Shown here: positions 1 through 64,000 of the stretch, piece by piece
Numbering within the stretch: the first letter of the stretch is position 1
How the letters are laid out: each line of letters opens with the position of its first letter
Assembly: GCA_900168235.1 (NCBI GenBank)
Contig: FUZG01000002.1
Location: forward strand, 372,001-436,000
Direction: 5' to 3'
DNA from: Lachnospiraceae bacterium
GTDB lineage: Bacteria > Bacillota > Clostridia > Lachnospirales > Lachnospiraceae
DNA: 64,000 nucleotides
Notes under the pieces: model-generated
Seen by the model: only the letters and a program-made list of their open reading frames with translations
The model's database searches: none
Told to the model about the DNA's origin: nothing
Position numbers and translations under genes: made by a program

Positions 1-995
1 GTCTCACAGCTTTGGTTCTTGTGGTATTCCGCTTTGATCTTATCGGTTTTGACTCATACATTCCGAAAGCATCGGAGATAAAGGATGGTGCGCTGATATC
101 AGAAGACGGCGGAGGAATGGAGTATTATAACGAGAAAGATCCGTCCTATCAGATATCCCAGTTTGACTATAAAGAAAAATATATGCATATCACCGATGTA
201 GAAGATCTGCAGAAGATAGCCGCTATCGGTCAGAAGGCTATGAAGGATGCTGTAAACCGCGGTGACATGACGGAAAACGATGGATGGAGTGTAGACCTTA
301 TCTGGAGACTGAAAAACGGCAGAAATGTTTACAGAGCGATAAAGATCCCGTTCGATATAGATGAAGAAACCATGAATAAAGTAGTCAGGAGTGATGGTTA
401 TCGTAAGGGTCATTTCATGATCTATAACGATGATGTTTTCTCAGAAAACTCTGCACTGTGCAGGATCAGCTACTCAAATGGAGCCATTGCGACGGATATT
501 CCGGGAGGTCTGTACGACGATTTTGCAGACGCATATCGTAAGGACCTGGAAGAAAACTATAATTTCTCCATTGCAAAAAACGAGTGCGCTATAGGAAAGA
601 TCAGCGTGAGCGTAAAGGCAGGCAATTCATATCAGAACTATGAAGTTTACGACTGCTACAAAAATACGATCGATTTCCTGAAGAAAAACGATGGCTGGAT
701 CGAGCCTCTCGAAAATATGAAAAATGTGAAGGATATCACTGTAGAGTATTTCGATGAGAATAGTGAAAATACTATCACCGAAGTTTATTCTGAGCCGGAT
801 GATATCGATAAGATCATGAAAGGTTGTGCGATGTCACGATATTACAGTGAGTGGGCACCTTATACCCTTCTGAATTATGATTACAGTATCAGCCTGGAAT
901 TTAATGAAAAGCTGAAGAAAGGCTTCAGACCTGATGAAGACATCTATTTCAGGGCGGGAATGGTACCGGACTGTGTAGTAAAAAAGCTGGGATGA
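1..995 (+). CDS. C-terminal part of a membrane protein (DUF6449-like extracytoplasmic domain), 5' end outside window
   Basis: The reading frame is open to the first base of the window and has no convincing start, so this is the 3' part of a longer gene. The first residues (LVLVVFRFDLIGFDSYIP) look like the end of a transmembrane helix; the remaining roughly 315 residues are soluble, acidic and rich in Tyr, Asn and Asp, as in an extracytoplasmic domain. The composition and layout remind me of the DUF6449 region that follows permease-like membrane segments in Lachnospiraceae ABC-type proteins, but this is recognition by eye. No catalytic motif is visible. A strong intrinsic terminator follows directly, so the transcript ends here. 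Confidence 0.55.
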   Translation, partial: LTALVLVVFRFDLIGFDSYIPKASEIKDGALISEDGGGMEYYNEKDPSYQISQFDYKEKYMHITDVEDLQKIAAIGQKAMKDAVNRGDMTENDGWSVDLIWRLKNGRNVYRAIKIPFDIDEETMNKVVRSDGYRKGHFMIYNDDVFSENSALCRISYSNGAIATDIPGGLYDDFADAYRKDLEENYNFSIAKNECAIGKISVSVKAGNSYQNYEVYDCYKNTIDFLKKNDGWIEPLENMKNVKDITVEYFDENSENTITEVYSEPDDIDKIMKGCAMSRYYSEWAPYTLLNYDYSISLEFNEKLKKGFRPDEDIYFRAGMVPDCVVKKLG

Positions 996-1015
996 TCGAT
1001 CTACCTTTATCAAAT

Positions 1016-1047
1016 AAGGGCCTGCGGAGAACCGTGGGCCTTTTTTT
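1016..1047 (+). terminator. Intrinsic terminator after the first gene
   Basis: The arms GGCCTGCGG (1019-1027) and CCGTGGGCC (1032-1040) pair over 9 bp with two G-U pairs around an AGAA loop, followed by seven T. Confidence 0.85.
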
Positions 1048-1104
1048 GTACACAATAAAAACCAAAATCACGGTCAGCATTTTTAGTCGGCTATCCGAAA
1101 TGAA

Positions 1105-1113
1105 TGGTATAAT
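1105..1113 (+). promoter_or_regulatory. Extended -10 promoter for the small-protein pair
   Basis: TGG directly followed by TATAAT makes an extended -10 element. No good -35 is seen. It lies about 65 bases before the start of the gene at 1179. Confidence 0.5.
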
Positions 1114-1178
1114 CCCTTATGAAAATAAGGATAACTGTGCCCATTCCGGTGCAGGCTGAAGGCAGGTAAACAAAGTCA

Positions 1179-1469
1179 ATGAACGATAACGAATTAAGGA
1201 ATTTACTGACCGGACGCATCATTGAAGCGTACGGTTTTGATGCTGGACTCAGGGTAGCAAATGTGCTGCTGCCGTCAGTACTCACGGATTTTGCCATGGT
1301 GATGAACAAGGCAAAAGAAGGTGAGACAGCAAAAGAGGATTATCAGACGGATGACAGAAAAGTGATCATCCATCTGGAAGGAATCAGAAAGGGAGCGCCG
1401 GGAAATAAACAGAATTATCAGATCACAGAGGTGTTGTTTAACGGTAATAAAGTAGAAATAGGTCAGTGA
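1179..1469 (+). CDS. Unrecognised small protein, 96 aa
   Basis: I do not recognise this protein. It is a soluble 96-residue polypeptide: a hydrophobic, probably helical N-terminal half (LTGRIIEAYGFDAGLRVANV), then a charged stretch and a C-terminal part of beta-like segments. There is no signal peptide, membrane helix or cysteine pair. A weak GGCAGG precedes the start. It is followed after 21 bases by another small unrecognised gene that has a good ribosome site, and both read toward glnS, so the two probably form a unit. It may contribute to a house-keeping function conserved only in close relatives. Confidence 0.6.
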   Translation: MNDNELRNLLTGRIIEAYGFDAGLRVANVLLPSVLTDFAMVMNKAKEGETAKEDYQTDDRKVIIHLEGIRKGAPGNKQNYQITEVLFNGNKVEIGQ

Positions 1470-1490
1470 TTTTTTGACCGGAGGTGCAGT

Positions 1491-1868
1491 ATGCCAGCGA
1501 GTTTTGATCAGTGGAAAGAGTATTATATTGCAGATCAGAAACCGAATCTCTCGGAGCTGGTTCTTGAAGAACCATTGAAGATCCCGGGGACAGACGAGAT
1601 GGATTTTGTAAAGCTGACACTGCTGCAGGCACTGGATATAGGACATATCTCGGTATACCTTGCAGATCGTGTACGAACCATCGTAAATATGTCACTATTC
1701 ACCGGAAAGGACCCTGCAGAGGGGCTCCATGACCTGATAATCGAGGAGATTGAGCTCAACGACCAGAGCATAATCAATCTCGTTTTCGGAAAGAAAGCAC
1801 CGTCCGCTGCCAACAAGAATGCAAAGGCAGATACATGGTGGGCTGAGGAAGCATTAAAGGGTCGATAA
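1491..1868 (+). CDS. Unrecognised small protein, 125 aa
   Basis: I do not recognise this protein. It is 125 residues long, acidic in the middle and basic at the end, with no signal peptide or membrane segment. The middle (LTLLQALDIGHISVYLADRV) looks helical, and the tail (KKAPSAANKNAKADTWWAEE) looks disordered with a Trp-Trp pair. GGAGG lies 8 bases before the ATG. It sits 21 bases after the preceding small gene and ends just before the glnS promoter. Function unknown; a partner or regulatory role for the preceding gene is a guess from position only. Confidence 0.65.
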   Translation: MPASFDQWKEYYIADQKPNLSELVLEEPLKIPGTDEMDFVKLTLLQALDIGHISVYLADRVRTIVNMSLFTGKDPAEGLHDLIIEEIELNDQSIINLVFGKKAPSAANKNAKADTWWAEEALKGR

Positions 1869-1870
1869 AA

Positions 1871-1899
1871 TTGATTTTTAAGCGCCGTTATTGTATGAT
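1871..1899 (+). promoter_or_regulatory. glnS promoter
   Basis: TTGATT (1871-1876), a 17-base spacer and TATGAT (1894-1899) form a good vegetative promoter about 50 bases before glnS. No T-box leader is present. Confidence 0.75.
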
Positions 1900-1950
1900 A
1901 GTTTCGATTATTTCGGCTTAAAAGCTGATTAGATACAGGAGATATTTACA

Positions 1951-3615
1951 ATGGAAAACACAGAAGAATCCCGGAATTTTATCGAGAGGGAGATCGATAA
2001 AAATCTTGCTGACGGCGTTTATGATACAGTACATACACGTTTTCCTCCCGAACCGAATGGATACCTTCATATCGGACATGCTAAGTCAATCATCCTGAAC
2101 TCAGGAATTGCAAAGCAGTACGGCGGAAAGTTCAACCTTCGTTTTGATGACACTAATCCTACAAAGGAAAAGTCAGAATTTGTAGAGTCCATCAAGAATG
2201 ATGTTTCATGGCTCGGAGCTGACTGGGAAGATCGTCTTTTCTTTGCATCTGACTACTTTGACCAGATGTATGAATATGCGGTAAAGCTCATTAAGAAGGG
2301 CAAGGCATACGTGTCTGACCTCAATGCAGAGCAGATCCGTGAGTACCGCGGTTCTCTTACCGAGCCCGGTAAGGATGATCCCAACAGAGAGCGTCCTGTT
2401 GAGGAAAACCTTCAGATGTTTGAGGACATGAAGGCTGGAAAGTACGAGGACGGAAGTCTGGTACTTAGAGCAAAGATCGACATGGCGAGCCCGAACATCA
2501 ACATGCGTGATCCGATCATCTACAGGATCGCACATCTTACACACCAGAATACAGGCGATAAGTGGTGCATCTATCCTATGTACGACTTCGCTCATCCTCT
2601 TGAGGATGCTATCGAGGGCATCACACATTCACTCTGTACACTGGAATTTGAAGATCACAGACCGCTTTACAACTGGGTTGTTGAAGAGTGTGAGTTCACT
2701 CACCCGCCGAGACAGATCGAGTTTGCAAAGCTTTATCTGAATAACGTTGTAACAGGTAAGCGTTACATCAAAAAGCTCGTAGAAGACGGTATCGTTGACG
2801 GATGGGATGATCCTAGACTGGTTTCCATCGCAGGACTCCGCCGCCGCGGTTACACACCGGATTCTATCCGCAAGTTTGTAGAGCTCTGCGGTATTTCCAA
2901 GGCACAGTCCACAGCTGAGATGGACATGCTTGAGTACTGCATCAGAGAGGATCTGAAGCCGAAGGCAAAGAGACAGATGGCAGTCCTCAATCCGCTGAAG
3001 CTTATCATCGACAACTATCCTGAGGGACAGACAGAGCTTCTGGATGCTGTTAATAATCCGGAAAATGAGGAGCTTGGAAGCCGTCAGATCACATTTGGAC
3101 GCGAGCTCTGGATCGAGCAGGAAGACTTCATGGAGGAGCCTCCGAAGAAGTACTTCAGACTGTTCCCGGGCAACGAAGTTCGTCTCATGAATGCTTATTT
3201 CGTAAAGTGCACAGGATGCGATAAGGACGAAGAGGGAAACGTCATCGCAGTTCACTGTACTTATGATCCTGCAACAAAGCAGGGACCTGATTTCAAGGCT
3301 GACCGCAAGGTAAAGGGAACTATCCACTGGGTAAATGCAGCGGATGCGGTCAAGGTAACAGCAAGACTTTACGAGAATATCGTGGATGAGGAAAAGGGCG
3401 TATATGACGAGGAGGGAAACGTCAACGTCAATCCTAATTCACTTGTTGAATGTGAGTGCTATGTTGAGCCTGCTCTCGCAGAGGCAAAGCCTTTTGAGAG
3501 TTTTCAGTTTGTACGTAATGGTTTCTTCTGTGCAGACTGCAAGGATTCAAAGCCGGGCGCACCGGTATTTAACCGTATCGTATCGCTCAAGAGCTCATTT
3601 AAGCTTAATAAGTAA
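1951..3615 (+). CDS. glnS: Glutaminyl-tRNA synthetase
   Basis: Class I aminoacyl-tRNA synthetase that charges tRNA-Gln with glutamine in the cytoplasm. The ATP-binding HIGH motif is at residues 40-43 inside [12 protein letters not shown], and WDDPRL plus GLRRRGYTP are the usual GlnRS block. The C-terminal anticodon-binding beta-barrels end in the family-typical [13 protein letters not shown]. Length (554) matches bacterial GlnRS. Odd point: the second signature loop, VMSKR in most GlnRS, reads VTGKR at residues 267-271; the lysine is kept but the Met-Ser is lost. A GluRS identity is unlikely because the insertion pattern and C-terminal barrels are those of GlnRS. The gene has its own promoter, and a DUF2225 gene follows after 55 bases. 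Confidence 0.96.
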
Positions 3616-3670
3616 ATTAATCGAATGTCGGAGGGTGACATTCTCACGAGGGAAAGTAGGAGGTTAAGTA

Positions 3671-4525
3671 ATGGGACTGTTTGACGGCATGGATAAAATG
3701 GGACTGAAGCAGATTTCTCAGGATGAGATCTTTAAGGCTGAAGAGACGGCAAAAAAGCCGGCGGCAGCTCAGGAGATAAAGGCTAAACCGCAGATGACTG
3801 AGGAAAATTACCTGCTTGAACGCACTATGGATTGCCCTGTATGCGGATCAAAGTTCAAGGTTAAGGCTGTTAAGAGCGGAAGAGTAAGAAGGGTTGGACA
3901 GGATAAAGACCTGAGACCTCGCTTTGAGCAGCTTGATACTGCGAAGTATGATGTATGCGTGTGCTCTGAGTGCGGCTATGCCGCCATGAGTCGTGATTTC
4001 AAGAACATCATGGATCCTCAGAAGAAGCTGGTTCTTGAGAATATCAAGCCCGGATTCTCATACGAGGAGCCTGCAACTCTTTATACCTATGATGACGCTA
4101 TCAAGAGGTATCAGATCGCGCTGGTAAATGCTATCACATGCGGAAGAAAAGACTCTGAAAAGGCATATCTCTGTCTCAAGATGGGTTGGGTCATCAGAGG
4201 TAAGAGTGAAAGTCTCGATCCGGAAGCTGAGGACTACGAGGCACAGCTCAAGAAGTGCAAGGAAGATGAAGACGAAGCTCTTAAGCTCGCGTACGAAGGC
4301 TTCATCGCAGCCCGTATGAAGGAAGAGTTCCCGATGGCAGGCATGGAACAGACTACACTGGACTATCTGTTAGCTGTTCTGTCCATGAGGTTTGATAATT
4401 ATGTTAATGCAGCGAAACTGGTTACAGGTATTCTCGGAAGCAGACTCGCAGGAGCAAAGATCAAAGACATGGCCCGCGATCTGAAGGAAGAGATCATCGC
4501 TCACCAGAAAGAAAAAGAAGAGTAA
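3671..4525 (+). CDS. DUF2225 family zinc-ribbon protein
   Basis: A 284-residue cytoplasmic protein of the DUF2225 type. The zinc-ribbon-like N-terminal region carries C55-x-x-C58 and C98-x-x-C101, with a further C96. The C-terminal two thirds is a helical, TPR-like region rich in Lys and Glu (KRYQIALVNAITCGRKDSEK and onward), which suggests a protein-binding scaffold. The function of the family is unknown to me. AGGAGG stands 8 bases before the ATG. It follows glnS by 55 bases without a terminator, so it is probably co-transcribed. A bidirectional terminator follows. Confidence 0.85.
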   Translation: MGLFDGMDKMGLKQISQDEIFKAEETAKKPAAAQEIKAKPQMTEENYLLERTMDCPVCGSKFKVKAVKSGRVRRVGQDKDLRPRFEQLDTAKYDVCVCSECGYAAMSRDFKNIMDPQKKLVLENIKPGFSYEEPATLYTYDDAIKRYQIALVNAITCGRKDSEKAYLCLKMGWVIRGKSESLDPEAEDYEAQLKKCKEDEDEALKLAYEGFIAARMKEEFPMAGMEQTTLDYLLAVLSMRFDNYVNAAKLVTGILGSRLAGAKIKDMARDLKEEIIAHQKEKEE

Positions 4526-4533
4526 AAATAAAG

Positions 4534-4570
4534 ATACCGGCAGGTCGGTGATGACCTGCCGGTATTGTTT
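4534..4570. terminator. Bidirectional intrinsic terminator
   Basis: Perfect 13-bp inverted repeat ATACCGGCAGGTC (4534-4546) and GACCTGCCGGTAT (4553-4565) between two converging genes, with a T-run on the plus side and an A-rich stretch on the other. Confidence 0.9.
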
Positions 4571-4584
4571 TTTGTGTTTTTGAT

Positions 4585-4947
4585 TTAGTCTTCGTCTGCT
4601 TCATCGAAGCTTGAGAAACGGAATGTTGAAACTTTATCGGATGCGGGATCCTTTTCAACGTTGTTTTCGGAAGACTTCTCTGTCTCGCCGATGATCTTGT
4701 CTTCTGCAGGAGCGATATCTGTTGTCTCCTTGGAGAAATTAAGCGGAACGTACTCTCGCTTAGCTGCGGGAGATATATCCTTTGCTTCTGCCTCATTTTT
4801 CAGAAATTCTTCCAGATCATCATTTACATCTCTGTCAGAATCCTCGAAGGAATCTTCGTCCTTAATATCCTTTAACAGGTAATATGTTCCGGCAGCAGCT
4901 GCTCCGGCAAGGAGTGCAAATGTGATAAATTTTCCTAATTTTTTCAT
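4585..4947 (-). CDS. Small single-pass membrane protein with acidic tail
   Basis: A 120-residue protein with one N-terminal hydrophobic helix (residues about 6-24, FITFALLAGAAAAGTYYLL) preceded by lysines and followed by a strongly acidic, low-complexity tail of about 95 residues. There is no lipobox, so it is probably anchored by its N-terminus; the A/G-rich helix could also be an uncleaved signal. GAGGGAAGG is a strong ribosome site. Function unknown. It converges on the DUF2225 gene and is divergent from the parvulin lipoprotein gene. Confidence 0.8.
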   Translation of the reverse strand: MKKLGKFITFALLAGAAAAGTYYLLKDIKDEDSFEDSDRDVNDDLEEFLKNEAEAKDISPAAKREYVPLNFSKETTDIAPAEDKIIGETEKSSENNVEKDPASDKVSTFRFSSFDEADED

Positions 4948-5080
4948 CCTTCCCTCTTTCTTGTTCGGGAGAAACGAACATTGATAGTTTTTATAATGCG
5001 GCTCGGACAGACCGAGTCATTATCCACATATTTACACTATTATAGGTTAAATCAAAAAATAAGTAAAGGTCGGCTATTTA

Positions 5081-5089
5081 TGGTATTAT
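5081..5089 (+). promoter_or_regulatory. Extended -10 promoter for the parvulin lipoprotein gene
   Basis: TGG followed by TATTAT. Its position supports a translation start at 5131 rather than at an upstream in-frame ATG at 4981. Confidence 0.5.
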
Positions 5090-5130
5090 TATCAGGTATT
5101 TTTGTGGCTGGCTTTAGAAAGAGGTTTCTT

Positions 5131-6189
5131 TTGAGATATATAATGGGCAGACTTTTGATGGTAATGGTGATCCTGTCGGCGGTGATGCTTACGGGATGTA
5201 ATAATGGAGAGAGGAAAGAGATAGTGCTCACTTCGGAGTTTGACGAGGGTGAAGTACTGCGGATAGATACAGAAAAATGTATGGTGCCGGAGCTCATGGT
5301 TTATATGAACTCCTCTGCAGGGTCTTATGAGAAAGCCTTCGGTGACGGTATCTGGGAAAGAAATCTGGATGGCGTGACACTTGGGAATGAGCTGAAAGAT
5401 ACCACGCTTGCACGTATAGCCCAGGTGAAGTCAATGAATCTCCTGGCGGCAGACTGGGGTGTAAATCTGGATACCACGGAGCTGGCAGAAGTAAAAAAGG
5501 CGGCGGCAAAATATATGGACGGCATCTCTGATACTGAGAAAACTAAGCTCGGCATCAACGGAGAGATGATCGAAAATATGTACACCGAATATGCCATTGC
5601 TGATAAACTTTATCACCAGATCACGAGAAACGTAAATCCTGAGATCAGCGATGACGAAGCACGTACCATCACAGTAAAGTGTCTTCTCATCCGTAACTGC
5701 AGCGTGGATGGTGAAGGAAATGTTACACCCTATAGTGATGAAGAAAAAAAACAGGCAGAGGCAAAAGCACAGGAAGTGCTGGAGCGTGCAAAAGAAGGCG
5801 CAGATTTTGACAGTCTTGTTGACGAATATAATGAAGACTCTGTCAGCACCTATACATTCGGTAAAGGAACAATGCCGGAAAGCTTTGAAAAAGCTGCATT
5901 TAATCTCGATACAGACCAGATAAGCGATGTGGTCGAGACAGATTACGGCTATCATATCATCAAGTGTATCAGTACCTTTAACGAAGAAGAGACAGATGCA
6001 AATAAAGAACGGATCGTAAAAGTAAGAAAGAGCGAAGCATTTAACAGGGTATATAACGATTTTGCGAAATCGATCCACGTAATGCTGAACCGTCCGCTTT
6101 GGGAGCAGATAAAGCTCGATCCCGATACGGAAGTGTCAGAAAAAGGCTTCTTTGAAGTCTATGACGAAGTTTTCGGAACAGAAGAATAA
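5131..6189 (+). CDS. Parvulin-type peptidyl-prolyl isomerase lipoprotein (PrsA/SurA-like)
   Basis: Probable extracytoplasmic foldase. The TTG start at 5131 is chosen because GAGG lies 6 bases before it and because it yields a normal lipoprotein signal: basic N-terminus, hydrophobic core, then LTGC with the lipidated Cys at residue 23. After a helical chaperone-like region of about 170 residues comes a rotamase domain (about residues 180-280) ending in DYGYHIIKC, the parvulin/PpiC signature. Length 352 aa resembles PrsA. The long in-frame extension up to 4981 would put 50 residues before the signal and overlaps the promoter, so it is rejected. A terminator follows. Confidence 0.85.
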   Translation: MRYIMGRLLMVMVILSAVMLTGCNNGERKEIVLTSEFDEGEVLRIDTEKCMVPELMVYMNSSAGSYEKAFGDGIWERNLDGVTLGNELKDTTLARIAQVKSMNLLAADWGVNLDTTELAEVKKAAAKYMDGISDTEKTKLGINGEMIENMYTEYAIADKLYHQITRNVNPEISDDEARTITVKCLLIRNCSVDGEGNVTPYSDEEKKQAEAKAQEVLERAKEGADFDSLVDEYNEDSVSTYTFGKGTMPESFEKAAFNLDTDQISDVVETDYGYHIIKCISTFNEEETDANKERIVKVRKSEAFNRVYNDFAKSIHVMLNRPLWEQIKLDPDTEVSEKGFFEVYDEVFGTEE

Positions 6190-6200
6190 GCAAGAAAAAG

Positions 6201-6238
6201 ACCGCTCGGTGAGCTGAAATAAGCCCATCGGGCGGTTT
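6201..6238 (+). terminator. Intrinsic terminator
   Basis: ACCGCTCGGTG (6201-6211) pairs with CATCGGGCGGT (6226-6236) over 11 bp with two G-U pairs; the T-run is short. Confidence 0.65.
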
Positions 6239-6257
6239 CGCTGTATAGAAAAATGTA

Positions 6258-6419
6258 TTTATTAGGTTACTGTTCAGAGGCAAACTGCGCACTACGCTGC
6301 GCAGTTATGCCCCAATAACGAAGGCGAGCCATTGGATTTTGCCCATCGCCAGAGGCGATTTAATTGGCAAAATCCGTTACTGGAGCGAGCTGTAAGCGAG
6401 TGAACAGTAACTTTATTAG
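6258..6419. mobile_element. MITE-like non-coding insertion with 8-bp target duplication
   Basis: A 146-bp element (6266-6411) starts with GTTACTGTTCA and ends with the exact inverted copy TGAACAGTAAC. It is flanked on both sides, without any gap, by the 8-bp direct repeat TTTATTAG (6258-6265 and 6412-6419), the hallmark of a transposition target duplication. Inside are two further palindromes: AACTGCGCA/TGCGCAGTT (6283-6306) and GGATTTTGCC/GGCAAAATCC (6334-6343 and 6366-6375), the latter enclosing ATCGCC/GGCGAT. No open frame exists. It would be moved by a transposase encoded elsewhere. Eight-base duplications are seen with several IS families (for example IS66, IS256 and IS1595); which one applies cannot be decided here. 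Confidence 0.8.
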
Positions 6420-6442
6420 CACTCTTTATAAATGAGTGCTAA
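6416..6442 (+). promoter_or_regulatory. CIRCE operator (HrcA binding site)
   Basis: TTAGCACTC, nine bases, GAGTGCTAA: a perfect match to the CIRCE consensus. It lies 8 bases before the htpG -35 box, so htpG is predicted to be repressed by HrcA and induced by heat. Its first four bases are shared with the target duplication of the adjacent insertion. Confidence 0.96.
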
Positions 6443-6449
6443 AAATTCA

Positions 6450-6478
6450 TTGACTTTTGTTATGCACCGAATTAAAAT
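6450..6478 (+). promoter_or_regulatory. htpG promoter
   Basis: TTGACT (6450-6455), 17 bases, TAAAAT (6473-6478): a strong vegetative promoter directly after CIRCE. Confidence 0.85.
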
Positions 6479-6565
6479 TATTTTTGTTGAGGCTTAAACC
6501 TAAGTCATTTGTTTATTATTCCCGTAAAAACGGGATATGAGATAGAGAAAGGATGTGTAGATTCA

Positions 6566-8611
6566 ATGGCAGAAAGACATGGAAATCTTTCAATCAGCAG
6601 TGAGAATATTTTCCCTATTATCAAAAAGTGGATGTACTCCGATCAGGATATCTTTATCCGTGAGCTCGTAAGTAACGGATGCGACGCAATCACAAAGCTT
6701 AAAAAGCTCGAGATGATGGGCGAGTACCAGGCTCCGGCAGAAGAGACAGACGGAACAGAGGGCGCAGGACTTAAAGGCCGCGTTGATGTTCAGGTCGATA
6801 ATAAGGCAAAGACTCTGAAGTTTATCGATAACGGTATCGGTATGACCATGGATGAAGTTGATAAGTACATCAACCAGATCGCTTTCTCCGGTGCTACAGA
6901 GTTCCTTAATAAGTATAAGGACAAGGCTGATAACGACCAGATCATTGGTCATTTCGGACTTGGCTTCTACTCCGCTTTCATGGTAGCAGATAAAGTAACC
7001 ATCGACACACTTTCATTCCAGAAGGATGCGACTCCGGTTCACTGGGAGTGCGAGGGCGCAGGCACAACATTTGATATGAAGGACGGCGACCGCACAAGAG
7101 TCGGTACAGAGATCACCCTTCATCTTAATGAAGACAGCCTGAAATACTGCAACGAGTACGGTGTACGTGAGGTTCTTGATAAGTACTGTTCATTCATGCC
7201 TACCGAGATTTATCTCACAGATGTAAACGCTGAGCCGCCTAAGCCGACAAAGGATAAGGACGGAAACGAAGTTCCGCCGGCAGCTCCTGCACCTATAAAT
7301 GATATCCATCCTCTTTGGACAAAGACTCCGAAGGACTGCACAGAGGATGAGTACAAGGCATTTTACCGCAAGGTATTCCAGGATTACAGAGAGCCGCTCT
7401 TCTGGATCCACCTCAATATGGACTATCCGTTTAACCTGAAGGGAATCCTTTACTTCCCGAAGATCAACATCGAGTATGAGTCCATCGAAGGAAAGATCAA
7501 GCTCTACAACAATCAGGTATTCGTAGCTGATAATATCAAGGAAGTAATTCCTGAGTTCCTGATGCTCCTTAAGGGTGTCATCGATTGTCCGGATCTTCCG
7601 CTCAACGTTTCCAGAAGCGCGCTGCAGAATGACGGATTCGTTACAAAGATCTCTGACTACATTACAAAGAAGATCGCAGAGAAGCTTTCCGGCATGTGCA
7701 AGACTGATAAGGAAAACTACGAGAAGTACTGGGATGACATCGCTCCTTTCGTAAAGTACGGCTATCTCAGAAATGCTAAGTTTGCTGAAAAGATCAACGA
7801 TTTCATTCTTTTCCATGACATCAACGGCAAGTACCTCACACTTCCTGAGTGCCTTGAGCTTCCGACAGAGGCTGCTGAGGAGACAGAGGCAGTTGATACC
7901 GAGACCGGAGAAAAGGTTGAGGCAGAGGTTGTGACTGATGACGCCGACAAGAAGGACGAAGCTGAGGAAGAGAAGAAAGAGAAGAAAGAGACCATCGTTT
8001 ACTATGTAACCGATGAAAAGCAGCAGGGTCAGTACATCAATATGTTCAAGCAGGCAAAGATGGATGCCGTTATCCTGAAGAACAATATTGATACTCCTTT
8101 CATGCAGCAGCTCGAGGCAAAGAACCAGGGCGTTAAGTTCCTTCGTATCGATTCTAACGTGACCGATGCTATGGCTTCAAAGGAGTCAAAGAAGGAGCAG
8201 GAGACATTCGGAAAGGCTGCTGAGGCAGTTCAGAAGCTCCTCCGCAAGACTCTGAAGAAAGAGAAGCTGGATGTAAAGATCCAGAAGCTCAAGAATAAGA
8301 AGGTTGCTTCCATGATCACAAGATCAGAGGAAACACGCCGTATGCAGGATATGATGAGAATGTATTCTGCAGGCGACAGCTCCATGAGCGATATGTTCAA
8401 GGATGATGACGGACAGACACTTGTCCTCAATGCAAATCACCCTCTTGTAAAGAACATCATGGAGAAGCCTGAGGACGAAAATGCAAAGCTTGTAAGCGAG
8501 CAGCTTTATGATCTGGCTCTCCTTGCAAATAAGCAGCTTTCACCTGAGGAAATGACAGCATTTATCGAGCGCTCCAATAAGATCATGATGTCTTTCAGCG
8601 GAATTGCGTAA
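6566..8611 (+). CDS. htpG: Molecular chaperone HtpG (Hsp90)
   Basis: ATP-dependent Hsp90 chaperone of the cytoplasm. The start at 6566 gives the family N-terminus MAERHGNLSISSENIF; the frame upstream lacks homologous sequence. GHKL ATPase motifs are visible: ELVSNGCDAITK, DNGIGM and GHFGLGFYSAFM, followed by the middle-domain block PLNVSRSALQ. Length is 681 aa, longer than E. coli HtpG (624); the excess includes a Pro-rich insert (KDGNEVPPAAPAP) and a highly charged Glu/Lys stretch around residues 450-485, similar to the charged linker of eukaryotic Hsp90 but in another place. It is monocistronic, between the CIRCE-controlled promoter and a terminator. Confidence 0.96.
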   Translation: MAERHGNLSISSENIFPIIKKWMYSDQDIFIRELVSNGCDAITKLKKLEMMGEYQAPAEETDGTEGAGLKGRVDVQVDNKAKTLKFIDNGIGMTMDEVDKYINQIAFSGATEFLNKYKDKADNDQIIGHFGLGFYSAFMVADKVTIDTLSFQKDATPVHWECEGAGTTFDMKDGDRTRVGTEITLHLNEDSLKYCNEYGVREVLDKYCSFMPTEIYLTDVNAEPPKPTKDKDGNEVPPAAPAPINDIHPLWTKTPKDCTEDEYKAFYRKVFQDYREPLFWIHLNMDYPFNLKGILYFPKINIEYESIEGKIKLYNNQVFVADNIKEVIPEFLMLLKGVIDCPDLPLNVSRSALQNDGFVTKISDYITKKIAEKLSGMCKTDKENYEKYWDDIAPFVKYGYLRNAKFAEKINDFILFHDINGKYLTLPECLELPTEAAEETEAVDTETGEKVEAEVVTDDADKKDEAEEEKKEKKETIVYYVTDEKQQGQYINMFKQAKMDAVILKNNIDTPFMQQLEAKNQGVKFLRIDSNVTDAMASKESKKEQETFGKAAEAVQKLLRKTLKKEKLDVKIQKLKNKKVASMITRSEETRRMQDMMRMYSAGDSSMSDMFKDDDGQTLVLNANHPLVKNIMEKPEDENAKLVSEQLYDLALLANKQLSPEEMTAFIERSNKIMMSFSGIA

Positions 8612-8630
8612 GAATTGAATTAAAAATATT

Positions 8631-8674
8631 AAAACCTGTGATGGATGGGTAAGACCTTCCGTCACAGGTTTTTT
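8631..8674 (+). terminator. Intrinsic terminator after htpG
   Basis: AACCTGTGATGGA pairs with TCCGTCACAGGTT (one G-U pair), then a T-run. Confidence 0.88.
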
Positions 8675-8773
8675 GTGTCCTATGTTTTATTTTTTGAACT
8701 GTTGGACATTGGTTTTTCTGTCGAAATACGTTATAGGGTTTTTAGTGCGGTCAGTTTAGGAAAGGGGAATCAT

Positions 8774-10957
8774 ATGTCCGATAAGAAATATCTGATATCT
8801 GTGATAACACCGTTTCATAATACTAGTGAAGCACTTTTTAAGCGCGGATTTGAGTCGCTTAAACGGCAGACTATCGGTTTTGAAAATATCGAATGGATAG
8901 TTGTAGTTCATAATTCCGAGAAAAAATATCATTCTTTCGTAAAAAAGCATACTGCGCCGTATGAAAATATACAGGTGCTGACTCTTGATGATGAGTATGA
9001 GACCGCTTCAAGCCCCAGAAATCATGCTCTCATGCATGCTGGTGGAAAATATGTGGCATTCATGGATTCTGATGATTATTTTGTGGATGACGGACTGAAG
9101 AAAGTTTCAGACTATATGGAAGAAACGAAGGCTGAGGTTGCGTCATTCCGTGCAGAGACTAAAAAAGAAGATGATTCGATAGAGATCATGATAGATATGC
9201 GGACAGCTTTTGATCAGACGCAGGACTGCATTTTTATAGAAAAAGGAAATCCGGAGATAAAGAAGCTGGTTTCTATCGCGGGCCTCTCTCTTTGGTGCTA
9301 TATGATACGGAAGGACCTTATCGACAGGATAAATCTCAGGTTTGATATGTCGCTCCGATATAGAGAGGATTCATTTTTCTGTCTTACAGTATTGATCGGT
9401 GCCGGATCGGTGATAGTTCTTCCACGTACTATCGCGTATGTTCACTACCTGAATCATGCAGCAGTGATGCAAAATCATGTACATTCCAGAAAGAGCATCA
9501 TGGAGATGGAGCGTGATGTACTGGAGTGCGTGAGCCTTTCTATCACAAATGGAATAGGCTCGGCAGAGTACACCTGGTCTGTACTGGGCTTTGTCGCAGA
9601 TGCGGTGGAGTCGGCGGGAATACTTACAGCAGAGGATAAAGAAAAGATCGCAAAGGATACAGAGATGATCCTTGATCTCACAGCTCCTATCGGTGAGGAC
9701 ACAAAGTTCCATACGAGTGAGGAAGCTGTGCGGGAAATGGCGAGGATTCGGAGAGTGCTTTTAGGCGAGTATCATGAGCACAAGCCTACAAAAGAGGAAA
9801 ATCTCCAGAGGATACTGAACGAGAATAAGGGATGCGAGCTCGGACGAAAGTATGGATTTTCACTTATCCGTACCATAGAAGAGTATCAGGAGCGTGTACC
9901 TGTGAGCTGTTACGAGGACTATGCACCTTATATCGAGCTCACGACACGGGTTGGTGAAACGGATATTTTCTGCGAAGGAAAGGTCAGCACCTATGTGATG
10001 TCCTACACAAATAACGGCAATCTGAGGCTCATCCCCCAGACTGAGCAGGCGCGGAGCAGGAACAGGCAGATGTTCCTGAGTAAGATCCGTGAGACCGAAG
10101 GCAGTACATTTATCCTTTTTGAAAGCATGACACGTGATAAAGAAGTGATCTATGCGGATGAGGGAAGGTCTGCGTCGCTTTTCGGGGAATCTGCGGAAGT
10201 CCTTAAGGGGCATGATGTTTTTAACTCGCATAAACAGGAGTATAAATACGGAACCGTGACCAGCCCATATGAGCTCATGTTCCCTGATGAAATGGTAAAT
10301 TCTGAGTATGCGACGATCCTCTTTGCACTGGCTGATAAGGGAGTATCGCAGATAGTTGCGCCTTTTACATGGAATCTTTTGGAGCGCATGCAGTATCTGA
10401 AGCATAACTGGAAGATACTTACGGATGATCTGGAAAAGGGCAAGATCACGGGGGACACTGTCATATCCCCGAAGCTTAAAAATGTGCTTAACAGCGAGTT
10501 AAAGGCTGATCCTGATCGTGCTGAGGAATTGAGGCAGATATTTAAGGGCGGTTTTGAAAATGTTCTTATAAAGATATGGCCTGACCTGAAGCGGATCACG
10601 GCAGCGGGAACAGGAAAGTTTGCAGAGTACAAGAAAGAGTTTAAGCATTACAGCGGAGACATCCCGCTTAATAACGGATATATCGTTTCAGCTGAAAGCG
10701 TGGTCGCTGAGGCAGAAGCAGATAACTCGGATACTTACGTGCTTCTTGAGGATGAGGTATTTCTGGAATTTATCCTTGAGAGCGGACGCGGAAAGATCGT
10801 GCCGTCGGAGGGAGTAAAGCCCGGAAAGAGATATGAGATCATCATAACGAATCAGTCGGGATTTTACCGCTACAGGACAGGAGATGTCATAGAAGTAGAA
10901 CGGATTGAAAACGGCAAAGTATATGTGAAATACTGTTACAGATTAGGTAAGAAGTAA
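8774..10957 (+). CDS. Fusion of a family 2 glycosyltransferase and a GH3-like acyl-adenylase domain
   Basis: A 727-residue cytoplasmic protein with two parts. Residues about 5-300 form a GT-A family 2 glycosyltransferase: ISVITPFHN at the start and the metal/nucleotide-sugar motif MDSDDYF with D98-x-D100-D101. From about residue 330 the sequence follows the GH3 family (plant auxin-amino acid synthetase type): LGRKYGF, VPVSCYEDYAPYI, then IPLNNGYIVSAES and YRTGD (700-704), the GH3 nucleotide-binding motifs. The first ATP motif, usually SSGTT, reads SYTNNGN, and the chain stops about 20 residues after YRTGD, so the usual C-terminal lobe is missing. AAAGGGG precedes the ATG. The start at 8774 is chosen over an upstream frame that runs through the htpG terminator. 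Substrate unknown; transfer of a sugar plus an acyl or amino-acyl group is only a guess. Confidence 0.8.
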   Translation: MSDKKYLISVITPFHNTSEALFKRGFESLKRQTIGFENIEWIVVVHNSEKKYHSFVKKHTAPYENIQVLTLDDEYETASSPRNHALMHAGGKYVAFMDSDDYFVDDGLKKVSDYMEETKAEVASFRAETKKEDDSIEIMIDMRTAFDQTQDCIFIEKGNPEIKKLVSIAGLSLWCYMIRKDLIDRINLRFDMSLRYREDSFFCLTVLIGAGSVIVLPRTIAYVHYLNHAAVMQNHVHSRKSIMEMERDVLECVSLSITNGIGSAEYTWSVLGFVADAVESAGILTAEDKEKIAKDTEMILDLTAPIGEDTKFHTSEEAVREMARIRRVLLGEYHEHKPTKEENLQRILNENKGCELGRKYGFSLIRTIEEYQERVPVSCYEDYAPYIELTTRVGETDIFCEGKVSTYVMSYTNNGNLRLIPQTEQARSRNRQMFLSKIRETEGSTFILFESMTRDKEVIYADEGRSASLFGESAEVLKGHDVFNSHKQEYKYGTVTSPYELMFPDEMVNSEYATILFALADKGVSQIVAPFTWNLLERMQYLKHNWKILTDDLEKGKITGDTVISPKLKNVLNSELKADPDRAEELRQIFKGGFENVLIKIWPDLKRITAAGTGKFAEYKKEFKHYSGDIPLNNGYIVSAESVVAEAEADNSDTYVLLEDEVFLEFILESGRGKIVPSEGVKPGKRYEIIITNQSGFYRYRTGDVIEVERIENGKVYVKYCYRLGKK

Positions 10958-10960
10958 AGA

Positions 10961-11000
10961 AAAAGCCGAGTGGTCAAAAATATGATCACTCGGCTTTGTT
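10961..11000. terminator. Intrinsic terminator
   Basis: AAAGCCGAGTGGTCA (10962-10976) pairs with TGATCACTCGGCTTT (10983-10997) with one G-U pair. Confidence 0.85.
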
Positions 11001-11004
11001 ATTT

Positions 11005-11040
11005 CGGAGCACTTAGCGAGGTAGTTTCGAGCTTAGTGCG
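11005..11040 (+). repeat. Dispersed hairpin repeat, copy a
   Basis: Near-palindrome with arms GCACTTAGC and GCTTAGTGC around the shared core GCGAGG...TCGAGC. It begins 5 bases after an intrinsic terminator. The same core recurs at 11047, 21171, 32109 and 44900, always on the plus strand. Confidence 0.75.
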
Positions 11041-11046
11041 TGTTAT

Positions 11047-11096
11047 GCAAGTTCGCTTGGCGAGGTCTTGTCGAGCCTAGCGTAACTTGTTTTTTA
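11047..11096 (+). repeat. Dispersed hairpin repeat, copy b (tandem with copy a)
   Basis: Arms CAAGTTCGCTTGGC (11048-11061) and GCCTAGCGTAACTTG (11075-11089) pair with one bulge and one mismatch around the same core. The right arm is followed by a T-run, so this copy could also act as a terminator against read-through into the converging rsuA gene. Confidence 0.75.
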
Positions 11097-11816
11097 CTTA
11101 AAACTCTGAAGCGTTTCAATTTCTTCTGCAGTGAGCTTTCTGCTCTCGCCCGGAGCAAGGGCAGGATCTAATGTAAGGGAACCCATTGCGATACGGCGGA
11201 GATAAGTCACACGCTTTCCGACAGCGCGGAAAAGACGTTTTACCTCGTGGTACTTGCCTTCCTGAAGGGTGACTTCGATCTCGGATGAACCGTTTTCTGC
11301 GGATAGTATCCTGAGTACGGCGGGAAGCGCCTTAAAGGCGGGGCCTTCATCATCGTCAATCATGATGCCCTCTGCAAATTTCTGTACATCATCGTTCGTT
11401 ACTTCTCCGTCGATACGTGCGTAGTAGACCTTGTCTACGTGATGTTTCGGCGATAGGAGACGGTGATTTAGGTCTCCGTCATTTGTAATGAGGAGCAGTC
11501 CTTCGGTATCGCGGTCGAGCCTTCCTACGGGGAAGAGATCCGTCCGGTGAGGGAGAGGCAGGAGATCAAGGACGGTCTCCTGTTTTTTATCCTCTGTAGC
11601 TGTGATGACTCCGGCAGGCTTATTCATGAGGAAATACTGCATGGTCTCATACTCGATTGTGATGCCGTCAAGGGTCACAGTGTCATTTTCAGTAACAGCC
11701 ATAGAGGAGTCACGGACAACTTCACCGTTTACGGTCACTCTCTTTTTTCTGATGGCGCTTTTCAGATCGCTTCGTGATCCTGCGCCCATATCTGCTAAAA
11801 ATTTGTCTAATCTCAT
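11094..11816 (-). CDS. rsuA: 16S rRNA pseudouridine synthase, RsuA/RluB family
   Basis: Isomerises a uridine in ribosomal RNA. The N-terminal S4-type RNA-binding domain (residues 1-50: RLDKFLADMGAGSRSDLKSA, then VTVNGEVVRDSS) is followed by the synthase domain with YFLMNKPAGV (61-70) and the catalytic loop GRLDRDTEGLLLIT (98-111), D101 being the active-site aspartate. LQEGKYHEVKRLF and VTYLRRIAMG are the remaining family motifs. Length 240 suits RsuA (U516 of 16S); RluB (23S) proteins are close relatives, so the target base is less certain than the family. It starts 12 bases after the penicillin-binding protein gene and is most likely in its operon. Confidence 0.92.
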   Translation of the reverse strand: MRLDKFLADMGAGSRSDLKSAIRKKRVTVNGEVVRDSSMAVTENDTVTLDGITIEYETMQYFLMNKPAGVITATEDKKQETVLDLLPLPHRTDLFPVGRLDRDTEGLLLITNDGDLNHRLLSPKHHVDKVYYARIDGEVTNDDVQKFAEGIMIDDDEGPAFKALPAVLRILSAENGSSEIEVTLQEGKYHEVKRLFRAVGKRVTYLRRIAMGSLTLDPALAPGESRKLTAEEIETLQSFK

Positions 11817-11828
11817 TTAACTTCCTAT

Positions 11829-14450
11829 TTACTGAGCCGCGTTTTCTTCTCCGTTGAGGATGCCTTCTTCCTCGCCGCCGCCTCCGGTATTAACTGTGGC
11901 ATCGGGAGCTGCTGGAGTCACGGCAGGCGCTGTAGGTGTCGGTGTGAGACCGAGTGCTGCTGTGACATCAGGTGTGTGCGGACATGTGCCTGTTCCCGGA
12001 GCAACTACTCCCGGAACCTTGAAAGGACAGCTGTCCAGAGCCTGGAGTCCTGTAGCGGAGCAGATGTAGCTCGTATTTGTGCTGAAATGTTCATAATCGC
12101 AAGGTTCTGTAGGTGCATTGTCTGAGGCAAAATACTCAGTGTGAGCACCGCCGTCAAGGGTACATATGCCGTCGACTGCGAGCTTTCCGGACTTATTGCA
12201 GACCACTTTTGTCACGATGCCGGAGGGCTGAACAAATTCCTTGCGCTCGAGGTTTTCGTGGATCTTTTCCATAACACCGCGCCATACTGTACGGGCGAGA
12301 CGCTGCTGTTCCTTGGTAGTAAGGTCAACGTTATTATCGAAGCCTGCCCATGTGGTGCATGTGTAGTACGGAGTGTAGCCAGAGAACCATACGTCGTTTT
12401 CGTCTGATGTAGTACCTGTCTTACCTGCGATGGGCTGTGTTCCGAAGTTTACGGAAGCACCTGTTCCCTTGGTAACTACGTCTTCCATGGCGCTTGTTAA
12501 GAGCCATGCGGTGGTGGGCTTTATAACCTCGTGTGTTTCAGGCTCGTACTCGAGAAGTACGTTTCCGTCGTGATCCAGAATCTTCGTATAAAAAGTGGGC
12601 TCGATGTATGTGCCGTGGTTTGCGATAGCTGCGTATGCGGCGTTGAGCTCGATATTTTTTACACCGTCAGTGATACCTCCGAGGGCAAGAGCCTGGGATA
12701 TATCGGAGAAGACCTGACCGCTCTTTGTCACACGCTGTTCAACAAGTGTTGTGAATCCGAATTTTTTCAGATAGTCAAAACCGAGCTGCGGTGTGATATC
12801 TGTAAGAGTCTTAACGGTTACGATGTTAAGTGACTGCTCGATTCCGTAACGGAGTGTACAAACACCTTTATATCCGCTTGAGTACCAGTTTGAAACCGGA
12901 CGTCCGTTTGAATAGTTAAAAGGTTCGTCGACCTGAGTGGATGCGAGAGTCTTTCCGCCGGCATCAAGCGCCGGTGCATAGGTGGATACGATCTTAAAGG
13001 TAGAACCGGGCTGTCTTATCGTGTCTGTTGCACGGTTAAGAGTAAGGCTCGCTTCCTTTTTTCCGCGTCCGCCTACGATAGCTTTTACATAGCCTGTTGA
13101 CTGGTCTGCAACAGTGAGGGATATCTGTGGCTGCGGTGCAGTAGAGAAGTTCTCTGAAACAAATGAGAAACCTTGTGAAAGAACATAATCCTTATAGGCA
13201 TCTGCTGCCGCACGTGCATCTTCTGTACTGTCAAAGAGTCGGTGCTTATTGTAACCGTTGTCTGCAAACCAGAGAGCCATCATTTCAGACGAATGATTTT
13301 CGTAATTTCCTTCAGAATCCTCAACTGTGAGCTTATAGTCCAGCAGATACTTGGTTCCTGCAGGGTAGTTCTCTTCGTTGCCTGTGAAGTCATCGCAGAT
13401 CTTCTGGATCTTTGGATCCTGAGTAGCGTAGATGCTGAGTCCGCCTGAATAAAGCTGGTTATAAGCCTGAGTATCGGTGTAACCAAGCTTTTCCGTGAGG
13501 TCTGACAGGATCTGCTTTGTAAGCGCATCCACAAAGTAGGAATTTACGGTGTTGTTCTCAGTTTCCGCATTTACTGTCTGGATACGGGAGTAAACATCGT
13601 CATTAATCGCCTCTTCATAAGCTGCTTCCGTGATATATCCCTGCTCCAGCATGTTGTTCAGAACCTTTTTACGTCTGACTTCATTATTTTCGGGATGAGA
13701 AATGGGATTATAACGGGAAGGATTCTGTGTGATAGCTGCGATTACAGCGTCTTCCGAGAGATTCAGTTCGGAAACGTTCTTATTAAAATAGCGAAGGGAT
13801 GCTGCCTGTACGCCGAGGGTGTTCTGACCAAGATTTATGGTGTTCAGATAGAGCTCAAGGATGGTTTCTTTTGTGACATTTTCCTGTTTTTCGAGCTCTA
13901 CGGCGAGGAACTGCTCCTGTATCTTTCTCTTCAGCTTTTCAGAGAAGGAGGACTCGCTGGTCCATCCGGTGAAGACGTTATTCTTAATGAGCTGCTGCGT
14001 AATGGTACTTGCTCCCTGTGAAAAGTCGTGGGATTTGATACCTGTTACGGCTGCACGGACGATACCGCGGAGGTCGATTCCGTTATGCTCGTAAAAACGT
14101 TCATCCTCGATAGCTACAAATGCGTGCTGAAGGTCGAGGGGGATCTTGTCTATGGTCTGGTAGATTCTGTTGGAATCTGCGGCGACAAGCTTTGTGACCT
14201 GGTTTCCTTCAGCGTCATATACGATGGAAGAATAGCCGGAGGGGCGTATGACACTGTCGTTGATCTCCGGTGATGATGCCAGGATGCCCTTAAAGACGCC
14301 GAGTCCTCCTGCAGCTCCCGCAGTTCCCGCAGCGATGCATCCAAATACAGCACAGGTAAATGCAGCTGCAACGAATAAGTGTATGAATTTGGGAAGCAGT
14401 GAGGACAGCTGACGCTGTCGTCGGGCGATTCCGTGTTTTCCGTAGTTCAT
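11829..14450 (-). CDS. Class A penicillin-binding protein (PBP1A-type transglycosylase/transpeptidase)
   Basis: Bifunctional peptidoglycan synthase, 873 aa, anchored in the membrane. After a basic cytoplasmic N-terminus comes one membrane helix (about residues 20-48). The GT51 transglycosylase domain shows EDERFYEHNG (catalytic Glu near 114) and GASTITQQLIKN. The transpeptidase domain has the active Ser in PGSTFK (S483, K486) and KTGT near 677. The C-terminal tail is unusual: six cysteines in about 75 residues, then a Pro/Thr/Ala and Gly/Glu-rich end. Start 14450 is chosen for its AAAGGAAA ribosome site; the 38-residue upstream extension is not family-like and crosses the promoter. Confidence 0.93.
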   Translation of the reverse strand: MNYGKHGIARRQRQLSSLLPKFIHLFVAAAFTCAVFGCIAAGTAGAAGGLGVFKGILASSPEINDSVIRPSGYSSIVYDAEGNQVTKLVAADSNRIYQTIDKIPLDLQHAFVAIEDERFYEHNGIDLRGIVRAAVTGIKSHDFSQGASTITQQLIKNNVFTGWTSESSFSEKLKRKIQEQFLAVELEKQENVTKETILELYLNTINLGQNTLGVQAASLRYFNKNVSELNLSEDAVIAAITQNPSRYNPISHPENNEVRRKKVLNNMLEQGYITEAAYEEAINDDVYSRIQTVNAETENNTVNSYFVDALTKQILSDLTEKLGYTDTQAYNQLYSGGLSIYATQDPKIQKICDDFTGNEENYPAGTKYLLDYKLTVEDSEGNYENHSSEMMALWFADNGYNKHRLFDSTEDARAAADAYKDYVLSQGFSFVSENFSTAPQPQISLTVADQSTGYVKAIVGGRGKKEASLTLNRATDTIRQPGSTFKIVSTYAPALDAGGKTLASTQVDEPFNYSNGRPVSNWYSSGYKGVCTLRYGIEQSLNIVTVKTLTDITPQLGFDYLKKFGFTTLVEQRVTKSGQVFSDISQALALGGITDGVKNIELNAAYAAIANHGTYIEPTFYTKILDHDGNVLLEYEPETHEVIKPTTAWLLTSAMEDVVTKGTGASVNFGTQPIAGKTGTTSDENDVWFSGYTPYYTCTTWAGFDNNVDLTTKEQQRLARTVWRGVMEKIHENLERKEFVQPSGIVTKVVCNKSGKLAVDGICTLDGGAHTEYFASDNAPTEPCDYEHFSTNTSYICSATGLQALDSCPFKVPGVVAPGTGTCPHTPDVTAALGLTPTPTAPAVTPAAPDATVNTGGGGEEEGILNGEENAAQ

Positions 14451-14534
14451 AGTTTCCTTTCGTGTCTGTATATGAACAGACCTGATGTTATTTGAGCTGA
14501 CAAGCCCATAACTTATGCCATGATATACAGAGTC

Positions 14535-14540
14535 ATTATA
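14535..14540 (-). promoter_or_regulatory. -10 box for the penicillin-binding protein operon
   Basis: A perfect TATAAT on the minus strand, about 85 bases upstream of the start codon; the -35 is weak. Confidence 0.55.
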
Positions 14541-14594
14541 ACTGAGAAAAATTGAAAAGTACACGTCGTATTTAGGTGGTACTGTCCGGAGAGG

Positions 14595-14860
14595 TCTTTT
14601 AACGTGCCCGAGCCCATTGTTTACGGAAAAGATGACCGTACAACTTAATTTTCGTTACAAAAAGAGGAGAAACGTGATAAATGCACAAATTTTTGCAAAA
14701 ATGTCGTGAAATTCGTCTATACAAATTGTATTGGAACGTGTTCTTTTGGTGGATATGGTATCTAAAATTGGTATTGTTTACGACATGAAACATTTCATAT
14801 GTGGAGTATGTACAGAATGTAGAAAAAATTGGTATATAACCTCATATTTTTTTCACAAAA
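14595..14860. other. Divergent intergenic region, no gene seen
   Basis: The A/T-rich spacer between the divergent penicillin-binding protein and ppdK genes. Only very short frames occur and I see no clear structured RNA. It contains several near-repeats of the type GTTTACG and ATTGGTAT but nothing I can assign. Confidence 0.5.
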
Positions 14861-14865
14861 GTTGT

Positions 14866-14894
14866 TTGTTTCAATTTGTACATTGTGCTACAAT
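14866..14894 (+). promoter_or_regulatory. ppdK promoter
   Basis: TTGTTT (14866-14871), 17 bases, TACAAT (14889-14894), with TGC directly before the -10 (extended). About 93 bases of leader precede the start codon. Confidence 0.8.
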
Positions 14895-14987
14895 AGGCAA
14901 CGGAGACTCGTCGGGAGACATAAATGGTAATGCATCCGGGAACCGGCGGTCGCAAATCGTTATTTATCTTATGGAGGAAACAAAAAA

Positions 14988-17624
14988 ATGGCAAAGTGGG
15001 TTTATATGTTCAGCGAAGGCGACATGACCATGAGAAACCTTCTCGGTGGTAAGGGCGCTAACCTCGCAGAAATGACATCAATCGGTCTTCCTGTTCCGCA
15101 GGGATTCACAATTACAACTGAGGCATGTACTCAGTACTACGAAGATGGACGCAAGATCAACGACGAGATCATGGCTCAGGCTATGGAAGGCGTAAAGAAG
15201 ATGGAAGAGATCAACGGCAAGAAGTTCGGCGATCTTCAGAACCCGCTTCTCGTTTCAGTTCGTTCCGGTGCTCGTGCTTCCATGCCGGGTATGATGGATA
15301 CAATCCTTAACCTCGGTCTTAATGACGAAGTAGTAGCAGCTATGATCAAGGGAAATCCTGATCCTGCATTCGAGCGTTTCGTATACGATTCATATAGAAG
15401 ATTCATCCAGATGTTCTCCGACGTAGTTATGGAGGTTGGTAAGAAGTACTTCGAGCAGCTCATCGACAAGATGAAGGCAGAGAAGGGTGTTCAGTACGAC
15501 GTTGATCTGACAGCAGCTGACCTTAAGGAGCTCGCTGAGCAGTTCAAGGCTGAGTACAAGAAGCAGCTCGGCAAGGACTTCCCGTCTGATCCGGTTGAGC
15601 AGCTGAAGCTCGCTATCGAGGCTGTATTCCGTTCATGGGATAACCCGAGAGCAAACGTATATCGTCGTGATAACGATATCCCGTACAGCTGGGGTACTGC
15701 TGTAAACGTAATGCCGATGGTATTCGGTAACCTTAACAACGAGTCAGGTACAGGTGTTGCATTCACACGTGATCCTGCTACTGGTGAGAAGAAGCTCATG
15801 GGTGAGTTCCTTAAGAACGCACAGGGTGAGGATGTAGTTGCAGGTGTTCGTACACCTATGCCGATCGCTCAGATGGAGCAGGAGTTCCCTGAGGCATATG
15901 CTGAGTTCATCAAGGTTTGTGAGACTCTTGAGAATCACTACCATGATATGCAGGATATGGAGTTCACTGTTGAGAATAAGAAGCTCTACATGCTTCAGTG
16001 CCGTAATGGTAAGAGAACAGCACAGGCTGCTCTGAAGATCGCGTGCGACCTCGTTGATGAGGGACACAAGACTGAGAAGGAAGCTGTTGCGATGATCGAT
16101 CCTCGTAACCTTGATACACTGCTTCACCCTCAGTTCGACACAAAGGCTCTGAAGGCTGCTACACCTATCGGAAAGGGTCTTGGTGCTTCACCGGGAGCTG
16201 CTTGCGGTAAGGTTGTATTCACAGCTGATGATGCTGTTGAATGGGCTGCAAAGGGCGAGAAGGTTATTCTTGTTCGTCTCGAGACATCTCCTGAGGACAT
16301 CACAGGTATGAAGTCTGCAGAAGGTATCCTCACAGTTCGTGGTGGTATGACATCTCACGCAGCAGTAGTTGCTCGTGGTATGGGTGAGTGCTGCGTATCC
16401 GGATGCGGCGACATCAACATGGATGAGGAAAACAAGAAGTTCACACTTGGCGGCAAGGAGTTCCACGAGGGAGACTTCATCTCCATCGATGGTACAACAG
16501 GTAACATCTACGATGGCGTTATCGAGACAGTAGACGCTCAGATCGCAGGTGAGTTTGGCCGTATCATGGAGTGGGCTGATAAGTATAGAAAGCTCAAGGT
16601 TCGTACAAATGCTGATACACCGGCTGATGCAAAGAAGGCTCGTGAGCTCGGTGCAGAAGGTATCGGTCTCTGCCGTACAGAGCACATGTTCTTCGATGAG
16701 GAGAGAATCGCAGCATTCCGTGAGATGATCTGCTCCGATACTGTAGAAGAGAGAGAAGCAGCTCTTGCAAAGATCCTTCCTTATCAGCAGGATGACTTCG
16801 AGCAGCTCTTCGAGGCTATGGAAGGCAACCCGGTTACTATCCGTTTCCTGGATCCGCCTCTTCACGAGTTCGTTCCTAACACAGAGGACGAGATCAAGAA
16901 GCTCGCTGATGCTCAGGGCAAGACAGTTCAGCAGATCAAGGACATCATCACAGGTCTTCACGAGTTCAACCCGATGATGGGTCACAGAGGATGCCGTCTG
17001 TCCGTAACATATCCTGAGATCGCAGCTATGCAGTCCCGTGCTATCATCCGCGCAGCTATCAAGGTTCAGAAGGCTCACGCTGACTGGTCTGTAGTTCCGG
17101 AGATCATGGTTCCGCTCGTAGGCGAAGTTAAGGAGTTTAAGTTCGTTAAGGATATCATCGTAAAGGTAGCTGATGAGGAGATCAAGGCTGCCGGCGCTGA
17201 CCTTAAGTATGAGGTTGGTACAATGATCGAGATCCCGAGAGCAGCTCTTACAGCTGATGAGATCGCTAAGGAAGCTGACTTCTTCTGCTTCGGTACAAAC
17301 GATCTGACACAGATGACATTCGGATTCTCCCGTGATGATGCAGGTAAGTTCCTCAATGCTTACTACGATGCAAAGATCTACGAGAATGATCCGTTCGCAA
17401 AGCTTGACCGCACAGGTGTAGGTAAGCTCATGGATACATGCCTGAAGCTTGGCCGTCCTGTAAACCCGAAGCTTCACGCTGGTATCTGTGGTGAGCACGG
17501 CGGAGATCCTTCTTCCGTAGAGTTCTGCCACCAGATCGGTCTTGACTATGTATCCTGCTCACCGTTCCGTGTACCGGTAGCAAGACTCGCAGCAGCACAG
17601 GCAGCTATCGCTGAAGAAGCATAA
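14988..17624 (+). CDS. ppdK: Pyruvate, phosphate dikinase
   Basis: Interconverts pyruvate, ATP and phosphate with phosphoenolpyruvate, AMP and pyrophosphate in the cytoplasm; in anaerobic clostridia it usually serves glycolysis or gluconeogenesis. The N-terminal ATP-grasp domain begins WVYMFSEGDMTMRNLLGGKG; the phosphohistidine domain has GGMTSHAAVVARG with H457; the C-terminal PEP/pyruvate barrel ends with LHAGICGEHGGDPSSVEF. Length 878 agrees with the clostridial enzyme. The start follows TATGGAGGAAAC. A strong extended -10 promoter, a long leader and very regular codon use suggest high expression. It is monocistronic: a terminator follows. Confidence 0.98.
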   Translation: MAKWVYMFSEGDMTMRNLLGGKGANLAEMTSIGLPVPQGFTITTEACTQYYEDGRKINDEIMAQAMEGVKKMEEINGKKFGDLQNPLLVSVRSGARASMPGMMDTILNLGLNDEVVAAMIKGNPDPAFERFVYDSYRRFIQMFSDVVMEVGKKYFEQLIDKMKAEKGVQYDVDLTAADLKELAEQFKAEYKKQLGKDFPSDPVEQLKLAIEAVFRSWDNPRANVYRRDNDIPYSWGTAVNVMPMVFGNLNNESGTGVAFTRDPATGEKKLMGEFLKNAQGEDVVAGVRTPMPIAQMEQEFPEAYAEFIKVCETLENHYHDMQDMEFTVENKKLYMLQCRNGKRTAQAALKIACDLVDEGHKTEKEAVAMIDPRNLDTLLHPQFDTKALKAATPIGKGLGASPGAACGKVVFTADDAVEWAAKGEKVILVRLETSPEDITGMKSAEGILTVRGGMTSHAAVVARGMGECCVSGCGDINMDEENKKFTLGGKEFHEGDFISIDGTTGNIYDGVIETVDAQIAGEFGRIMEWADKYRKLKVRTNADTPADAKKARELGAEGIGLCRTEHMFFDEERIAAFREMICSDTVEEREAALAKILPYQQDDFEQLFEAMEGNPVTIRFLDPPLHEFVPNTEDEIKKLADAQGKTVQQIKDIITGLHEFNPMMGHRGCRLSVTYPEIAAMQSRAIIRAAIKVQKAHADWSVVPEIMVPLVGEVKEFKFVKDIIVKVADEEIKAAGADLKYEVGTMIEIPRAALTADEIAKEADFFCFGTNDLTQMTFGFSRDDAGKFLNAYYDAKIYENDPFAKLDRTGVGKLMDTCLKLGRPVNPKLHAGICGEHGGDPSSVEFCHQIGLDYVSCSPFRVPVARLAAAQAAIAEEA

Positions 17625-17675
17625 ATCATAAAAAGTAAGTGCATGGCGCTTAGTTTGTCCATACGAATATAAGGG

Positions 17676-17715
17676 AATCCCCCGTATCACAGTGATGTGG
17701 TACGGGGGATTTTTT
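17676..17715 (+). terminator. Intrinsic terminator after ppdK
   Basis: AATCCCCCGTATCACA and TGTGGTACGGGGGATT pair over 16 bp with one wobble pair, then a T-run. Confidence 0.92.
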
Positions 17716-17752
17716 AGTATGGAAATAAGTGCAAATTTATGTAGGCAAAAGA

Positions 17753-17780
17753 TAAATAAATGTCGATTTTTAGCCGATTA
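17753..17780 (+). promoter_or_regulatory. Probable sigma-D (flagellar/chemotaxis) promoter
   Basis: TAAA (17753-17756), 16 bases, GCCGATTA (17773-17780). This is close to the sigma-D consensus TAAA-N15-GCCGATAT and lies directly before a chemoreceptor gene. Confidence 0.6.
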
Positions 17781-17823
17781 ATCTCTTAGATTGAGTGCAT
17801 TTCGTGTCAGGAGGTAGATGTCC

Positions 17824-19836
17824 ATGTCAAAGAATTATAAGCCAGATGTTAGCTTTCGTAACAGTGTAAAAACCCGTTTGATAGCGGTTATGATGCTTAT
17901 CTGCGTTGTTCCGCTGGTTGTATCATTAACTATCAGTTACCGGAGTTCAATGTCTCAGGCGATAAAAGATGCAGAGACAAAGGGACTTCAGCGAGCTGTC
18001 ATCGTTGAGAATGAATTTCTGGCTATATTCATTCAGAACGTTAGAATGATGGAATCCATTTCTCATAGTAAGCAGGTTATTGATATGCTGGAGGATCCTG
18101 CACATGAAGACATTGATGCAGTTCAGCAGTATCTCATTACCCTGAATGAGCATCTGGGTGACGGCAATGACATCATCGTTGAGGACATCACAGGTGAACA
18201 GATCGTAAGAACTTCCGGAAATCTTGTAAATGTCGGAGACCGTGACTTCTTTAAAGAGGCTATTACAGGTAAAGAAGTTATTTCCGACGTGCTTATTTCA
18301 AGATCGACAGGATTAAAGATCGTCGTTCTCGCTATTCCTATCAAAAAACCGGATGGAACAGTTGTGGGCGTTGTACAGAAGTCCTATGACCTTTCCTTCC
18401 TGCATGAGTTCCTTGCCGGAACAGCAGATACGTCTCTCGGAGAAGAATCATTCATTATCGCAAGAAATGGTGATCTGATCGCACATTCCGCTTATGAGCT
18501 CAGCGTAGATGAAGAAGCACCGAATTTTAGCTCGTCTCAGTTCTATTCGGATTCTGCTGACAGCGGAAACTATCTCGTAACACGCGAAGGCAAAAAAATG
18601 ATCATGGGCTTTAAGAAAGATGCTCAGACCGGTTGGACGGTAGTATCAGCAGCAGACTTTGATACAACTATCGGATCAGCCCGGCGCAGCGCTATCTTAA
18701 CAGTTGTTATCGGAATTATCATGCTCATTATGGCTGTTGGAATTTCACTTACAATGGCAAATTCCTTCACGAATCCGCTTCATCTCTTAAACGAGTGTAT
18801 AAGCCATCTTGCAAATGGTGTATTCCTTCCTATTGAGAAGTATACCGACAGAAAAGATGAGTTTGGCTTGATCATAACGAATACTAATTCGGTTATAGAC
18901 AAGCTGAGCAGTATAATAAATAACATCAAGGAATCTACGCATGCTGTTAATAATTCGTCTGAGGATGTGGCTGAAACAGCAAATCAGATCTCGCAGACGG
19001 CAGAGAGCGTTGCAAATGCGGTTCAGGAGATTTCGTCCGGTGCTGCACAGCAGGCTGATGAGATCCAGAATGTAACAGAGAACGTAGAAAAGATCAGTGA
19101 AGCAAATGGTCAGGTTCAGCACAATACACGGAAGCTCGCTGCACTTACTACAGACATGCAGCAGGAGAGTGCTATTTCTTCCGACAACTTAGGCTCGCTC
19201 CAGAAGAGTAGTGAGAAGATGAGTGAGAGTATCACTCAGATTTCTGAAAAAGTCAGTGCTACAGGAGTTGCGGTTGATAACATTAACTCCAAGGTTGAAG
19301 AGATCGCCTCCATTGCTACACAGACCAACCTGCTTTCACTTAATGCTTCTATCGAGGCAGCTCGTGCAGGAGAGGCCGGACGCGGATTTGCAGTTGTTGC
19401 TGAGGAGATCAGTAACCTTGCTGATAATTCCAAGAATCTTGCAAGTGCTATCAGAGCAGAGATGGATGTGCTCCTGTCAGAGTCCCGCTCCGCAGTTGAG
19501 ATGGCAGATGCAGTTATCAAGGAAAATCAGCAGCAGCAGGAAATCATCACTACTACTGTACAGAGTGTTCAGGATGTTATCAGTGATGTTGCATCTACTG
19601 CAAAGAGAGTTAAGACTATCGAAACAGCAGTTGACGGATGTACAAGTGCAAACAGCATCGTTGCAGATGCTATGACATCACTGTCTGCTGTCAGTGAAGA
19701 AAATGCAGCTTCTGCAGAAACCACAGGCGCAGCTGTAGAGGAGCTTTCCGCAACTGTTACTACTCTTGCAGGTTCCGCAGATTCACTTAAAGAGATTGCA
19801 GAGAAACTTAACCATGATATGGCATTCTTCCAGTAA
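17824..19836 (+). CDS. Methyl-accepting chemotaxis protein
   Basis: Transmembrane chemoreceptor, 670 aa. A first helix (about residues 20-42, [20 protein letters not shown]) is followed by an extracellular Cache-like sensor of about 250 residues, a second helix (about 290-312) and a HAMP segment. The cytoplasmic coiled-coil signalling domain carries the tip motif [20 protein letters not shown] that binds CheA/CheW. The ATG at 17824 is preferred over the in-frame ATG at 17818 because GGAGG would be only 3 bases from the latter. A sigma-D-like promoter stands upstream and a terminator follows; no other chemotaxis gene is in the window, so it is an orphan receptor locus. Ligand unknown. Confidence 0.95.
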
Positions 19837-19869
19837 GGCACATTGACTATAATAGATTGACATGATCTC

Positions 19870-19899
19870 AAGGCTGTCGCGAAAGCGGCAGCCTTTTTT
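19870..19899 (+). terminator. Intrinsic terminator after the chemoreceptor gene
   Basis: GGCTGTCGC (19872-19880), GAAA loop, GCGGCAGCC (19885-19893), then six T. Confidence 0.93.
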
Positions 19900-20330
19900 G
19901 CAAACCCTTTAAAAAGACGATGATCGCACATCCTAAGAAATATGGAACACATCCCGGGGAACCACACGACGGTGAGCTAACTGCTGATTCCGACATAAGC
20001 ACGCAGGACATTCGCTGTCGGAATAGCTCTTGCCACGCGTGCTAAGTCTCCGTATGCAGTGGATCTCACCTTGTGCGGTTCAATAACGGGATGCTTATGG
20101 AAAGCAACACCCTCCGCTTCCTGATTCTCATTAAACAAACAGGCGTCGACAATGGAGATTATTATGCTAAGCGGGCACTTGGAAGTCGAGGACAGAAGCG
20201 CGCCTGAAATAGGCGGCGGAGCGCTGACGACGAGACGACGTGCACGTGTGCATAATAATCTCCATGGGCGTGCCGTCCGAGAAAAGAGAATATGAATGAA
20301 CACCAACCAACGAATTAAAGTTAGTACAAA
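19900..20330. other. Structured spacer without a supported gene
   Basis: About 430 bases with no convincing plus-strand gene. It holds several long inverted repeats: ATTCCGACA (19987-19995) with TGTCGGAAT (20016-20024), interleaved with GCACGC (19999-20004) and GCGTGC (20037-20042); and a perfect 16-bp pair at 20152-20167 and 20250-20265. A minus-strand frame (stop near 19977) is open for 130 codons but has no ribosome site and a strange composition. The region could encode a structured RNA or be a degraded mobile element; neither is proven. Confidence 0.45.
20152..20265. repeat. 16-bp perfect inverted repeat enclosing a folded 82-base loop
   Basis: ATGGAGATTATTATGC (20152-20167) and its exact inverse (20250-20265). 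The loop contains a smaller hairpin, AGCGC-GCCT (20197-20205) with AGGC (20211-20214) and GCGCT (20221-20225), separated by a bulge. No direct duplication flanks it. Confidence 0.65.
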
Positions 20331-20368
20331 AATTTGAAAATCAATCATATCTATCCGATAACCCCGCA

Positions 20369-20377
20369 TGTTATAAT
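20369..20377 (+). promoter_or_regulatory. Extended -10 promoter for the AIM24-family gene
   Basis: TGT followed by TATAAT, about 68 bases before the start codon; the -35 is weak. Confidence 0.55.
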
Positions 20378-20444
20378 CAGACTAACCAAAAAACAGGCAT
20401 TACCTGTATCAGCAAGGGGAAGATACGGGAAAAGGAGGTTACGA

Positions 20445-21119
20445 ATGCAGTACAGGATAGACGGTGACAGCCTTCCGGTTGTAAAGGTAGCATTAAATCC
20501 GGGTGAAACAGTTTCATGCGAAGCCGGAGCAATGTGTTGGATGGATGATGGAATAGAAATGGTCACAGAGGGCGGCGGACTTGGAAAAATGTTCGGCAGG
20601 ATGATGACAAAAGAAAACGCCTTCATGAACCACTACACAGCAACAAAAGGCGGTGAGATCGCATTCGCATCCAAAATGCCCGGTTCAATAAGGGCAGTAG
20701 AAGTTACACCCGGTAATCCGATAGTCATCCAGAAAGGTGCATTTCTCGCATCCTTCGGAAATATCGATTCAAGAGTATTTTTCCAGAAAAAAGTCGGCAC
20801 CGGCTTCTTCGGAGGAGAAGGCTTCCTCATGAGAGAGTATTCAGGACAGGGACTCGTATTCCTTGAAATCGACGGAAGTGCTCACGAGTATGAGTTAAAG
20901 CCCGGTGAGAAAAAGATCATCGATACAGGTTATCTCGCAGCCATGAGCGGTTCATGTTCAATGGATGTGGTAACGGTAAAAGGAATAAAGAATGTTCTCT
21001 TCGGAGGAGAAGGACTTTTCAATACTGAAGTAACAGGACCGGGACGCGTGATCATTCAGAGTATGCCGATCGCATCTCTTGCAATGACACTCGCATCATA
21101 TATCCCAACAGGTAAGTAA
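20445..21119 (+). CDS. AIM24 / TIGR00266 family protein
   Basis: A 224-residue beta-rich protein of the AIM24 (TIGR00266) family. Recognisable features are the opening beta-strands with GETVSCEAGAMCWMDDGIEM, the glycine-rich GGGLGKMFGRMMTKE, and the repeated pattern GTGFFGGEGFLMREYSGQG and NVLFGGEGLFNTEVTGPG, which reflects the internal repeats of the fold. There is no signal peptide or membrane helix. The bacterial function is not known. The start is fixed by AAAGGAGG 6 bases upstream; the longer frame from 20334 would cover the -10 box. It is monocistronic with a perfect terminator after it. Confidence 0.9.
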   Translation: MQYRIDGDSLPVVKVALNPGETVSCEAGAMCWMDDGIEMVTEGGGLGKMFGRMMTKENAFMNHYTATKGGEIAFASKMPGSIRAVEVTPGNPIVIQKGAFLASFGNIDSRVFFQKKVGTGFFGGEGFLMREYSGQGLVFLEIDGSAHEYELKPGEKKIIDTGYLAAMSGSCSMDVVTVKGIKNVLFGGEGLFNTEVTGPGRVIIQSMPIASLAMTLASYIPTGK

Positions 21120-21120
21120 A

Positions 21121-21165
21121 AAAGACCTCTGTATGCAGTCGGAAATCTGCATACAGAGGTTTTTT
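21121..21165 (+). terminator. Intrinsic terminator
   Basis: Perfect 14-bp stem ACCTCTGTATGCAG (21125-21138) and CTGCATACAGAGGT (21147-21160), then a T-run. Confidence 0.95.
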
Positions 21166-21170
21166 AACTG

Positions 21171-21216
21171 TGCGGAGCACTTAGCGAGGTTTTATCGTGC
21201 CTGGTGAAATTTGTTT
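21171..21216 (+). repeat. Dispersed hairpin repeat, copy c
   Basis: Left arm GGAGCACTTAGC as in copy a, core GCGAGG, right arm GCCTGGTGAAATTTGTT as in copy b: a hybrid copy whose arms pair poorly. It begins 6 bases after a terminator. Confidence 0.65.
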
Positions 21217-21344
21217 ATAGGAAGAGTCTTCGGCTCCCGTGTTTGAGTGGAGAATCCGACAAGATCGTATTCTTTGTTCTTATAAGATTTAAACAAAACA
21301 AGATGCTCAGTTTTGGAATATCATACGAAAAATGAATAAAGGCA

Positions 21345-21373
21345 TTGCAAATGAAAAAAGGTGATGCTATATT
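21345..21373 (+). promoter_or_regulatory. Promoter of the sugar transport operon
   Basis: TTGCAA (21345-21350), 17 bases, TATATT (21368-21373), with TGC before the -10 (extended). Confidence 0.75.
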
Positions 21374-21391
21374 CTTTTCAAGAGTTTTGGA

Positions 21392-21439
21392 AACGTTACC
21401 GATAACGATACCGACAACGCTACCGGAAACGGTTCTGTA
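21392..21439 (+). promoter_or_regulatory. Tandem 12-bp operator-like array
   Basis: Three units of the pattern AACGNTACCGNN in register (21392-21403, 21404-21415, 21416-21427) and a degenerate fourth to 21439. They start about 12 bases after the predicted transcription start. LacI-family repressors bind CG-centred sites of this kind, and a LacI-type gene lies at the end of this cluster, so the array is the likely operator. A cre site for CcpA overlapping TGGAAACGTTACCG is an alternative. Confidence 0.6.
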
Positions 21440-21491
21440 TTCTGTTCAGAGACAAAAAATGTTTATTGAAAACAGAAAGGACAAGGGAGAA

Positions 21492-22883
21492 ATGAAAAAG
21501 AAGGTCGTAAGTGTATTACTTAGTGCCGCAATGATCACAGCAATGCTCGCAGGATGTGGAAGCAAGACAGAGGCACCGGCTGGCGGAGATGCACCGGCAT
21601 CTGAGGCAGGCGCAGAGGCATCTGCAGAAGCAGGAGCATCTGCAGAAGCAGGAGCATCCGAGGCAGCAGCACCTGCAGCAAGCGCAGGTGAAGGAAAGGT
21701 TTATTACTTAAACTTCAAGCCTGAAGCAGATGAGCAGTGGCAGACACTTGCAGCAGATTATACAAAGGAGACCGGTGTTCCGGTAACAGTAGTAACCGCA
21801 GCAAGCGGAGAGTACGAGACAACTCTTCAGTCCGAGATGGCAAAGAGCGATGCTCCTACAATGTTCCAGGTAAACGGACCTGTAGGATTAAATAACTGGA
21901 TCGATTACTGCTATGATCTCACAGATGCAGATATCACAAAGGGTCTTACAAGTGAAGACTATGCACTGAAGGACAGCGACGGTGTAGTTCGCGGCGTAGC
22001 ATACGTAATCGAGTCTTACGGAATCATTACAAATAAGAAGCTTCTTCAGGATGCAGGCTATACAACAGACGATATCAAGTCTTTTGACGATCTGAAGAAG
22101 GTAGCAGAAGATATCACAGCACGCAAGGATGAGCTTGGATTTGCAGCATTTGCATCAACAGGTATGGACTCCTCATCAGACTGGAGATTCAAGACTCATC
22201 TTGCAAACCTCCCGATCTACTTCGAGTATCAGGCAGACGGTATAGATAAGACAGAAGCTATCAAGGGCACCTACCTCGATAACTACAAGAACATTTTTGA
22301 CCTCTACATCAACAATTCTACATGTGATCCGAAGGAGCTTTCCGCAAAGACAGCTGACGATGCAAGAAATGAGTTCCTTGATGGAAAGGCAGTATTCTAC
22401 CAGAACGGTTCATGGGAGTACAGCAGCCTGTCTGAGAAGTACTCAGATGATGACATCACTATGATCCCGATCTATGTTGGAGCAGGTGATGAGGCAAAGC
22501 AGGGTCTCTGCACAGGTACAGAGAACTACTGGTGTGTAAATGCTGAGGCGTCCGAAGAGGATATCGCTGCAACACTCGCATTCATGAACTGGTGTGTAAC
22601 AAGCGAAGTTGGAACAAAGACAATGGCAGAGGACATGGGCTTCACAATTCCTTTCACAACTGCTGAGGCATCACCGAACGTATTCGTAAAGCAGGATGCA
22701 GACAACACAGCAGCTGGTCTCAAGCCGGTATCATGGAACTTCACAACAATGCCTTCCGAAGAGTGGAAGAATGCTCTTGGCTCTGCACTTACAGCTTATG
22801 CAGCAGGCACAGGCAGCTGGGACGACGTAAAGAGCGCATTTGTTGACAACTGGGCAACAGAGTACTCACTTAATGCACAGTAA
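21492..22883 (+). CDS. Sugar ABC transporter substrate-binding lipoprotein
   Basis: Extracellular solute-binding protein (family 1) of an oligosaccharide importer, 463 aa. The signal MKKKVVSVLLSAAMITAMLA ends in the lipobox LAGC with Cys22. Residues about 28-65 are a low-complexity Ala/Ser/Glu linker built from an exact 18-bp duplication. The mature domain starts around GKVYYLNFKPEADEQW and shows the family block ATMFQVN-like APTMFQVNGPVG and FLDGKAVFYQNGSWEYSSL. AAGGGAG precedes the ATG at 21492; the longer frame would start inside the promoter. Two permease genes and malQ follow, so the substrate is probably a maltodextrin-like alpha-glucan, though this is inferred from context. Confidence 0.93.
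   Translation: MKKKVVSVLLSAAMITAMLAGCGSKTEAPAGGDAPASEAGAEASAEAGASAEAGASEAAAPAASAGEGKVYYLNFKPEADEQWQTLAADYTKETGVPVTVVTAASGEYETTLQSEMAKSDAPTMFQVNGPVGLNNWIDYCYDLTDADITKGLTSEDYALKDSDGVVRGVAYVIESYGIITNKKLLQDAGYTTDDIKSFDDLKKVAEDITARKDELGFAAFASTGMDSSSDWRFKTHLANLPIYFEYQADGIDKTEAIKGTYLDNYKNIFDLYINNSTCDPKELSAKTADDARNEFLDGKAVFYQNGSWEYSSLSEKYSDDDITMIPIYVGAGDEAKQGLCTGTENYWCVNAEASEEDIAATLAFMNWCVTSEVGTKTMAEDMGFTIPFTTAEASPNVFVKQDADNTAAGLKPVSWNFTTMPSEEWKNALGSALTAYAAGTGSWDDVKSAFVDNWATEYSLNAQ
21618..21653 (+). repeat. 18-bp tandem duplication in the lipoprotein linker
   Basis: GCATCTGCAGAAGCAGGA occurs twice in direct contact and encodes two ASAEAG units of the linker. Confidence 0.9.
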
Positions 22884-22965
22884 AGATTGAGAATAAATCT
22901 CATAATGGGCGGGCAATGTCATGTTGCCTGCCCGTTTCTCTGAAAATAGAAAGGCAGAACGCCAA

Positions 22966-23817
22966 ATGGAAAAATCAGTAAGAAAATATTGGCCAGTATT
23001 TTTACTGCCCACACTAATTGCATTCACTATCGGTTTCCTGTGGCCCTTTGTATGGGGAATTTATCTCTCATTCTGCAAATTCAACACAGTAAACAAAGTA
23101 ACATTTGTAGGACTTTCAAATTATTCAAAGATAATGCTGGATAATACATTTGTCCATGCATTCGGTTTCACCGCACTTTTCACAGTGGCATCCACGCTGC
23201 TTATAAATGTGCTGGCATTTCTCATCGCGGTACTTTTGACACGCGGTATCAAAGGAACGAATATTTTCCGTACGATATTCTTTATGCCGAACCTTATCGG
23301 AGGTATCGTACTCGGTTATATCTGGCAGATTCTGCTGGACGGTCTGCTCTCAAACTGGGGACTGCCTCTCCTTGCCTTAAATGAAAAAGCAGGTTTTGCA
23401 GGACTCCTGATCCTCATGGGATGGCAGCAGATCGGATATATGATGATCATTTACATCGCAGGACTTCAGAATGTGAGCCCGGACCTTATCGAGGCTGCTG
23501 AGATCGACGGAGCAACACCCTGGCAGATACTTACAAAGATCAAGATCCCCATGGTAATGCCCAGCATCACGATCTGTACATTCCTGACACTCACAAACTC
23601 ATTCAAGCTCTTCGACCAGAACCTGTCACTCACAGGCGGTGAGCCCGCAAAGAAGTCACAGATGCTGGCACTCAATATCTACGATACATTTTATGCCCGC
23701 TCCGGTGCTCAGTGGAAGGGCATAGGTCAGGCAAAGGCAGTAGTTTTCTTCCTGCTGGTTGTAGTGATCGCCCTGATCCAGCTTCGTGCTACAAGAACTA
23801 AGGAGGTACAGGCATAA
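22966..23817 (+). CDS. Sugar ABC transporter permease, MalF/UgpA type
   Basis: First membrane subunit of the importer, 283 aa with about six transmembrane helices, starting at YWPVFLLPTLIAFTIGFLWP. The cytoplasmic EAA loop that docks the ATPase is EAAEIDGATPWQILTKIKIP. It is the short MalF type without the large periplasmic insertion, normal for Gram-positive systems. The ATG at 22966 is preferred because it gives a normal N-terminus; the ribosome site AAAGG is a little distant. Its stop codon overlaps the start of the next permease (TAATG), which indicates translational coupling. Confidence 0.93.
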   Translation: MEKSVRKYWPVFLLPTLIAFTIGFLWPFVWGIYLSFCKFNTVNKVTFVGLSNYSKIMLDNTFVHAFGFTALFTVASTLLINVLAFLIAVLLTRGIKGTNIFRTIFFMPNLIGGIVLGYIWQILLDGLLSNWGLPLLALNEKAGFAGLLILMGWQQIGYMMIIYIAGLQNVSPDLIEAAEIDGATPWQILTKIKIPMVMPSITICTFLTLTNSFKLFDQNLSLTGGEPAKKSQMLALNIYDTFYARSGAQWKGIGQAKAVVFFLLVVVIALIQLRATRTKEVQA

Positions 23818-24689
23818 TGGCAGTGGCAAATATGGAAAAAAAGCAGGAATCAAAGAAAACACGCATGATCAACCTGATCCTCACCGTGGTATTTTCATTA
23901 TTCTGCATTATTTATATATATCCGATCGTCATGATCCTTATGAATTCCTTAAAGATCGAATCGGCGATCTCCACAAGTACAGCATTTGACTTTCCGAAAG
24001 CAGAAACTTTCGCAGGCATAGCGAACTATATCTACGGCGTGACAAAGATGGACTTCCTTTCATCATTTTTCTACAGCCTCTTTATCACAGTATCATCCGT
24101 AGTGCTCATCATTCTTTGCTGTTCTATGTGCGCATGGTACATCTCCAGAGTAAATACCCTGGCTTCGAAGGCAATGTATTACCTCTGCATCTTTTCTATG
24201 GTAGTACCTTTCCAGATGGTAATGTTCACACTTGCAAAAACAGCAGACACACTGAAGCTCAACACACCTTTCAATATCTGCATAATCTATCTGGGATTCG
24301 GTGCAGGACTTGCGGTATTCATGTTTACCGGTTTTATGAAGTCGATGCCTCTTGAGATAGAAGAAGCTGCAATGATCGACGGATGTAGTCCGATACAGAT
24401 GTTTTTTCGCGTAGTTATGCCGATAACTAAACCGACAACTATTTCTACCGCTATCCTCGAAACAATGTGGGTATGGAATGACTATCTCCTTCCGACACTG
24501 GTACTCGATATAAAGAAGTACAGGACAATTCCCATGGATATCCAGTACTTCCGCGGAAGCTACGGAAGCGTACAGATGGCGCCGATGATGGCATGTATCG
24601 TGATCACCATCATTCCGGTAATCCTTCTGTATCTCTTCTGCCAGAAATATATCATCGAGGGTGTGGTTGCCGGAGCAGTAAAGGGGTAA
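23817..24689 (+). CDS. Sugar ABC transporter permease, MalG/UgpE type
   Basis: Second membrane subunit, 290 aa with six predicted helices (first at about residues 18-38, INLILTVVFSLFCIIYIYPI). The EAA loop is EIEEAAMIDGCSPIQMFFRV, followed by the usual MPITKP. AAGGAGG lies inside the end of the preceding gene. The gene overlaps its neighbours on both sides, so binding protein, permeases and malQ are one operon. No gene for the ATP-hydrolysing subunit is present; a shared MsmX-type ATPase encoded elsewhere is expected. Confidence 0.93.
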   Translation: MAVANMEKKQESKKTRMINLILTVVFSLFCIIYIYPIVMILMNSLKIESAISTSTAFDFPKAETFAGIANYIYGVTKMDFLSSFFYSLFITVSSVVLIILCCSMCAWYISRVNTLASKAMYYLCIFSMVVPFQMVMFTLAKTADTLKLNTPFNICIIYLGFGAGLAVFMFTGFMKSMPLEIEEAAMIDGCSPIQMFFRVVMPITKPTTISTAILETMWVWNDYLLPTLVLDIKKYRTIPMDIQYFRGSYGSVQMAPMMACIVITIIPVILLYLFCQKYIIEGVVAGAVKG

Positions 24690-24694
24690 TGATT

Positions 24695-26185
24695 ATGAAG
24701 AGAAGTGCAGGAGTACTGATGCCCATTTCATCACTTCCGTCAGAATATGGAATCGGCAGCTTTTCAAAAGAAGCATACGAATTTGTGGACTGCGTTGCAG
24801 AGTCCGGACTGAGTCTGTGGCAGCTCCTCCCCTTGGGGCCCACAAGTTACGGAGACAGTCCTTATTCATCATTTTCTACCTTCGCAGGCAATCCGTATTT
24901 TATCGATCTGGACCGCCTTGTGGAGAAAAAGTGGCTTACCAAAGCCGATATCGAGTCCTATGATTTCGGCAAGAATAAAGATCACGTAGATTACGGAAAA
25001 ATCTATTCTTCACGCTTTAAAGTATTGAAAACCGCATTTGAAAAAAGTAAGATAGAAAAAGTTGCGGAATTTAAGGCTTTTGTGGAAGAAAATAAGTTTT
25101 GGCTCGAGGACTACGGTCTTTATATGGCTCTTAAAAATGCCTTTAACGGAGTGAGCTGGCTTGAGTGGGATGATCCCATCCGCCGTCGAGAGCCAAAGGT
25201 TATTGAAGATGCAAAGAAGAAATTTGCCCGTGAGATAGTATTCTACGAGTTCCAGCAGTTTGAATTTGCAGAAGAGTGGAAGGCATTAAAAGCCTATGCA
25301 AATGAAAAGGGCATCCGTCTTATCGGAGATATCCCTATCTATGTAGCAATGGACAGCGCCGATGCCTGGGCACATCCTGAGATGTTCCAGTTTAATGAGG
25401 ATCTGTCACCGAAAGCTGTTGCGGGATGTCCGCCTGATGGTTTCTCTGCTACAGGACAGCTCTGGGGAAATCCGCTCTACGACTGGGAATACCATAAAAA
25501 TACTAATTTTGAATGGTGGATGAAGCGCTTAAAGAGATGTTTTGAGCTCTATGATATTGTCCGTATCGACCATTTCCGTGGGTTTGACGCATATTATGCT
25601 ATACCATATCCTGCAAAGGATGCGAGGGGCGGAAAATGGGAGAAAGGTCCCGGATATGCGCTTTTTGCAGAGATGAAGAAACAGCTTGGCGAGAGGGAAG
25701 TCATTGCGGAGGATCTTGGTTTCCTGACACCGTCTGTGCGCAGACTCGTTAAGAGGACAGGCTATCCCGGAATGAAGATCCTGGAATTTGCATTTGATTC
25801 CAGAGATGAGTCGGATTATCTGCCTCATAACTATGAGCATAATTCTGTCGTATATACAGGCACGCATGATAATGACACAGTACTTGGCTGGTATCGTTCC
25901 ATCAAGGCGGCCGACAGGAAATTTGCTGAGAAATACATGGATCTTGCAGGCGTTCCGGAATCAGAAATACCTTGGAAATTTATCCGTGCGGCATTTATGA
26001 GCGTTTCGGATATATGTATCATCCCGATGCAGGATTTCCTCGGACTCGGCGGAGACGCCAGGATCAACACACCGTCAACTCTCGGAAAGAACTGGGAGTG
26101 GCGCATGCGTAAGAGCGCTTTCTCTAAAAAGATCAGAAAGAGAATAGCAGAATACGTAAAGCTTTATTCACGAAACAAAGCATAA
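24695..26185 (+). CDS. malQ: 4-alpha-glucanotransferase (amylomaltase)
   Basis: GH77 amylomaltase that transfers alpha-1,4-glucan segments and releases glucose during maltodextrin use in the cytoplasm. Family motifs: RSAGVLMPISSLPSEYGIG at the start, WQLLPLGPTSYGDSPYSSFS, the nucleophile region VRIDHFRGFDAYY, the acid/base region IAEDLGFLTP, and GTHDNDTVLGWY. Length 496 is typical. The ATG at 24695 (8 bases from AAGGGG) is preferred over the ATG at 24689 that overlaps the permease stop. Transporter plus MalQ is the normal maltodextrin pathway arrangement. Confidence 0.96.
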   Translation: MKRSAGVLMPISSLPSEYGIGSFSKEAYEFVDCVAESGLSLWQLLPLGPTSYGDSPYSSFSTFAGNPYFIDLDRLVEKKWLTKADIESYDFGKNKDHVDYGKIYSSRFKVLKTAFEKSKIEKVAEFKAFVEENKFWLEDYGLYMALKNAFNGVSWLEWDDPIRRREPKVIEDAKKKFAREIVFYEFQQFEFAEEWKALKAYANEKGIRLIGDIPIYVAMDSADAWAHPEMFQFNEDLSPKAVAGCPPDGFSATGQLWGNPLYDWEYHKNTNFEWWMKRLKRCFELYDIVRIDHFRGFDAYYAIPYPAKDARGGKWEKGPGYALFAEMKKQLGEREVIAEDLGFLTPSVRRLVKRTGYPGMKILEFAFDSRDESDYLPHNYEHNSVVYTGTHDNDTVLGWYRSIKAADRKFAEKYMDLAGVPESEIPWKFIRAAFMSVSDICIIPMQDFLGLGGDARINTPSTLGKNWEWRMRKSAFSKKIRKRIAEYVKLYSRNKA

Positions 26186-26213
26186 AAAACGGCGGGGCTT
26201 ATGCCCCGCTTTT
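26186..26213 (+). terminator. Intrinsic terminator after malQ
   Basis: GCGGGGC (26192-26198), TTAT, GCCCCGC (26203-26209), then TTTT; A-run before the stem. Confidence 0.8.
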
Positions 26214-26275
26214 AGCAATCGGGAGTCTGTGCCCGATAGATTTGACCCTACGGGGAAGGGAAGAGGATCATTTAG

Positions 26276-27307
26276 ATGAACACTGTTAATATCAGAGATA
26301 TAGCCAGAATGTGCGGAGTTGGCGTCAGCACGGTTTCAAGAGCCATCAATAATCATCCGGACATCAATCAGGAGACAAAAGAAAAGATCCTTAAGTGCAT
26401 AGCAGAAAACAACTATATTCCAAATAACAGTGCGAGGAACCTGAAACGTCAGGAAGCGAAGGTCATAGCGGTCCTGATAAAAGGTCTTACGAATACGTTC
26501 CTTATTGAAATGATCCAGATCCTTGAAGAGGAGATAAAGCGTCACGGTTATTCAATGGCGCTTGAGAGAGTTCACTTTGATCAGGATGAAGTAGATATCG
26601 CTCTTGAGCTTGTTAAGGAAAAAAGGCTTCGCGGCATCATCTTCCTTGGTGGTGACTTTGAAAACCGTGTAAGTAAACTGCGTGAACTGGATGTACCTTT
26701 TGTTTTAAGTACAGCGGGCTCACAGCCTGAGGATATCAGTTCTGACGAATATTCTTCCGTGTCGGTAGATGACATGAGAGAAGGATATAAAATGACAGAA
26801 TTTCTGATAAAGAAGGGGCATAAGCGTATCGCCATGATCTCAGCAAAAACTGATGATGAAAGTGTAGGTAAACTGAGACTTCGCGGATACAAAAAAGCCC
26901 TTGAGGATAACGGCATTGCTTTTGATCCGGAGCTTGTCCGTTTTATGAGACCCGATGTAGAAGACTATTCCATGGAAAACGGCTACGTTGTAACAAGGGA
27001 TTTTCTTAAGGATAAAGTTCCGTTTACCGCGCTTTTCTGTGTTTCGGATACGCTCGCTCTCGGAGCGTGCAGAGCGCTGAACGAGGCAGGAGTGCGTATA
27101 CCGGAGGATGTATCAGTGGTCGGATTCGACGGAGTTGAGGCAGGTAAGTTTTACTGCCCGTCCCTTACTACTATGGAGCAGCCGGTGACAGAAATGGCAC
27201 GGGCAACAACAGATATCCTTTTTGGTATCATCGACGGTCACGGAAGCCATACTCACAAGATCTGCAAGGCAAACCTTGTGGAGCGTGAATCGGTCAGGAG
27301 TCTGTAA
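26276..27307 (+). CDS. LacI-family transcriptional regulator
   Basis: Sugar-responsive DNA-binding repressor, 343 aa. The N-terminal helix-turn-helix (residues 4-25, VNIRDIARMCGVGVSTVSRA) and hinge (about 45-60, NYIPNNSARNLKR) are typical; the remainder is a periplasmic-binding-protein-like effector domain ending with VVGFDGVEAGKFYCPSLTTMEQP. It sits directly after the malQ terminator in the same orientation, so it is the probable local regulator (MalR-like) of the transporter operon and of the 12-bp array at 21392-21439. GGGAAGAGG precedes the start. Confidence 0.93.
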   Translation: MNTVNIRDIARMCGVGVSTVSRAINNHPDINQETKEKILKCIAENNYIPNNSARNLKRQEAKVIAVLIKGLTNTFLIEMIQILEEEIKRHGYSMALERVHFDQDEVDIALELVKEKRLRGIIFLGGDFENRVSKLRELDVPFVLSTAGSQPEDISSDEYSSVSVDDMREGYKMTEFLIKKGHKRIAMISAKTDDESVGKLRLRGYKKALEDNGIAFDPELVRFMRPDVEDYSMENGYVVTRDFLKDKVPFTALFCVSDTLALGACRALNEAGVRIPEDVSVVGFDGVEAGKFYCPSLTTMEQPVTEMARATTDILFGIIDGHGSHTHKICKANLVERESVRSL

Positions 27308-27362
27308 AAGAAAAATTAGGATAAACCACTATTTGATTTTGTAAAATTTAATCTCTTGTTAA

Positions 27363-27391
27363 TTGTTGCGGGATGTTTTTCAGAGTATAAT
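27363..27391 (+). promoter_or_regulatory. Promoter for the CYTH/DJ-1 gene pair
   Basis: TTGTTG (27363-27368), 17 bases, TATAAT (27386-27391). A GGGAGC/GCTCCC hairpin lies in the leader just before the ribosome site. Confidence 0.75.
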
Positions 27392-27452
27392 GGACAGAAA
27401 AACGTACCTTGTATGTCGCACAGGGAGCTTATATGCTCCCGCAGGAGATTGT

Positions 27453-27938
27453 ATGGAAAATCGTGAGATCGAGCGTAAATGGCTCGTAAAAGAAGTACCA
27501 TCCGGTCTGGAGCAGTATGAATGTCTACAGATCGAGCAGGCATATCTTTCGTCTTCCCCCACCGTACGTGTGAGGCGGGAGAACGATCATTTTTATCTTA
27601 CTTACAAAGCCGCTAAAAATACCCCGGGAAATAACGATATATCCCACGAAGAATATAATCTGCCGCTTGACCGCGTCTCCTATGAGCATTTAAGGGATAA
27701 GCGCGACGGCAGACTTATAACAAAGAAAAGATATGTGATCCCCATAGAAGGGGCGCTTAAGATAGAACTGGATGTTTTTGAGGGCGATATAGCGCCGCTG
27801 GTCCTTGCTGAAGTTGAGTTTTCTTCAGAAGAAGAAGCAATGGCATTTGAAGGTCCGGACTGGTTCGGAGAAGATGTATCTTTTAACAGGAAATATAAAA
27901 ATGCAGTCATGGCTACAGCTGAAAACTGGAAACTTTGA
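27453..27938 (+). CDS. CYTH domain protein (triphosphate tunnel metalloenzyme type)
   Basis: A 161-residue protein with the CYTH signature ExExK at residues 5-9 (EIERK), followed by alternating charged strands (VRVRRENDHFYLTYK and GRLITKKRYVIP and KIELDVFEG) that form the tunnel of triphosphate-hydrolysing enzymes. Bacterial short CYTH proteins usually hydrolyse inorganic triphosphate; adenylate cyclase activity is less likely at this size. The start at 27453 has GGAG 7 bases upstream. The DJ-1 gene follows after 29 bases and is probably co-transcribed. Confidence 0.88.
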   Translation: MENREIERKWLVKEVPSGLEQYECLQIEQAYLSSSPTVRVRRENDHFYLTYKAAKNTPGNNDISHEEYNLPLDRVSYEHLRDKRDGRLITKKRYVIPIEGALKIELDVFEGDIAPLVLAEVEFSSEEEAMAFEGPDWFGEDVSFNRKYKNAVMATAENWKL

Positions 27939-27967
27939 GACTGTAGGATAAATTCAGGAGGGATAGT

Positions 27968-28519
27968 ATGGCAAAAAAGGCAGTAGTATTTCTGGCGGAC
28001 GGCTTTGAAGAGATCGAGGGACTTACAACCGTTGATTTTTTGAGAAGAGCAGGTGTTGACCTTACAACTGTTTCCATAAAGAACGAGACGGACATCATGG
28101 GTTCTCACAATATTCCGTTGAAAGCAGATACCACTATCGATAAGGTGGATTACTCGGATGTAGATATGTTTATCCTTCCCGGTGGAGGGCTCGGAACAGA
28201 AAATCTGGAGAAAAGCGAAGTTTTGAAGGATATTCTTGTAAAAGCAGATCATGATGAGAAATTTATTTCTGCCATCTGTGCAGCACCAAGAGTTATCGGT
28301 AAGCTTGGATTTCTCAATGGGCGGAAAGCAACATGCTTCCCGGGAAATGAGAAATTTCTCGAGGGCGCAGAGTATTGTCCGGATGAAAAAGCTGTTACGG
28401 ACGGCAGATTTGTGACCTCCCGCGGTATGGGTGCGTCAATAGAGTTTGCTGCCGCAAACTGTGCACAGCTACTTGGAAAGGCAAAGGCAGAGGAAATACT
28501 GGCACAGATTCAATATTAA
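27968..28519 (+). CDS. DJ-1/PfpI family protein
   Basis: A 183-residue cytoplasmic protein of the DJ-1/ThiJ/PfpI superfamily. The flavodoxin-like fold starts KKAVVFLADGFEEIE, with the conserved acidic residue near E15; the nucleophile elbow is AICAAP with Cys104. Close relatives (YajL, DJ-1) act in protection against oxidative or glyoxal damage; which activity applies here is not visible. GGAGGG precedes the ATG. It is downstream of the CYTH gene in the same unit. Confidence 0.92.
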   Translation: MAKKAVVFLADGFEEIEGLTTVDFLRRAGVDLTTVSIKNETDIMGSHNIPLKADTTIDKVDYSDVDMFILPGGGLGTENLEKSEVLKDILVKADHDEKFISAICAAPRVIGKLGFLNGRKATCFPGNEKFLEGAEYCPDEKAVTDGRFVTSRGMGASIEFAAANCAQLLGKAKAEEILAQIQY

Positions 28520-28579
28520 ATCTTAAGTTTACTCTGACAGAATTGGTGAAAATGCCGATATTGTTTACATTTTTTTAAC

Positions 28580-28608
28580 TGGATATTTAATTTCTGCTGT
28601 GATATACT
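28580..28608 (+). promoter_or_regulatory. tig promoter
   Basis: TGGATA (28580-28585), 17 bases, TATACT (28603-28608) with TGA before the -10 (extended). Confidence 0.6.
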
Positions 28609-28642
28609 ACCCTAGTTATGACTGATAGTGCGCGCTGATATC

Positions 28643-28688
28643 ATGAGTCGCGCATCGAATCGCGAAACACGCGACTCATTTCTTTATT
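28643..28688 (+). promoter_or_regulatory. Hairpin in the tig leader (possible attenuator or operator)
   Basis: Perfect 10-bp inverted repeat ATGAGTCGCG (28643-28652) and CGCGACTCAT (28670-28679), 17-base loop, followed by TTTCTTTATTTAT. It lies between the promoter and the tig start, so it could end some transcripts early or protect the message. Confidence 0.6.
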
Positions 28689-28718
28689 TATATTCAAAAC
28701 TGGAGGTTAGTATTTAAA

Positions 28719-30053
28719 ATGAGTTTACAGGTTGAAAAACTGGACCACAACATGGCAAAGCTTACCATCGAGGCAGCAGCAGAGGATTTCGAAAAGGCTG
28801 TTCAGCAGGCATACCTTAAGAACAGAGGAAAGATCTCTGTTCCGGGATTCCGTAAGGGTAAGGCACCTCGTGCCCTCATCGAGAAGATGTACGGTAAGGG
28901 AGTATTCTTTGAAGATGCGGCCAACGACCTGATTCCTGAGGCATATCAGAAGGAAGTTGAGGAGCATACAGAGCTTGATATCGTTTCCCGTCCGAAGATC
29001 GACGTTACACAGATCGAGAGCGGAAAGCCTTTCATCTTCACAGCAGAAGTTGCTCTGAAGCCTGAGGTTGAGCTTGGTAAGTACAAGGGCGTTAAGTGCG
29101 ACGCTGCTGATACATCCGTAACTGATGAGGAAGTTGATGCTGAGATCGAGAGACAGAGACAGAGCAACTCCCGCGTAGTTGAGGTTGAAGGTCGTGCTAT
29201 CCAGGATAAGGATATCGCTACAATCGACTTCGAGGGATTCGTTGACGGCGTTGCTTTCGACGGCGGCAAGGGCGAGAACTATGATCTTGAGATCGGTTCC
29301 CACTCCTTCATCGATACATTCGAGGATCAGCTCATCGGTAAGAACGCCGGCGATGAGACAGAAGTAAACGTTACTTTCCCTGAGGATTATCAGGAGAAGA
29401 CTCTTGCAGGCAAGGCTGCTACATTCAAGGTAACAGTTAAGGGCATCAAGGAGAAGCAGCTTCCTGAGCTTAACGATGAGTTCGCTTCTGATGTTTCTGA
29501 GTTTGAGACACTTGCAGAGTTTAAGGAAGATACAAAGAAGAAGATCGCAGAGCGCAAGGAGAACAGCGCAAAGGCTGCTAAGGAAGATCAGCTTATCCAG
29601 GCTATCATCGAGGATTCCAAGATGGATATTCCGGACGCTATGATCGATACAGAGGCTGATCAGCTTCTCCAGAACTACGCTATGAGACTTTCTTCACAGG
29701 GTCTTTCACTCGATATGTACCTTCAGTACACAGGTATGACTGTAGACAGACTGAGAGATCAGATGAAGGATCAGGCTGTAAAGAATATCCAGAGCCGTCT
29801 CGTTCTTGAGGCTGTTGTAGCTGCAGAGAAGCTTGAGGCTTCCGATGAGGATTACAACAACGAGCTTCAGAAGATGGCAGACCAGTACAAGATGGAGATC
29901 GACAAGCTTAAGGATCTCGTAGGCGATAAGGAAGCAAAGAATATCAGAACTGATATCGCTATCCAGAAGGCCGTTGACATGATCGTAGCAGAGGCTAAGG
30001 AGACAGCTCCGAAGAAGTCCAAGAAGGCAAAGGATGAGGAAGCTGCTGAATAA
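28719..30053 (+). CDS. tig: Trigger factor (ribosome-associated chaperone and prolyl isomerase)
   Basis: Ribosome-bound chaperone for nascent chains, 444 aa. The N-terminal ribosome-binding domain contains the signature GFRKGKAPRALIEKMYG (about residues 43-59). An FKBP-type isomerase domain follows (about 150-245: DKDIATIDFEGFVDGVAFDGG), then the helical C-terminal chaperone arms and a Lys/Ala/Glu-rich tail. GGAGG precedes the ATG. clpP follows after 52 bases and clpX after a further 29 without a terminator: the classical Firmicutes tig-clpP-clpX order. Confidence 0.97.
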   Translation: MSLQVEKLDHNMAKLTIEAAAEDFEKAVQQAYLKNRGKISVPGFRKGKAPRALIEKMYGKGVFFEDAANDLIPEAYQKEVEEHTELDIVSRPKIDVTQIESGKPFIFTAEVALKPEVELGKYKGVKCDAADTSVTDEEVDAEIERQRQSNSRVVEVEGRAIQDKDIATIDFEGFVDGVAFDGGKGENYDLEIGSHSFIDTFEDQLIGKNAGDETEVNVTFPEDYQEKTLAGKAATFKVTVKGIKEKQLPELNDEFASDVSEFETLAEFKEDTKKKIAERKENSAKAAKEDQLIQAIIEDSKMDIPDAMIDTEADQLLQNYAMRLSSQGLSLDMYLQYTGMTVDRLRDQMKDQAVKNIQSRLVLEAVVAAEKLEASDEDYNNELQKMADQYKMEIDKLKDLVGDKEAKNIRTDIAIQKAVDMIVAEAKETAPKKSKKAKDEEAAE

Positions 30054-30105
30054 TTAAACCCACCTGCGTACGATAGTGCTGAAATAAAGAAAGGTGTGTT
30101 GAGAT

Positions 30106-30717
30106 ATGTTAGTACCGACCGTCATAGAAACAACTAACAGAGGTGAGCGGGCCTTTGATATATATTCCCGACTGCTTAAGGAACGTATCATCTTCCTTGG
30201 TGATGAGGTTAATGACCAGACTGCAGGTCTGGTCGTTGCCCAGATGCTCTTCCTTGAGGCAGAGGATCCTGAAAAGGATATCCATTTCTATATCAATAGT
30301 CCTGGTGGATCTGTAACAGCCGGAATGGCTATTTACGATACAATGAACTACATCAAGTGTGATGTATCTACTATCTGTATCGGAATGGCTGCATCTATGG
30401 GTGCGTTCCTTCTTGCAGGCGGTGCAAAGGGTAAGAGACTTGCTCTTCCCAATGCGGAGATCATGATCCATCAGCCTTCAGGCGGTGCAAGGGGTCAGGC
30501 GACTGAAATCGAGATCACAGCAAGACAGATCCTTAAGACCAAGGAAAAGTTAAACAGAATCCTTTCCGAAAACACAGGAAAGCCTTTTGAGGTTGTTGCA
30601 CAGGATACAGAGCGTGACAACTGGATGACTGCGGATGAGGCTAAGGAATACGGTCTGATTGATGATATCGTTATAAGCCGAAGAGCTGCCGAAGAGGCTG
30701 CTGAGAAGCAGAAGTAA
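30106..30717 (+). CDS. clpP: ATP-dependent Clp protease proteolytic subunit
   Basis: Serine peptidase that forms the tetradecameric ClpP barrel, 203 aa. The catalytic triad is Ser97 ([11 protein letters not shown]), His122 (MIHQPSGG) and Asp171 (DTERDNWM). The N-terminal [20 protein letters not shown] is canonical, giving confidence in the start; AAAGGTGTG precedes it. It lies between tig and clpX, its ATPase partner. No CtsR-type heptad repeats are seen upstream, so control by CtsR is not supported here. Confidence 0.98.
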
Positions 30718-30746
30718 TATCGTAAAAAACGGTTAAGTGAGGGAAT

Positions 30747-32048
30747 ATGGCAAAAAACGGAGATGGAAAGATCAGATGCTCATTCTGCAATAAAACGCAG
30801 GATCAGGTCAGAAAATTGATCGCAGGCCCCAATGGAGCCTATATCTGTGATGAATGTATAGCGATCTGTGCAGATATTATCGAAGAAGAAATGGATGAAA
30901 ATCCTGCACTTTCCGGTGATTCCCAGATCAATCTGCTGAAGCCGAGAGAACTTCACGACTTTCTTGATCAGTATGTTATTGGTCAGGAAGAGGCTAAAAA
31001 GGTTCTTTCAGTTGCGGTTTATAATCACTACAAGAGAATCATGGCACCGAAGGACAATGATGTTGAGCTCCAGAAGAGTAATATTCTGATGCTCGGTCCT
31101 ACAGGTTCAGGTAAGACACTTCTGGCACAGACGCTTGCTAAGGTTCTTAACGTTCCTTTTGCGATCGCAGATGCTACAAGTCTTACAGAAGCCGGTTATG
31201 TAGGTGAGGACGTTGAGAATATCCTTCTCAAGCTGATCCAGGCTGCTGATTATGACATTGAGCGGGCTCAGGTCGGTATCATCTACATCGATGAGGTAGA
31301 TAAGATAACCCGTAAGGGCGAAAATGTTTCCATCACCCGTGATGTATCCGGAGAAGGTGTTCAGCAGGCACTGCTGAAGATCCTCGAGGGTACGGTCGCT
31401 TCCGTTCCTCCTCAGGGTGGAAGAAAGCACCCTCATCAGGAGCTTATCCAGATCGATACGACAAATATCTTATTTGTCTGCGGTGGTGCATTTGAAGGTC
31501 TTGATAAGATCGTTGAAACCAGACTTGATAAAAAGTCGATCGGTTTCAACGCTGAGATCGGTAAGAAGCGTGAAGATGAGATCGGAGAGGCATTCCATAA
31601 GGTACTGCCGGGCGATCTGACAAAGTTCGGTCTTATTCCTGAGCTTGTTGGACGTCTTCCGGTAACAGTTGCTCTTGATAATCTTGAGAGAGCAGATCTG
31701 GTGCGCATCCTTACAGAGCCCAAGAATGCTATCACAAAGCAGTACATCAAGCTTTTAAGTCTTGATGACGTAAAGCTTACTTTCGAGCCGGGGGCTGTAG
31801 AGGCAATAGCTGATAAGGCACTTGAAAGAAAGACAGGCGCAAGAGGACTTCGTTCCATTCTTGAAAATGCTATGATGGATGTTATGTACAGCGTTCCTTC
31901 CGATGAGTCCATTAGTGAAGTTATTGTCACTAAGGAAGCAGTTGAGGGAGAGAGCAATCCGCTGATCGTTCATTATGAGCAGAATGAGAGACAGGCAAAG
32001 AAGCCTTCAAAGAAAACAGTAAGAAAAACAGGCGAGAGCCTGGCTTGA
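30747..32048 (+). CDS. clpX: ATP-dependent Clp protease ATP-binding subunit ClpX
   Basis: AAA+ unfoldase that feeds ClpP, 433 aa. The N-terminal zinc-binding domain has C11-x-x-C14 and C34-x-x-C37; Walker A is GPTGSGKT at 117-124; Walker B is [10 protein letters not shown]. The loop [11 protein letters not shown] and the arginine-bearing [11 protein letters not shown] are as in other ClpX. The basic tail [11 protein letters not shown] is an addition. It is the last gene of the tig-clpP-clpX unit and is closed by a terminator. Confidence 0.98.
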
Positions 32049-32054
32049 TGTGTT

Positions 32055-32095
32055 ACGGCAGGACGGAGGTGTGAGCCTCCTAACCCTGCCGTTTT
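32055..32095 (+). terminator. Intrinsic terminator after clpX
   Basis: ACGGCAGG (32055-32062) with CCTGCCGT (32085-32092), and an inner GGAGG/CCTCC stem, then TTTT. Confidence 0.88.
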
Positions 32096-32108
32096 GCATC
32101 ATTATCTT

Positions 32109-32147
32109 GAAATTCGCTGGGCGAGGTATTGTCGAGCGTAATTTGTT
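32109..32147 (+). repeat. Dispersed hairpin repeat, copy d
   Basis: AAATTCGCTGG, core GCGAGG...GTCGAGC, right arm shortened to GTAATTTGTT. Arms AAATTCGCT and AGCGTAATTT pair with one bulge. It begins 14 bases after the clpX terminator. Confidence 0.65.
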
Positions 32148-32198
32148 GGAAATGAGTTAGCATACGCGAACGATTTATTATCCGGAAAGGGAGGCAAT

Positions 32199-34568
32199 AT
32201 GGGAAAAAGTGAAATTGAGATCATTAGAAAAATTCCATGTGTGATCCTTAACGGAATGACCATTCTGCCGAATGTATTGATCCACTTTGATCTCGATGAT
32301 GAGAGATCGGTAGCTGCCGTAAATGCTGCTATGCTGGATTCACAGGAAATATTCCTTGTTACCGTTAAGTCAGAAAATGAAGAAACTGATGAAGCAGACC
32401 TGAAAGAAGATGATCTCCATGAGATCGGAACTCTTGCAAAGATACGTCAGGTCATAAAGATGCCGGGACATGTGGTCCGTATCATGATAGAAACGCTTGA
32501 GAGAGGCAGGCTCATCAGATTTGAAAACGAAGAAAAATATCGTGTCGCCGAGATAATGACCTTTACAGATGCAGACGTAAATGACGTCGAAGATGCAAAG
32601 GCTGAGGCAATGCGTCGTGATATAGAGGAACTGTTTGCCGAATTTATCAGCTTTTTCCCAAGGATAGGAAAGGCTTTCGGACGACAGTTTGAAGAAATAA
32701 AAGTACTCTCCGAGCTCATGGATGCGGTCATCGCAAATATGCCGCTGGAGTATGATCTGAAACAGAAAGTTTTGGAGGCGGTCACATGCTCTGAAAGATA
32801 TGAAGTGGTTCGTGATATCCTGATGCAGGAAGTAGAAGTAGCACGTATCAGGAGTGAGCTTGCGGAAAAGGTTCAGGGAAAGGTTGACGAAGAGCATAAG
32901 GATTACATCCTTCGTCAGCAGATGCAGTATATCCGTGAGGAGCTTGGCGAAAAGAGCGCAGAGGACGAAGCAGACCAGTATGACAGAGATTGTAATAAGC
33001 TGGATGCTTCCGAGGAAGTAAAGGCCCGTATCCGAAAGGAGATCGACAGGTTCAGGAATACTCCGTCAGGATCGTCCGAAAGCGGTGTTGAACAGCTTTA
33101 TATTGAGACGCTGTTAGAAATGCCGTGGAATAAAAAGACTACGGAGAATAAGTCTCTGGAGCACGCAAAGGATATCCTGGAACGTGATCACTACGGTCTC
33201 GACAAGGTCAAGGAACGTATGCTTGAGTTCCTTGCGGTAAAGAACTTAACTGCGAGCGGTCAGAGTCCTATAATACTCCTCGTAGGACCGCCGGGAACAG
33301 GAAAGACCAGTATCGCAAAATCCATCGCAAAGGCCCTTGGACGTAAGTATATCCGTATCGCCCTTGGCGGTGTCCGTGATGAAGCGGAGATCAGAGGGCA
33401 CAGGAAAACTTATGTCGGAGCGATGCCGGGCGTTATCGCAGCAGGGCTTCAGCACTCAGGTGTCAGCAATCCGCTTATCCTCCTCGATGAGGTGGATAAG
33501 GTGAGCTCTGAATATCAGGGCGCAACAGCATCAGCGCTCCTTGAAGTCCTCGACTCCGAGCAGAATAAAAATTTCAGGGATCACTATATCGAGATACCGA
33601 TAGATCTTTCCGATGTGCTTTTTATTGCAACGGCAAATACCACCCAGAGTATCCCTGCGCCACTGCTTGACCGAATGGAAGTAGTGGAGGTTTCCAGTTA
33701 TACGGATAATGAAAAGTTTCACATTGCAAAGGATCATCTGGTAAAAAAGCAGATAAAGAAAAACGGATTAAAGGCAGCGAACTTAAAGATCTCGGATGAT
33801 GCGTTAAAAGAGATAGTCGGATTATATACCAGAGAAGCAGGTGTCCGTTCGCTTGAGCGCCGTATCGGTGAGATATGCAGAAAGACTGCACGTATCGTTT
33901 ACACAGGCGAAAAGAAATCTGTCAGCGTATCTCCGAAGAACCTTGAGAAATATCTCGGAAAGCCGAAATATCTGCCGGAGGATAAAGCAGGAGACAACGC
34001 CGTAGGTATCGTCCGCGGACTTGCATGGACTGCGGTAGGAGGAGTCACTCTCGAGATAGAGGTAAATACCATGCCCGGAAAGGGCGGAATGATCCTTACA
34101 GGACAGCTTGGAGATGTGATGAAAGAGTCAGCGCAGGCGGCACTTTCTTATGTGCGTTCCGTATGCTCTGAGTATGGGATCGGTGCGGAGTATTTCAGCA
34201 AGCACGATTTTCATTTGCACATTCCGGAAGGGGCTGTTCCGAAGGACGGACCGTCAGCAGGCGTGACTATTTCCACCGCACTTTTCAGTGCTGTTACAAA
34301 GAGCGAGGTCAGAGCCGATGTTGCAATGACAGGTGAGATCACCCTGAGAGGCAGAGTGCTTCCTATCGGCGGACTGAAAGAGAAGCTCCTTGCAGCAAAA
34401 AATGCGGGTATGAAGACAGTTCTCATCCCTGAGAAAAACAAGCCGGATCTGGAAGAGATCGCAGATGAGATCACTGAGGGCATGGAGATAAAGTGCGTAA
34501 AAGACATGAAAGAAGTCCTGAGCTCAGCTCTCGTAAAGATACCCGAGAAAAAGAATAAACAAAAGTAA
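32199..34568 (+). CDS. lon: ATP-dependent protease La (Lon)
   Basis: Homo-oligomeric AAA+ serine-lysine protease, 789 aa. The N-terminal substrate-binding domain (residues 1-200) is followed by the ATPase with Walker A GPPGTGKTS and Walker B LILLDEVDKV, and the protease domain with the dyad Ser686 (KDGPSAG) and Lys729 (GGLKEKL). GGAGG stands 8 bases before the ATG. No CIRCE or CtsR site is visible upstream, so heat control of this gene is not supported by sequence. engB follows after 17 bases, a linkage kept in many Firmicutes. Confidence 0.98.
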   Translation: MGKSEIEIIRKIPCVILNGMTILPNVLIHFDLDDERSVAAVNAAMLDSQEIFLVTVKSENEETDEADLKEDDLHEIGTLAKIRQVIKMPGHVVRIMIETLERGRLIRFENEEKYRVAEIMTFTDADVNDVEDAKAEAMRRDIEELFAEFISFFPRIGKAFGRQFEEIKVLSELMDAVIANMPLEYDLKQKVLEAVTCSERYEVVRDILMQEVEVARIRSELAEKVQGKVDEEHKDYILRQQMQYIREELGEKSAEDEADQYDRDCNKLDASEEVKARIRKEIDRFRNTPSGSSESGVEQLYIETLLEMPWNKKTTENKSLEHAKDILERDHYGLDKVKERMLEFLAVKNLTASGQSPIILLVGPPGTGKTSIAKSIAKALGRKYIRIALGGVRDEAEIRGHRKTYVGAMPGVIAAGLQHSGVSNPLILLDEVDKVSSEYQGATASALLEVLDSEQNKNFRDHYIEIPIDLSDVLFIATANTTQSIPAPLLDRMEVVEVSSYTDNEKFHIAKDHLVKKQIKKNGLKAANLKISDDALKEIVGLYTREAGVRSLERRIGEICRKTARIVYTGEKKSVSVSPKNLEKYLGKPKYLPEDKAGDNAVGIVRGLAWTAVGGVTLEIEVNTMPGKGGMILTGQLGDVMKESAQAALSYVRSVCSEYGIGAEYFSKHDFHLHIPEGAVPKDGPSAGVTISTALFSAVTKSEVRADVAMTGEITLRGRVLPIGGLKEKLLAAKNAGMKTVLIPEKNKPDLEEIADEITEGMEIKCVKDMKEVLSSALVKIPEKKNKQK

Positions 34569-34585
34569 CTGCGAAAGGAAAATAT

Positions 34586-35179
34586 ATGGTAATCAAGACA
34601 GTTGACCTGGAAACAGTGGTTGGCGTAACAACAAAAAAACTTCCACGGACAGGGCAGCCGGAGATCGCATTTGCAGGACGAAGCAACGTAGGTAAATCTT
34701 CTCTCATAAATGCACTTATGAACAGAAAGAATTATGCCCGTGTTTCGGAAGTTCCGGGAAAGACCCAGACCATCAATTTTTATCACATAAATAATGAGTT
34801 CTATCTGGTCGACCTTCCGGGATACGGATATGCGAAGGTAAAGATCAACTTCCGTACTTCCTGGGGTCCGATGATCGAGGGCTATTTCAGGGATACACCG
34901 ACCCTCAGGGCGATCTTCCTGCTCCTCGATATCAGGAGAAAGCCGTCAGAGGATGATATGATGATGTACAACTGGATTGTCAGTGCGGGATTCCGTCCCA
35001 TCGTCATCGCAACAAAATCCGACAAGCTCAATAAGTCAGAGCTCAGAAAAGCAGACGGAAGGCTCAGAGCAGACCTCGGAGCAGATGAGTCACTTACGAT
35101 CATTCCTTTTTCTGCAAAATCAAAAGCAGGAAGAGATGAAATATATGCACTTATGGATGAAATCCTGGAGGAAAAATAA
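34586..35179 (+). CDS. engB: Ribosome biogenesis GTPase YihA/YsxC (EngB)
   Basis: Small TRAFAC GTPase needed for assembly of the large ribosomal subunit, 197 aa. G1 is GRSNVGKS (31-38), the G2 region lies around KTQTINFY, G3 is DLPGYGYAKV, G4 is TKSDKL and G5 is FSAKSKAG. The length is usual for the family. AAAGGAAA precedes the ATG. It is tightly linked to lon, and the metal GTPase gene starts only 2 bases after its stop, which makes one transcript likely. Confidence 0.97.
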   Translation: MVIKTVDLETVVGVTTKKLPRTGQPEIAFAGRSNVGKSSLINALMNRKNYARVSEVPGKTQTINFYHINNEFYLVDLPGYGYAKVKINFRTSWGPMIEGYFRDTPTLRAIFLLLDIRRKPSEDDMMMYNWIVSAGFRPIVIATKSDKLNKSELRKADGRLRADLGADESLTIIPFSAKSKAGRDEIYALMDEILEEK

Positions 35180-35181
35180 AA

Positions 35182-36399
35182 ATGACAAAGGTAGATATTA
35201 TTTCCGGTTTCCTTGGTGCCGGAAAAACAACACTTATTAAAAAGCTTATCGCTGAGTCTTTTGCAGGTCAGAAGGTTGTCCTTATCGAGAACGAGTTTGG
35301 TGAGATCGGTATCGACGGTGGTTTCCTGAAAGACGCAGGGATCAACGTAACTGAGATGAACTCAGGCTGCATCTGCTGCTCACTTGTAGGTGACTTCGGT
35401 AAGGCTCTTAAGGAAGTAGTAGACCAGTACCATCCTGACCGCATCATCATCGAGCCTTCAGGTGTAGGCAAGCTTTCTGACGTTGCCCGCGCAGTAGAGG
35501 ATTCCGAGGATGCTTCCGAGCTCAAGATCAACAGCATGGTAACAGTTGTTGACGGAACAAAGGCAAAGATGTACATGAAGAACTTCGGTGAGTTTTTCAA
35601 TAATCAGGTTGAGACAGCAGGAACCGTTATCATCAGCCGTTCCCAGAACATGAAGCAGGAAAAGCTGGATGAGCTTGCAGGACTTATCCGTGAGCATAAT
35701 AAAGAGTCTGTTATCATCACAACTCCCTGGGAGGAGATCACAGGTGATCAGATCATTGCAGCTATGGAGAAGGGACACACTCTTGTAGATTCCCTTATCA
35801 GCGAGATCATGTCACATCCTCATGAGGAGCACCACCATCATCATCACGACCACGATGAGCATGACCACGAGCATGAGCATCATCACCACGATCATGATGA
35901 GCACGACCACGAGCATGAGCATCATCACCACGACCATGATGAGCACGATCACGAGCATGAGCATCATCACCACGACCATGATGAGCACGATCACGAGCAT
36001 GAGCATCATCACCACGACCATGATGAGCATGACCACGATCATGAGCATGACCATGACCACGAGCACTGCCATGACGAGAACTGCAGCTGCCATCATCACC
36101 ATGATCATGATGCAGACGAAGTATTCCAGAGCTGGGGCGTTGAGACATCACACAAGTTCACAGAGGACGAGCTCAAGGCTATCCTTGATAAGCTGAAGGA
36201 AGGTCATGACGATGAGTATGGTATCGTGCTCCGTGCAAAGGGATATGTTCCGAGACCGGAAGGCGGAGAGTGGCTCCACTTTGATCTCACACCGGGTGAA
36301 TACGAGGTTCGTCACGGTTCTGCAGACTACACAGGACGTATCTGTGTTATCGGATCCGGAATAAATGAAAAAAGTCTTGAGGAACTCTTCGGAGTGTGA
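35182..36399 (+). CDS. CobW/ZNG1-type GTPase with a long histidine-rich repeat
   Basis: G3E-family P-loop GTPase likely acting as a metal (zinc, nickel or cobalt) insertase or chaperone, 405 aa. Walker A is GFLGAGKTT (9-17); the metal-site motif CxCC is at Cys63, 65 and 66 (SGCICCS); the G2/G3 region is ENEFGEIGIDGG and IIEPSG. Residues about 216-310 are nearly pure His/Asp/Glu, made of five 14-residue units, followed by CHDENCSC. The C-terminal CobW_C domain (about 315-405) ends in GRICVIGSGINE. His-rich inserts bind divalent metal in related proteins. It begins 2 bases after engB and precedes a second CobW gene by 29 bases. Confidence 0.92.
   Translation: MTKVDIISGFLGAGKTTLIKKLIAESFAGQKVVLIENEFGEIGIDGGFLKDAGINVTEMNSGCICCSLVGDFGKALKEVVDQYHPDRIIIEPSGVGKLSDVARAVEDSEDASELKINSMVTVVDGTKAKMYMKNFGEFFNNQVETAGTVIISRSQNMKQEKLDELAGLIREHNKESVIITTPWEEITGDQIIAAMEKGHTLVDSLISEIMSHPHEEHHHHHHDHDEHDHEHEHHHHDHDEHDHEHEHHHHDHDEHDHEHEHHHHDHDEHDHEHEHHHHDHDEHDHDHEHDHDHEHCHDENCSCHHHHDHDADEVFQSWGVETSHKFTEDELKAILDKLKEGHDDEYGIVLRAKGYVPRPEGGEWLHFDLTPGEYEVRHGSADYTGRICVIGSGINEKSLEELFGV
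35836..36045 (+). repeat. 42-bp tandem repeat, five units, encoding the His-rich segment
   Basis: Units start at 35836, 35878, 35920, 35962 and 36004 and each encodes HHHHDHDEHDHEHE or a one-residue variant. Third-position changes differ between units. The array is multiple of three, so copy-number changes keep the frame. Confidence 0.93.
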
Positions 36400-36428
36400 T
36401 GCCGTAAGGCGTAGAAATGGTGTAAAAT

Positions 36429-37379
36429 ATGTTTAAGAAAAGAGAAATTCCTGTTTATCTTTTTACCGGTTTTCTGGAAAGCGGTAAGACCAGTTTTATC
36501 ATTGAGACCATGAAAGAGGGACAGTTCGAGGATGGCATGCGTACAGTCTATATCGTCTGTGAAGAGGGTATGGAGGAGATAGACTCAGAGATGCTTGAAA
36601 AGAACAAGTTCAAGGTCTACACATTTGAGGACGAGGAGAGCCTTACAAAAGAGGCACTCACAAAGATCGATAAGAGCGTTCGTCCTGACCGTGTACTCAT
36701 TGAGACAAACGGTATGTGGGATGTGGAGCATGTGCTTGATGCACTTCCGGACCAGTGGCTTCTTGGAGAAGGTATTGCCACTGTAAATGCGGGAACTTAT
36801 GAAACATACCTGAACAACATGAAGATGACCATGCTCAACCTGTTCATGTATGCGGATCTCATCCTTTTTAACCGCTGTACAGAAGATATGGATCTTGCCA
36901 TGTTCAAGAGAACAGCAAGGGCAAAAAACAGACGTGCACAGGTTATTTTTGAAATGACAGACGGCACTATGAATAATGACGTTAAGGAAGAACTTCCTTA
37001 CGATCTCAATGCCCCTGAGATACAGATCGAAGACGATGATTTCGGTATCTGGTATCTGGATGCTTTTGATAACATGGACAGCTATATTGGTAAGACTGTC
37101 AAGTTTAAGGGACAGGTATATCATCCGAAGGGGGCAAATCCTGACGTATTCGTTCCGGGACGCTTTGCGATGACATGCTGTGCTGCTGATATCCAGTTCG
37201 TTGGCTTCCCTTGCCGGTTTGACGGTGCAAAGAAACTCAAGGAGAAGTCATATGTGACTGTAACTGCAGAGGTTCAGTCTGCTATGAGCAAAAATTACGA
37301 CAAGCCTGCTCCGATACTTATCGCAAAATCTGTAGAGGAAGCAGAGCCGGCAGAGGACGAGGTCGTATACTTCTCCTGA
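36429..37379 (+). CDS. CobW-like GTPase fused to a YcgQ/TIGR03943-like C-terminal domain
   Basis: A 316-residue protein with two parts. Residues 1-190 form a CobW/YciC-like GTPase: Walker A GFLESGKTS and VLIETNGMW; the CxCC motif of standard CobW proteins is absent. Residues about 200-316 resemble the C-terminal domain of YcgQ/TIGR03943 (DUF1980): GKTVKFKGQVY, then GRFAMTCCAADIQFVGFPC and KEKSYVTVTAEVQ. In Bacillus, YciC and YcgQ/YcgR are associated with zinc homeostasis; here the two modules are joined in one chain. It follows the His-rich GTPase by 29 bases, so the two probably act together in metal handling. Confidence 0.8.
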   Translation: MFKKREIPVYLFTGFLESGKTSFIIETMKEGQFEDGMRTVYIVCEEGMEEIDSEMLEKNKFKVYTFEDEESLTKEALTKIDKSVRPDRVLIETNGMWDVEHVLDALPDQWLLGEGIATVNAGTYETYLNNMKMTMLNLFMYADLILFNRCTEDMDLAMFKRTARAKNRRAQVIFEMTDGTMNNDVKEELPYDLNAPEIQIEDDDFGIWYLDAFDNMDSYIGKTVKFKGQVYHPKGANPDVFVPGRFAMTCCAADIQFVGFPCRFDGAKKLKEKSYVTVTAEVQSAMSKNYDKPAPILIAKSVEEAEPAEDEVVYFS

Positions 37380-37425
37380 TATAAGGAATCTCTTTCTAAA
37401 TTTATTGGGGAAGAGGACTAAAAAC

Positions 37426-38631
37426 ATGAATAATAAAAAGCCGCTGACTTTCTATACAGGACTTCTGACAGTACTTCTGTGCCTAACGGTGATACTGAAT
37501 GTGGTCTCGTGGAAGTCTGCGGCTTTTTCTGACTGGATACGGCTGAACCTGTTTCCAGTGGTTCAGTTCATCATGTCTCACGTAAGTAATCTGTTTCCAT
37601 TTTCGGTGGGTGAGATCCTGCTCTTATCAGCACTTCTTTTTATCCTGTGGAATGTGATATTGTGGATCGGTGATGGGTGGATTTTTGTACATCGGCTACT
37701 GCGCGGCAAGCGTAAAAAAGGTGAGAAAGAGAAGAGCCTTACAGAGCGTCTCCGCACAAGATTCCCTCATTATGACAGGCTTTACAGGATCTTTGAAATG
37801 GGATTTGCGGTGACAGCGCTCATCATGACGGTGAACTGCTTTGTTTTATACCACTGCACACAGATCGGAACCTTGTACAATGTTTACGGCAGGGATTATA
37901 CTTTTGAAGAACTGGCAGATCTCCGGGATGAGCTCGTGACGAAGGCAAATGAGCTTTCAAAAGTCGTGACAAGGGATGCGGACGGTATCCCCCATTATGA
38001 AAATGACGTAAAGCAGAGATCCAGGGAAGCAATGGCTGAGCTTGCTGAGACCGACCCGATCCTTAAGGGATATTACTCGATACCGAAGCCCCTGCACGCA
38101 TCAGGGCTTCTCTGCCAGCAGGATATGTGCGGATATTACTTCCCTTTCACCATGGAAGCAAATTACAATACACTGATGACGGAGATAAATAATCCCTTCA
38201 CCATGTGTCACGAATTATCCCATACAAAAGGTTATATCCGTGAGGATGAGGCAAATTATGTGGCGTGCCTTGCATGCTTAAAGGCTGATGATCCGTTTTT
38301 TACCTACAGCGGGATACTTGGCGTGCTGAACTATGTTGAGAGCGACTTTATAAAGGCGTGCGGCGGAAGAGGACTGATCTACAAGATGCATCCGTCCATA
38401 GCGTCAAAGGTTAAAATGGACAATGTTTTCATAACCGAAGAGACAAGGGATCAGGTTGAGAAAAAAGCGATCGTGTCATCAGATACGGTCAGAAAAGCGA
38501 CAGATACATACATCAATACCGCTCTTAATATCAACGGAATAGAGAGCGGAAAAGTGAGCTACAGCGAGGTTGTAGGTCTCCTCCTGGGCTATGGCAGAGA
38601 GCACGGAAGTATCTCTGCGGCGTGGGAATAA
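37426..38631 (+). CDS. DUF3810 family membrane protein with zincin-like motif
   Basis: A 401-residue protein with three N-terminal membrane helices (about residues 6-28, 60-82 and 125-145) and a soluble extracytoplasmic domain. The domain carries HELSH at residues 262-266 and a glutamate-rich EDEANYVACLAC eight residues later, the layout of a metalloprotease zinc site (HExxH plus downstream Glu). This matches DUF3810. The substrate is unknown. The ATG at 37426 has GAAGAGG 9 bases upstream; an in-frame TTG at 37405 lacks this. It begins 46 bases after the metal GTPase and leads into a glycosyltransferase-like gene 24 bases downstream. Confidence 0.85.
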   Translation: MNNKKPLTFYTGLLTVLLCLTVILNVVSWKSAAFSDWIRLNLFPVVQFIMSHVSNLFPFSVGEILLLSALLFILWNVILWIGDGWIFVHRLLRGKRKKGEKEKSLTERLRTRFPHYDRLYRIFEMGFAVTALIMTVNCFVLYHCTQIGTLYNVYGRDYTFEELADLRDELVTKANELSKVVTRDADGIPHYENDVKQRSREAMAELAETDPILKGYYSIPKPLHASGLLCQQDMCGYYFPFTMEANYNTLMTEINNPFTMCHELSHTKGYIREDEANYVACLACLKADDPFFTYSGILGVLNYVESDFIKACGGRGLIYKMHPSIASKVKMDNVFITEETRDQVEKKAIVSSDTVRKATDTYINTALNINGIESGKVSYSEVVGLLLGYGREHGSISAAWE

Positions 38632-38655
38632 TATTTAGAATGAGGACAGAATGAA

Positions 38656-40074
38656 ATGGCTCTGACCAGAAGAGAATATGGACTATTGGTGCTTATTCTG
38701 ATGGCGCTTACCATCGGTGCGGCAGTTTTTATAAGCAAAAAATTGAAGAAAGACGGTGTTTTATTCGGAACCTTTGTCACCGCTCTTATCCTCAGGATCT
38801 TTTACATCATTTATACCCCCACATGGGAGCGTCAGCATGATGTTATCGGTTTTAATAACGGAAAAGGCATAGGACAGGCAGCTCTTATCGAGTGGCTTGC
38901 AGAAAATATGAAGCTCCCGGACTTTGATCCGAGAAAAAGATGGGGATTTTTCCAGCCCCTGCTCCATCATATGATCGCGGCAGCGTGGCTGAAGATTAAC
39001 ACGGCTCTTGGCATCGCCTACGACAGAGCCTGCGAAAATATTCAGATTTTGACGCTGATCTACAGCATGATACTTGTTTTTTACGGGTACAGGATATTTA
39101 AAAAGATGGGGCTTTCAGGGCTTCCTCTTGCGGCGGCAGTTTTTATGCTGGCACTTCATCCGTCGTTCATATTGATGTCCGGCTCCGTAAATAATGACAT
39201 GCTTTGTCTGACACTTCTCATTATGTCTGTATTTTATGCAATAAATTGGTATAATGATAGTGGATATGGAAATATTGTAAAAACAGCATTATGTATAGGC
39301 GGAGCGATGATGGCAAAGTTGTCCGGATTTTTAGCGGCTCCGGCTATCGCCTTTCTATTCCTGGTAAAACTTATCCGCGGCGGCAAAAAAGAAGCTGTGG
39401 AACATCTTAAACAGTTTGTGCTGTTTGGCTGCATTTCATTTCCGATCGGTTTGTTTTTCCCATTTAGAAATCTGATCCTGTTTGGCGTACCGCTTATGTA
39501 CATGCCGGAAGTCGGTGAACCGGTAGGCAGTCACAGCGTGCTTTCAAGGATTTTTGACGTGCGTGTGACATCGCCTTATTCGAGCATGGTTAAAAACGGA
39601 AATGCGTTTGATGAATTTAACGTGCCCGTAGCCATGATAAAGACTTCTCTTACGGGAGAGTATGATTTCGGTGCTGTGAACCGCTATATAACGCCTTTTG
39701 CGTGGGTTCTTTTTGTGACAGGAGTGATCCTTGCATGCATTTTATTTATCGCAACGATCGTTTACACAGTCCGTCCATGCAAGAGTGCAGATGGAAAAGA
39801 GGAGCTTTTTAAGGATCCTGTTATCCGTATTTTCTGGGCGATATTTTATGCGGTGGGACTTATCTTTTACCTGAGACTTGCTTTTTCTGTCCCGAATTTC
39901 AGCTCGGAGGATTTTAGATATGTTGCATATCTCATCGTTCCGGAGAGCCTGTATCTGGGACTTCTCATCACAGAATTTAGGGGAAATAAGATCATAACGA
40001 TAGCGATAATGACGCTCCTTGCATTATTCGGGTGTGCATCGGCAGGGGTATATTTCCTGCTGGGACTGCCTTGA
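38656..40074 (+). CDS. Multi-pass membrane glycosyltransferase-like protein (GT39/PMT type)
   Basis: A 472-residue integral membrane protein with about ten helices. After the first helix an extracytoplasmic loop holds TPTWERQHDVIGFNNGKGIG, and a second loop SGSVNNDMLCL; this arrangement resembles GT-C fold dolichyl- or undecaprenyl-phosphate sugar transferases of the family 39 kind. The acceptor and donor are unknown; glycosylation of cell-envelope proteins or polymers is a family-based guess. The ATG at 38656 overlaps a short out-of-frame start. It lies between the DUF3810 zincin and the SbcD-like gene. Confidence 0.78.
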   Translation: MALTRREYGLLVLILMALTIGAAVFISKKLKKDGVLFGTFVTALILRIFYIIYTPTWERQHDVIGFNNGKGIGQAALIEWLAENMKLPDFDPRKRWGFFQPLLHHMIAAAWLKINTALGIAYDRACENIQILTLIYSMILVFYGYRIFKKMGLSGLPLAAAVFMLALHPSFILMSGSVNNDMLCLTLLIMSVFYAINWYNDSGYGNIVKTALCIGGAMMAKLSGFLAAPAIAFLFLVKLIRGGKKEAVEHLKQFVLFGCISFPIGLFFPFRNLILFGVPLMYMPEVGEPVGSHSVLSRIFDVRVTSPYSSMVKNGNAFDEFNVPVAMIKTSLTGEYDFGAVNRYITPFAWVLFVTGVILACILFIATIVYTVRPCKSADGKEELFKDPVIRIFWAIFYAVGLIFYLRLAFSVPNFSSEDFRYVAYLIVPESLYLGLLITEFRGNKIITIAIMTLLALFGCASAGVYFLLGLP

Positions 40075-40131
40075 ATATGCAGGGTATTTGATACGACGTC
40101 ATGAGTTTATAAAAGGGGATTGGAGGGTACG

Positions 40132-41238
40132 ATGAAATTAATTCACTGTGCGGATATACGGCTGAATGCATCACCGGAAATGTCCTTTGGTCAGGAAAAA
40201 GGAGAAGAGCGTAACAGCGAGATCCTGCTGACTTTTGTACGAATGGTGCGTTATGCTGCCCGTAACAGGGTAAATGCAGTGCTTATCACAGGAAATCTCT
40301 TTATCCCGGGAGATATCTCCACAAATGTCCTGCACATTGTGAAGGACTGCATTACGGGAAACCCCGGCATTGATTTTCTGTATATCAGCGGACGGCGGGG
40401 GCGCGATGAATTTACAGAGGCTATGAGACCTTTCCCGCAGAACTTTAAGGTTCTCGGTGAATCGCAGGAATCCGTCCGTTATGAAGATAAAGTGGTCATT
40501 TCGACAGCGAGAAGACCTGATGAACTGGATCTTTCGGAATCGGATCTGAATATTGTCATGCATTACGGCACTATCAATCCCCAGGACTGGGAAGACCTGC
40601 ATATCGACTATCTTGCATCGGGCGGTGTAGCGGCACTTGATGAAGGTGCGCTCGGAAACCGCGGCAGATATTGCTACTCCGGAACCCTTGAAGGCAGAAG
40701 CTTTTTTGAAACAGGTCAGAAAGGGTTTATCCGTCTTGATATTTCCAATAACACAATCGAACCCGTATTTATACAGGCGGCAAAAAGGATGCTCTTCACG
40801 ATCGATCTGGAGACAGAGAGCAGCGATGCACAGGTCATAAAAGAAGAGATAAATGAGAAGCTTGAAGAAACAGAGATTTCTGATTCTGACCTTGTGGAAG
40901 TCCGCCTAAAGGGAAGCGGAATAAGCAAAGAAGCCCTTTATGATATACGGGAGACCTTTGCTGAACGCTTTTATTATTTCAGGCTGGATGCGGATATTTT
41001 AGCAAAAGCCGAGGAGACGGCGGCGGAAACTGTTGAGATGCCGGAGTCTGAGCCCGAAACCGAACCGAAGCCAGAGATCAGAACTTATTCAAAAACATTT
41101 CCGGTTGTCAGAGAAGATACCTATGGACAGCTCAGAGAAGCCTTCATAAAGGTAGTGAATGATTCTGACGAAACGGAGGAAGATAAAGAGGAGATCCTTC
41201 GTATCGGACTGGATGCACTTGGAGGTGAGTCAGTATGA
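40132..41238 (+). CDS. SbcD/YhaO-like metallophosphoesterase with degraded active site
   Basis: A 368-residue protein that follows the Mre11/SbcD/YhaO fold: MKLIHCADIRLN, VNAVLITGNLFIPGD, IDFLYISGRRG, MHYGTI and YSGTLEGRSFFETG stand where the five phosphoesterase motifs belong. Most metal ligands are changed: DxH reads D8-I-R10, GDxxD reads G54-N55-L-F, and GNHD reads SGRRGRD. It is thus probably not a nuclease but a structural or regulatory partner. The C-terminal third has an acidic Pro/Glu linker (PESEPETEPKPE) and a small final domain. GGAGG precedes the ATG. It overlaps the ATPase gene by 4 bases (ATGA), as sbcD-sbcC pairs do. Confidence 0.82.
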   Translation: MKLIHCADIRLNASPEMSFGQEKGEERNSEILLTFVRMVRYAARNRVNAVLITGNLFIPGDISTNVLHIVKDCITGNPGIDFLYISGRRGRDEFTEAMRPFPQNFKVLGESQESVRYEDKVVISTARRPDELDLSESDLNIVMHYGTINPQDWEDLHIDYLASGGVAALDEGALGNRGRYCYSGTLEGRSFFETGQKGFIRLDISNNTIEPVFIQAAKRMLFTIDLETESSDAQVIKEEINEKLEETEISDSDLVEVRLKGSGISKEALYDIRETFAERFYYFRLDADILAKAEETAAETVEMPESEPETEPKPEIRTYSKTFPVVREDTYGQLREAFIKVVNDSDETEEDKEEILRIGLDALGGESV

Positions 41239-42785
41239 AGATCCTCTCATGTAATATAGAAAATTTCGGAACCCTGAATCATGTGCGCTGTGACCTGAAA
41301 GAAGGGTTAAACGCACTTAATGAGGGCAATGGATGGGGAAAGACCACATTTGCGGCGTTTATCCTGTCGATGCTCTACGGCATTTCAAATAAAGAAATCG
41401 CGGACATCGGAGATATCCGTACGCGGTACATGCCCTGGCAGGGCGGCAGATTCGGCGGAAGCCTTGTTTTTGAAACGGAAAACGGAAGGTTCAGCATAAC
41501 ACGATACTTTGGTGAGACACCGGAGCAGGATACCTGCAAGGTTACGGATTCCGAGGGACGGGACATTACGGATCAGTTTACGAATCCGGGAGAAGAGATT
41601 CTCGGTATAGATTCAGACGGATTCAGAAACAGTGCTTTTGTTTTTCAAAATGATCTGAGGCTTGAAAACGGAGAAAGCGTAAAGCAGAGGCTTCGGGAAC
41701 TGTCAGGTTCATCAGGTGACAGGTCACGCTACGAGCGGGCGCTGAAAGGACTTTCGGAAGAAGCAGAAGCTCTTCGAGAGAAGGAGAAAGCTGCAAAGCT
41801 CCTAAAGGAAGAGCGTGCAGAGAATCCTGATATTACTTCTGATGAAGTCATAAAGAAGGCTGAGTACTTAAGGACAAAGCGGGAACAGCTGAAATCCACA
41901 GAGCGGGAGCTTGGAAAGCGTGAAAAGGCGCTTAACGACGCGAAAGAAGAGCTGGAGAGTTTCAGAAACCGTATGGCTTCCAAGGGAAACCGCACGGGAG
42001 AACTGGTCATTGCTATATTAGCGCTGATCACAGCTTTTGTTCTTTTATTTATCGGAGCTCTGGCGATACGGATCATAAAGATCTATATTCAGTATGGTAT
42101 TGCTGCGGAGGTTTTGGGAATCGTCCTTTTGATAGTCGGTATACTGCTCATCGTGAACAGGTCTTCAAGGCTTCGTGACAGGCAGTATGATGAAGAGGTT
42201 CTCGTGACCAGGGAAAATTCTGCGAGGCGGTCACGGGATGAGGTCAGCGAGCGGAAGACTCGGCTTAAAAAGGAGATCGCAGAGCTCGAGCCGTATGAGG
42301 GCAGAGAGCAGGATATCCAAAAGAAAAATTCGGAGCAGGATGAAAAGGCTGCCTATGTTTCAAGGCGTCTTCGTCTCATTGAAAAGACGGAAGAAGCCAT
42401 GAACAAGGCTATCGATTCCATGTCACAGCATTATCTTGATCCGCTCAGGAGAAGCTTTTCTGAGATATACAGTGTGCTTTATCCTGACGGACCGGAGGTT
42501 GTGATCGGGGATGATTTCAGCATTACGGTCGATGGTCTTGGTGAGATGCGAAAGCTTGATTCCCAGAGCCGCGGCACGCAGGATCTGATTGATCTCTGTA
42601 TGAGATTTGCTCTTGTAAATGTACTGTTTTTTGCTGAAAAGCCCTGCATGGTGCTTGATGATGTTTTGAATAATCTTGATGATGACCGCATAAACAAGGT
42701 CATTAATGCTCTTGAAAAAATGGCAGACAGTATCCAGATCGTGTATCTCACATGCAACACGGATCGTATGCCGGGCACAAAATGA
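41235..42785 (+). CDS. SbcC/YhaN-like ATPase with central membrane segments
   Basis: A 516-residue ABC/SMC-type ATPase. The N-terminal half-site has Walker A GNGWGKTT (31-38); the C-terminal half-site has a signature-like SQSRGTQDLIDLCMRF and Walker B CMVLDDVLNNLDDDR. The two are joined by coiled coils (about 170-250 and 315-385) that are interrupted by two hydrophobic helices (about 256-278 and 287-312), so the protein is probably membrane-bound, like YhaN rather than true SbcC. It is much shorter than SbcC (about 1000 aa). Translationally coupled to the SbcD-like partner; the pair may sense or tether DNA ends at the membrane, which is inference. Confidence 0.82.
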   Translation: MKILSCNIENFGTLNHVRCDLKEGLNALNEGNGWGKTTFAAFILSMLYGISNKEIADIGDIRTRYMPWQGGRFGGSLVFETENGRFSITRYFGETPEQDTCKVTDSEGRDITDQFTNPGEEILGIDSDGFRNSAFVFQNDLRLENGESVKQRLRELSGSSGDRSRYERALKGLSEEAEALREKEKAAKLLKEERAENPDITSDEVIKKAEYLRTKREQLKSTERELGKREKALNDAKEELESFRNRMASKGNRTGELVIAILALITAFVLLFIGALAIRIIKIYIQYGIAAEVLGIVLLIVGILLIVNRSSRLRDRQYDEEVLVTRENSARRSRDEVSERKTRLKKEIAELEPYEGREQDIQKKNSEQDEKAAYVSRRLRLIEKTEEAMNKAIDSMSQHYLDPLRRSFSEIYSVLYPDGPEVVIGDDFSITVDGLGEMRKLDSQSRGTQDLIDLCMRFALVNVLFFAEKPCMVLDDVLNNLDDDRINKVINALEKMADSIQIVYLTCNTDRMPGTK

Positions 42786-42844
42786 TTTTCGCGGGGCTTG
42801 CTCGTGAATATATAATTTAACTAACGGAGAGGAGAACCGGAAAC

Positions 42845-43567
42845 ATGGAAACAATGGATGATCTTAAGAAGGAGCTTGATGAATCCTACAAGAGGCTTGA
42901 AGAAGGCGATGTGATGTCCGGAAAGGTTGAAAACGAGGACCAGGCTGAGCTTAATCTTGCATGGACGAAGGTTCAGGAGCTCAAAAACAGCGGTGAAGCT
43001 ATCAACGTAAAGGTTGGCGGCGTCGTAAACGGCGGACTTATCGCATACATTGACAATTTAAGAGGATTTATCCCTGCTTCTCAGATATCCCTGAGTTTTG
43101 TAGAGAATCTTGATGAGTGGCTCGGAAAGGACCTTAAGGTTAAGGTTATTACTGTTGATGCCGGCAGAAAGAAGCTGGTGCTTTCTGCAAAAGCTCTCTT
43201 AAAAGAGGCTGAGAAGAAGGCGAAGGATGAGAAGCTTTCTGCACTGAAGCCTGGCACAGTTAAAGAGGGTACTGTTGAGACTATTCAGCCTTATGGTGCT
43301 TTCGTGAATATTGGTGATGGTCTTACAGGTCTTCTCCATGTTTCACAGATTTCTGACAAGAGGATCAAGACACCGGGTGAGGTTCTGAAGGAAGGTCAGA
43401 CTGTTACGGTCAAGGTTCTGAATATCAAGGACGGAAAGATTTCTCTTTCTATGAAGGCGCTTAATGATAATGCTGAGGCAGAGGCAGCGGACGAGGAGAT
43501 CGAGATCCCGGAGACAGCTCCGGTTACTACTTCTCTTGGTGATCTGCTGAAGGGATTTAATCTGTAA
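42845..43567 (+). CDS. S1-domain RNA-binding protein (ribosomal protein S1-like)
   Basis: A 240-residue protein with two S1 beta-barrel domains: residues about 52-120 (INVKVGGVVNGGLIAYIDNL, RGFIPASQIS) and about 138-208 (GTVKEGTVETIQPYGAFVNI, GLTGLLHVSQIS). A helical N-terminus and an acidic C-terminal tail flank them. Short S1-like proteins of this kind bind mRNA or the ribosome; this one is not the full six-domain S1. GGAGAGGAG precedes the start. It follows the ATPase gene by 59 bases and ends in a strong terminator. Confidence 0.9.
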   Translation: METMDDLKKELDESYKRLEEGDVMSGKVENEDQAELNLAWTKVQELKNSGEAINVKVGGVVNGGLIAYIDNLRGFIPASQISLSFVENLDEWLGKDLKVKVITVDAGRKKLVLSAKALLKEAEKKAKDEKLSALKPGTVKEGTVETIQPYGAFVNIGDGLTGLLHVSQISDKRIKTPGEVLKEGQTVTVKVLNIKDGKISLSMKALNDNAEAEAADEEIEIPETAPVTTSLGDLLKGFNL

Positions 43568-43590
43568 GTGTTTGTGATTTAAGAGTGTTA

Positions 43591-43627
43591 AAGGGTGTAT
43601 CTCATTGGTTTGAGATACACCCTTTTT
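43591..43627 (+). terminator. Intrinsic terminator after the S1-domain gene
   Basis: Perfect 14-bp stem AAGGGTGTATCTCA (43591-43604) and TGAGATACACCCTT (43611-43624), then T-run. Confidence 0.94.
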
Positions 43628-43653
43628 ATGGTGAAAATGGTTTTGGAAGTGAC

Positions 43654-43685
43654 GCGGCGTGGGGCATCATCATGTCCCGCACCGC
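43654..43685. other. Second GC-rich hairpin between converging genes
   Basis: GCGGCGTGGGGCA (43654-43666) pairs with TGTCCCGCACCGC (43673-43685) over 13 positions with one mismatch and two G-U pairs. No clear T-run; it may help end transcription of the converging minus-strand gene. Confidence 0.55.
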
Positions 43686-43709
43686 TGTACTTTGAAAAGT
43701 CAAAAAAGT

Positions 43710-44180
43710 TCAGTCATCGAAGCTGATTTCAGATTCAATAAGTTTATTTCTCAGATATTGATCCCAATATTTATCAGCGTCTTTATCTAAAGAGAAGGTC
43801 TTCTGGGAACTTCCGGTTGTGACGGTAAGTTCTCCTGCTCTAAACTGCACCATGAAGAGGAGAGCTTTTATATTATCTCTGTCGGGGAGTTCGGGGATTT
43901 TTTCTATATCATAGTGGAATACGAATTTCATATAGAGCGGAGTATGGTGTCCCTTGATGAGTGCCATGCAGGAAGGGCGGACCAGTTTCCAGCGAACCAG
44001 TTCTGGCGGCTCTATTGATTCGGCTTCTTCACCGTAGAAGTCAGGCTCAAATTTTCCGTCTATGGAGAAAGTTGTGAATGTTCGTATTGCTGCTTCTTCA
44101 AGAAAGCAGTCGTCCAGAGTTTCGGACGCGAACAGAAGATTCATGAATTTTTTAACATCTTTAATAGTAAGTGCGATCAT
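43710..44180 (-). CDS. DUF5721-like protein
   Basis: A 156-residue soluble protein starting MIALTIKDVKKFMNLLFASE, which I associate with DUF5721, a family of unknown function common in Lachnospiraceae. It has alternating strands and an aromatic-rich middle (MKFVFHYDIEKIPELPDRDN) and no catalytic motif that I can name. No good Shine-Dalgarno is visible before the ATG, so the start is chosen by family likeness. It is a single gene converging on the S1-domain gene and divergent from a DUF2798 gene. Confidence 0.75.
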   Translation of the reverse strand: MIALTIKDVKKFMNLLFASETLDDCFLEEAAIRTFTTFSIDGKFEPDFYGEEAESIEPPELVRWKLVRPSCMALIKGHHTPLYMKFVFHYDIEKIPELPDRDNIKALLFMVQFRAGELTVTTGSSQKTFSLDKDADKYWDQYLRNKLIESEISFDD

Positions 44181-44240
44181 GAGGCTATTTTACAACTAAA
44201 GCACAGTGCGGACAATATATTACTGTTTTATAAAAAATAC

Positions 44241-44269
44241 TTACACAAAATTTCAGTCTTTGATATAAT
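44241..44269 (+). promoter_or_regulatory. Promoter for the DUF2798 gene
   Basis: TTACAC (44241-44246), 17 bases, TATAAT (44264-44269) with TGA before the -10. About 110 bases of leader follow in which I recognise no riboswitch. Confidence 0.7.
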
Positions 44270-44387
44270 CACAAACTGCAAAACAAATTATAGAAGATTT
44301 CAAGGTCATTATTGGAAACGCACATCCTGCCCGGGTGATAACGAACAACACGGAGGTCTTCCCAAAAGTCGAAAGAGAGGAAACCAA

Positions 44388-44858
44388 ATGTTACCACAGA
44401 GCAAATTACAGGATGTGTTTTTTACTGCCCTCATGGCGTTCGTAATGGTCTATGCCATGATCATCTATAATATTTCACTGAATGTCGGAGGATTGCAGAA
44501 TTTTGTATTCCTTGCTGCATTTAAGGAAATGATCATCATGTGGCCCATAGCGGTAGTACTTGAGCTGTTATTTGTAGGCAAGCTTGCTCGGATACTGGCA
44601 TTCAGATTTGTCACTCCCGGAAAAGACACTATGATAATGATGATCCTCGCGATTTCTGCCATGTCAGTGTGCCTCATGTGCCCGCTCATGAGCTTCGCGG
44701 CAACACTCCTTTTCAAGAACGCAGGCGTAGAATTTCCCGCAGTATGGCTTCAGACAACAGCCTTCAACTTCCCCATGGCATTTTGCTGGCAGATCTTTTT
44801 CGCAGGTCCGTTAGTGAGAAACATATTCGGTCTTATCATGAAAAAAATAGCAAAGTAA
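44388..44858 (+). CDS. DUF2798 family membrane protein
   Basis: A 156-residue integral membrane protein with four predicted helices arranged as two similar halves (first half begins LQDVFFTALMAFVMVYAMII, second half MMILAISAMSVCLMCPLMSF), the pattern of DUF2798 proteins. Function unknown. GAGAGGAAAC precedes the ATG. It is a single gene with its own promoter, a leader of about 110 bases and an intrinsic terminator. Confidence 0.82.
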   Translation: MLPQSKLQDVFFTALMAFVMVYAMIIYNISLNVGGLQNFVFLAAFKEMIIMWPIAVVLELLFVGKLARILAFRFVTPGKDTMIMMILAISAMSVCLMCPLMSFAATLLFKNAGVEFPAVWLQTTAFNFPMAFCWQIFFAGPLVRNIFGLIMKKIAK

Positions 44859-44863
44859 AACTT

Positions 44864-44893
44864 AGGAGTCTCCGGTTGTCGGAGGCTCCTTTA
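44864..44893 (+). terminator. Intrinsic terminator
   Basis: AGGAGTCTCCG (44864-44874) and CGGAGGCTCCT (44880-44890), one G-U pair, then a short T-run. Confidence 0.8.
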
Positions 44894-44899
44894 TGTTTT

Positions 44900-44942
44900 C
44901 GGAGCACTTAGCGAGGTATTTTTGAGCCTGGCGTAACTTGTT
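44900..44942 (+). repeat. Dispersed hairpin repeat, copy e
   Basis: Left arm CGGAGCACTTAGC as in copy a, core GCGAGG, right arm GCCTGGCGTAACTTGTT as in copy b. It begins 7 bases after a terminator. Like copy c it is a hybrid whose arms no longer match each other. Confidence 0.7.
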
Positions 44943-44961
44943 CTACCACATTTCTCTTGTA

Positions 44962-44990
44962 TTGTAGCCATAGATACCGTATGCTATAAT
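44962..44990 (+). promoter_or_regulatory. Promoter for the DegV gene
   Basis: TTGTAG (44962-44967), 17 bases, TATAAT (44985-44990) with TGC before the -10 (extended). Confidence 0.8.
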
Positions 44991-45030
44991 ACATGGTATT
45001 AAAAACTACTTGATAGGACAGGAGAGTTTA

Positions 45031-45876
45031 ATGAAGATCAGATATGTAGGGGACAGCTGTTGTGAATTTCCGGAGGATTTCAAGAAAGAGCACGATTGCG
45101 TAAATATCCCGCTCACGATCATGGTAGGAGATGACGTCATCATTGACGATGCATCCTTTGACCAGGCAGATTTTTTGAAGAAAGTAGCGGCATATCCCAA
45201 GTGCCCCAAGTCATCATGCCCGTCTCCCGAGCAGTATATGAAGTCGTTCGAGGGTGACGTGGATATGGTATTTGTAACCACCCTTTCAGGGGAACTTTCC
45301 GGTTCATATAATTCCGCAGTACTTGCAAAACAGCTCTACGAAGAAGACCACCCGGATGAGAATAAGAAGATCCATATCTTCAATTCATACTCAGCATCCT
45401 GCGGTGAGATGCAGGGGCTTATGAAGGCCGCATATTACGCAGAGCAGGGACTTCCCTTTGAAGAGATCGTAGAGAAAACAGAGAAATTCATATACGACGA
45501 CCTGAAGACATATTTCGTGCTGGAAAGCCTTGAGACACTGAGAAAGAACGGACGTCTCTCCACAATGAAGGCGCTTGCGGCAACAGCCCTCAATATCAAG
45601 CCCGTATGTATCGGAAACCACGGCGTTATCGAGCAGGTAGCTGTAGCACGAGGCATGAAAAAAGCTCTCGACAAGATGGTATCACACAGCCTTGAGCAGG
45701 TAGAATCTACAGAAGACAGGATACTTTTCGTATCTCACTGCAACTGTAAACAGCGCGCAGAAGAAGTGGCAGCGCTCTACATTGCAAAGGCAAGATTTAA
45801 AGAGACAAGATTCATCGACATGGCGGGAATCTCATCTCTTTATGCAGGAGACGGCGGAATCATCGTAACATTCTGA
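45031..45876 (+). CDS. DegV family protein (fatty-acid-binding type)
   Basis: A 281-residue cytoplasmic protein of the DegV family; members such as FakB bind a fatty acid and present it to a kinase. The family opening is visible (IRYVGDSCCEFPEDF, where S/C-rich residues contact the carboxylate) together with VTTLSGELSGSYNSA and LESLETLRKNGRLS. Ser in GELSGSYNS is the second conserved site. No FakA kinase is nearby. AGGAGAG precedes the ATG at 45031. The stop codon is directly next to the stop of the converging LytTR gene. Confidence 0.9.
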   Translation: MKIRYVGDSCCEFPEDFKKEHDCVNIPLTIMVGDDVIIDDASFDQADFLKKVAAYPKCPKSSCPSPEQYMKSFEGDVDMVFVTTLSGELSGSYNSAVLAKQLYEEDHPDENKKIHIFNSYSASCGEMQGLMKAAYYAEQGLPFEEIVEKTEKFIYDDLKTYFVLESLETLRKNGRLSTMKALAATALNIKPVCIGNHGVIEQVAVARGMKKALDKMVSHSLEQVESTEDRILFVSHCNCKQRAEEVAALYIAKARFKETRFIDMAGISSLYAGDGGIIVTF

Positions 45877-46605
45877 TCATTCCCGCATTTTCTCCTCGGC
45901 GTAATTTTTCCAGATCTTTTGGATAGCGCCCTTTCTAAAAAGTGAATAACGTATAATAGCACCGTCTGACATGCGGAAGCTGTTTCCCTGAGAGGAGACC
46001 ACTTCCGCCATGTTTATGACGGTGTTTTTTGATGTCTCGAGAAATGAAACAGTAGAAGAATCGATAAGATTTTCAAAAGCAATGAGGTCCCCGAGGAAAT
46101 GGAAAGAACGGTCCCCCTTAAGGGCTACAGCCACATAGCCGTCCTTTTCACGACCGTAAAGGATCTCAGCAGGCGGGACATAGATAGTGCCGTTCTCGTT
46201 TCTGAGCTCGACCTTTTCCGGCTTCTTCTCCTTAGCGGCGATGGCGAGATCGATAATAGACGCATAATCCCGCGCCTGAAGAGGCTTTGTGCGGTAAAGC
46301 ATATCCTCACTGTTGTGATATTTTTCCGCATAGTGGATCGTGCCGGAGCAGAGGACTATAGGGGCTGAAATATTATTTTTACGAAGAGTTACAGCCACCA
46401 TCATGCCGTCACGGGGAGTAGTAACATCAATAAAAAATAGATCATATTTTTCGGCAAAAGGCATCATAGCGCCCTCACTGCCGTAAATATCTGTGTAAAT
46501 AACCTGGCCAAGCTCATTTCTACGTGTTGATTCACGGGTAAGAAGACGCTCCGCCTGCTTCCTGTCTGCCGGATTTTCGTCCAGCACTGCGATATAAAGT
46601 GCCAT
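45877..46605 (-). CDS. LytTR-type response regulator
   Basis: A 242-residue transcription regulator. The N-terminal receiver domain (1-120) has the acidic pocket D9/E10 and the phospho-acceptor Asp60 in LFFIDVTTPRDG; the conserved lysine is in TKPL. The C-terminal LytTR DNA-binding domain (about 130-235) shows FLGDLIAFENLI, SFLETSKNTVINM and SFRMSDGAIIRYS. The start at 46605 has GAGG 6 bases upstream. No histidine kinase gene adjoins it. It ends back-to-back with degV with no base between the stops. Confidence 0.88.
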   Translation of the reverse strand: MALYIAVLDENPADRKQAERLLTRESTRRNELGQVIYTDIYGSEGAMMPFAEKYDLFFIDVTTPRDGMMVAVTLRKNNISAPIVLCSGTIHYAEKYHNSEDMLYRTKPLQARDYASIIDLAIAAKEKKPEKVELRNENGTIYVPPAEILYGREKDGYVAVALKGDRSFHFLGDLIAFENLIDSSTVSFLETSKNTVINMAEVVSSQGNSFRMSDGAIIRYSLFRKGAIQKIWKNYAEEKMRE

Positions 46606-46659
46606 ATTGTACCTCAAAAATTCCCAAAACCGATAATACCCAAATACCTAAAAAACAAG

Positions 46660-46711
46660 TTGTGCAGGACTTGAAAATTCCATGCAGAGAGTTACGCATG
46701 GATATGCACAA
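46660..46711. promoter_or_regulatory. Nested inverted repeats upstream of the LytTR gene
   Basis: Outer pair TTGTGCA (46660-46666) and TGCACAA (46705-46711), inner pair CCATGC (46680-46685) and GCATGG (46696-46701). Position fits an operator or leader structure for the LytTR gene. Confidence 0.5.
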
Positions 46712-46740
46712 GATCCCCCGGCGAAAAAACCGGGGGATCT
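46711..46740 (-). terminator. Terminator-like hairpin after the DUF1294 gene
   Basis: Perfect 11-bp stem AGATCCCCCGG (46711-46721) and CCGGGGGATCT (46730-46740). The T-run on the minus strand is within the loop and weak after it. Confidence 0.65.
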
Positions 46741-46749
46741 CCTAAAAAA

Positions 46750-47049
46750 TCACATAAATGTAATGCTGTACGGGGAAAAGAATACAACCCCGATGATAAT
46801 AGCAATCTGAATGGCAAGAACAACAGGCATACCAACAGTAAATTTCAGATGGCGTGTTTTATGATGAAAAATGTGCATACCAAGGATGCAGCCTATCGTG
46901 CCGCCGAAAAACGCAGGGATAAAAAGACCGAACTCGCTGACCCGCCAGAAATTGCGCTCAGCACGCTTCTTATCTATCCTCATGAGGATCAGACCCCAGA
47001 GATTAACTGCGATGAAATAAACGACGATCACTGTAAGAAATACCTTCAT
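46750..47049 (-). CDS. DUF1294 family membrane protein
   Basis: A 99-residue membrane protein with three helices: residues 3-24 (FLTVIVVYFIAVNLWGLILM), about 43-60 and about 72-92. Between the first two lie DKKRAERNFWRVSE and then GGTIGCILGMHIFHHKTRH, which is the DUF1294 signature. Function unknown. It starts 24 bases after argG ends, so it is probably the last gene of the argG transcript. Confidence 0.85.
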   Translation of the reverse strand: MKVFLTVIVVYFIAVNLWGLILMRIDKKRAERNFWRVSEFGLFIPAFFGGTIGCILGMHIFHHKTRHLKFTVGMPVVLAIQIAIIIGVVFFSPYSITFM

Positions 47050-47073
47050 TAATTGTTCCCATTACCCTTTGAT

Positions 47074-48318
47074 TTATTTTGTCTGGGTATCCGTAAGATT
47101 CTTTTTGATCTCAAGCTGCTTTAATGCACGAACCTTGGTTGAAAGACCAAAGAGAGTGATAAAGCCCTGAGCGTCATGGTGATCATACATATCACCTGTC
47201 TTAAAGGATGCCAGGCTTTCATTATACAGGGAATAAGGAGAAGTTTCACCTGCTTTGATGATATTTCCCTTATAAAGACGGAACTTTACTTCACCTGTTA
47301 CATACTCCTGAGTTACGGAAACAAATGCACGGAGTGCCTCGCAGAGCGGTGTGAACCACTTTCCTTCGTAAACAAGCTGTGCGAGCTCATCGCTGATGCG
47401 CTTTTTCTCCCTTGCACACTCGCGGTCAAGGATAAGCTCCTCAAGCTGCTGGTGAGCGGCGTAAAGGATAGTTCCGCCGGGAGTCTCATAAACACCGCGG
47501 CTCTTCATGCCGACAACACGGTTCTCAACGATATCGATGATACCGATACCGTGCTTTCCGCCGAGCTTGTTAAGTGTACGGATGATATCGGAAACCTTCA
47601 TCTCCTGACCGTTGACGCTTGTAGGAACACCTTTTTCAAAAGTCATGGTAACTTCCTCGGCTTCATCCGGGGCATCCTCAGGACGGTTGCTGAGCATCAG
47701 GACATGCTTGTAGTTCGGTCCTGCTGAAGGATCCTCAAGTTCGAGACCCTCGTGGCTGATGTGCCAGAGGTTACGGTCACGGCTGTAGGAGGACTCGGGA
47801 TCAAAAGGAAGGTGGATGCCGTGCTTCTCGCAGTATGCGATCTCAGACTCACGGGAATCCATATCCCAGTTAGGATCACGCCATGCAGCGATGATCTGGA
47901 GATCAGGCGCAAGAGCCTTGATACCAAGCTCAAAACGGATCTGGTCATTTCCCTTACCTGTAGCGCCGTGGCAGATTGCGACAGCATTTTCCTTGCGGGC
48001 GATCTCTACCAGCTTCTTTGCGATGAGGGGACGAGCCATGGATGTACCGAGAAGGTACTCATTCTCGTAAACTGCATGAGCCTGAACACAGGGAACGATG
48101 TACTCATCTGCAAACTCATCGATAACATTTTCAATATAAAGCTTAGCTGCACCGCAGGACTTAGCGCGCTCTTCGAGTCCGTCGAGCTCCTCTTCCTGTC
48201 CGCAGTCAACACAAACACAGACTACATCATAATTGTAGTTTTCCTTGAGCCAGGGGATGATCGTTGTTGTATCAAGTCCGCCGGAATAAGCGAGGATTAC
48301 CTTTTCTTTTTCTGCCAT
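47074..48318 (-). CDS. argG: Argininosuccinate synthase
   Basis: Condenses citrulline and aspartate with ATP to argininosuccinate, the penultimate step of arginine synthesis. The PP-loop pyrophosphatase motif AYSGGLDTT is at residues 10-18; GTSMARPLIAKK and HGATGKGNDQIRFE are further family motifs. Length 414 fits. The ATG at 48318 has GGAGAAA upstream; the 10-residue extension is not conserved. It is divergent from argC across a shared control region that carries an ArgR-like palindrome. The lyase gene argH is not in the window. Confidence 0.97.
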   Translation of the reverse strand: MAEKEKVILAYSGGLDTTTIIPWLKENYNYDVVCVCVDCGQEEELDGLEERAKSCGAAKLYIENVIDEFADEYIVPCVQAHAVYENEYLLGTSMARPLIAKKLVEIARKENAVAICHGATGKGNDQIRFELGIKALAPDLQIIAAWRDPNWDMDSRESEIAYCEKHGIHLPFDPESSYSRDRNLWHISHEGLELEDPSAGPNYKHVLMLSNRPEDAPDEAEEVTMTFEKGVPTSVNGQEMKVSDIIRTLNKLGGKHGIGIIDIVENRVVGMKSRGVYETPGGTILYAAHQQLEELILDRECAREKKRISDELAQLVYEGKWFTPLCEALRAFVSVTQEYVTGEVKFRLYKGNIIKAGETSPYSLYNESLASFKTGDMYDHHDAQGFITLFGLSTKVRALKQLEIKKNLTDTQTK

Positions 48319-48416
48319 AATATTTCTCCGATCTGATGAATGGTGCAAATTTTTGTATATAGGAACGGCCGCGATGGTGACACAGGTCAGTGCGCCGATC
48401 CCTTAGCTTTGACATC

Positions 48417-48445
48417 ATCATACACCGCATATTTAAATGAATCAA
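48417..48445 (-). promoter_or_regulatory. argG promoter (minus strand)
   Basis: On the minus strand TTGATT (48445-48440), 17 bases, TATGAT (48422-48417). Confidence 0.7.
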
Positions 48446-48461
48446 GTATAAATATTCACTT
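48438..48461. promoter_or_regulatory. ArgR-box-like palindrome
   Basis: A/T-rich near-palindrome with ATGAAT on the left and ATTCAC on the right around AAGTATAA. It overlaps the argG -35 box. ArgR/AhrC sites have this ATGAAT...ATTCA form. A second candidate, TTGCATAATATACAA, lies near 48508-48524. Not proven. Confidence 0.45.
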
Positions 48462-48574
48462 TTAAAGCATAAAATTTTATAAAATATGCAGAAATACGAT
48501 AAATCTATTGCATAATATACAAATGACGCGTATAGTTATGCACATACCTCATTAAGCGGGTAAAGGTTTAAAAT

Positions 48575-48603
48575 TTAACACTGTGAAGCTTTACACTTGT
48601 AAT
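48575..48603 (+). promoter_or_regulatory. argC promoter
   Basis: TTAACA (48575-48580), 17 bases, TGTAAT (48598-48603), about 65 bases before argC. Confidence 0.6.
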
Positions 48604-48669
48604 GAAGTGATATCGGCTCTAGAATGAGTTTATTCTTAATAATAAACAGGAAACGAAAGGAAATCAGCT

Positions 48670-49710
48670 ATGGTAAAAGTCGGGATAGTCGGTGCAACCG
48701 GATACGCAGGAAATGAAATAGTACGTCTGCTTCTAAGTCATAAGGATATAGAAATAAAGTGGCTCGTGTCCCGAAGTTTTGCAGGACAGAAATTTGCTGA
48801 TATATATAGAAACTATTTTGAGCTTCTGGATATGGAGTGCAGCGGAGAAGAGCTTTCAGAGCTTGCAGACAGTGTAGATGTGATATTCACGGCGACTCCT
48901 CAGGGATATCTTTCAAGCGTTCTTACAAAAGAAATACTTGAGAAAGCAAAGTTTATAGATCTCTCCGCTGACTATCGTATAAAGGATGTTTCCACTTATG
49001 AAAAGTGGTATCACATCGAGCACAAGTCACCGGAGCTTATCCGGGAGGCGGTATACGGACTTTGCGAAGTAAACAGAGAAGATATAAAGAAAACAAGACT
49101 TCTCGCAAATCCGGGATGCTACACCACATGTTCCATTCTCACAGCATATCCGCTGGTGAAGGAGCATCTCATCGATCCGGATACGCTTATCGTAAATGCT
49201 CTTTCAGGAGTATCGGGGGCAGGAAGAGGCGCGAAGGTTGCGAATCTTTTCTGCGAAGTAAATGAAAGCGCAAAGGCGTATGGAGTTACAACACATCGTC
49301 ATACACCGGAGATCGAAGAACAGCTCTCTTATGCATACGGCGATCCGATCATGATAAACTTCACGCCTCATCTCGTTCCTATGAACAGGGGAATCCTTGC
49401 CACAGAAACAGCGACTCTGAAGGAAGGCGTGACAGAAAAGGATATCAGGGCTGCGTATGAGAAGTATTACAATGATGAATTTTTTGTACGTGTACTTGCA
49501 GACGGTCAGACACCGGAAACAAGATTTACCGAAGGCAGTAATTTCGTTGATGTGAACTTCAAGGTTGATGAGCGCACCAACAGAGTAGTAATGATGGGCG
49601 CACTTGATAATCTGGTGAAAGGTGCGGCAGGACAGGCTGTACAGAATATGAACCTGATGTTTGGATTTGATGAGGCAGAAGGACTCAGGTCCGTGCCTAT
49701 GGTACCGTAA
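48670..49710 (+). CDS. argC: N-acetyl-gamma-glutamyl-phosphate reductase
   Basis: NADPH-dependent third step of arginine synthesis. The N-terminal dinucleotide-binding motif is GIVGATGYAG (5-14); the catalytic Cys150 is in NPGCYTTC; HRHTPEIEEQL carries the conserved histidine region. Length 346 is normal. AAAGGAAA precedes the ATG. It is the first gene of the plus-strand arginine operon argC-GNAT-argJ-argB-argD. Confidence 0.98.
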   Translation: MVKVGIVGATGYAGNEIVRLLLSHKDIEIKWLVSRSFAGQKFADIYRNYFELLDMECSGEELSELADSVDVIFTATPQGYLSSVLTKEILEKAKFIDLSADYRIKDVSTYEKWYHIEHKSPELIREAVYGLCEVNREDIKKTRLLANPGCYTTCSILTAYPLVKEHLIDPDTLIVNALSGVSGAGRGAKVANLFCEVNESAKAYGVTTHRHTPEIEEQLSYAYGDPIMINFTPHLVPMNRGILATETATLKEGVTEKDIRAAYEKYYNDEFFVRVLADGQTPETRFTEGSNFVDVNFKVDERTNRVVMMGALDNLVKGAAGQAVQNMNLMFGFDEAEGLRSVPMVP

Positions 49711-49724
49711 GAAAGAAGTTAGAA

Positions 49725-50168
49725 ATGATTAGGACAATGACCATCAAAGATTATGAGGGGGTTCACGATCTTTGGCTTACAATACACGGATTTTCTATCC
49801 GTTCCATAGATGACAGCAGGGAAGGGGTACAGAAGTTTCTCGACAGAAATCCTGCAACATCGATAGTCGCAGAGGAAGACGGAGAGATCGTAGGAGCATT
49901 GCTCTGCGGCCATGATGGAAGAAGAGCCACATTTTATCACGTATGCGTAAGGGAAGATCACCGTATGCGCGGTATAGGAAGAGAAATGGTTGTAATGGCG
50001 ATGAAGGCGCTTAAAAAGGAAAAGATCACAAAAGTCGCGCTAATAGCTTTTACAAAGAATGATATAGGAAATGCTTTCTGGAAAAGGATAGGCTGGACCC
50101 AGAGAACAGACCTTAACTACTACGATTTCACACTCAACACTGAAAATATAGAAAATTTTAACGCATAA
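49725..50168 (+). CDS. GNAT family N-acetyltransferase in the arginine operon
   Basis: A 147-residue acetyl-CoA-dependent acetyltransferase. The GNAT core is visible: SIVAEEDGEIVGALLCGHDG (strands beta2-4) and the acetyl-CoA loop VREDHRMRGIGREMV with RGIG at about residues 84-87, then KDIGNAFWKRIGW-like ending. It lies between argC (14 bases) and argJ, so a role in arginine or ornithine metabolism is possible, but it lacks the length and amino-acid-kinase domain of classical ArgA. It could also modify an unrelated small molecule or protein. Confidence 0.88.
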   Translation: MIRTMTIKDYEGVHDLWLTIHGFSIRSIDDSREGVQKFLDRNPATSIVAEEDGEIVGALLCGHDGRRATFYHVCVREDHRMRGIGREMVVMAMKALKKEKITKVALIAFTKNDIGNAFWKRIGWTQRTDLNYYDFTLNTENIENFNA

Positions 50169-50191
50169 AGCGTATTAGAAAGGATATGCGC

Positions 50192-51415
50192 ATGAAGATC
50201 ATCGAGGGCGGCGTTACGGCAGCAAAAGGATTTAAGGCAGCAGGAACAGAGGCTGCAATCAAATATCAGAATAGAAAAGATATGGCAATGATCTATTCCG
50301 AAGTGCCCTGTAAGGCAGCGGGTACCTTCACTACGAATGTGGTAAAGGCAGCCCCTGTAATATGGGACAGGGACATCGTCCGCGGAAAAGGCACTGCACA
50401 GGCGGTCGTAGTGAATTCCGGTATCGCAAATGCCTGCACAGGCGATGAAGGCATGGCATACTGCCGTGAGACTGCTGAGACTGCCGGCAAAATTTTGAAC
50501 ATTCCCTATGACAGCGTGCTGGTAGGATCCACAGGAGTCATTGGTATGCAGCTCAAGATGGACCGCATAAAGGCAGGTATCGAAAAACTGGTGCCCGCCC
50601 TTGATGACAGCCTTCAGGCAGGTACAGAAGCCGCAGAGGCGATCATGACTACGGATACCCATTCAAAGCAGGTCGCAGTGAGCTTTGAAGCCGGAGGAAA
50701 GACTGTCACTGTAGGCGGCATGGCAAAGGGTTCGGGAATGATCCATCCCAACATGTGCACTATGCTGGCTTACGTCACAACAGATATGAACATCAGCGCA
50801 GAGCTTTTAAGGGAAGCAGTATCCGGCGATATTCCGGACACTTTCAATATGATCTCTGTTGACGGAGATACTTCTACAAATGATACATTCCTCTGTCTCG
50901 CAAACGGAATGGCAGGAAACCCGGAGGTTACTGAGAAAAATGAAGACTATGAAGCTTTTCGTAAGGCACTGAATTACGTAAATACAACTCTTGCAAAGGC
51001 AATGGCAGGAGACGGAGAAGGCGCTACGGCACTTTTTGAAGTGGAAGTAATAAATGCCGACACAAAGGAGCACGCACGTATCCTTGCAAAGTCCGTTATC
51101 ACATCATCACTTACAAAGGCTGCGATCTACGGTCATGATGCAAACTGGGGACGTATCCTCTGCGCGCTGGGTTACTCAGGTGTGACATTCGATCCTGACC
51201 ATATCGAGCTCTGGTTTGGCAGTGATGCTGGACGCATACTTATTTTTAAGAATGGAAAAGCTGTTGATTACAGCGAGGAAGAGGCTACAAAGATCCTTTC
51301 CGAAAAAACTGTACATGTGACAGCTGATATGAAGATGGGTGATGCATCCGCAACAGCATGGGGATGCGATCTCACATACGATTACATCAAGATCAATGCG
51401 GATTACCGTTCTTAA
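50192..51415 (+). CDS. argJ: Bifunctional glutamate N-acetyltransferase/amino-acid acetyltransferase
   Basis: Moves the acetyl group from N-acetylornithine to glutamate and, when bifunctional, also makes acetylglutamate from acetyl-CoA. The precursor cleaves itself before Thr190 in KGSGMIHPNMCTMLAY; the residue before the threonine is Cys where Ala is usual. The C-terminal DANWGRILCALGYSG is typical. The ATG at 50192 is preferred because AGGA is 7 bases away; for the ATG at 50186 the distance would be 1 base. Length 407. Confidence 0.97.
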   Translation: MKIIEGGVTAAKGFKAAGTEAAIKYQNRKDMAMIYSEVPCKAAGTFTTNVVKAAPVIWDRDIVRGKGTAQAVVVNSGIANACTGDEGMAYCRETAETAGKILNIPYDSVLVGSTGVIGMQLKMDRIKAGIEKLVPALDDSLQAGTEAAEAIMTTDTHSKQVAVSFEAGGKTVTVGGMAKGSGMIHPNMCTMLAYVTTDMNISAELLREAVSGDIPDTFNMISVDGDTSTNDTFLCLANGMAGNPEVTEKNEDYEAFRKALNYVNTTLAKAMAGDGEGATALFEVEVINADTKEHARILAKSVITSSLTKAAIYGHDANWGRILCALGYSGVTFDPDHIELWFGSDAGRILIFKNGKAVDYSEEEATKILSEKTVHVTADMKMGDASATAWGCDLTYDYIKINADYRS

Positions 51416-51440
51416 TTAAGTAATGAAAGGTGGAAATACA

Positions 51441-52319
51441 ATGGATATCGCAATGCAGAAGATTCAGGATAAAGCAGGGGTGCTCATCGAGGCACTGCCT
51501 TATATTCAGAAATTTAACAGAAAGATCATCGTTGTAAAGTACGGCGGATCTGCAATGACAAGCGATGAGCTCCGTGCAAATGTCATTAAGGACGTGACAC
51601 TCTTAAAGCTCGTTGGTTTCAAGCCCATCATCGTTCACGGCGGCGGTAAGGAGATAAGCCGCTGGGTGGAGAAAGCCGGAATGGAACCGAAGTTTATAAA
51701 CGGACTCCGTGTAACGGACGAGGACACAATGGAGATCGCGGAGATGGTCCTGAATAAGGTAAATAAGGGACTTGTCCAGCTGGTCGAGTCTCTGGGAGTA
51801 CGCGCTATCGGTGTCAGCGGAAAGGACGGAGGGCTCTTAAAGGTTAAAAAGAAGCTCTCCGGCGGTGAGGACATCGGATATGTGGGAGAGATCACATCCG
51901 TTGATCCGAGCATCCTTCATGACCTTCTTGAGAAGGATTTCCTTCCTATAGTCGCACCTATCGGAATGGATGACAATTTTGACACATATAATATCAATGC
52001 CGATGACGCTGCATGCGCGATCGCTAAGGCAGTAAGTGCTGAAAAGCTTGCTTTCCTTACAGATATTGAGGGACTATATAAGGATATTAACGATAAGTCT
52101 TCTTTTATATCCAGGATCACTGCAAACGAAGCGCAGAAGCTTTTGGATGAAGGCTTTATCGGAGGCGGAATGATCCCGAAGCTCGGAAACTGCATAGATG
52201 CCATCCACGGCGGAGTTCACAATGTACATATTCTTGACGGCCGTGTGCTGCACTGCCTGCTTCTTGAGATCTTTACGGATAAAGGTATCGGAACGGCAAT
52301 GGTGAAAGAAGAGGATTAA
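51441..52319 (+). CDS. argB: Acetylglutamate kinase
   Basis: Phosphorylates N-acetylglutamate, second step of arginine synthesis. Amino-acid-kinase fold: VVKYGGSAM near the N-terminus binds ATP phosphates, [10 protein letters not shown] is the substrate loop, and [14 protein letters not shown] completes the site. An N-terminal helix precedes the kinase core, as in arginine-inhibited hexameric enzymes, so feedback inhibition by arginine is likely. Length 292. The ATG at 51441 has AAAGGTGG 8 bases upstream. argD follows after 2 bases. Confidence 0.97.
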
Positions 52320-52321
52320 AA

Positions 52322-53518
52322 ATGAGTCTTTCAGAAAAATACATAGAAGAGGGAGAGAAGAATCTCCTCCATACATATAATCGTTTCCCTATCGTGCTGG
52401 ATCACGGTGAAGGGGTATATCTCACAGATGTTGACGGAAAGAAATATCTGGATTTTGCATCAGGAATCGCTGTTTTTGCGCTGGGCTACAATGACCCGGA
52501 GTATAACGATGCCCTTAAAAAGCAGATCGACAAGATAATCCATACAAGCAATCTTTACTACAATGTGCCTGCGGTGGAGGCTGCAAAGGAGCTCTGCGCA
52601 GTATCGGGAATGGACCGCGTATTCTTTACAAACAGCGGTACAGAAGCTATCGAGGGCGCTATAAAGTCTGCGCTCAAATATGCTTATACAAAGGCTCCCG
52701 CAGACGATTATGAGATCATCGCGATGGAGCACTCTTTCCACGGACGCAGTATGGGAGCACTTTCTGTAACGGGAAATGCTCATTACAGAGAAGCTTTCGG
52801 AGAGGGAATCGGTCATATCGAGTTTGCTGAGTATAATGATCTTGAGAGCGTAAAAGCAAAGATCAACAGCAAGACATGCGCTATTATCATGGAAACCGTT
52901 CAGGGTGAAGGCGGTATCTATCCTGCATCCGAAGAGTTCCTTAAGGGTGTCCGTAAGATCTGTGATGAAAATGACATCCTTCTCATTCTTGATGAGATCC
53001 AGTGCGGAATGGGACGAACAGGCTCTATGTTTGCATTTGAGGACTACGGCATCAAGCCTGATATCCTGACAACTGCGAAGGCTCTGGGTTGCGGTGTTCC
53101 TGTAGGTGCGTTTCTCATGACAGAGCGTGTTGCTGAAAAGTCTCTGGTTCCCGGAGACCACGGCTCCACTTACGGCGGAAATCCTTTTGCATGCGCGGCA
53201 GTTCTTGAAGTTCTCCGTCAGTATAAGGAAAAGGATATCGTGGGTCACGTAAAAGAGATAACACCTTATCTCGAAGCAAAGCTCGATGAATTAAAGGAGA
53301 AATTTCCTAATATCATCGACCGCAGAGGAAAGGGCTTCATGCAGGCTCTGGAATTTGACGGACCTGTTGGTGAAATTGTTACAAAAGCGCAGGAAAAAGG
53401 AGCACTTATTATTACAGCAGGCACAAATGTACTGCGTCTTGTACCTCCTCTTATCATTGAAAAAGAGCATGTTGACAGCATTGTAAGTATTCTTACGGAA
53501 ATTTTACAAAAGTATTAA
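52322..53518 (+). CDS. argD: Acetylornithine aminotransferase
   Basis: PLP-dependent class III transaminase, fourth step of arginine synthesis, 398 aa. FTNSGTEAIEGAIKSALKYA contacts the cofactor phosphate, ILDEIQCGMGRTG holds the pyridine-binding Asp, and the Schiff-base lysine is Lys253 in TTAKALGCGVPVGAF. The length and overall order match ArgD; ornithine or GABA aminotransferase activity cannot be excluded, but the operon supports ArgD. It is the last gene of the operon; no clear terminator is seen before the comEA promoter. Confidence 0.96.
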   Translation: MSLSEKYIEEGEKNLLHTYNRFPIVLDHGEGVYLTDVDGKKYLDFASGIAVFALGYNDPEYNDALKKQIDKIIHTSNLYYNVPAVEAAKELCAVSGMDRVFFTNSGTEAIEGAIKSALKYAYTKAPADDYEIIAMEHSFHGRSMGALSVTGNAHYREAFGEGIGHIEFAEYNDLESVKAKINSKTCAIIMETVQGEGGIYPASEEFLKGVRKICDENDILLILDEIQCGMGRTGSMFAFEDYGIKPDILTTAKALGCGVPVGAFLMTERVAEKSLVPGDHGSTYGGNPFACAAVLEVLRQYKEKDIVGHVKEITPYLEAKLDELKEKFPNIIDRRGKGFMQALEFDGPVGEIVTKAQEKGALIITAGTNVLRLVPPLIIEKEHVDSIVSILTEILQKY

Positions 53519-53525
53519 ATCCCTG

Positions 53526-53554
53526 TTGCGTTTTAATCCCGAAGAGTATACAAT
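53526..53554 (+). promoter_or_regulatory. comEA promoter
   Basis: TTGCGT (53526-53531), 17 bases, TACAAT (53549-53554). Confidence 0.65.
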
Positions 53555-53601
53555 AATTTTGCTTTGGGACGCCTGACGGAAATGCAGTCAGGAGTTTATT
53601 A

Positions 53602-54198
53602 ATGGAAAAATCAGGAAAGTCTGTTATGACAGGGATCCTTATCCTGCTTTTATGCGTATTTTTCAGCGGATGCGGGAGCGAGGAAAACGTGCTTTATCCT
53701 GTTGATACCGAGGTCTCGGAAAGCACTGAGGCTTCGGAGGAAACAGCAGAAGCGGAAGAAAGATCAGAGCAGACGATCTATGTGTATCTCTGCGGAGCCG
53801 TGCAGAATCCCGGGGTTTATGAAGTACCCGAGGGGACACGGCTTTTTGAGGTGTTAAGACTTGCGGGCGGGATGAGAGCCGATGCGTCTGATAGTTCCCT
53901 GAATCAGGCAGAAAAGCTCACTGACGGCCAGCAGATCCGTGTTCCGACACAGGATGAAGCGGAAAGCACACCCGGAGATACTATACCGGAAGACAAGGCA
54001 GATCCAAGAGTTAATATTAACACTGCGGATGAGGCTGAACTTACAACGATAAGCGGCATCGGTGCTTCAAGGGCACGGGCGATAATCGCCTGGAGGGAAG
54101 AACACGGAAGTTTTCAGACCATTGAAGACATAAAGAATGTGACCGGGATCAAAGAAGGTCTCTTCAGCAGGATCAGGGACAGCATCAGGGTATCCTGA
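53602..54198 (+). CDS. comEA: ComEA-type DNA-binding lipoprotein
   Basis: Surface DNA receptor of the competence uptake machine, 198 aa. The N-terminal signal ends in FSGC with Cys24, so it is predicted to be lipidated, whereas standard ComEA has a plain membrane anchor. A Glu-rich linker (30-55) leads to an SLBB/ComEA N-domain (about 57-115: IYVYLCGAVQNPGVYEVPEG) and a helix-hairpin-helix DNA-binding domain (about 132-198: VNINTADEAELTTISGIG, then ARAIIAWREEHG). It heads a cluster with a two-component system, a GerMN protein, comEC and holA. Confidence 0.93.
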   Translation: MEKSGKSVMTGILILLLCVFFSGCGSEENVLYPVDTEVSESTEASEETAEAEERSEQTIYVYLCGAVQNPGVYEVPEGTRLFEVLRLAGGMRADASDSSLNQAEKLTDGQQIRVPTQDEAESTPGDTIPEDKADPRVNINTADEAELTTISGIGASRARAIIAWREEHGSFQTIEDIKNVTGIKEGLFSRIRDSIRVS

Positions 54199-54215
54199 GT
54201 AAGGGCAGTTGCTTT

Positions 54216-54905
54216 ATGGGAAGAAAAGTACTGGTAGTTGATGATGAAAAGAATATCGTTAAGGGAATCGCTTTCAGCCTGAAGCAGGACGATATGTCCG
54301 TTGATGCGGCTTATGACGGCGAGGAAGCCGTGCGCCTGGCACGTGACAACCAGTACGATATCATACTTCTTGATGTAATGCTGCCGAAGCTTACGGGTTT
54401 CGAGGCTTGTCAGGAGATCCGCGAGTTTTCTGATGTCCCGATCATCATGCTCACAGCCAAGGGCGATGATATGGACAAAATTCTGGGTCTGGAATATGGC
54501 GCTGATGACTACATCACAAAGCCATTCAACATTCTGGAAGTAAAAGCCCGCATAAAGGCTATCATGCGCCGTGCAGAGCGCAGTGCTGACAAGAAGGAAA
54601 AGCCGAGGATCATTGAAAAGGGTGATCTGAAGCTGGATCTCGAGGGCAGACGTGCGTATATCGCATCCCGTGAGATCAACCTTACAGCAAAGGAATTTGA
54701 TGTGCTGGAGCTTCTTGCACAGAATCCCAATAAGGTTTATTCAAGAGAAGACCTTCTGAACATTATATGGGGCAAGGATTATCCCGGTGACGAGCGTACG
54801 GTTGACGTACACATCCGTCGTCTCAGGGAAAAGATTGAAGAGAGTCCCAGTAATCCTCACTACGTTCACACAAAGTGGGGCGTTGGATATTATTTCCAGG
54901 CATAA
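54216..54905 (+). CDS. OmpR/PhoB-family response regulator
   Basis: A 229-residue two-component regulator. Receiver domain (1-120): acidic pocket D9/D10, phospho-acceptor Asp53 (IILLDVMLP), and Lys in TKPFN. The C-terminal winged helix (about 130-227) shows EINLTAKEFDVLELLAQNPN and ERTVDVHIRRLREKIE, as in PhoB, WalR and similar regulators. The kinase gene follows after 3 bases. Location between comEA and comEC suggests that it may control the DNA-uptake genes or the envelope, but no target site can be identified from the window. Confidence 0.94.
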   Translation: MGRKVLVVDDEKNIVKGIAFSLKQDDMSVDAAYDGEEAVRLARDNQYDIILLDVMLPKLTGFEACQEIREFSDVPIIMLTAKGDDMDKILGLEYGADDYITKPFNILEVKARIKAIMRRAERSADKKEKPRIIEKGDLKLDLEGRRAYIASREINLTAKEFDVLELLAQNPNKVYSREDLLNIIWGKDYPGDERTVDVHIRRLREKIEESPSNPHYVHTKWGVGYYFQA

Positions 54906-54908
54906 AAT

Positions 54909-56354
54909 ATGAAAACGGTTATCTCATTTATAATTAGTCAGTCCAGGTTCTTAAAGAGCCTGCAGTTTCGTATCTTTATTCTTTTGATGCTTGTGGGACT
55001 CGTCCCCTGCATCATCTTGTCAGAGAGTATCATTCTGAATTACAGGAGCAGAGCGGTTTCTGTCAGGACGACAGAAGCCATCAATCAGTGCCGTATTCTG
55101 GCAGATCATCTCGATACATCAGGCTATATGCTGAATCCGGAGGATGAAACGCTGAATGCCGAATTAGAGCAGCTTTCCAGCTTTTATGACGGCAGGATCA
55201 TGGTCATGGACCAGGATTTCAGCGTTATTTCGGATACCTATAAAATGTCTGTAGGAAAGACAATGATCTCAAGGGAGATCATCGACTGCTACATGAACGC
55301 TGCAAGTTCCGCGATCTATGATGACGATAATCAGTACATCGAATTTACGGTGCCTGTAAGAAATGCGGAGAATGGCGTCACATCCGGCGTCATGTTTGCC
55401 AGTGCATCTACAGATACCATAATGGACAGCGTGTATATTTTAAGGAGAAAAGCGACGATCATCATCGTAACCGCCACAGTGCTGATATTTGTGATGGCGG
55501 CTCTTTTGTCCGCGTTCCTCGTTCGTCCTTTTAAGAGGATCACGAGAGCCATCAGCTCTGTTCAGAAGGGCTTTGATTCTGACGCTGTATCTATCCCTGA
55601 CTACACAGAGACAGAGGCTATCATGGACGCTTTTAACGGACTGATGGAGAGGCTGAAAAAGCTCGATGATTCCCGGGAAGAATTTGTGTCAAATGTGTCA
55701 CATGAGCTGAAAACACCGCTCGCATCCATGAAGGTACTGGCTGATTCCATACAGAGTGCGGAGAACGTGCCTGTCGAGACCTATCAGGAATTTATGAGTG
55801 ACATCACAGAGGAAGTTGACCGTGAGAATCAGATCATCACGGATCTTCTGTCTCTCGTAAAGATGGACCGTACCGCAGGTCTTCCCAATGCGGAAATGAC
55901 TGATATTAATGAGATGCTGGAAAAGATCCTGAAAAGACTTCGTCCCATCGCGTCCAAAAATCAGGTGGATATCGTCCTTGAGAGTACCAGACCTGTAAGC
56001 GCGGAAGTGGATCAGATGAAGCTTTCACTGGCAATAAGCAATCTTGTTGAAAACGCGATAAAATATAATAAGACAGGCGGATGGGTACGTGTAAATCTGG
56101 ATGCAGACCATCAGTTTTTCACGCTCATCGTTTCTGATTCCGGAATAGGTATCCCTGAGGAGTCTCTGGATCATATTTACGAGAGGTTCTACAGAGTGGA
56201 TAAATCACACTCAAGGGAGATCGGCGGAACAGGACTCGGCCTTGCCATAACCAGAAATGCCATCCTTCTTCATCGCGGTTCCATCAAGGCTACAAGTATA
56301 GAAGGAGAGGGAACAACATTTACAGTAAGGATTCCGTTAAAGTTTGTTCAGTGA
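54909..56354 (+). CDS. Sensor histidine kinase
   Basis: A 481-residue membrane sensor kinase, the partner of the preceding regulator. A helix at about residues 18-40 (FRIFILLMLVGLVPCIILSE), an extracytoplasmic sensor of about 140 residues with a PAS/Cache look, a second helix at about 182-205, a HAMP segment, and the HisKA domain with phospho-acceptor His265 in SNVSHELKTPLASMKV. The ATPase domain has the N box NLVENAIKYN and G boxes DSGIGIPEE and GGTGLGLAI. The signal is unknown. Its end overlaps the upstream part of the GerMN gene region but not its chosen start. Confidence 0.95.
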   Translation: MKTVISFIISQSRFLKSLQFRIFILLMLVGLVPCIILSESIILNYRSRAVSVRTTEAINQCRILADHLDTSGYMLNPEDETLNAELEQLSSFYDGRIMVMDQDFSVISDTYKMSVGKTMISREIIDCYMNAASSAIYDDDNQYIEFTVPVRNAENGVTSGVMFASASTDTIMDSVYILRRKATIIIVTATVLIFVMAALLSAFLVRPFKRITRAISSVQKGFDSDAVSIPDYTETEAIMDAFNGLMERLKKLDDSREEFVSNVSHELKTPLASMKVLADSIQSAENVPVETYQEFMSDITEEVDRENQIITDLLSLVKMDRTAGLPNAEMTDINEMLEKILKRLRPIASKNQVDIVLESTRPVSAEVDQMKLSLAISNLVENAIKYNKTGGWVRVNLDADHQFFTLIVSDSGIGIPEESLDHIYERFYRVDKSHSREIGGTGLGLAITRNAILLHRGSIKATSIEGEGTTFTVRIPLKFVQ

Positions 56355-56376
56355 TCGGGTGAAGGGGAGAGAACTG

Positions 56377-57351
56377 ATGCAGAACATAAAGATTGAAACA
56401 AAACGGATAAGGAATACGTTGATATTATTCATATTCCTGTGCGTTTTCATAATAGGGGGATTAGTTGTTTCCGGGACTAGGAAGGGAGATTCGGAAAAGC
56501 GCGGTCCTTCGGATGGATTCTCTGTTTATTACCTTGATCAGGATGGTATGGAGATCCAGAGTGAGACCAGAAAGTCATTATCGGAAAATGCGACTGTGGG
56601 AGAGCTTTTGACCGAGCTCATGAAGGATCCTTCGGATGCCCGTTTAAAAAGGACCATGGGAGCAGATACAACGTTACTCAATTATCAGATGGACAGGAGT
56701 CAGCTGATACTGAATTTTGACACGGATTACATGCTCATGCCGAAGACTACTGAGGTGCTCTTCAGGGCAGCGGTAGTCCACACCATGTGTCAGCTTGACA
56801 GTGTGACGGGTGTACGTTTTTTTGTAGCAGGAGACCCGCTCCTCAATTCCACAGGGGATGCTGTGGGAGTCATGACTGACAGGACATTTATCGATAACGC
56901 GGGAGATGAGATCAATTCCTACAATAAGGGAAATATCCATCTGTATTTTGCGGATACTACAGGAACACTGCTGGTCCGCACAAATGAAGAAGTGGTCTAC
57001 AGCACCAATGTTTCCATGGAGAAACTGGTTATGGAAAAGCTGATAGCAGGACCTACTGATAAATCAGCGTATCCTACAATGTCACCTGATACAAAGATCA
57101 ATTCTATAAATGTGAAGGACGGAATCTGCTACGTGAGTCTGGATTCGAGCGTTGCAGATAAGCCTGTTGATGTAACTGAGGAAGTAGTACTGTATTCTAT
57201 AGTCAATTCTCTTACGGAGCTTCCCGGCATCCATGAAGTTCAGGTGTCCGTAAACGGAAAAAATGAGGGTACGCTCAGAGGCGAATTTCCGCTGGATAAG
57301 CTGTACTCAAGAAATACTGATCTCGTAAAGAGAAAGGAAAATAAGCTTTGA
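56377..57351 (+). CDS. Membrane-anchored protein with two GerMN domains
   Basis: A 324-residue protein with a basic N-terminus, one membrane helix (about 13-33, TLILFIFLCVFIIGGLVVSG) and two GerMN (sporulation/germination type) domains outside the membrane: about 50-180 and 190-310 (for example KDPSDARLKRTMGADTTLLN and KLIAGPTDKSAYPTMSPDTK). GerMN proteins occur in spore germination and in cell-envelope regulation next to WalRK-like systems; here it directly follows a two-component pair, so a link to signal sensing is plausible. AGGGGAG lies 8 bases before the ATG. Its stop overlaps the comEC start. Confidence 0.85.
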   Translation: MQNIKIETKRIRNTLILFIFLCVFIIGGLVVSGTRKGDSEKRGPSDGFSVYYLDQDGMEIQSETRKSLSENATVGELLTELMKDPSDARLKRTMGADTTLLNYQMDRSQLILNFDTDYMLMPKTTEVLFRAAVVHTMCQLDSVTGVRFFVAGDPLLNSTGDAVGVMTDRTFIDNAGDEINSYNKGNIHLYFADTTGTLLVRTNEEVVYSTNVSMEKLVMEKLIAGPTDKSAYPTMSPDTKINSINVKDGICYVSLDSSVADKPVDVTEEVVLYSIVNSLTELPGIHEVQVSVNGKNEGTLRGEFPLDKLYSRNTDLVKRKENKL

Positions 57352-59624
57352 AAAGACCAATGGCATGGATGGGGATACTTGTCCTCATCCCGGTCCTTTT
57401 TCTCATGCGGCTCCGTCCCGTAAGAGAGGCGCCGCCGCCAAAACCTCCGGATTCAGAGGTGACTCTGGTCGGAACCCTGCATGAAAGACAGCAAAAAAAC
57501 GATTCTTTTATTCTGTATCTATCAGATGCCCATGTGACAGATCTCACATATTCGGGCAAAAAATCTGCGAATGAAAATAAAACAACGTATCAGGGAGTCC
57601 AGTTGTGGGTAAAGGATACTTCATATGAGAAACTGCCTGAGATCGGGGAAAAGATCGAAGTCATGGGAAAGGTGTCGCTTTTTCCTGAAGCCCGTAATCC
57701 CGGTGAGTTTGATCTAAGGACCTATTATCATTTAAGAGGCGTGAACTTCCGGCTTTTTGACTGTCGGATAATCAGGAGATCAGGACACGGAAAGATTGTG
57801 CCTGAACTATTGCAGAGACTCAAAGAATGGATGGGTTCTTCTCTTGACAGGCATCTCACAGAGGATGAAGCAGGTGTCATAAAGGCGATGATCCTTGGGA
57901 ACAGAGCATCACTTTCTGATGAAGTGAGGGGGCTTTACCAAAGGAATGGAATAGCCCATGTGCTTAGTATCTCCGGGCTTCACATATCAATGCTCGGATA
58001 CGGTCTGTACAGAGTATTAAAAAAGCTGCGTGCAGGAACAGGTATTTCTTCTGTGGTGTCCATAGTGTTTATCTCAGCGTATGCCCAGATGACAGGCGGC
58101 AGTACTTCGGTATTAAGAGCACTTTTCATGTTTATCATATGCATAGGCGCAGATATTTTCGGCAGGACCTACGATATGCTGAGCGCATTGTCTGTGTCGC
58201 TTCTGATACTTTTACTCAGTAATCCGCTCATGGTTTTTGACGCGGGATTTATGCTGTCATTTACAGCAGTTCTTGGAATAGCTCTTCTTAATCCTTGGGT
58301 CATGAGATTTTTACCCAAAATAAAAGGGAGAAAAGGAGAAATACTTTCAACCATATCTGTAAGTCTTTCCATACAGTTATTTACACTTCCGGTGGTTCTT
58401 TATTTCTTTTATCAGATTCCGTTACTTTCAATTCCATTAAATCTCGTACTTATCCCATTTATGGGAGTACTCATAGTGTCAGCGATCTTGCTGGCGGTTC
58501 TTGGGAACCTGCTCTGGTTTCCGGGTTTTCCATTAGTTTTCACATGCAGGGCAATACTGCTCATTTATGAAAAGGGGTGCAGATTATGCGACACCATACC
58601 CGGAGGGACGCTGATACTTGGGCGTCCTTCAGCGGTGCAGATATTTTTTTACTATGCGGTTCTGTTGTTTCTGGTATCAGGCTCCGCAGAAAAGCTTTTA
58701 AGAAGGATAAAGCGTGCTTCATGGCGGAAGGCTGTGGAGCTCAGCATCATCATACCTATGCTCATAGTGCTTTCTTTCCGCCCGCCAGACGGACTCATGA
58801 TAACCATGCTGGATATCGGTCAGGGAGACAGCATACTTATAAAAAGTCCTGCGGGGACCACGTACCTCATCGACTGCGGGAGCACGACAGAAAAGGATAT
58901 CGCGCGGTACCGTGTGATTCCGGCGATGAGATCAATGGGCCTCCGGGATATCGACTACTGCATCATGACCCATCCTGATCTGGATCATATCTCAGGCTTT
59001 ACAGAGATGTTTGAAATGGATCCGTCAGAGAGACTTCCTGTACATTTTTTTGTGATGCCTGTTATGAGTAAGCCTGAAAAGGCATATACGGAGCTTGAAA
59101 AGTCGGCAGAAAAAGCCGGAGCAAAGGTGCTTAAGATATCACGGGGGCAGGTCTTTAAGGACGGAGATACGGAAATAAGCTGTCTTCACCCGGGGAAGGG
59201 CTTTACAGCGGATGATGTGAATGAATACTCAACGGTGCTAGAGCTGAAATACAAGGGATTTAAGGCGCTTTTCACAGGAGATATTCAGGGGGAAGGCGAA
59301 AAAGAGCTGACGCGGATACTGGAAAAAGAGGGAAGGATTGACCTATTAAAGGTTGCCCATCATGGTTCAAAAAATTCAACACCGTCGGAATTGCTTTTAG
59401 ATATAAAACCCCGGATAGCGCTGATATCCGCAGGAAAGGACAATTCCTACGGGCACCCGCACAAAGAGACATTGGAACGGTTAAGGGACATAGATGCGGA
59501 TATTTATACGACCATAGACTGCGGTGCCGTCACCATTAAAACAGACGGGAAAAACATAAGGCTCAAAACTTTTTTGAGTCGTGAAGAAATAGATACAGGA
59601 GATGATTATGAGGAACAGAAATAG
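57348..59624 (+). CDS. comEC: ComEC/Rec2 competence channel protein
   Basis: Multi-pass membrane channel for transport of single-stranded DNA during natural transformation, 758 aa. An N-terminal DUF4131-type OB segment (about 35-150) is followed by the Competence domain with many helices (about 185-460; signature HVLSISGLHISMLGYG) and a C-terminal metallo-beta-lactamase domain (about 480-735) with TMLDIGQGDSILI, H542-x-D544-x-D546-H547 (MTHPDLDHISG) and VAHHGSKNSTP, suggesting nuclease function. Start is TTG at 57348, overlapping the GerMN stop (TTGA), with AAAGGA 9 bases upstream; ATG at 57360 is an alternative. Confidence 0.95.
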   Translation: MKRPMAWMGILVLIPVLFLMRLRPVREAPPPKPPDSEVTLVGTLHERQQKNDSFILYLSDAHVTDLTYSGKKSANENKTTYQGVQLWVKDTSYEKLPEIGEKIEVMGKVSLFPEARNPGEFDLRTYYHLRGVNFRLFDCRIIRRSGHGKIVPELLQRLKEWMGSSLDRHLTEDEAGVIKAMILGNRASLSDEVRGLYQRNGIAHVLSISGLHISMLGYGLYRVLKKLRAGTGISSVVSIVFISAYAQMTGGSTSVLRALFMFIICIGADIFGRTYDMLSALSVSLLILLLSNPLMVFDAGFMLSFTAVLGIALLNPWVMRFLPKIKGRKGEILSTISVSLSIQLFTLPVVLYFFYQIPLLSIPLNLVLIPFMGVLIVSAILLAVLGNLLWFPGFPLVFTCRAILLIYEKGCRLCDTIPGGTLILGRPSAVQIFFYYAVLLFLVSGSAEKLLRRIKRASWRKAVELSIIIPMLIVLSFRPPDGLMITMLDIGQGDSILIKSPAGTTYLIDCGSTTEKDIARYRVIPAMRSMGLRDIDYCIMTHPDLDHISGFTEMFEMDPSERLPVHFFVMPVMSKPEKAYTELEKSAEKAGAKVLKISRGQVFKDGDTEISCLHPGKGFTADDVNEYSTVLELKYKGFKALFTGDIQGEGEKELTRILEKEGRIDLLKVAHHGSKNSTPSELLLDIKPRIALISAGKDNSYGHPHKETLERLRDIDADIYTTIDCGAVTIKTDGKNIRLKTFLSREEIDTGDDYEEQK

Positions 59625-60663
59625 ATTTGAAAAAACTGCGATAGGAGCAGTGATCGGAGTAATGGCAATGGGAATGTTATTCCCTGCAAATGTAATGGCT
59701 GATGATAATTCAGTGAGTCAAAACCAGTCTCAGCATGGGATGGGAGATGAAGACAGTTCGGACAGGAATGAGGAGCGTGAAAAACCGAAGGATAATGATG
59801 CGCCTTCTATATCAATAAGAGGTCAGGAAGCGGATGAGGTAAGAGGGATAGTAACTATCTCTGTCCACGCGGAGGACTCGGGTACAGGAATAGTGTCATT
59901 ATCATGGCAGAATGATGATATATGCGTTCCTGCGAGAATCATGGAGTCAGGTGATGGACAGCACTCTGTGGACCGGAAAGTAACCGTAGAGAAGGATGGA
60001 GACTATTCCTTTTTCGCAGAGGACGGAGCAGGCAACAGGTCGTCACAGTCAGTGAGGGTCACAGTGGTTAAAAGACGCGAGGAAGTGAAGGATACTCCGC
60101 AGGATAAAAAGGCTGACTCGGGAGAAAGCTTAGGTAATACCACTCAGAGCAGTCCTGATACTACGGATATCCCGGATAAACTTCCAACAGTACCTGCCCC
60201 TGAAGCAGCCACCGCACCGAAAAAAGAGAGTGCCATTCCTGAGAAAACACACGATAAATCCGACAAGACCTTAAGAGATGCAAAAAAAGGGACATCATCT
60301 AAGGATAGATCAGGAAAGAAATCAGATAAAACTACAGAGAAAAAGCAGGAGAAGGACACAGTATCCGAGGATTACGTACCGTTCATAGCCTGGGATGATT
60401 CCGACGATGATCAGGACACGAACGATGAAGCCATATCCTTTAACGGAGCAGACCGTGGTATCACAGACCGTGACCAGGCAGAAAATGACTCACTCGAAAG
60501 ATACTTCGCAGAAATGAACGACCAATCCGAGGCAGCATCCGCCCCGCATGCAGACGAAAAGCCGATATCAGGCATCATCGTAGGCTTCCTCATAGTCCTC
60601 GCGCTGGCATCAGTGTCCATCTTCACCCTCCTCAAAAAGCAGATACTTAGCCTGCCGAAATGA
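59608..60663 (+). CDS. Secreted, tail-anchored low-complexity surface protein
   Basis: A 351-residue exported protein. A signal peptide (about residues 1-32) ends with PANVMA before DDNSVS. An acidic linker leads to one Ig-like beta domain (about 65-155: PSISIRGQEADEVRGIVTIS, and DGDYSFFAEDGAGNRSSQSV), then about 150 residues of Pro/Lys/Asp/Ser-rich low complexity, and a C-terminal membrane helix (about 325-345, ISGIIVGFLIVLALASVSIF) followed by lysines. There is no LPXTG. The gene overlaps the end of comEC by 17 bases, with AGGAG 6 bases before the ATG at 59608. Function unknown; the overlap suggests co-expression with comEC. Confidence 0.85.
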   Translation: MRNRNRFEKTAIGAVIGVMAMGMLFPANVMADDNSVSQNQSQHGMGDEDSSDRNEEREKPKDNDAPSISIRGQEADEVRGIVTISVHAEDSGTGIVSLSWQNDDICVPARIMESGDGQHSVDRKVTVEKDGDYSFFAEDGAGNRSSQSVRVTVVKRREEVKDTPQDKKADSGESLGNTTQSSPDTTDIPDKLPTVPAPEAATAPKKESAIPEKTHDKSDKTLRDAKKGTSSKDRSGKKSDKTTEKKQEKDTVSEDYVPFIAWDDSDDDQDTNDEAISFNGADRGITDRDQAENDSLERYFAEMNDQSEAASAPHADEKPISGIIVGFLIVLALASVSIFTLLKKQILSLPK

Positions 60664-60777
60664 TGATGTTTTGGAAACAACGCCCTACGTCTCCGTCACT
60701 GATTAAAAACAAATATCGGCGCAGTAGCTGCACACTAAAGCTTGACGATAAATTGAAGCTGTGCGAAGATAAAGTTT

Positions 60778-61776
60778 ATGAATGAGGTCGCACAGGACAT
60801 AAAAAATCAAGACTTTAAGAGAGTCTACCTTCTCTGCGGAGAAGAAGCCTATCTGCGAGAGTTATATAGAAAAAAGCTGATCGATGCTGTAACGCCGCCG
60901 GGCGATACCATGAACACTGCCTTCTTTTCCGGGAAGGACATCAACATCGCTTCTCTGATCGACCTCGGAGAAACGATGCCGTTTATGGCGCCGAGGCGGC
61001 TTATTGTTGTGGATGGCAGCGGGCTCTTCAAAGGGGCTGTCGAAGATCGGTTTGTAGACTATATGTCGAACATTCCCGAAGATACGGTTTTTGTTTTTAA
61101 TGAGACAGAAGTAGATAAACGAAGCCGTATGTATAAAGCTGTCCAAAAAAATGGACATGTGGCAGAATGCGGCGTACAGGACGAAAAAGCGCTGAAGCTC
61201 TGGCTCGCAAAGCTCCTTGATTCAGAAGGAAAAAAAGTCAGAGGGTCAACGCTGGAGCGAATGATCGCTGTCTGCGGAACAGACATGAACAATCTGCAGA
61301 ACGAAGCATGGAAGCTCATTTCCTATACAGGCGACCGTGATGTGGTAGAAGACGCGGATATCGATGCCATCTGTACCCCTCAGATATCAAATGCGATCTT
61401 TGATATGGTAGATGCCATCGCAAACGGCAGACAGAAGCAGGCGCTGGATCTTTACTATGACATGCTCCTCTTAAAAGAACCGCCGATGAGGATACTTTAT
61501 ATGATAGCGAGAGAATTTAATCTCCTGCTTCAGACACGGGTCATGGCAGAACGGCGTGCATCCAATAAAGAAATTGCCGGTGCGGTAAAGATAAATCCTT
61601 ACTTTGTAAGAAAATATATAGAAACTTCTTCCAGATATAAAACAGAAGAGCTCAGGCAGGCATTAAAAGACTGCGTCTCTGCGGAAGAAGATGTAAAGAC
61701 GGGAAAGATCGCTGATAAACTGAGCGTAGAATTATTGATCGTCAAATACTCCGGGGGACAGAAAGCAATAGGTTAA
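60778..61776 (+). CDS. holA: DNA polymerase III subunit delta
   Basis: Clamp-loader subunit that opens the sliding clamp, 332 aa. The N-terminal DQDFKRVYLLCGEEAYL-like segment (KNQDFKRVYLLCGEEAYLRE) is the HolA opening; MPFMAPRRLIVVDGSGLF and the central NNLQNEAWKLISYTGDRD follow, and the C-terminal collar is helical (MRILYMIAREFNLLLQTRVM). comEC-holA neighbourhood is a standard Firmicutes arrangement. No good Shine-Dalgarno is seen directly before the ATG, but the family start agrees. Confidence 0.93.
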   Translation: MNEVAQDIKNQDFKRVYLLCGEEAYLRELYRKKLIDAVTPPGDTMNTAFFSGKDINIASLIDLGETMPFMAPRRLIVVDGSGLFKGAVEDRFVDYMSNIPEDTVFVFNETEVDKRSRMYKAVQKNGHVAECGVQDEKALKLWLAKLLDSEGKKVRGSTLERMIAVCGTDMNNLQNEAWKLISYTGDRDVVEDADIDAICTPQISNAIFDMVDAIANGRQKQALDLYYDMLLLKEPPMRILYMIAREFNLLLQTRVMAERRASNKEIAGAVKINPYFVRKYIETSSRYKTEELRQALKDCVSAEEDVKTGKIADKLSVELLIVKYSGGQKAIG

Positions 61777-61818
61777 AGTCCTGCTTGGGGAGATCATATT
61801 TAGAAAGAGAGGTCTGAT

Positions 61819-62382
61819 ATGCGAGAAACTCCAAAGCGCGGCGAATTTTACCGCGATATCGAGGGAAATGAATACGAGATCCTTGCAAGAGCACGTCATA
61901 CAGAAACGTATGAGGAACTGGTGGTTTATATAGCATCTGATGGTGCGGGAAAAGCACTTGCCTGTCCGCTCACGGATTTCATGAAGAGAGTAGACCGCAG
62001 TAAGCATCCCAATACAAAAGCAGAGTACTGTTTTGAAAAAGTCGAGGATATCAAGGATGCGGATAACGGGATATCAGAACCTGTTGTTTTGGATAAAGAA
62101 TCTCTTGATACAGGATATGCTCCTAAGGCTCATGAGGACAATTCCGAAAGTGATGATGAGATATCACCTGAGCTTTTAAGATTCCTCGAAGCAGACGGAC
62201 CGGAAGCAAAGCTGGATGTTCTCGAAAAGATCCGTACAAAGCTCACAGATGAAACTATCGATGCGATAGCAGTTTCGCTCGATACGGAGATCCGGCAGGG
62301 AGATGTCATGGACCGCTATTCAGAACTTAGAGAGTATCTTCTCATGACTGTCCGTTTTGAGGGCAGCCGTCTTAGAAGCTGA
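61819..62382 (+). CDS. DUF1653 domain protein with extra C-terminal domain
   Basis: A 187-residue soluble protein. Residues 1-72 are a DUF1653 domain: PKRGEFYRDIEGNEYEILAR, then ETYEELVVYIASDGAG and PLTDFMKRVD. About 40 acidic linker residues follow, and a small helical C-terminal domain (about 113-187, LLRFLEADGPEAKLDVLEKI) which many Lachnospiraceae versions carry. Function unknown. GAAAGAGG precedes the ATG. Confidence 0.87.
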   Translation: MRETPKRGEFYRDIEGNEYEILARARHTETYEELVVYIASDGAGKALACPLTDFMKRVDRSKHPNTKAEYCFEKVEDIKDADNGISEPVVLDKESLDTGYAPKAHEDNSESDDEISPELLRFLEADGPEAKLDVLEKIRTKLTDETIDAIAVSLDTEIRQGDVMDRYSELREYLLMTVRFEGSRLRS

Positions 62383-62403
62383 GGAAAGGATTTTATCGGA
62401 GTT

Positions 62404-63420
62404 ATGAAATTATTGTCATTTGCTGTGCCCTGCTACAATTCAGAGGCATATATGCGTCACTGTATCGATTCACTCCTGCCCGGAGGTGAAGACGTAGAAA
62501 TTCTTATCGTTGATGATGGTTCCACTGATAAAACAGCGGAGATCGCTGATGAGTACGAGAGAAAATATCCGGGAATATGCAGGGCAATCCATCAGGAAAA
62601 CGGCGGTCACGGTGAGGCTGTGAACGCAGGTATCCGCAATGCAAGGGGAATGTATTTTAAGGTTGTGGATTCTGATGACTGGGTTGACGGAGATGCATAT
62701 AAGAGAGTTCTCGAGACTCTTTCCGAGATCGTAAAAGGCGACACAGTCCTTGACCTTATGGTATGCAACTTCGTATATGAAAAGCAGGGAGCAAAGCACC
62801 GTAAAGTCATGACCTATCGTTTTGCACTTCCTGCAAATGAAATGGTCACATGGGACGGCGTGAGACACTTCCATAAGGGACAGTATCTCCTCATGCATTC
62901 GGTTATCTACCGCACAAAGCTCTTGAGAGAGTGTGGTCTGGAGCTTCCGAAGCATACATTCTACGTAGACAATATCTTTGTATTTGAACCGCTTCCTTAT
63001 GTCCGCACCATCTATTACCTGAATGTGAATTTCTACCGCTACTTTATCGGAAGAGATGATCAGTCCGTAAATGAGAAAGTAATGATCGGACGGGTGGATC
63101 AGCAGATCCGTGTAAATAAGCTCATGATCGATTATTTAGCGGGACGCAATATCCCGCATAGAAAGCTCAGAAAGTATATGCGCAGCTATCTTGATATCAT
63201 GATGACAATATCGTCCATCATGCTGATACGCGCAGAAACTCCTGAAGCACTTGAGAAGAAAGCAGCTCTCTGGGAATATTTAAGAGAGAAGGATCTGGTG
63301 CTTTACTTACAGATCCGTCACGGACTTCTGGGACGTGCAGTAAACCTGCCGGGAAGATCCGGAAGAAAGATAACAGTAGGCGGATACAAGCTCGCTCACT
63401 GGTTCGTTGGATTTAATTAA
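62404..63420 (+). CDS. Family 2 glycosyltransferase
   Basis: A 338-residue GT-A glycosyltransferase, probably cytoplasmic. The nucleotide-sugar binding opening is LLSFAVPCYNSEAYM, EILIVDDGSTDKT; the metal motif is VVDSDDWVD with D89-x-D91; ENGGHGEAVNAGIRNARG is the acceptor-side loop. Unlike the GT2 domain at 8.8 kb it has no fused partner. Polysaccharide or teichoic-acid-type polymer synthesis is likely by family; the substrate is unknown. It is closed by a terminator. Confidence 0.92.
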   Translation: MKLLSFAVPCYNSEAYMRHCIDSLLPGGEDVEILIVDDGSTDKTAEIADEYERKYPGICRAIHQENGGHGEAVNAGIRNARGMYFKVVDSDDWVDGDAYKRVLETLSEIVKGDTVLDLMVCNFVYEKQGAKHRKVMTYRFALPANEMVTWDGVRHFHKGQYLLMHSVIYRTKLLRECGLELPKHTFYVDNIFVFEPLPYVRTIYYLNVNFYRYFIGRDDQSVNEKVMIGRVDQQIRVNKLMIDYLAGRNIPHRKLRKYMRSYLDIMMTISSIMLIRAETPEALEKKAALWEYLREKDLVLYLQIRHGLLGRAVNLPGRSGRKITVGGYKLAHWFVGFN

Positions 63421-63436
63421 TAAATAAAGATAAAAA

Positions 63437-63478
63437 ATCACCCGCCCTGTTCAGAAATGGACTGGGCGGGTGATCTTG
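63437..63478. terminator. Bidirectional intrinsic terminator
   Basis: Perfect 11-bp stem ATCACCCGCCC (63437-63447) and GGGCGGGTGAT (63464-63474) between converging genes, with A-run before and T-rich end after. Confidence 0.88.
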
Positions 63479-63493
63479 TATTATGTTCAGTTT

Positions 63494-64000
63494 TTATCCC
63501 ATCTCGCCTTCGTTGGCGGCACGCTCCGGGCGAGGCACGCGGAGACGCTCGATAACTGCCTGATAGTCGACCACGTATACGAGGAGATACATCACCGTTG
63601 CAAGGATAAATGCGCTTGCCACATCGAAAATGGAGTGCTGTTTTAAGAGCATTGTTGCAAGGATGATAGATATACAGAGAATCAGTGAGCTGTTCCTGAT
63701 GACAGGTTTACGGCTTAGTCTCTCTGAATGGAGAACTGCGAAATGAGCTCCGAGAGAGTTGTAAACGTGGATACTCGGGAACAGGTTCGTCGGCGTATCA
63801 GTGTGGTAGAGCCTGAGAACAAGCTGGGTAAAGATGTTGTTCCTCGGGAAGACTACCGGACGGAGCTGGCATCCGTTGGGATATATCGTGGATATCAGCA
63901 GGAATAATGTCATACCGACACACAGGAATATGACCGTCTTGTAGTAATCAGTTTTATTAGTAAAGATCGTATAGGCGACAACTCCGGATACATAGAAGAA
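63494..64000 (-). CDS. PAP2-superfamily membrane phosphatase, 5' end outside window
   Basis: The minus-strand frame is open from the right window edge to the stop at 63494, so the N-terminus is missing. At least 168 residues are visible. Motifs of the PAP2 phosphatase/phosphotransferase family are present: QLRPVVFP (motif 1 end), NLFPSIHVYNSLGAH (motif 2, PSxH) and LLKQHSIFDVASAF (motif 3, HxxxD), with helices between them. Members act on lipid phosphates, for example undecaprenyl or phosphatidate phosphates, at the outer face of the membrane. The last residues are charged and cytoplasmic (RVPRPERAANEG). Confidence 0.85.
   Translation of the reverse strand, partial: FFYVSGVVAYTIFTNKTDYYKTVIFLCVGMTLFLLISTIYPNGCQLRPVVFPRNNIFTQLVLRLYHTDTPTNLFPSIHVYNSLGAHFAVLHSERLSRKPVIRNSSLILCISIILATMLLKQHSIFDVASAFILATVMYLLVYVVDYQAVIERLRVPRPERAANEGEMG

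Follow-up and report, generated by a model that had tools for sequence, protein, structure and literature searches.

The 146-bp element that lies 5' of htpG in the window, that is, in the whole 64,000-nucleotide stretch of Lachnospiraceae DNA analysed here, is best explained as a MITE that an IS66-type transposase with matching ends moves in trans, a reading to which we give a probability of roughly 0.87. The element is short, non-coding and bounded by TIRs; it occurs in dispersed copies with target duplications (TSDs); and its ends are common to autonomous elements of the genus. If this reading holds, a genus-wide, orphan-looking MITE family of the Lachnospiraceae would be tied to an IS66-type transposase.

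Structure and setting of the element

The features of the element and its surroundings are as follows.

6258..6265, no strand: left copy of the 8-bp TSD, TTTATTAG (from the sequence)
6266..6411, plus strand: MITE, 146 bp, one of 8 identical copies in the genome (from the sequence and a genome search)
6266..6276, plus strand: left TIR, GTTACTGTTCA (from the sequence)
6279..6311, no strand: internal hairpin 1, predicted; compensatory changes across lineages in the region
6334..6375, no strand: internal hairpin 2, predicted, GGATTTTGCC..GGCAAAATCC plus an inner stem; lineages differ here by compensatory changes
6376..6411, minus strand: right-end unit, 36 bp, imperfectly palindromic, with an inner arm similar to a second TIR
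6401..6411, minus strand: right TIR, TGAACAGTAAC (from the sequence)
6412..6419, no strand: right copy of the TSD TTTATTAG; CIRCE begins within it, sharing its last 4 bp
6416..6442, plus strand: CIRCE operator, TTAGCACTC-N9-GAGTGCTAA, intact
6450..6478, plus strand: promoter-like TTGACT-17-TAAAAT, 5' of htpG, intact (consensus match only)
6566..8611, plus strand: htpG (Hsp90 homologue), with protein matches in 46/48 genomes of the genus

As the initial annotation had it, the TIRs at 6266-6276 and 6401-6411 are perfect over 11 bp, and TTTATTAG stands on both sides of them. In 200,000 draws of a random 146-bp span from the window, the 8-bp borders matched exactly at a frequency of 2.5e-5; a match with one mismatch arises by chance at 4e-4. 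The coding capacity of the element is at most 48 codons, and of the ORFs of at least 80 aa a single one reaches into it, at the left end (6041-6292, minus strand). The downstream gene we take to be htpG, a name that comes from the initial annotation and not from a family search. For the TTGACT-17-TAAAAT pattern, about one chance match is expected in the region scanned. In the htpG leaders compared within the genus, window 6416-6478 included, CIRCE stands directly 5' of TTGACT, a -35-like box.

Copies and distribution of the family

The genome to which the window belongs (3.79 Mb, 28 contigs) holds 43 matches to the MITE, eight of which, counting the window copy, are identical over 146/146 positions. 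Copies were called two-ended when both ends were within two mismatches of the TIR and 80-230 bp apart, distinct loci listed for this genome being counted; among the 32 of these, the TSD is exact in 21, has one mismatch in 4 and two or more in 7, and the 21 exact TSDs are 21 different 8-mers. The initial annotation had proposed a search for further copies with different 8-bp duplications, and they are there; its description of a MITE-like, recent-looking insertion with a clean TSD and internal palindromes also holds. The element at one locus (L003) matches the window copy to 100%, yet the TSD there has at least two mismatches. Over all loci collected, 61/96 end pairs have an exact TSD and 10/96 a TSD with one mismatch, while the 25/96 with two or more mismatches include some chance or nested pairings and some decayed copies. 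The TIR motif GTWACWGTTCA itself is found 87 times in the window genome, as against 8 times for the reversed control pattern.

The family is present in 21/48 genomes of the genus and in 0/24 genomes from other families of the order. A scan of species genomes for exact 36-base matches returned 34 stretches, all of them titled Lachnospiraceae or Butyrivibrio; viral contigs gave 0 matches to one exact 25-bp stretch, and the MITE had no match in plasmid and phage collections. Insertion sites are AT-rich and long open frames are avoided: a stop-free frame of at least 150 codons is found at 18/69 insertion sites, against 77% of positions drawn at random from these flanks, and one of at least 100 codons at 29/69 sites, against 86% of such positions. 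A preference for hairpins as targets was considered and rejected, the 60-nt folding energy of the 69 sites being compared with that of 301 intergenic controls (p=0.73).

Two further observations concern the window genome. Six copies (L021-L024, L026 and L028) are 200-202-bp variants of the MITE with an additional internal stretch, and L023 and L024 have exact TSDs. L020 (contig C15) and L024 (C27) each sit in an apparent copy of one palindromic repeat, GTAAGGGTCAAAA and its inverse, which would be a further repeat family.

Ends shared with IS66-type elements

PF03050 is found in 20/48 genomes of the genus, where two kinds of element occur. The likely partner type of the MITE is 2.2-2.4 kb long, with GTTAC-type ends, a PF03050 transposase and 8-bp duplications. 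Elements of IS66 type with MITE-type ends include L126 (2193 bp, exact TSD GTTCATTT), L178 (2314 bp, exact TSD AGAGGATT) and L123 (G028:C14, 2136-6090; 3955 bp, exact TSD GCAACCCG), the last with additional open frames. The type-specific transposase has three matches each in G031 and G062, in copies that reach contig ends; one G031 copy, read across two contigs, has GAGCTATG outside both of its ends. The two G028 transposases score 70.8 and 74.3 bits against the PF03050 cut-off of 23.1, and those of G031, G062, G016 and G013 also lie above it. For NCBIfam NF033517, the partner transposases reach 125-173 bits, under the cut-off of 180. Six that were aligned have 534-587 residues. Against plasmids, the partner transposase matched 64 records, the best 10 of the 64 having 24-27% identity and carrying the annotation IS66 or simply transposase.

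In the four elements that were aligned for it, the transposase is preceded by a small ORF of 98-147 aa, in which DKR and DKEKK stretches are invariant and which had no NCBIfam match in the three cases tested. It is located as follows.

L126, 1685-1999: conserved small ORF
L123, 2298-2612: conserved small ORF
L175, 171-467: conserved small ORF
L178, 3529-3972: conserved small ORF

Remnants with MITE-type ends occur as well, of about 750 bp in G033 and about 680 bp in G063. In L123, the IS-sized part stops at an internal TIR at 4325, and open frames with no assigned function run from there to the outer end; it looks as if the transposase had skipped its own end and taken neighbouring DNA. In G031 (contig C8), an IS66-type element lies 10 bp from a MITE-type end (L264, 2231-2242).

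MITE and IS are alike at their ends only. In the best 40 matches compared, the termini agree exactly over 13-18 bp (a few over 18-22 bp at 91-94%), and these matches are located at MITE ends and at the ends of the IS or the internal TIR of L123. Over its left 13 bp, GTTACTGTTCAGA, the window element is identical to the end of a decayed G033 element of IS66 type, and over its right 13 bp to the end of the IS66-type elements of G028. The agreement extends to variants: a variant-ended MITE of G005 (L056) equals the IS of G013 over 18 bp, variant base included, and the variant-ended MITEs L020, L046 and L100 equal the G062 IS over 16 bp. Several IS families make 8-bp duplications, and the mover of the MITE might instead be an unrelated transposase with similar ends and the same length of duplication. 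That the window genome has no detected IS66 transposase would fit such a mover, but the exact identity of 13-18 bp with IS66-type elements of the genus, partly variant by variant, argues against it, and we consider it improbable.

The initial annotation placed the mobilising transposase outside the window, which for IS66 holds for the whole genome: we found 0 matches to PF03050 and 0 to the type-specific transposase alignment, a result limited by gaps and by two N-masked contigs (2330 and 1538 bp). The full IS with the same ends that it proposed to look for is found in the genus, in the IS66-type elements sharing 13-18 bp; in the window genome, no IS of this type was found. Single-ended copies in this genome were examined as relics of a full IS and rejected, the open frames round six of them, read by eye, being without partner transposase. 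G033, which is nearly closed (3 contigs), has more than 100 TIRs, but the matching transposase is present as fragments only. MITE matches occur in only 3/5 genomes with an intact partner element, and 18/21 MITE genomes lack one. Copy families of the MITE also occur in genomes in which only a broken matching transposase, or none, was found.

Another reading is that the same MITE can no longer move in this genome, an IS66-type transposase having been present, driven a burst and then been lost. The failure to find a transposase here and the fragments in the many-copied, nearly closed G033 favour this, while eight copies that are still identical and for the most part retain exact TSDs, and masked contigs and gaps that may conceal an IS, weigh against it; we rate it a serious possibility, somewhat short of even odds. 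It is compatible with mobilisation in trans by an IS66-type transposase and differs from it in the present tense only. The eight identical copies suggest recent activity.

At 146 bp, the element is too short for a transposase gene. In the mechanism that we propose, an IS66-type element with GTTACTGTTCA-type ends would supply a DDE transposase that binds both TIRs in trans and inserts the 146-bp unit into DNA that is AT-rich and mostly intergenic; an 8-bp staggered cut at the target would give rise to the TSD. Next to htpG, the copy leaves CIRCE and the promoter-like site intact. Observed are the copies, their TSDs, the empty site and the ends common to IS and MITE. We infer rather than observe trans-mobilisation, and the partner may have been lost from some genomes, because the window genome and G033 have no intact transposase, the overlap between partner and MITE genomes is partial, and the partner transposases fall under the NCBIfam cut-off.

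Comparison with known systems

Canonical IS66 elements have a tnpA-tnpB-tnpC set and GTAAGCG-type ends. The partner elements have the DDE_Tnp_IS66 domain and the 8-bp target duplication of the IS66 family, but in place of the canonical arrangement they combine a small ORF with the transposase and have ends of the GTTAC type; the single ORF stated for the ISBst12 group (PMC12898284) is not what they have either, given the additional ORF of 98-147 aa in the four elements aligned. Canonical-type IS66 elements do occur in the genus (L170, L172, L173 and L176), with GTAAGCG or GTAAACGG ends. L172 has ORFs of 132, 120 and 534 aa, which are presumably tnpA-, tnpB- and tnpC-like. These elements share the DDE_Tnp_IS66 domain and exact 8-bp duplications with the partner type, but are 2.7-2.8 kb long with other end sequences, and are therefore less likely to act on the MITE.

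ISDge4 belongs to the ISBst12 group of the IS66 family, with ends GTGACTACTCAGCA / GTAACTGCTCAGCA and one ORF for a 449-aa transposase (PMC12898284). It resembles the window element and its likely partner in its ends (compare GTTACTGTTCAGA), its 8-bp duplication and its IS66-family transposase; it differs in being autonomous with a single ORF, unlike the non-coding window element and unlike the likely partner, in which there is a second, small ORF of about 100 aa. The same paper terms the transposition mechanisms of the IS66 family insufficiently characterised (PMC12898284). The matched variant ends, compensating hairpins and minimal palindromes of 34-37 bp described here may offer natural substrates for studying what an IS66-type transposase requires.

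In Pseudomonas syringae, MITEPsy1 and MITEPsy2 are 100 and 228 bp long and are assigned to the families IS5? and Tn3, respectively; MITEPsy1 was shown to move, and MITEPsy2 carries the ends of a larger transposon (PMC3189936). They are short and non-coding like the window MITE, but differ from it in family, length and ends. The titles and abstracts that we searched, with subscription journals mostly outside their scope, held no IS66-derived MITE in Lachnospiraceae.

Internal hairpins and tiny palindromes

Across 48 distinct copies, the 29 consensus pairs of the predicted hairpins are paired in 97.5% of cases, against 92.7 in shuffles; 12/29 pairs are changed on both sides (5.0 in shuffles), as are 49 cells (9.2 in shuffles). 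The counts support conserved hairpin pairing in the MITE family, although the figures are not a probability, since related copies were compared and the alignment used for the counts had also yielded the structure.

The right-hand 36-bp unit of the window MITE is related to 37-bp palindromes of G028 and G006. Palindromes of 33-56 bp with MITE-type ends were found at 10 places in 7/48 genomes, with 0 for the reversed control. Two of the ten have exact TSDs, two have TSDs with 2 mismatches and six have at least 4; among these six, L231, L237 and L239 are one place in three genomes, as judged by their flanks, and L234 is part of a longer MITE. The same 37-mer, with two positions different, occurs at different sites in G028 and G006 with the exact duplications ACTCTGCC and CATTTTTC. 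Outside the palindrome scan, a 34-bp unit of G031 (L167) with the variant end GTAACTGTTCA has the exact duplication GCGGTGTA. The right end of a G033 MITE is a perfect 37-bp palindrome, and its sibling L067 is imperfect there. Five copies truncated to 36 bp were tested, and only L103 is suggestive, since the flanking 8-mers differ at 2, 3, 6, 6 and 7 of 8 positions.

It may be that perfecting the imperfect right-hand palindrome of the MITE yields a 37-bp palindrome bounded by two TIRs and that such units of 34-37 bp transpose, but we hold this tentatively and think it rather unlikely. Should it be true, mobile units of 34-37 bp would consist of nothing but two transposon ends; to our knowledge, they would be the smallest transposable units in bacteria. 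The choice is between transposition and deletion in place, with the tiny palindromes being longer copies that were shortened after insertion. Judged by the four G028 copies aligned, a deletion that joins the left end to the inner arm of the right end would yield the 37-mer of G028 with one base different.

The htpG site

The htpG leaders of G031 and G009 have the empty site, with a single target copy running into CIRCE. This agrees with the earlier claim that removing the element restores the leader before CIRCE, which the right TSD overlaps by 4 bp. Two outcomes named initially as telling against an insertion, a lack of further copies and relatives without an empty site, both failed to appear: copies exist, and G031 and G009 are empty. 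In G014, a MITE of its own abuts CIRCE at the same place as the window copy in the opposite orientation, with flanks ATTGCTAG / GTTGCTAG that are alike at 7/8 positions. The htpG DNA of G014, G031 and G009 is mutually 93-94% alike and 86-87% like that of the window genome. Because this likeness groups G014 with G031 and G009, and those two are empty, the simplest reading of these sequences is two independent insertions at one base pair beside CIRCE, in the window genome and in G014.

A general targeting of CIRCE, or a hot spot there, is not supported. CIRCE places were listed at 38 positions in 10 genomes, and 27 of the 38 were examined (22 plus 5, the latter including the window's); an abutting MITE was found only at htpG of the window and of G014, and at one place in G033 a TIR pair ends at a distance of 70 bp.

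A reading of the element as a regulatory or RNA feature under selection at htpG, and not as a parasite, draws on the hairpin pairing kept through compensatory change and on G014 having a second insertion at this place. Against it stand the copies dispersed at other sites, the empty sites in G031 and G009 and the opposite orientations of the two htpG insertions. Moreover, Rfam gave no match up to E=1 for window 6100-6600, and no promoter- or terminator-like patterns were found inside the element. We regard a selected htpG element as very improbable. Under mobilisation by an IS66-type transposase, the copy beside htpG probably has little effect on the gene.

The leader upstream of htpG also shows a second repeat family (L203 and L204): a further long inverted-repeat insert, GGGGGATGTAGTTATCTCTTG and its inverse, in G009, and an apparent remnant of that insert in G014.
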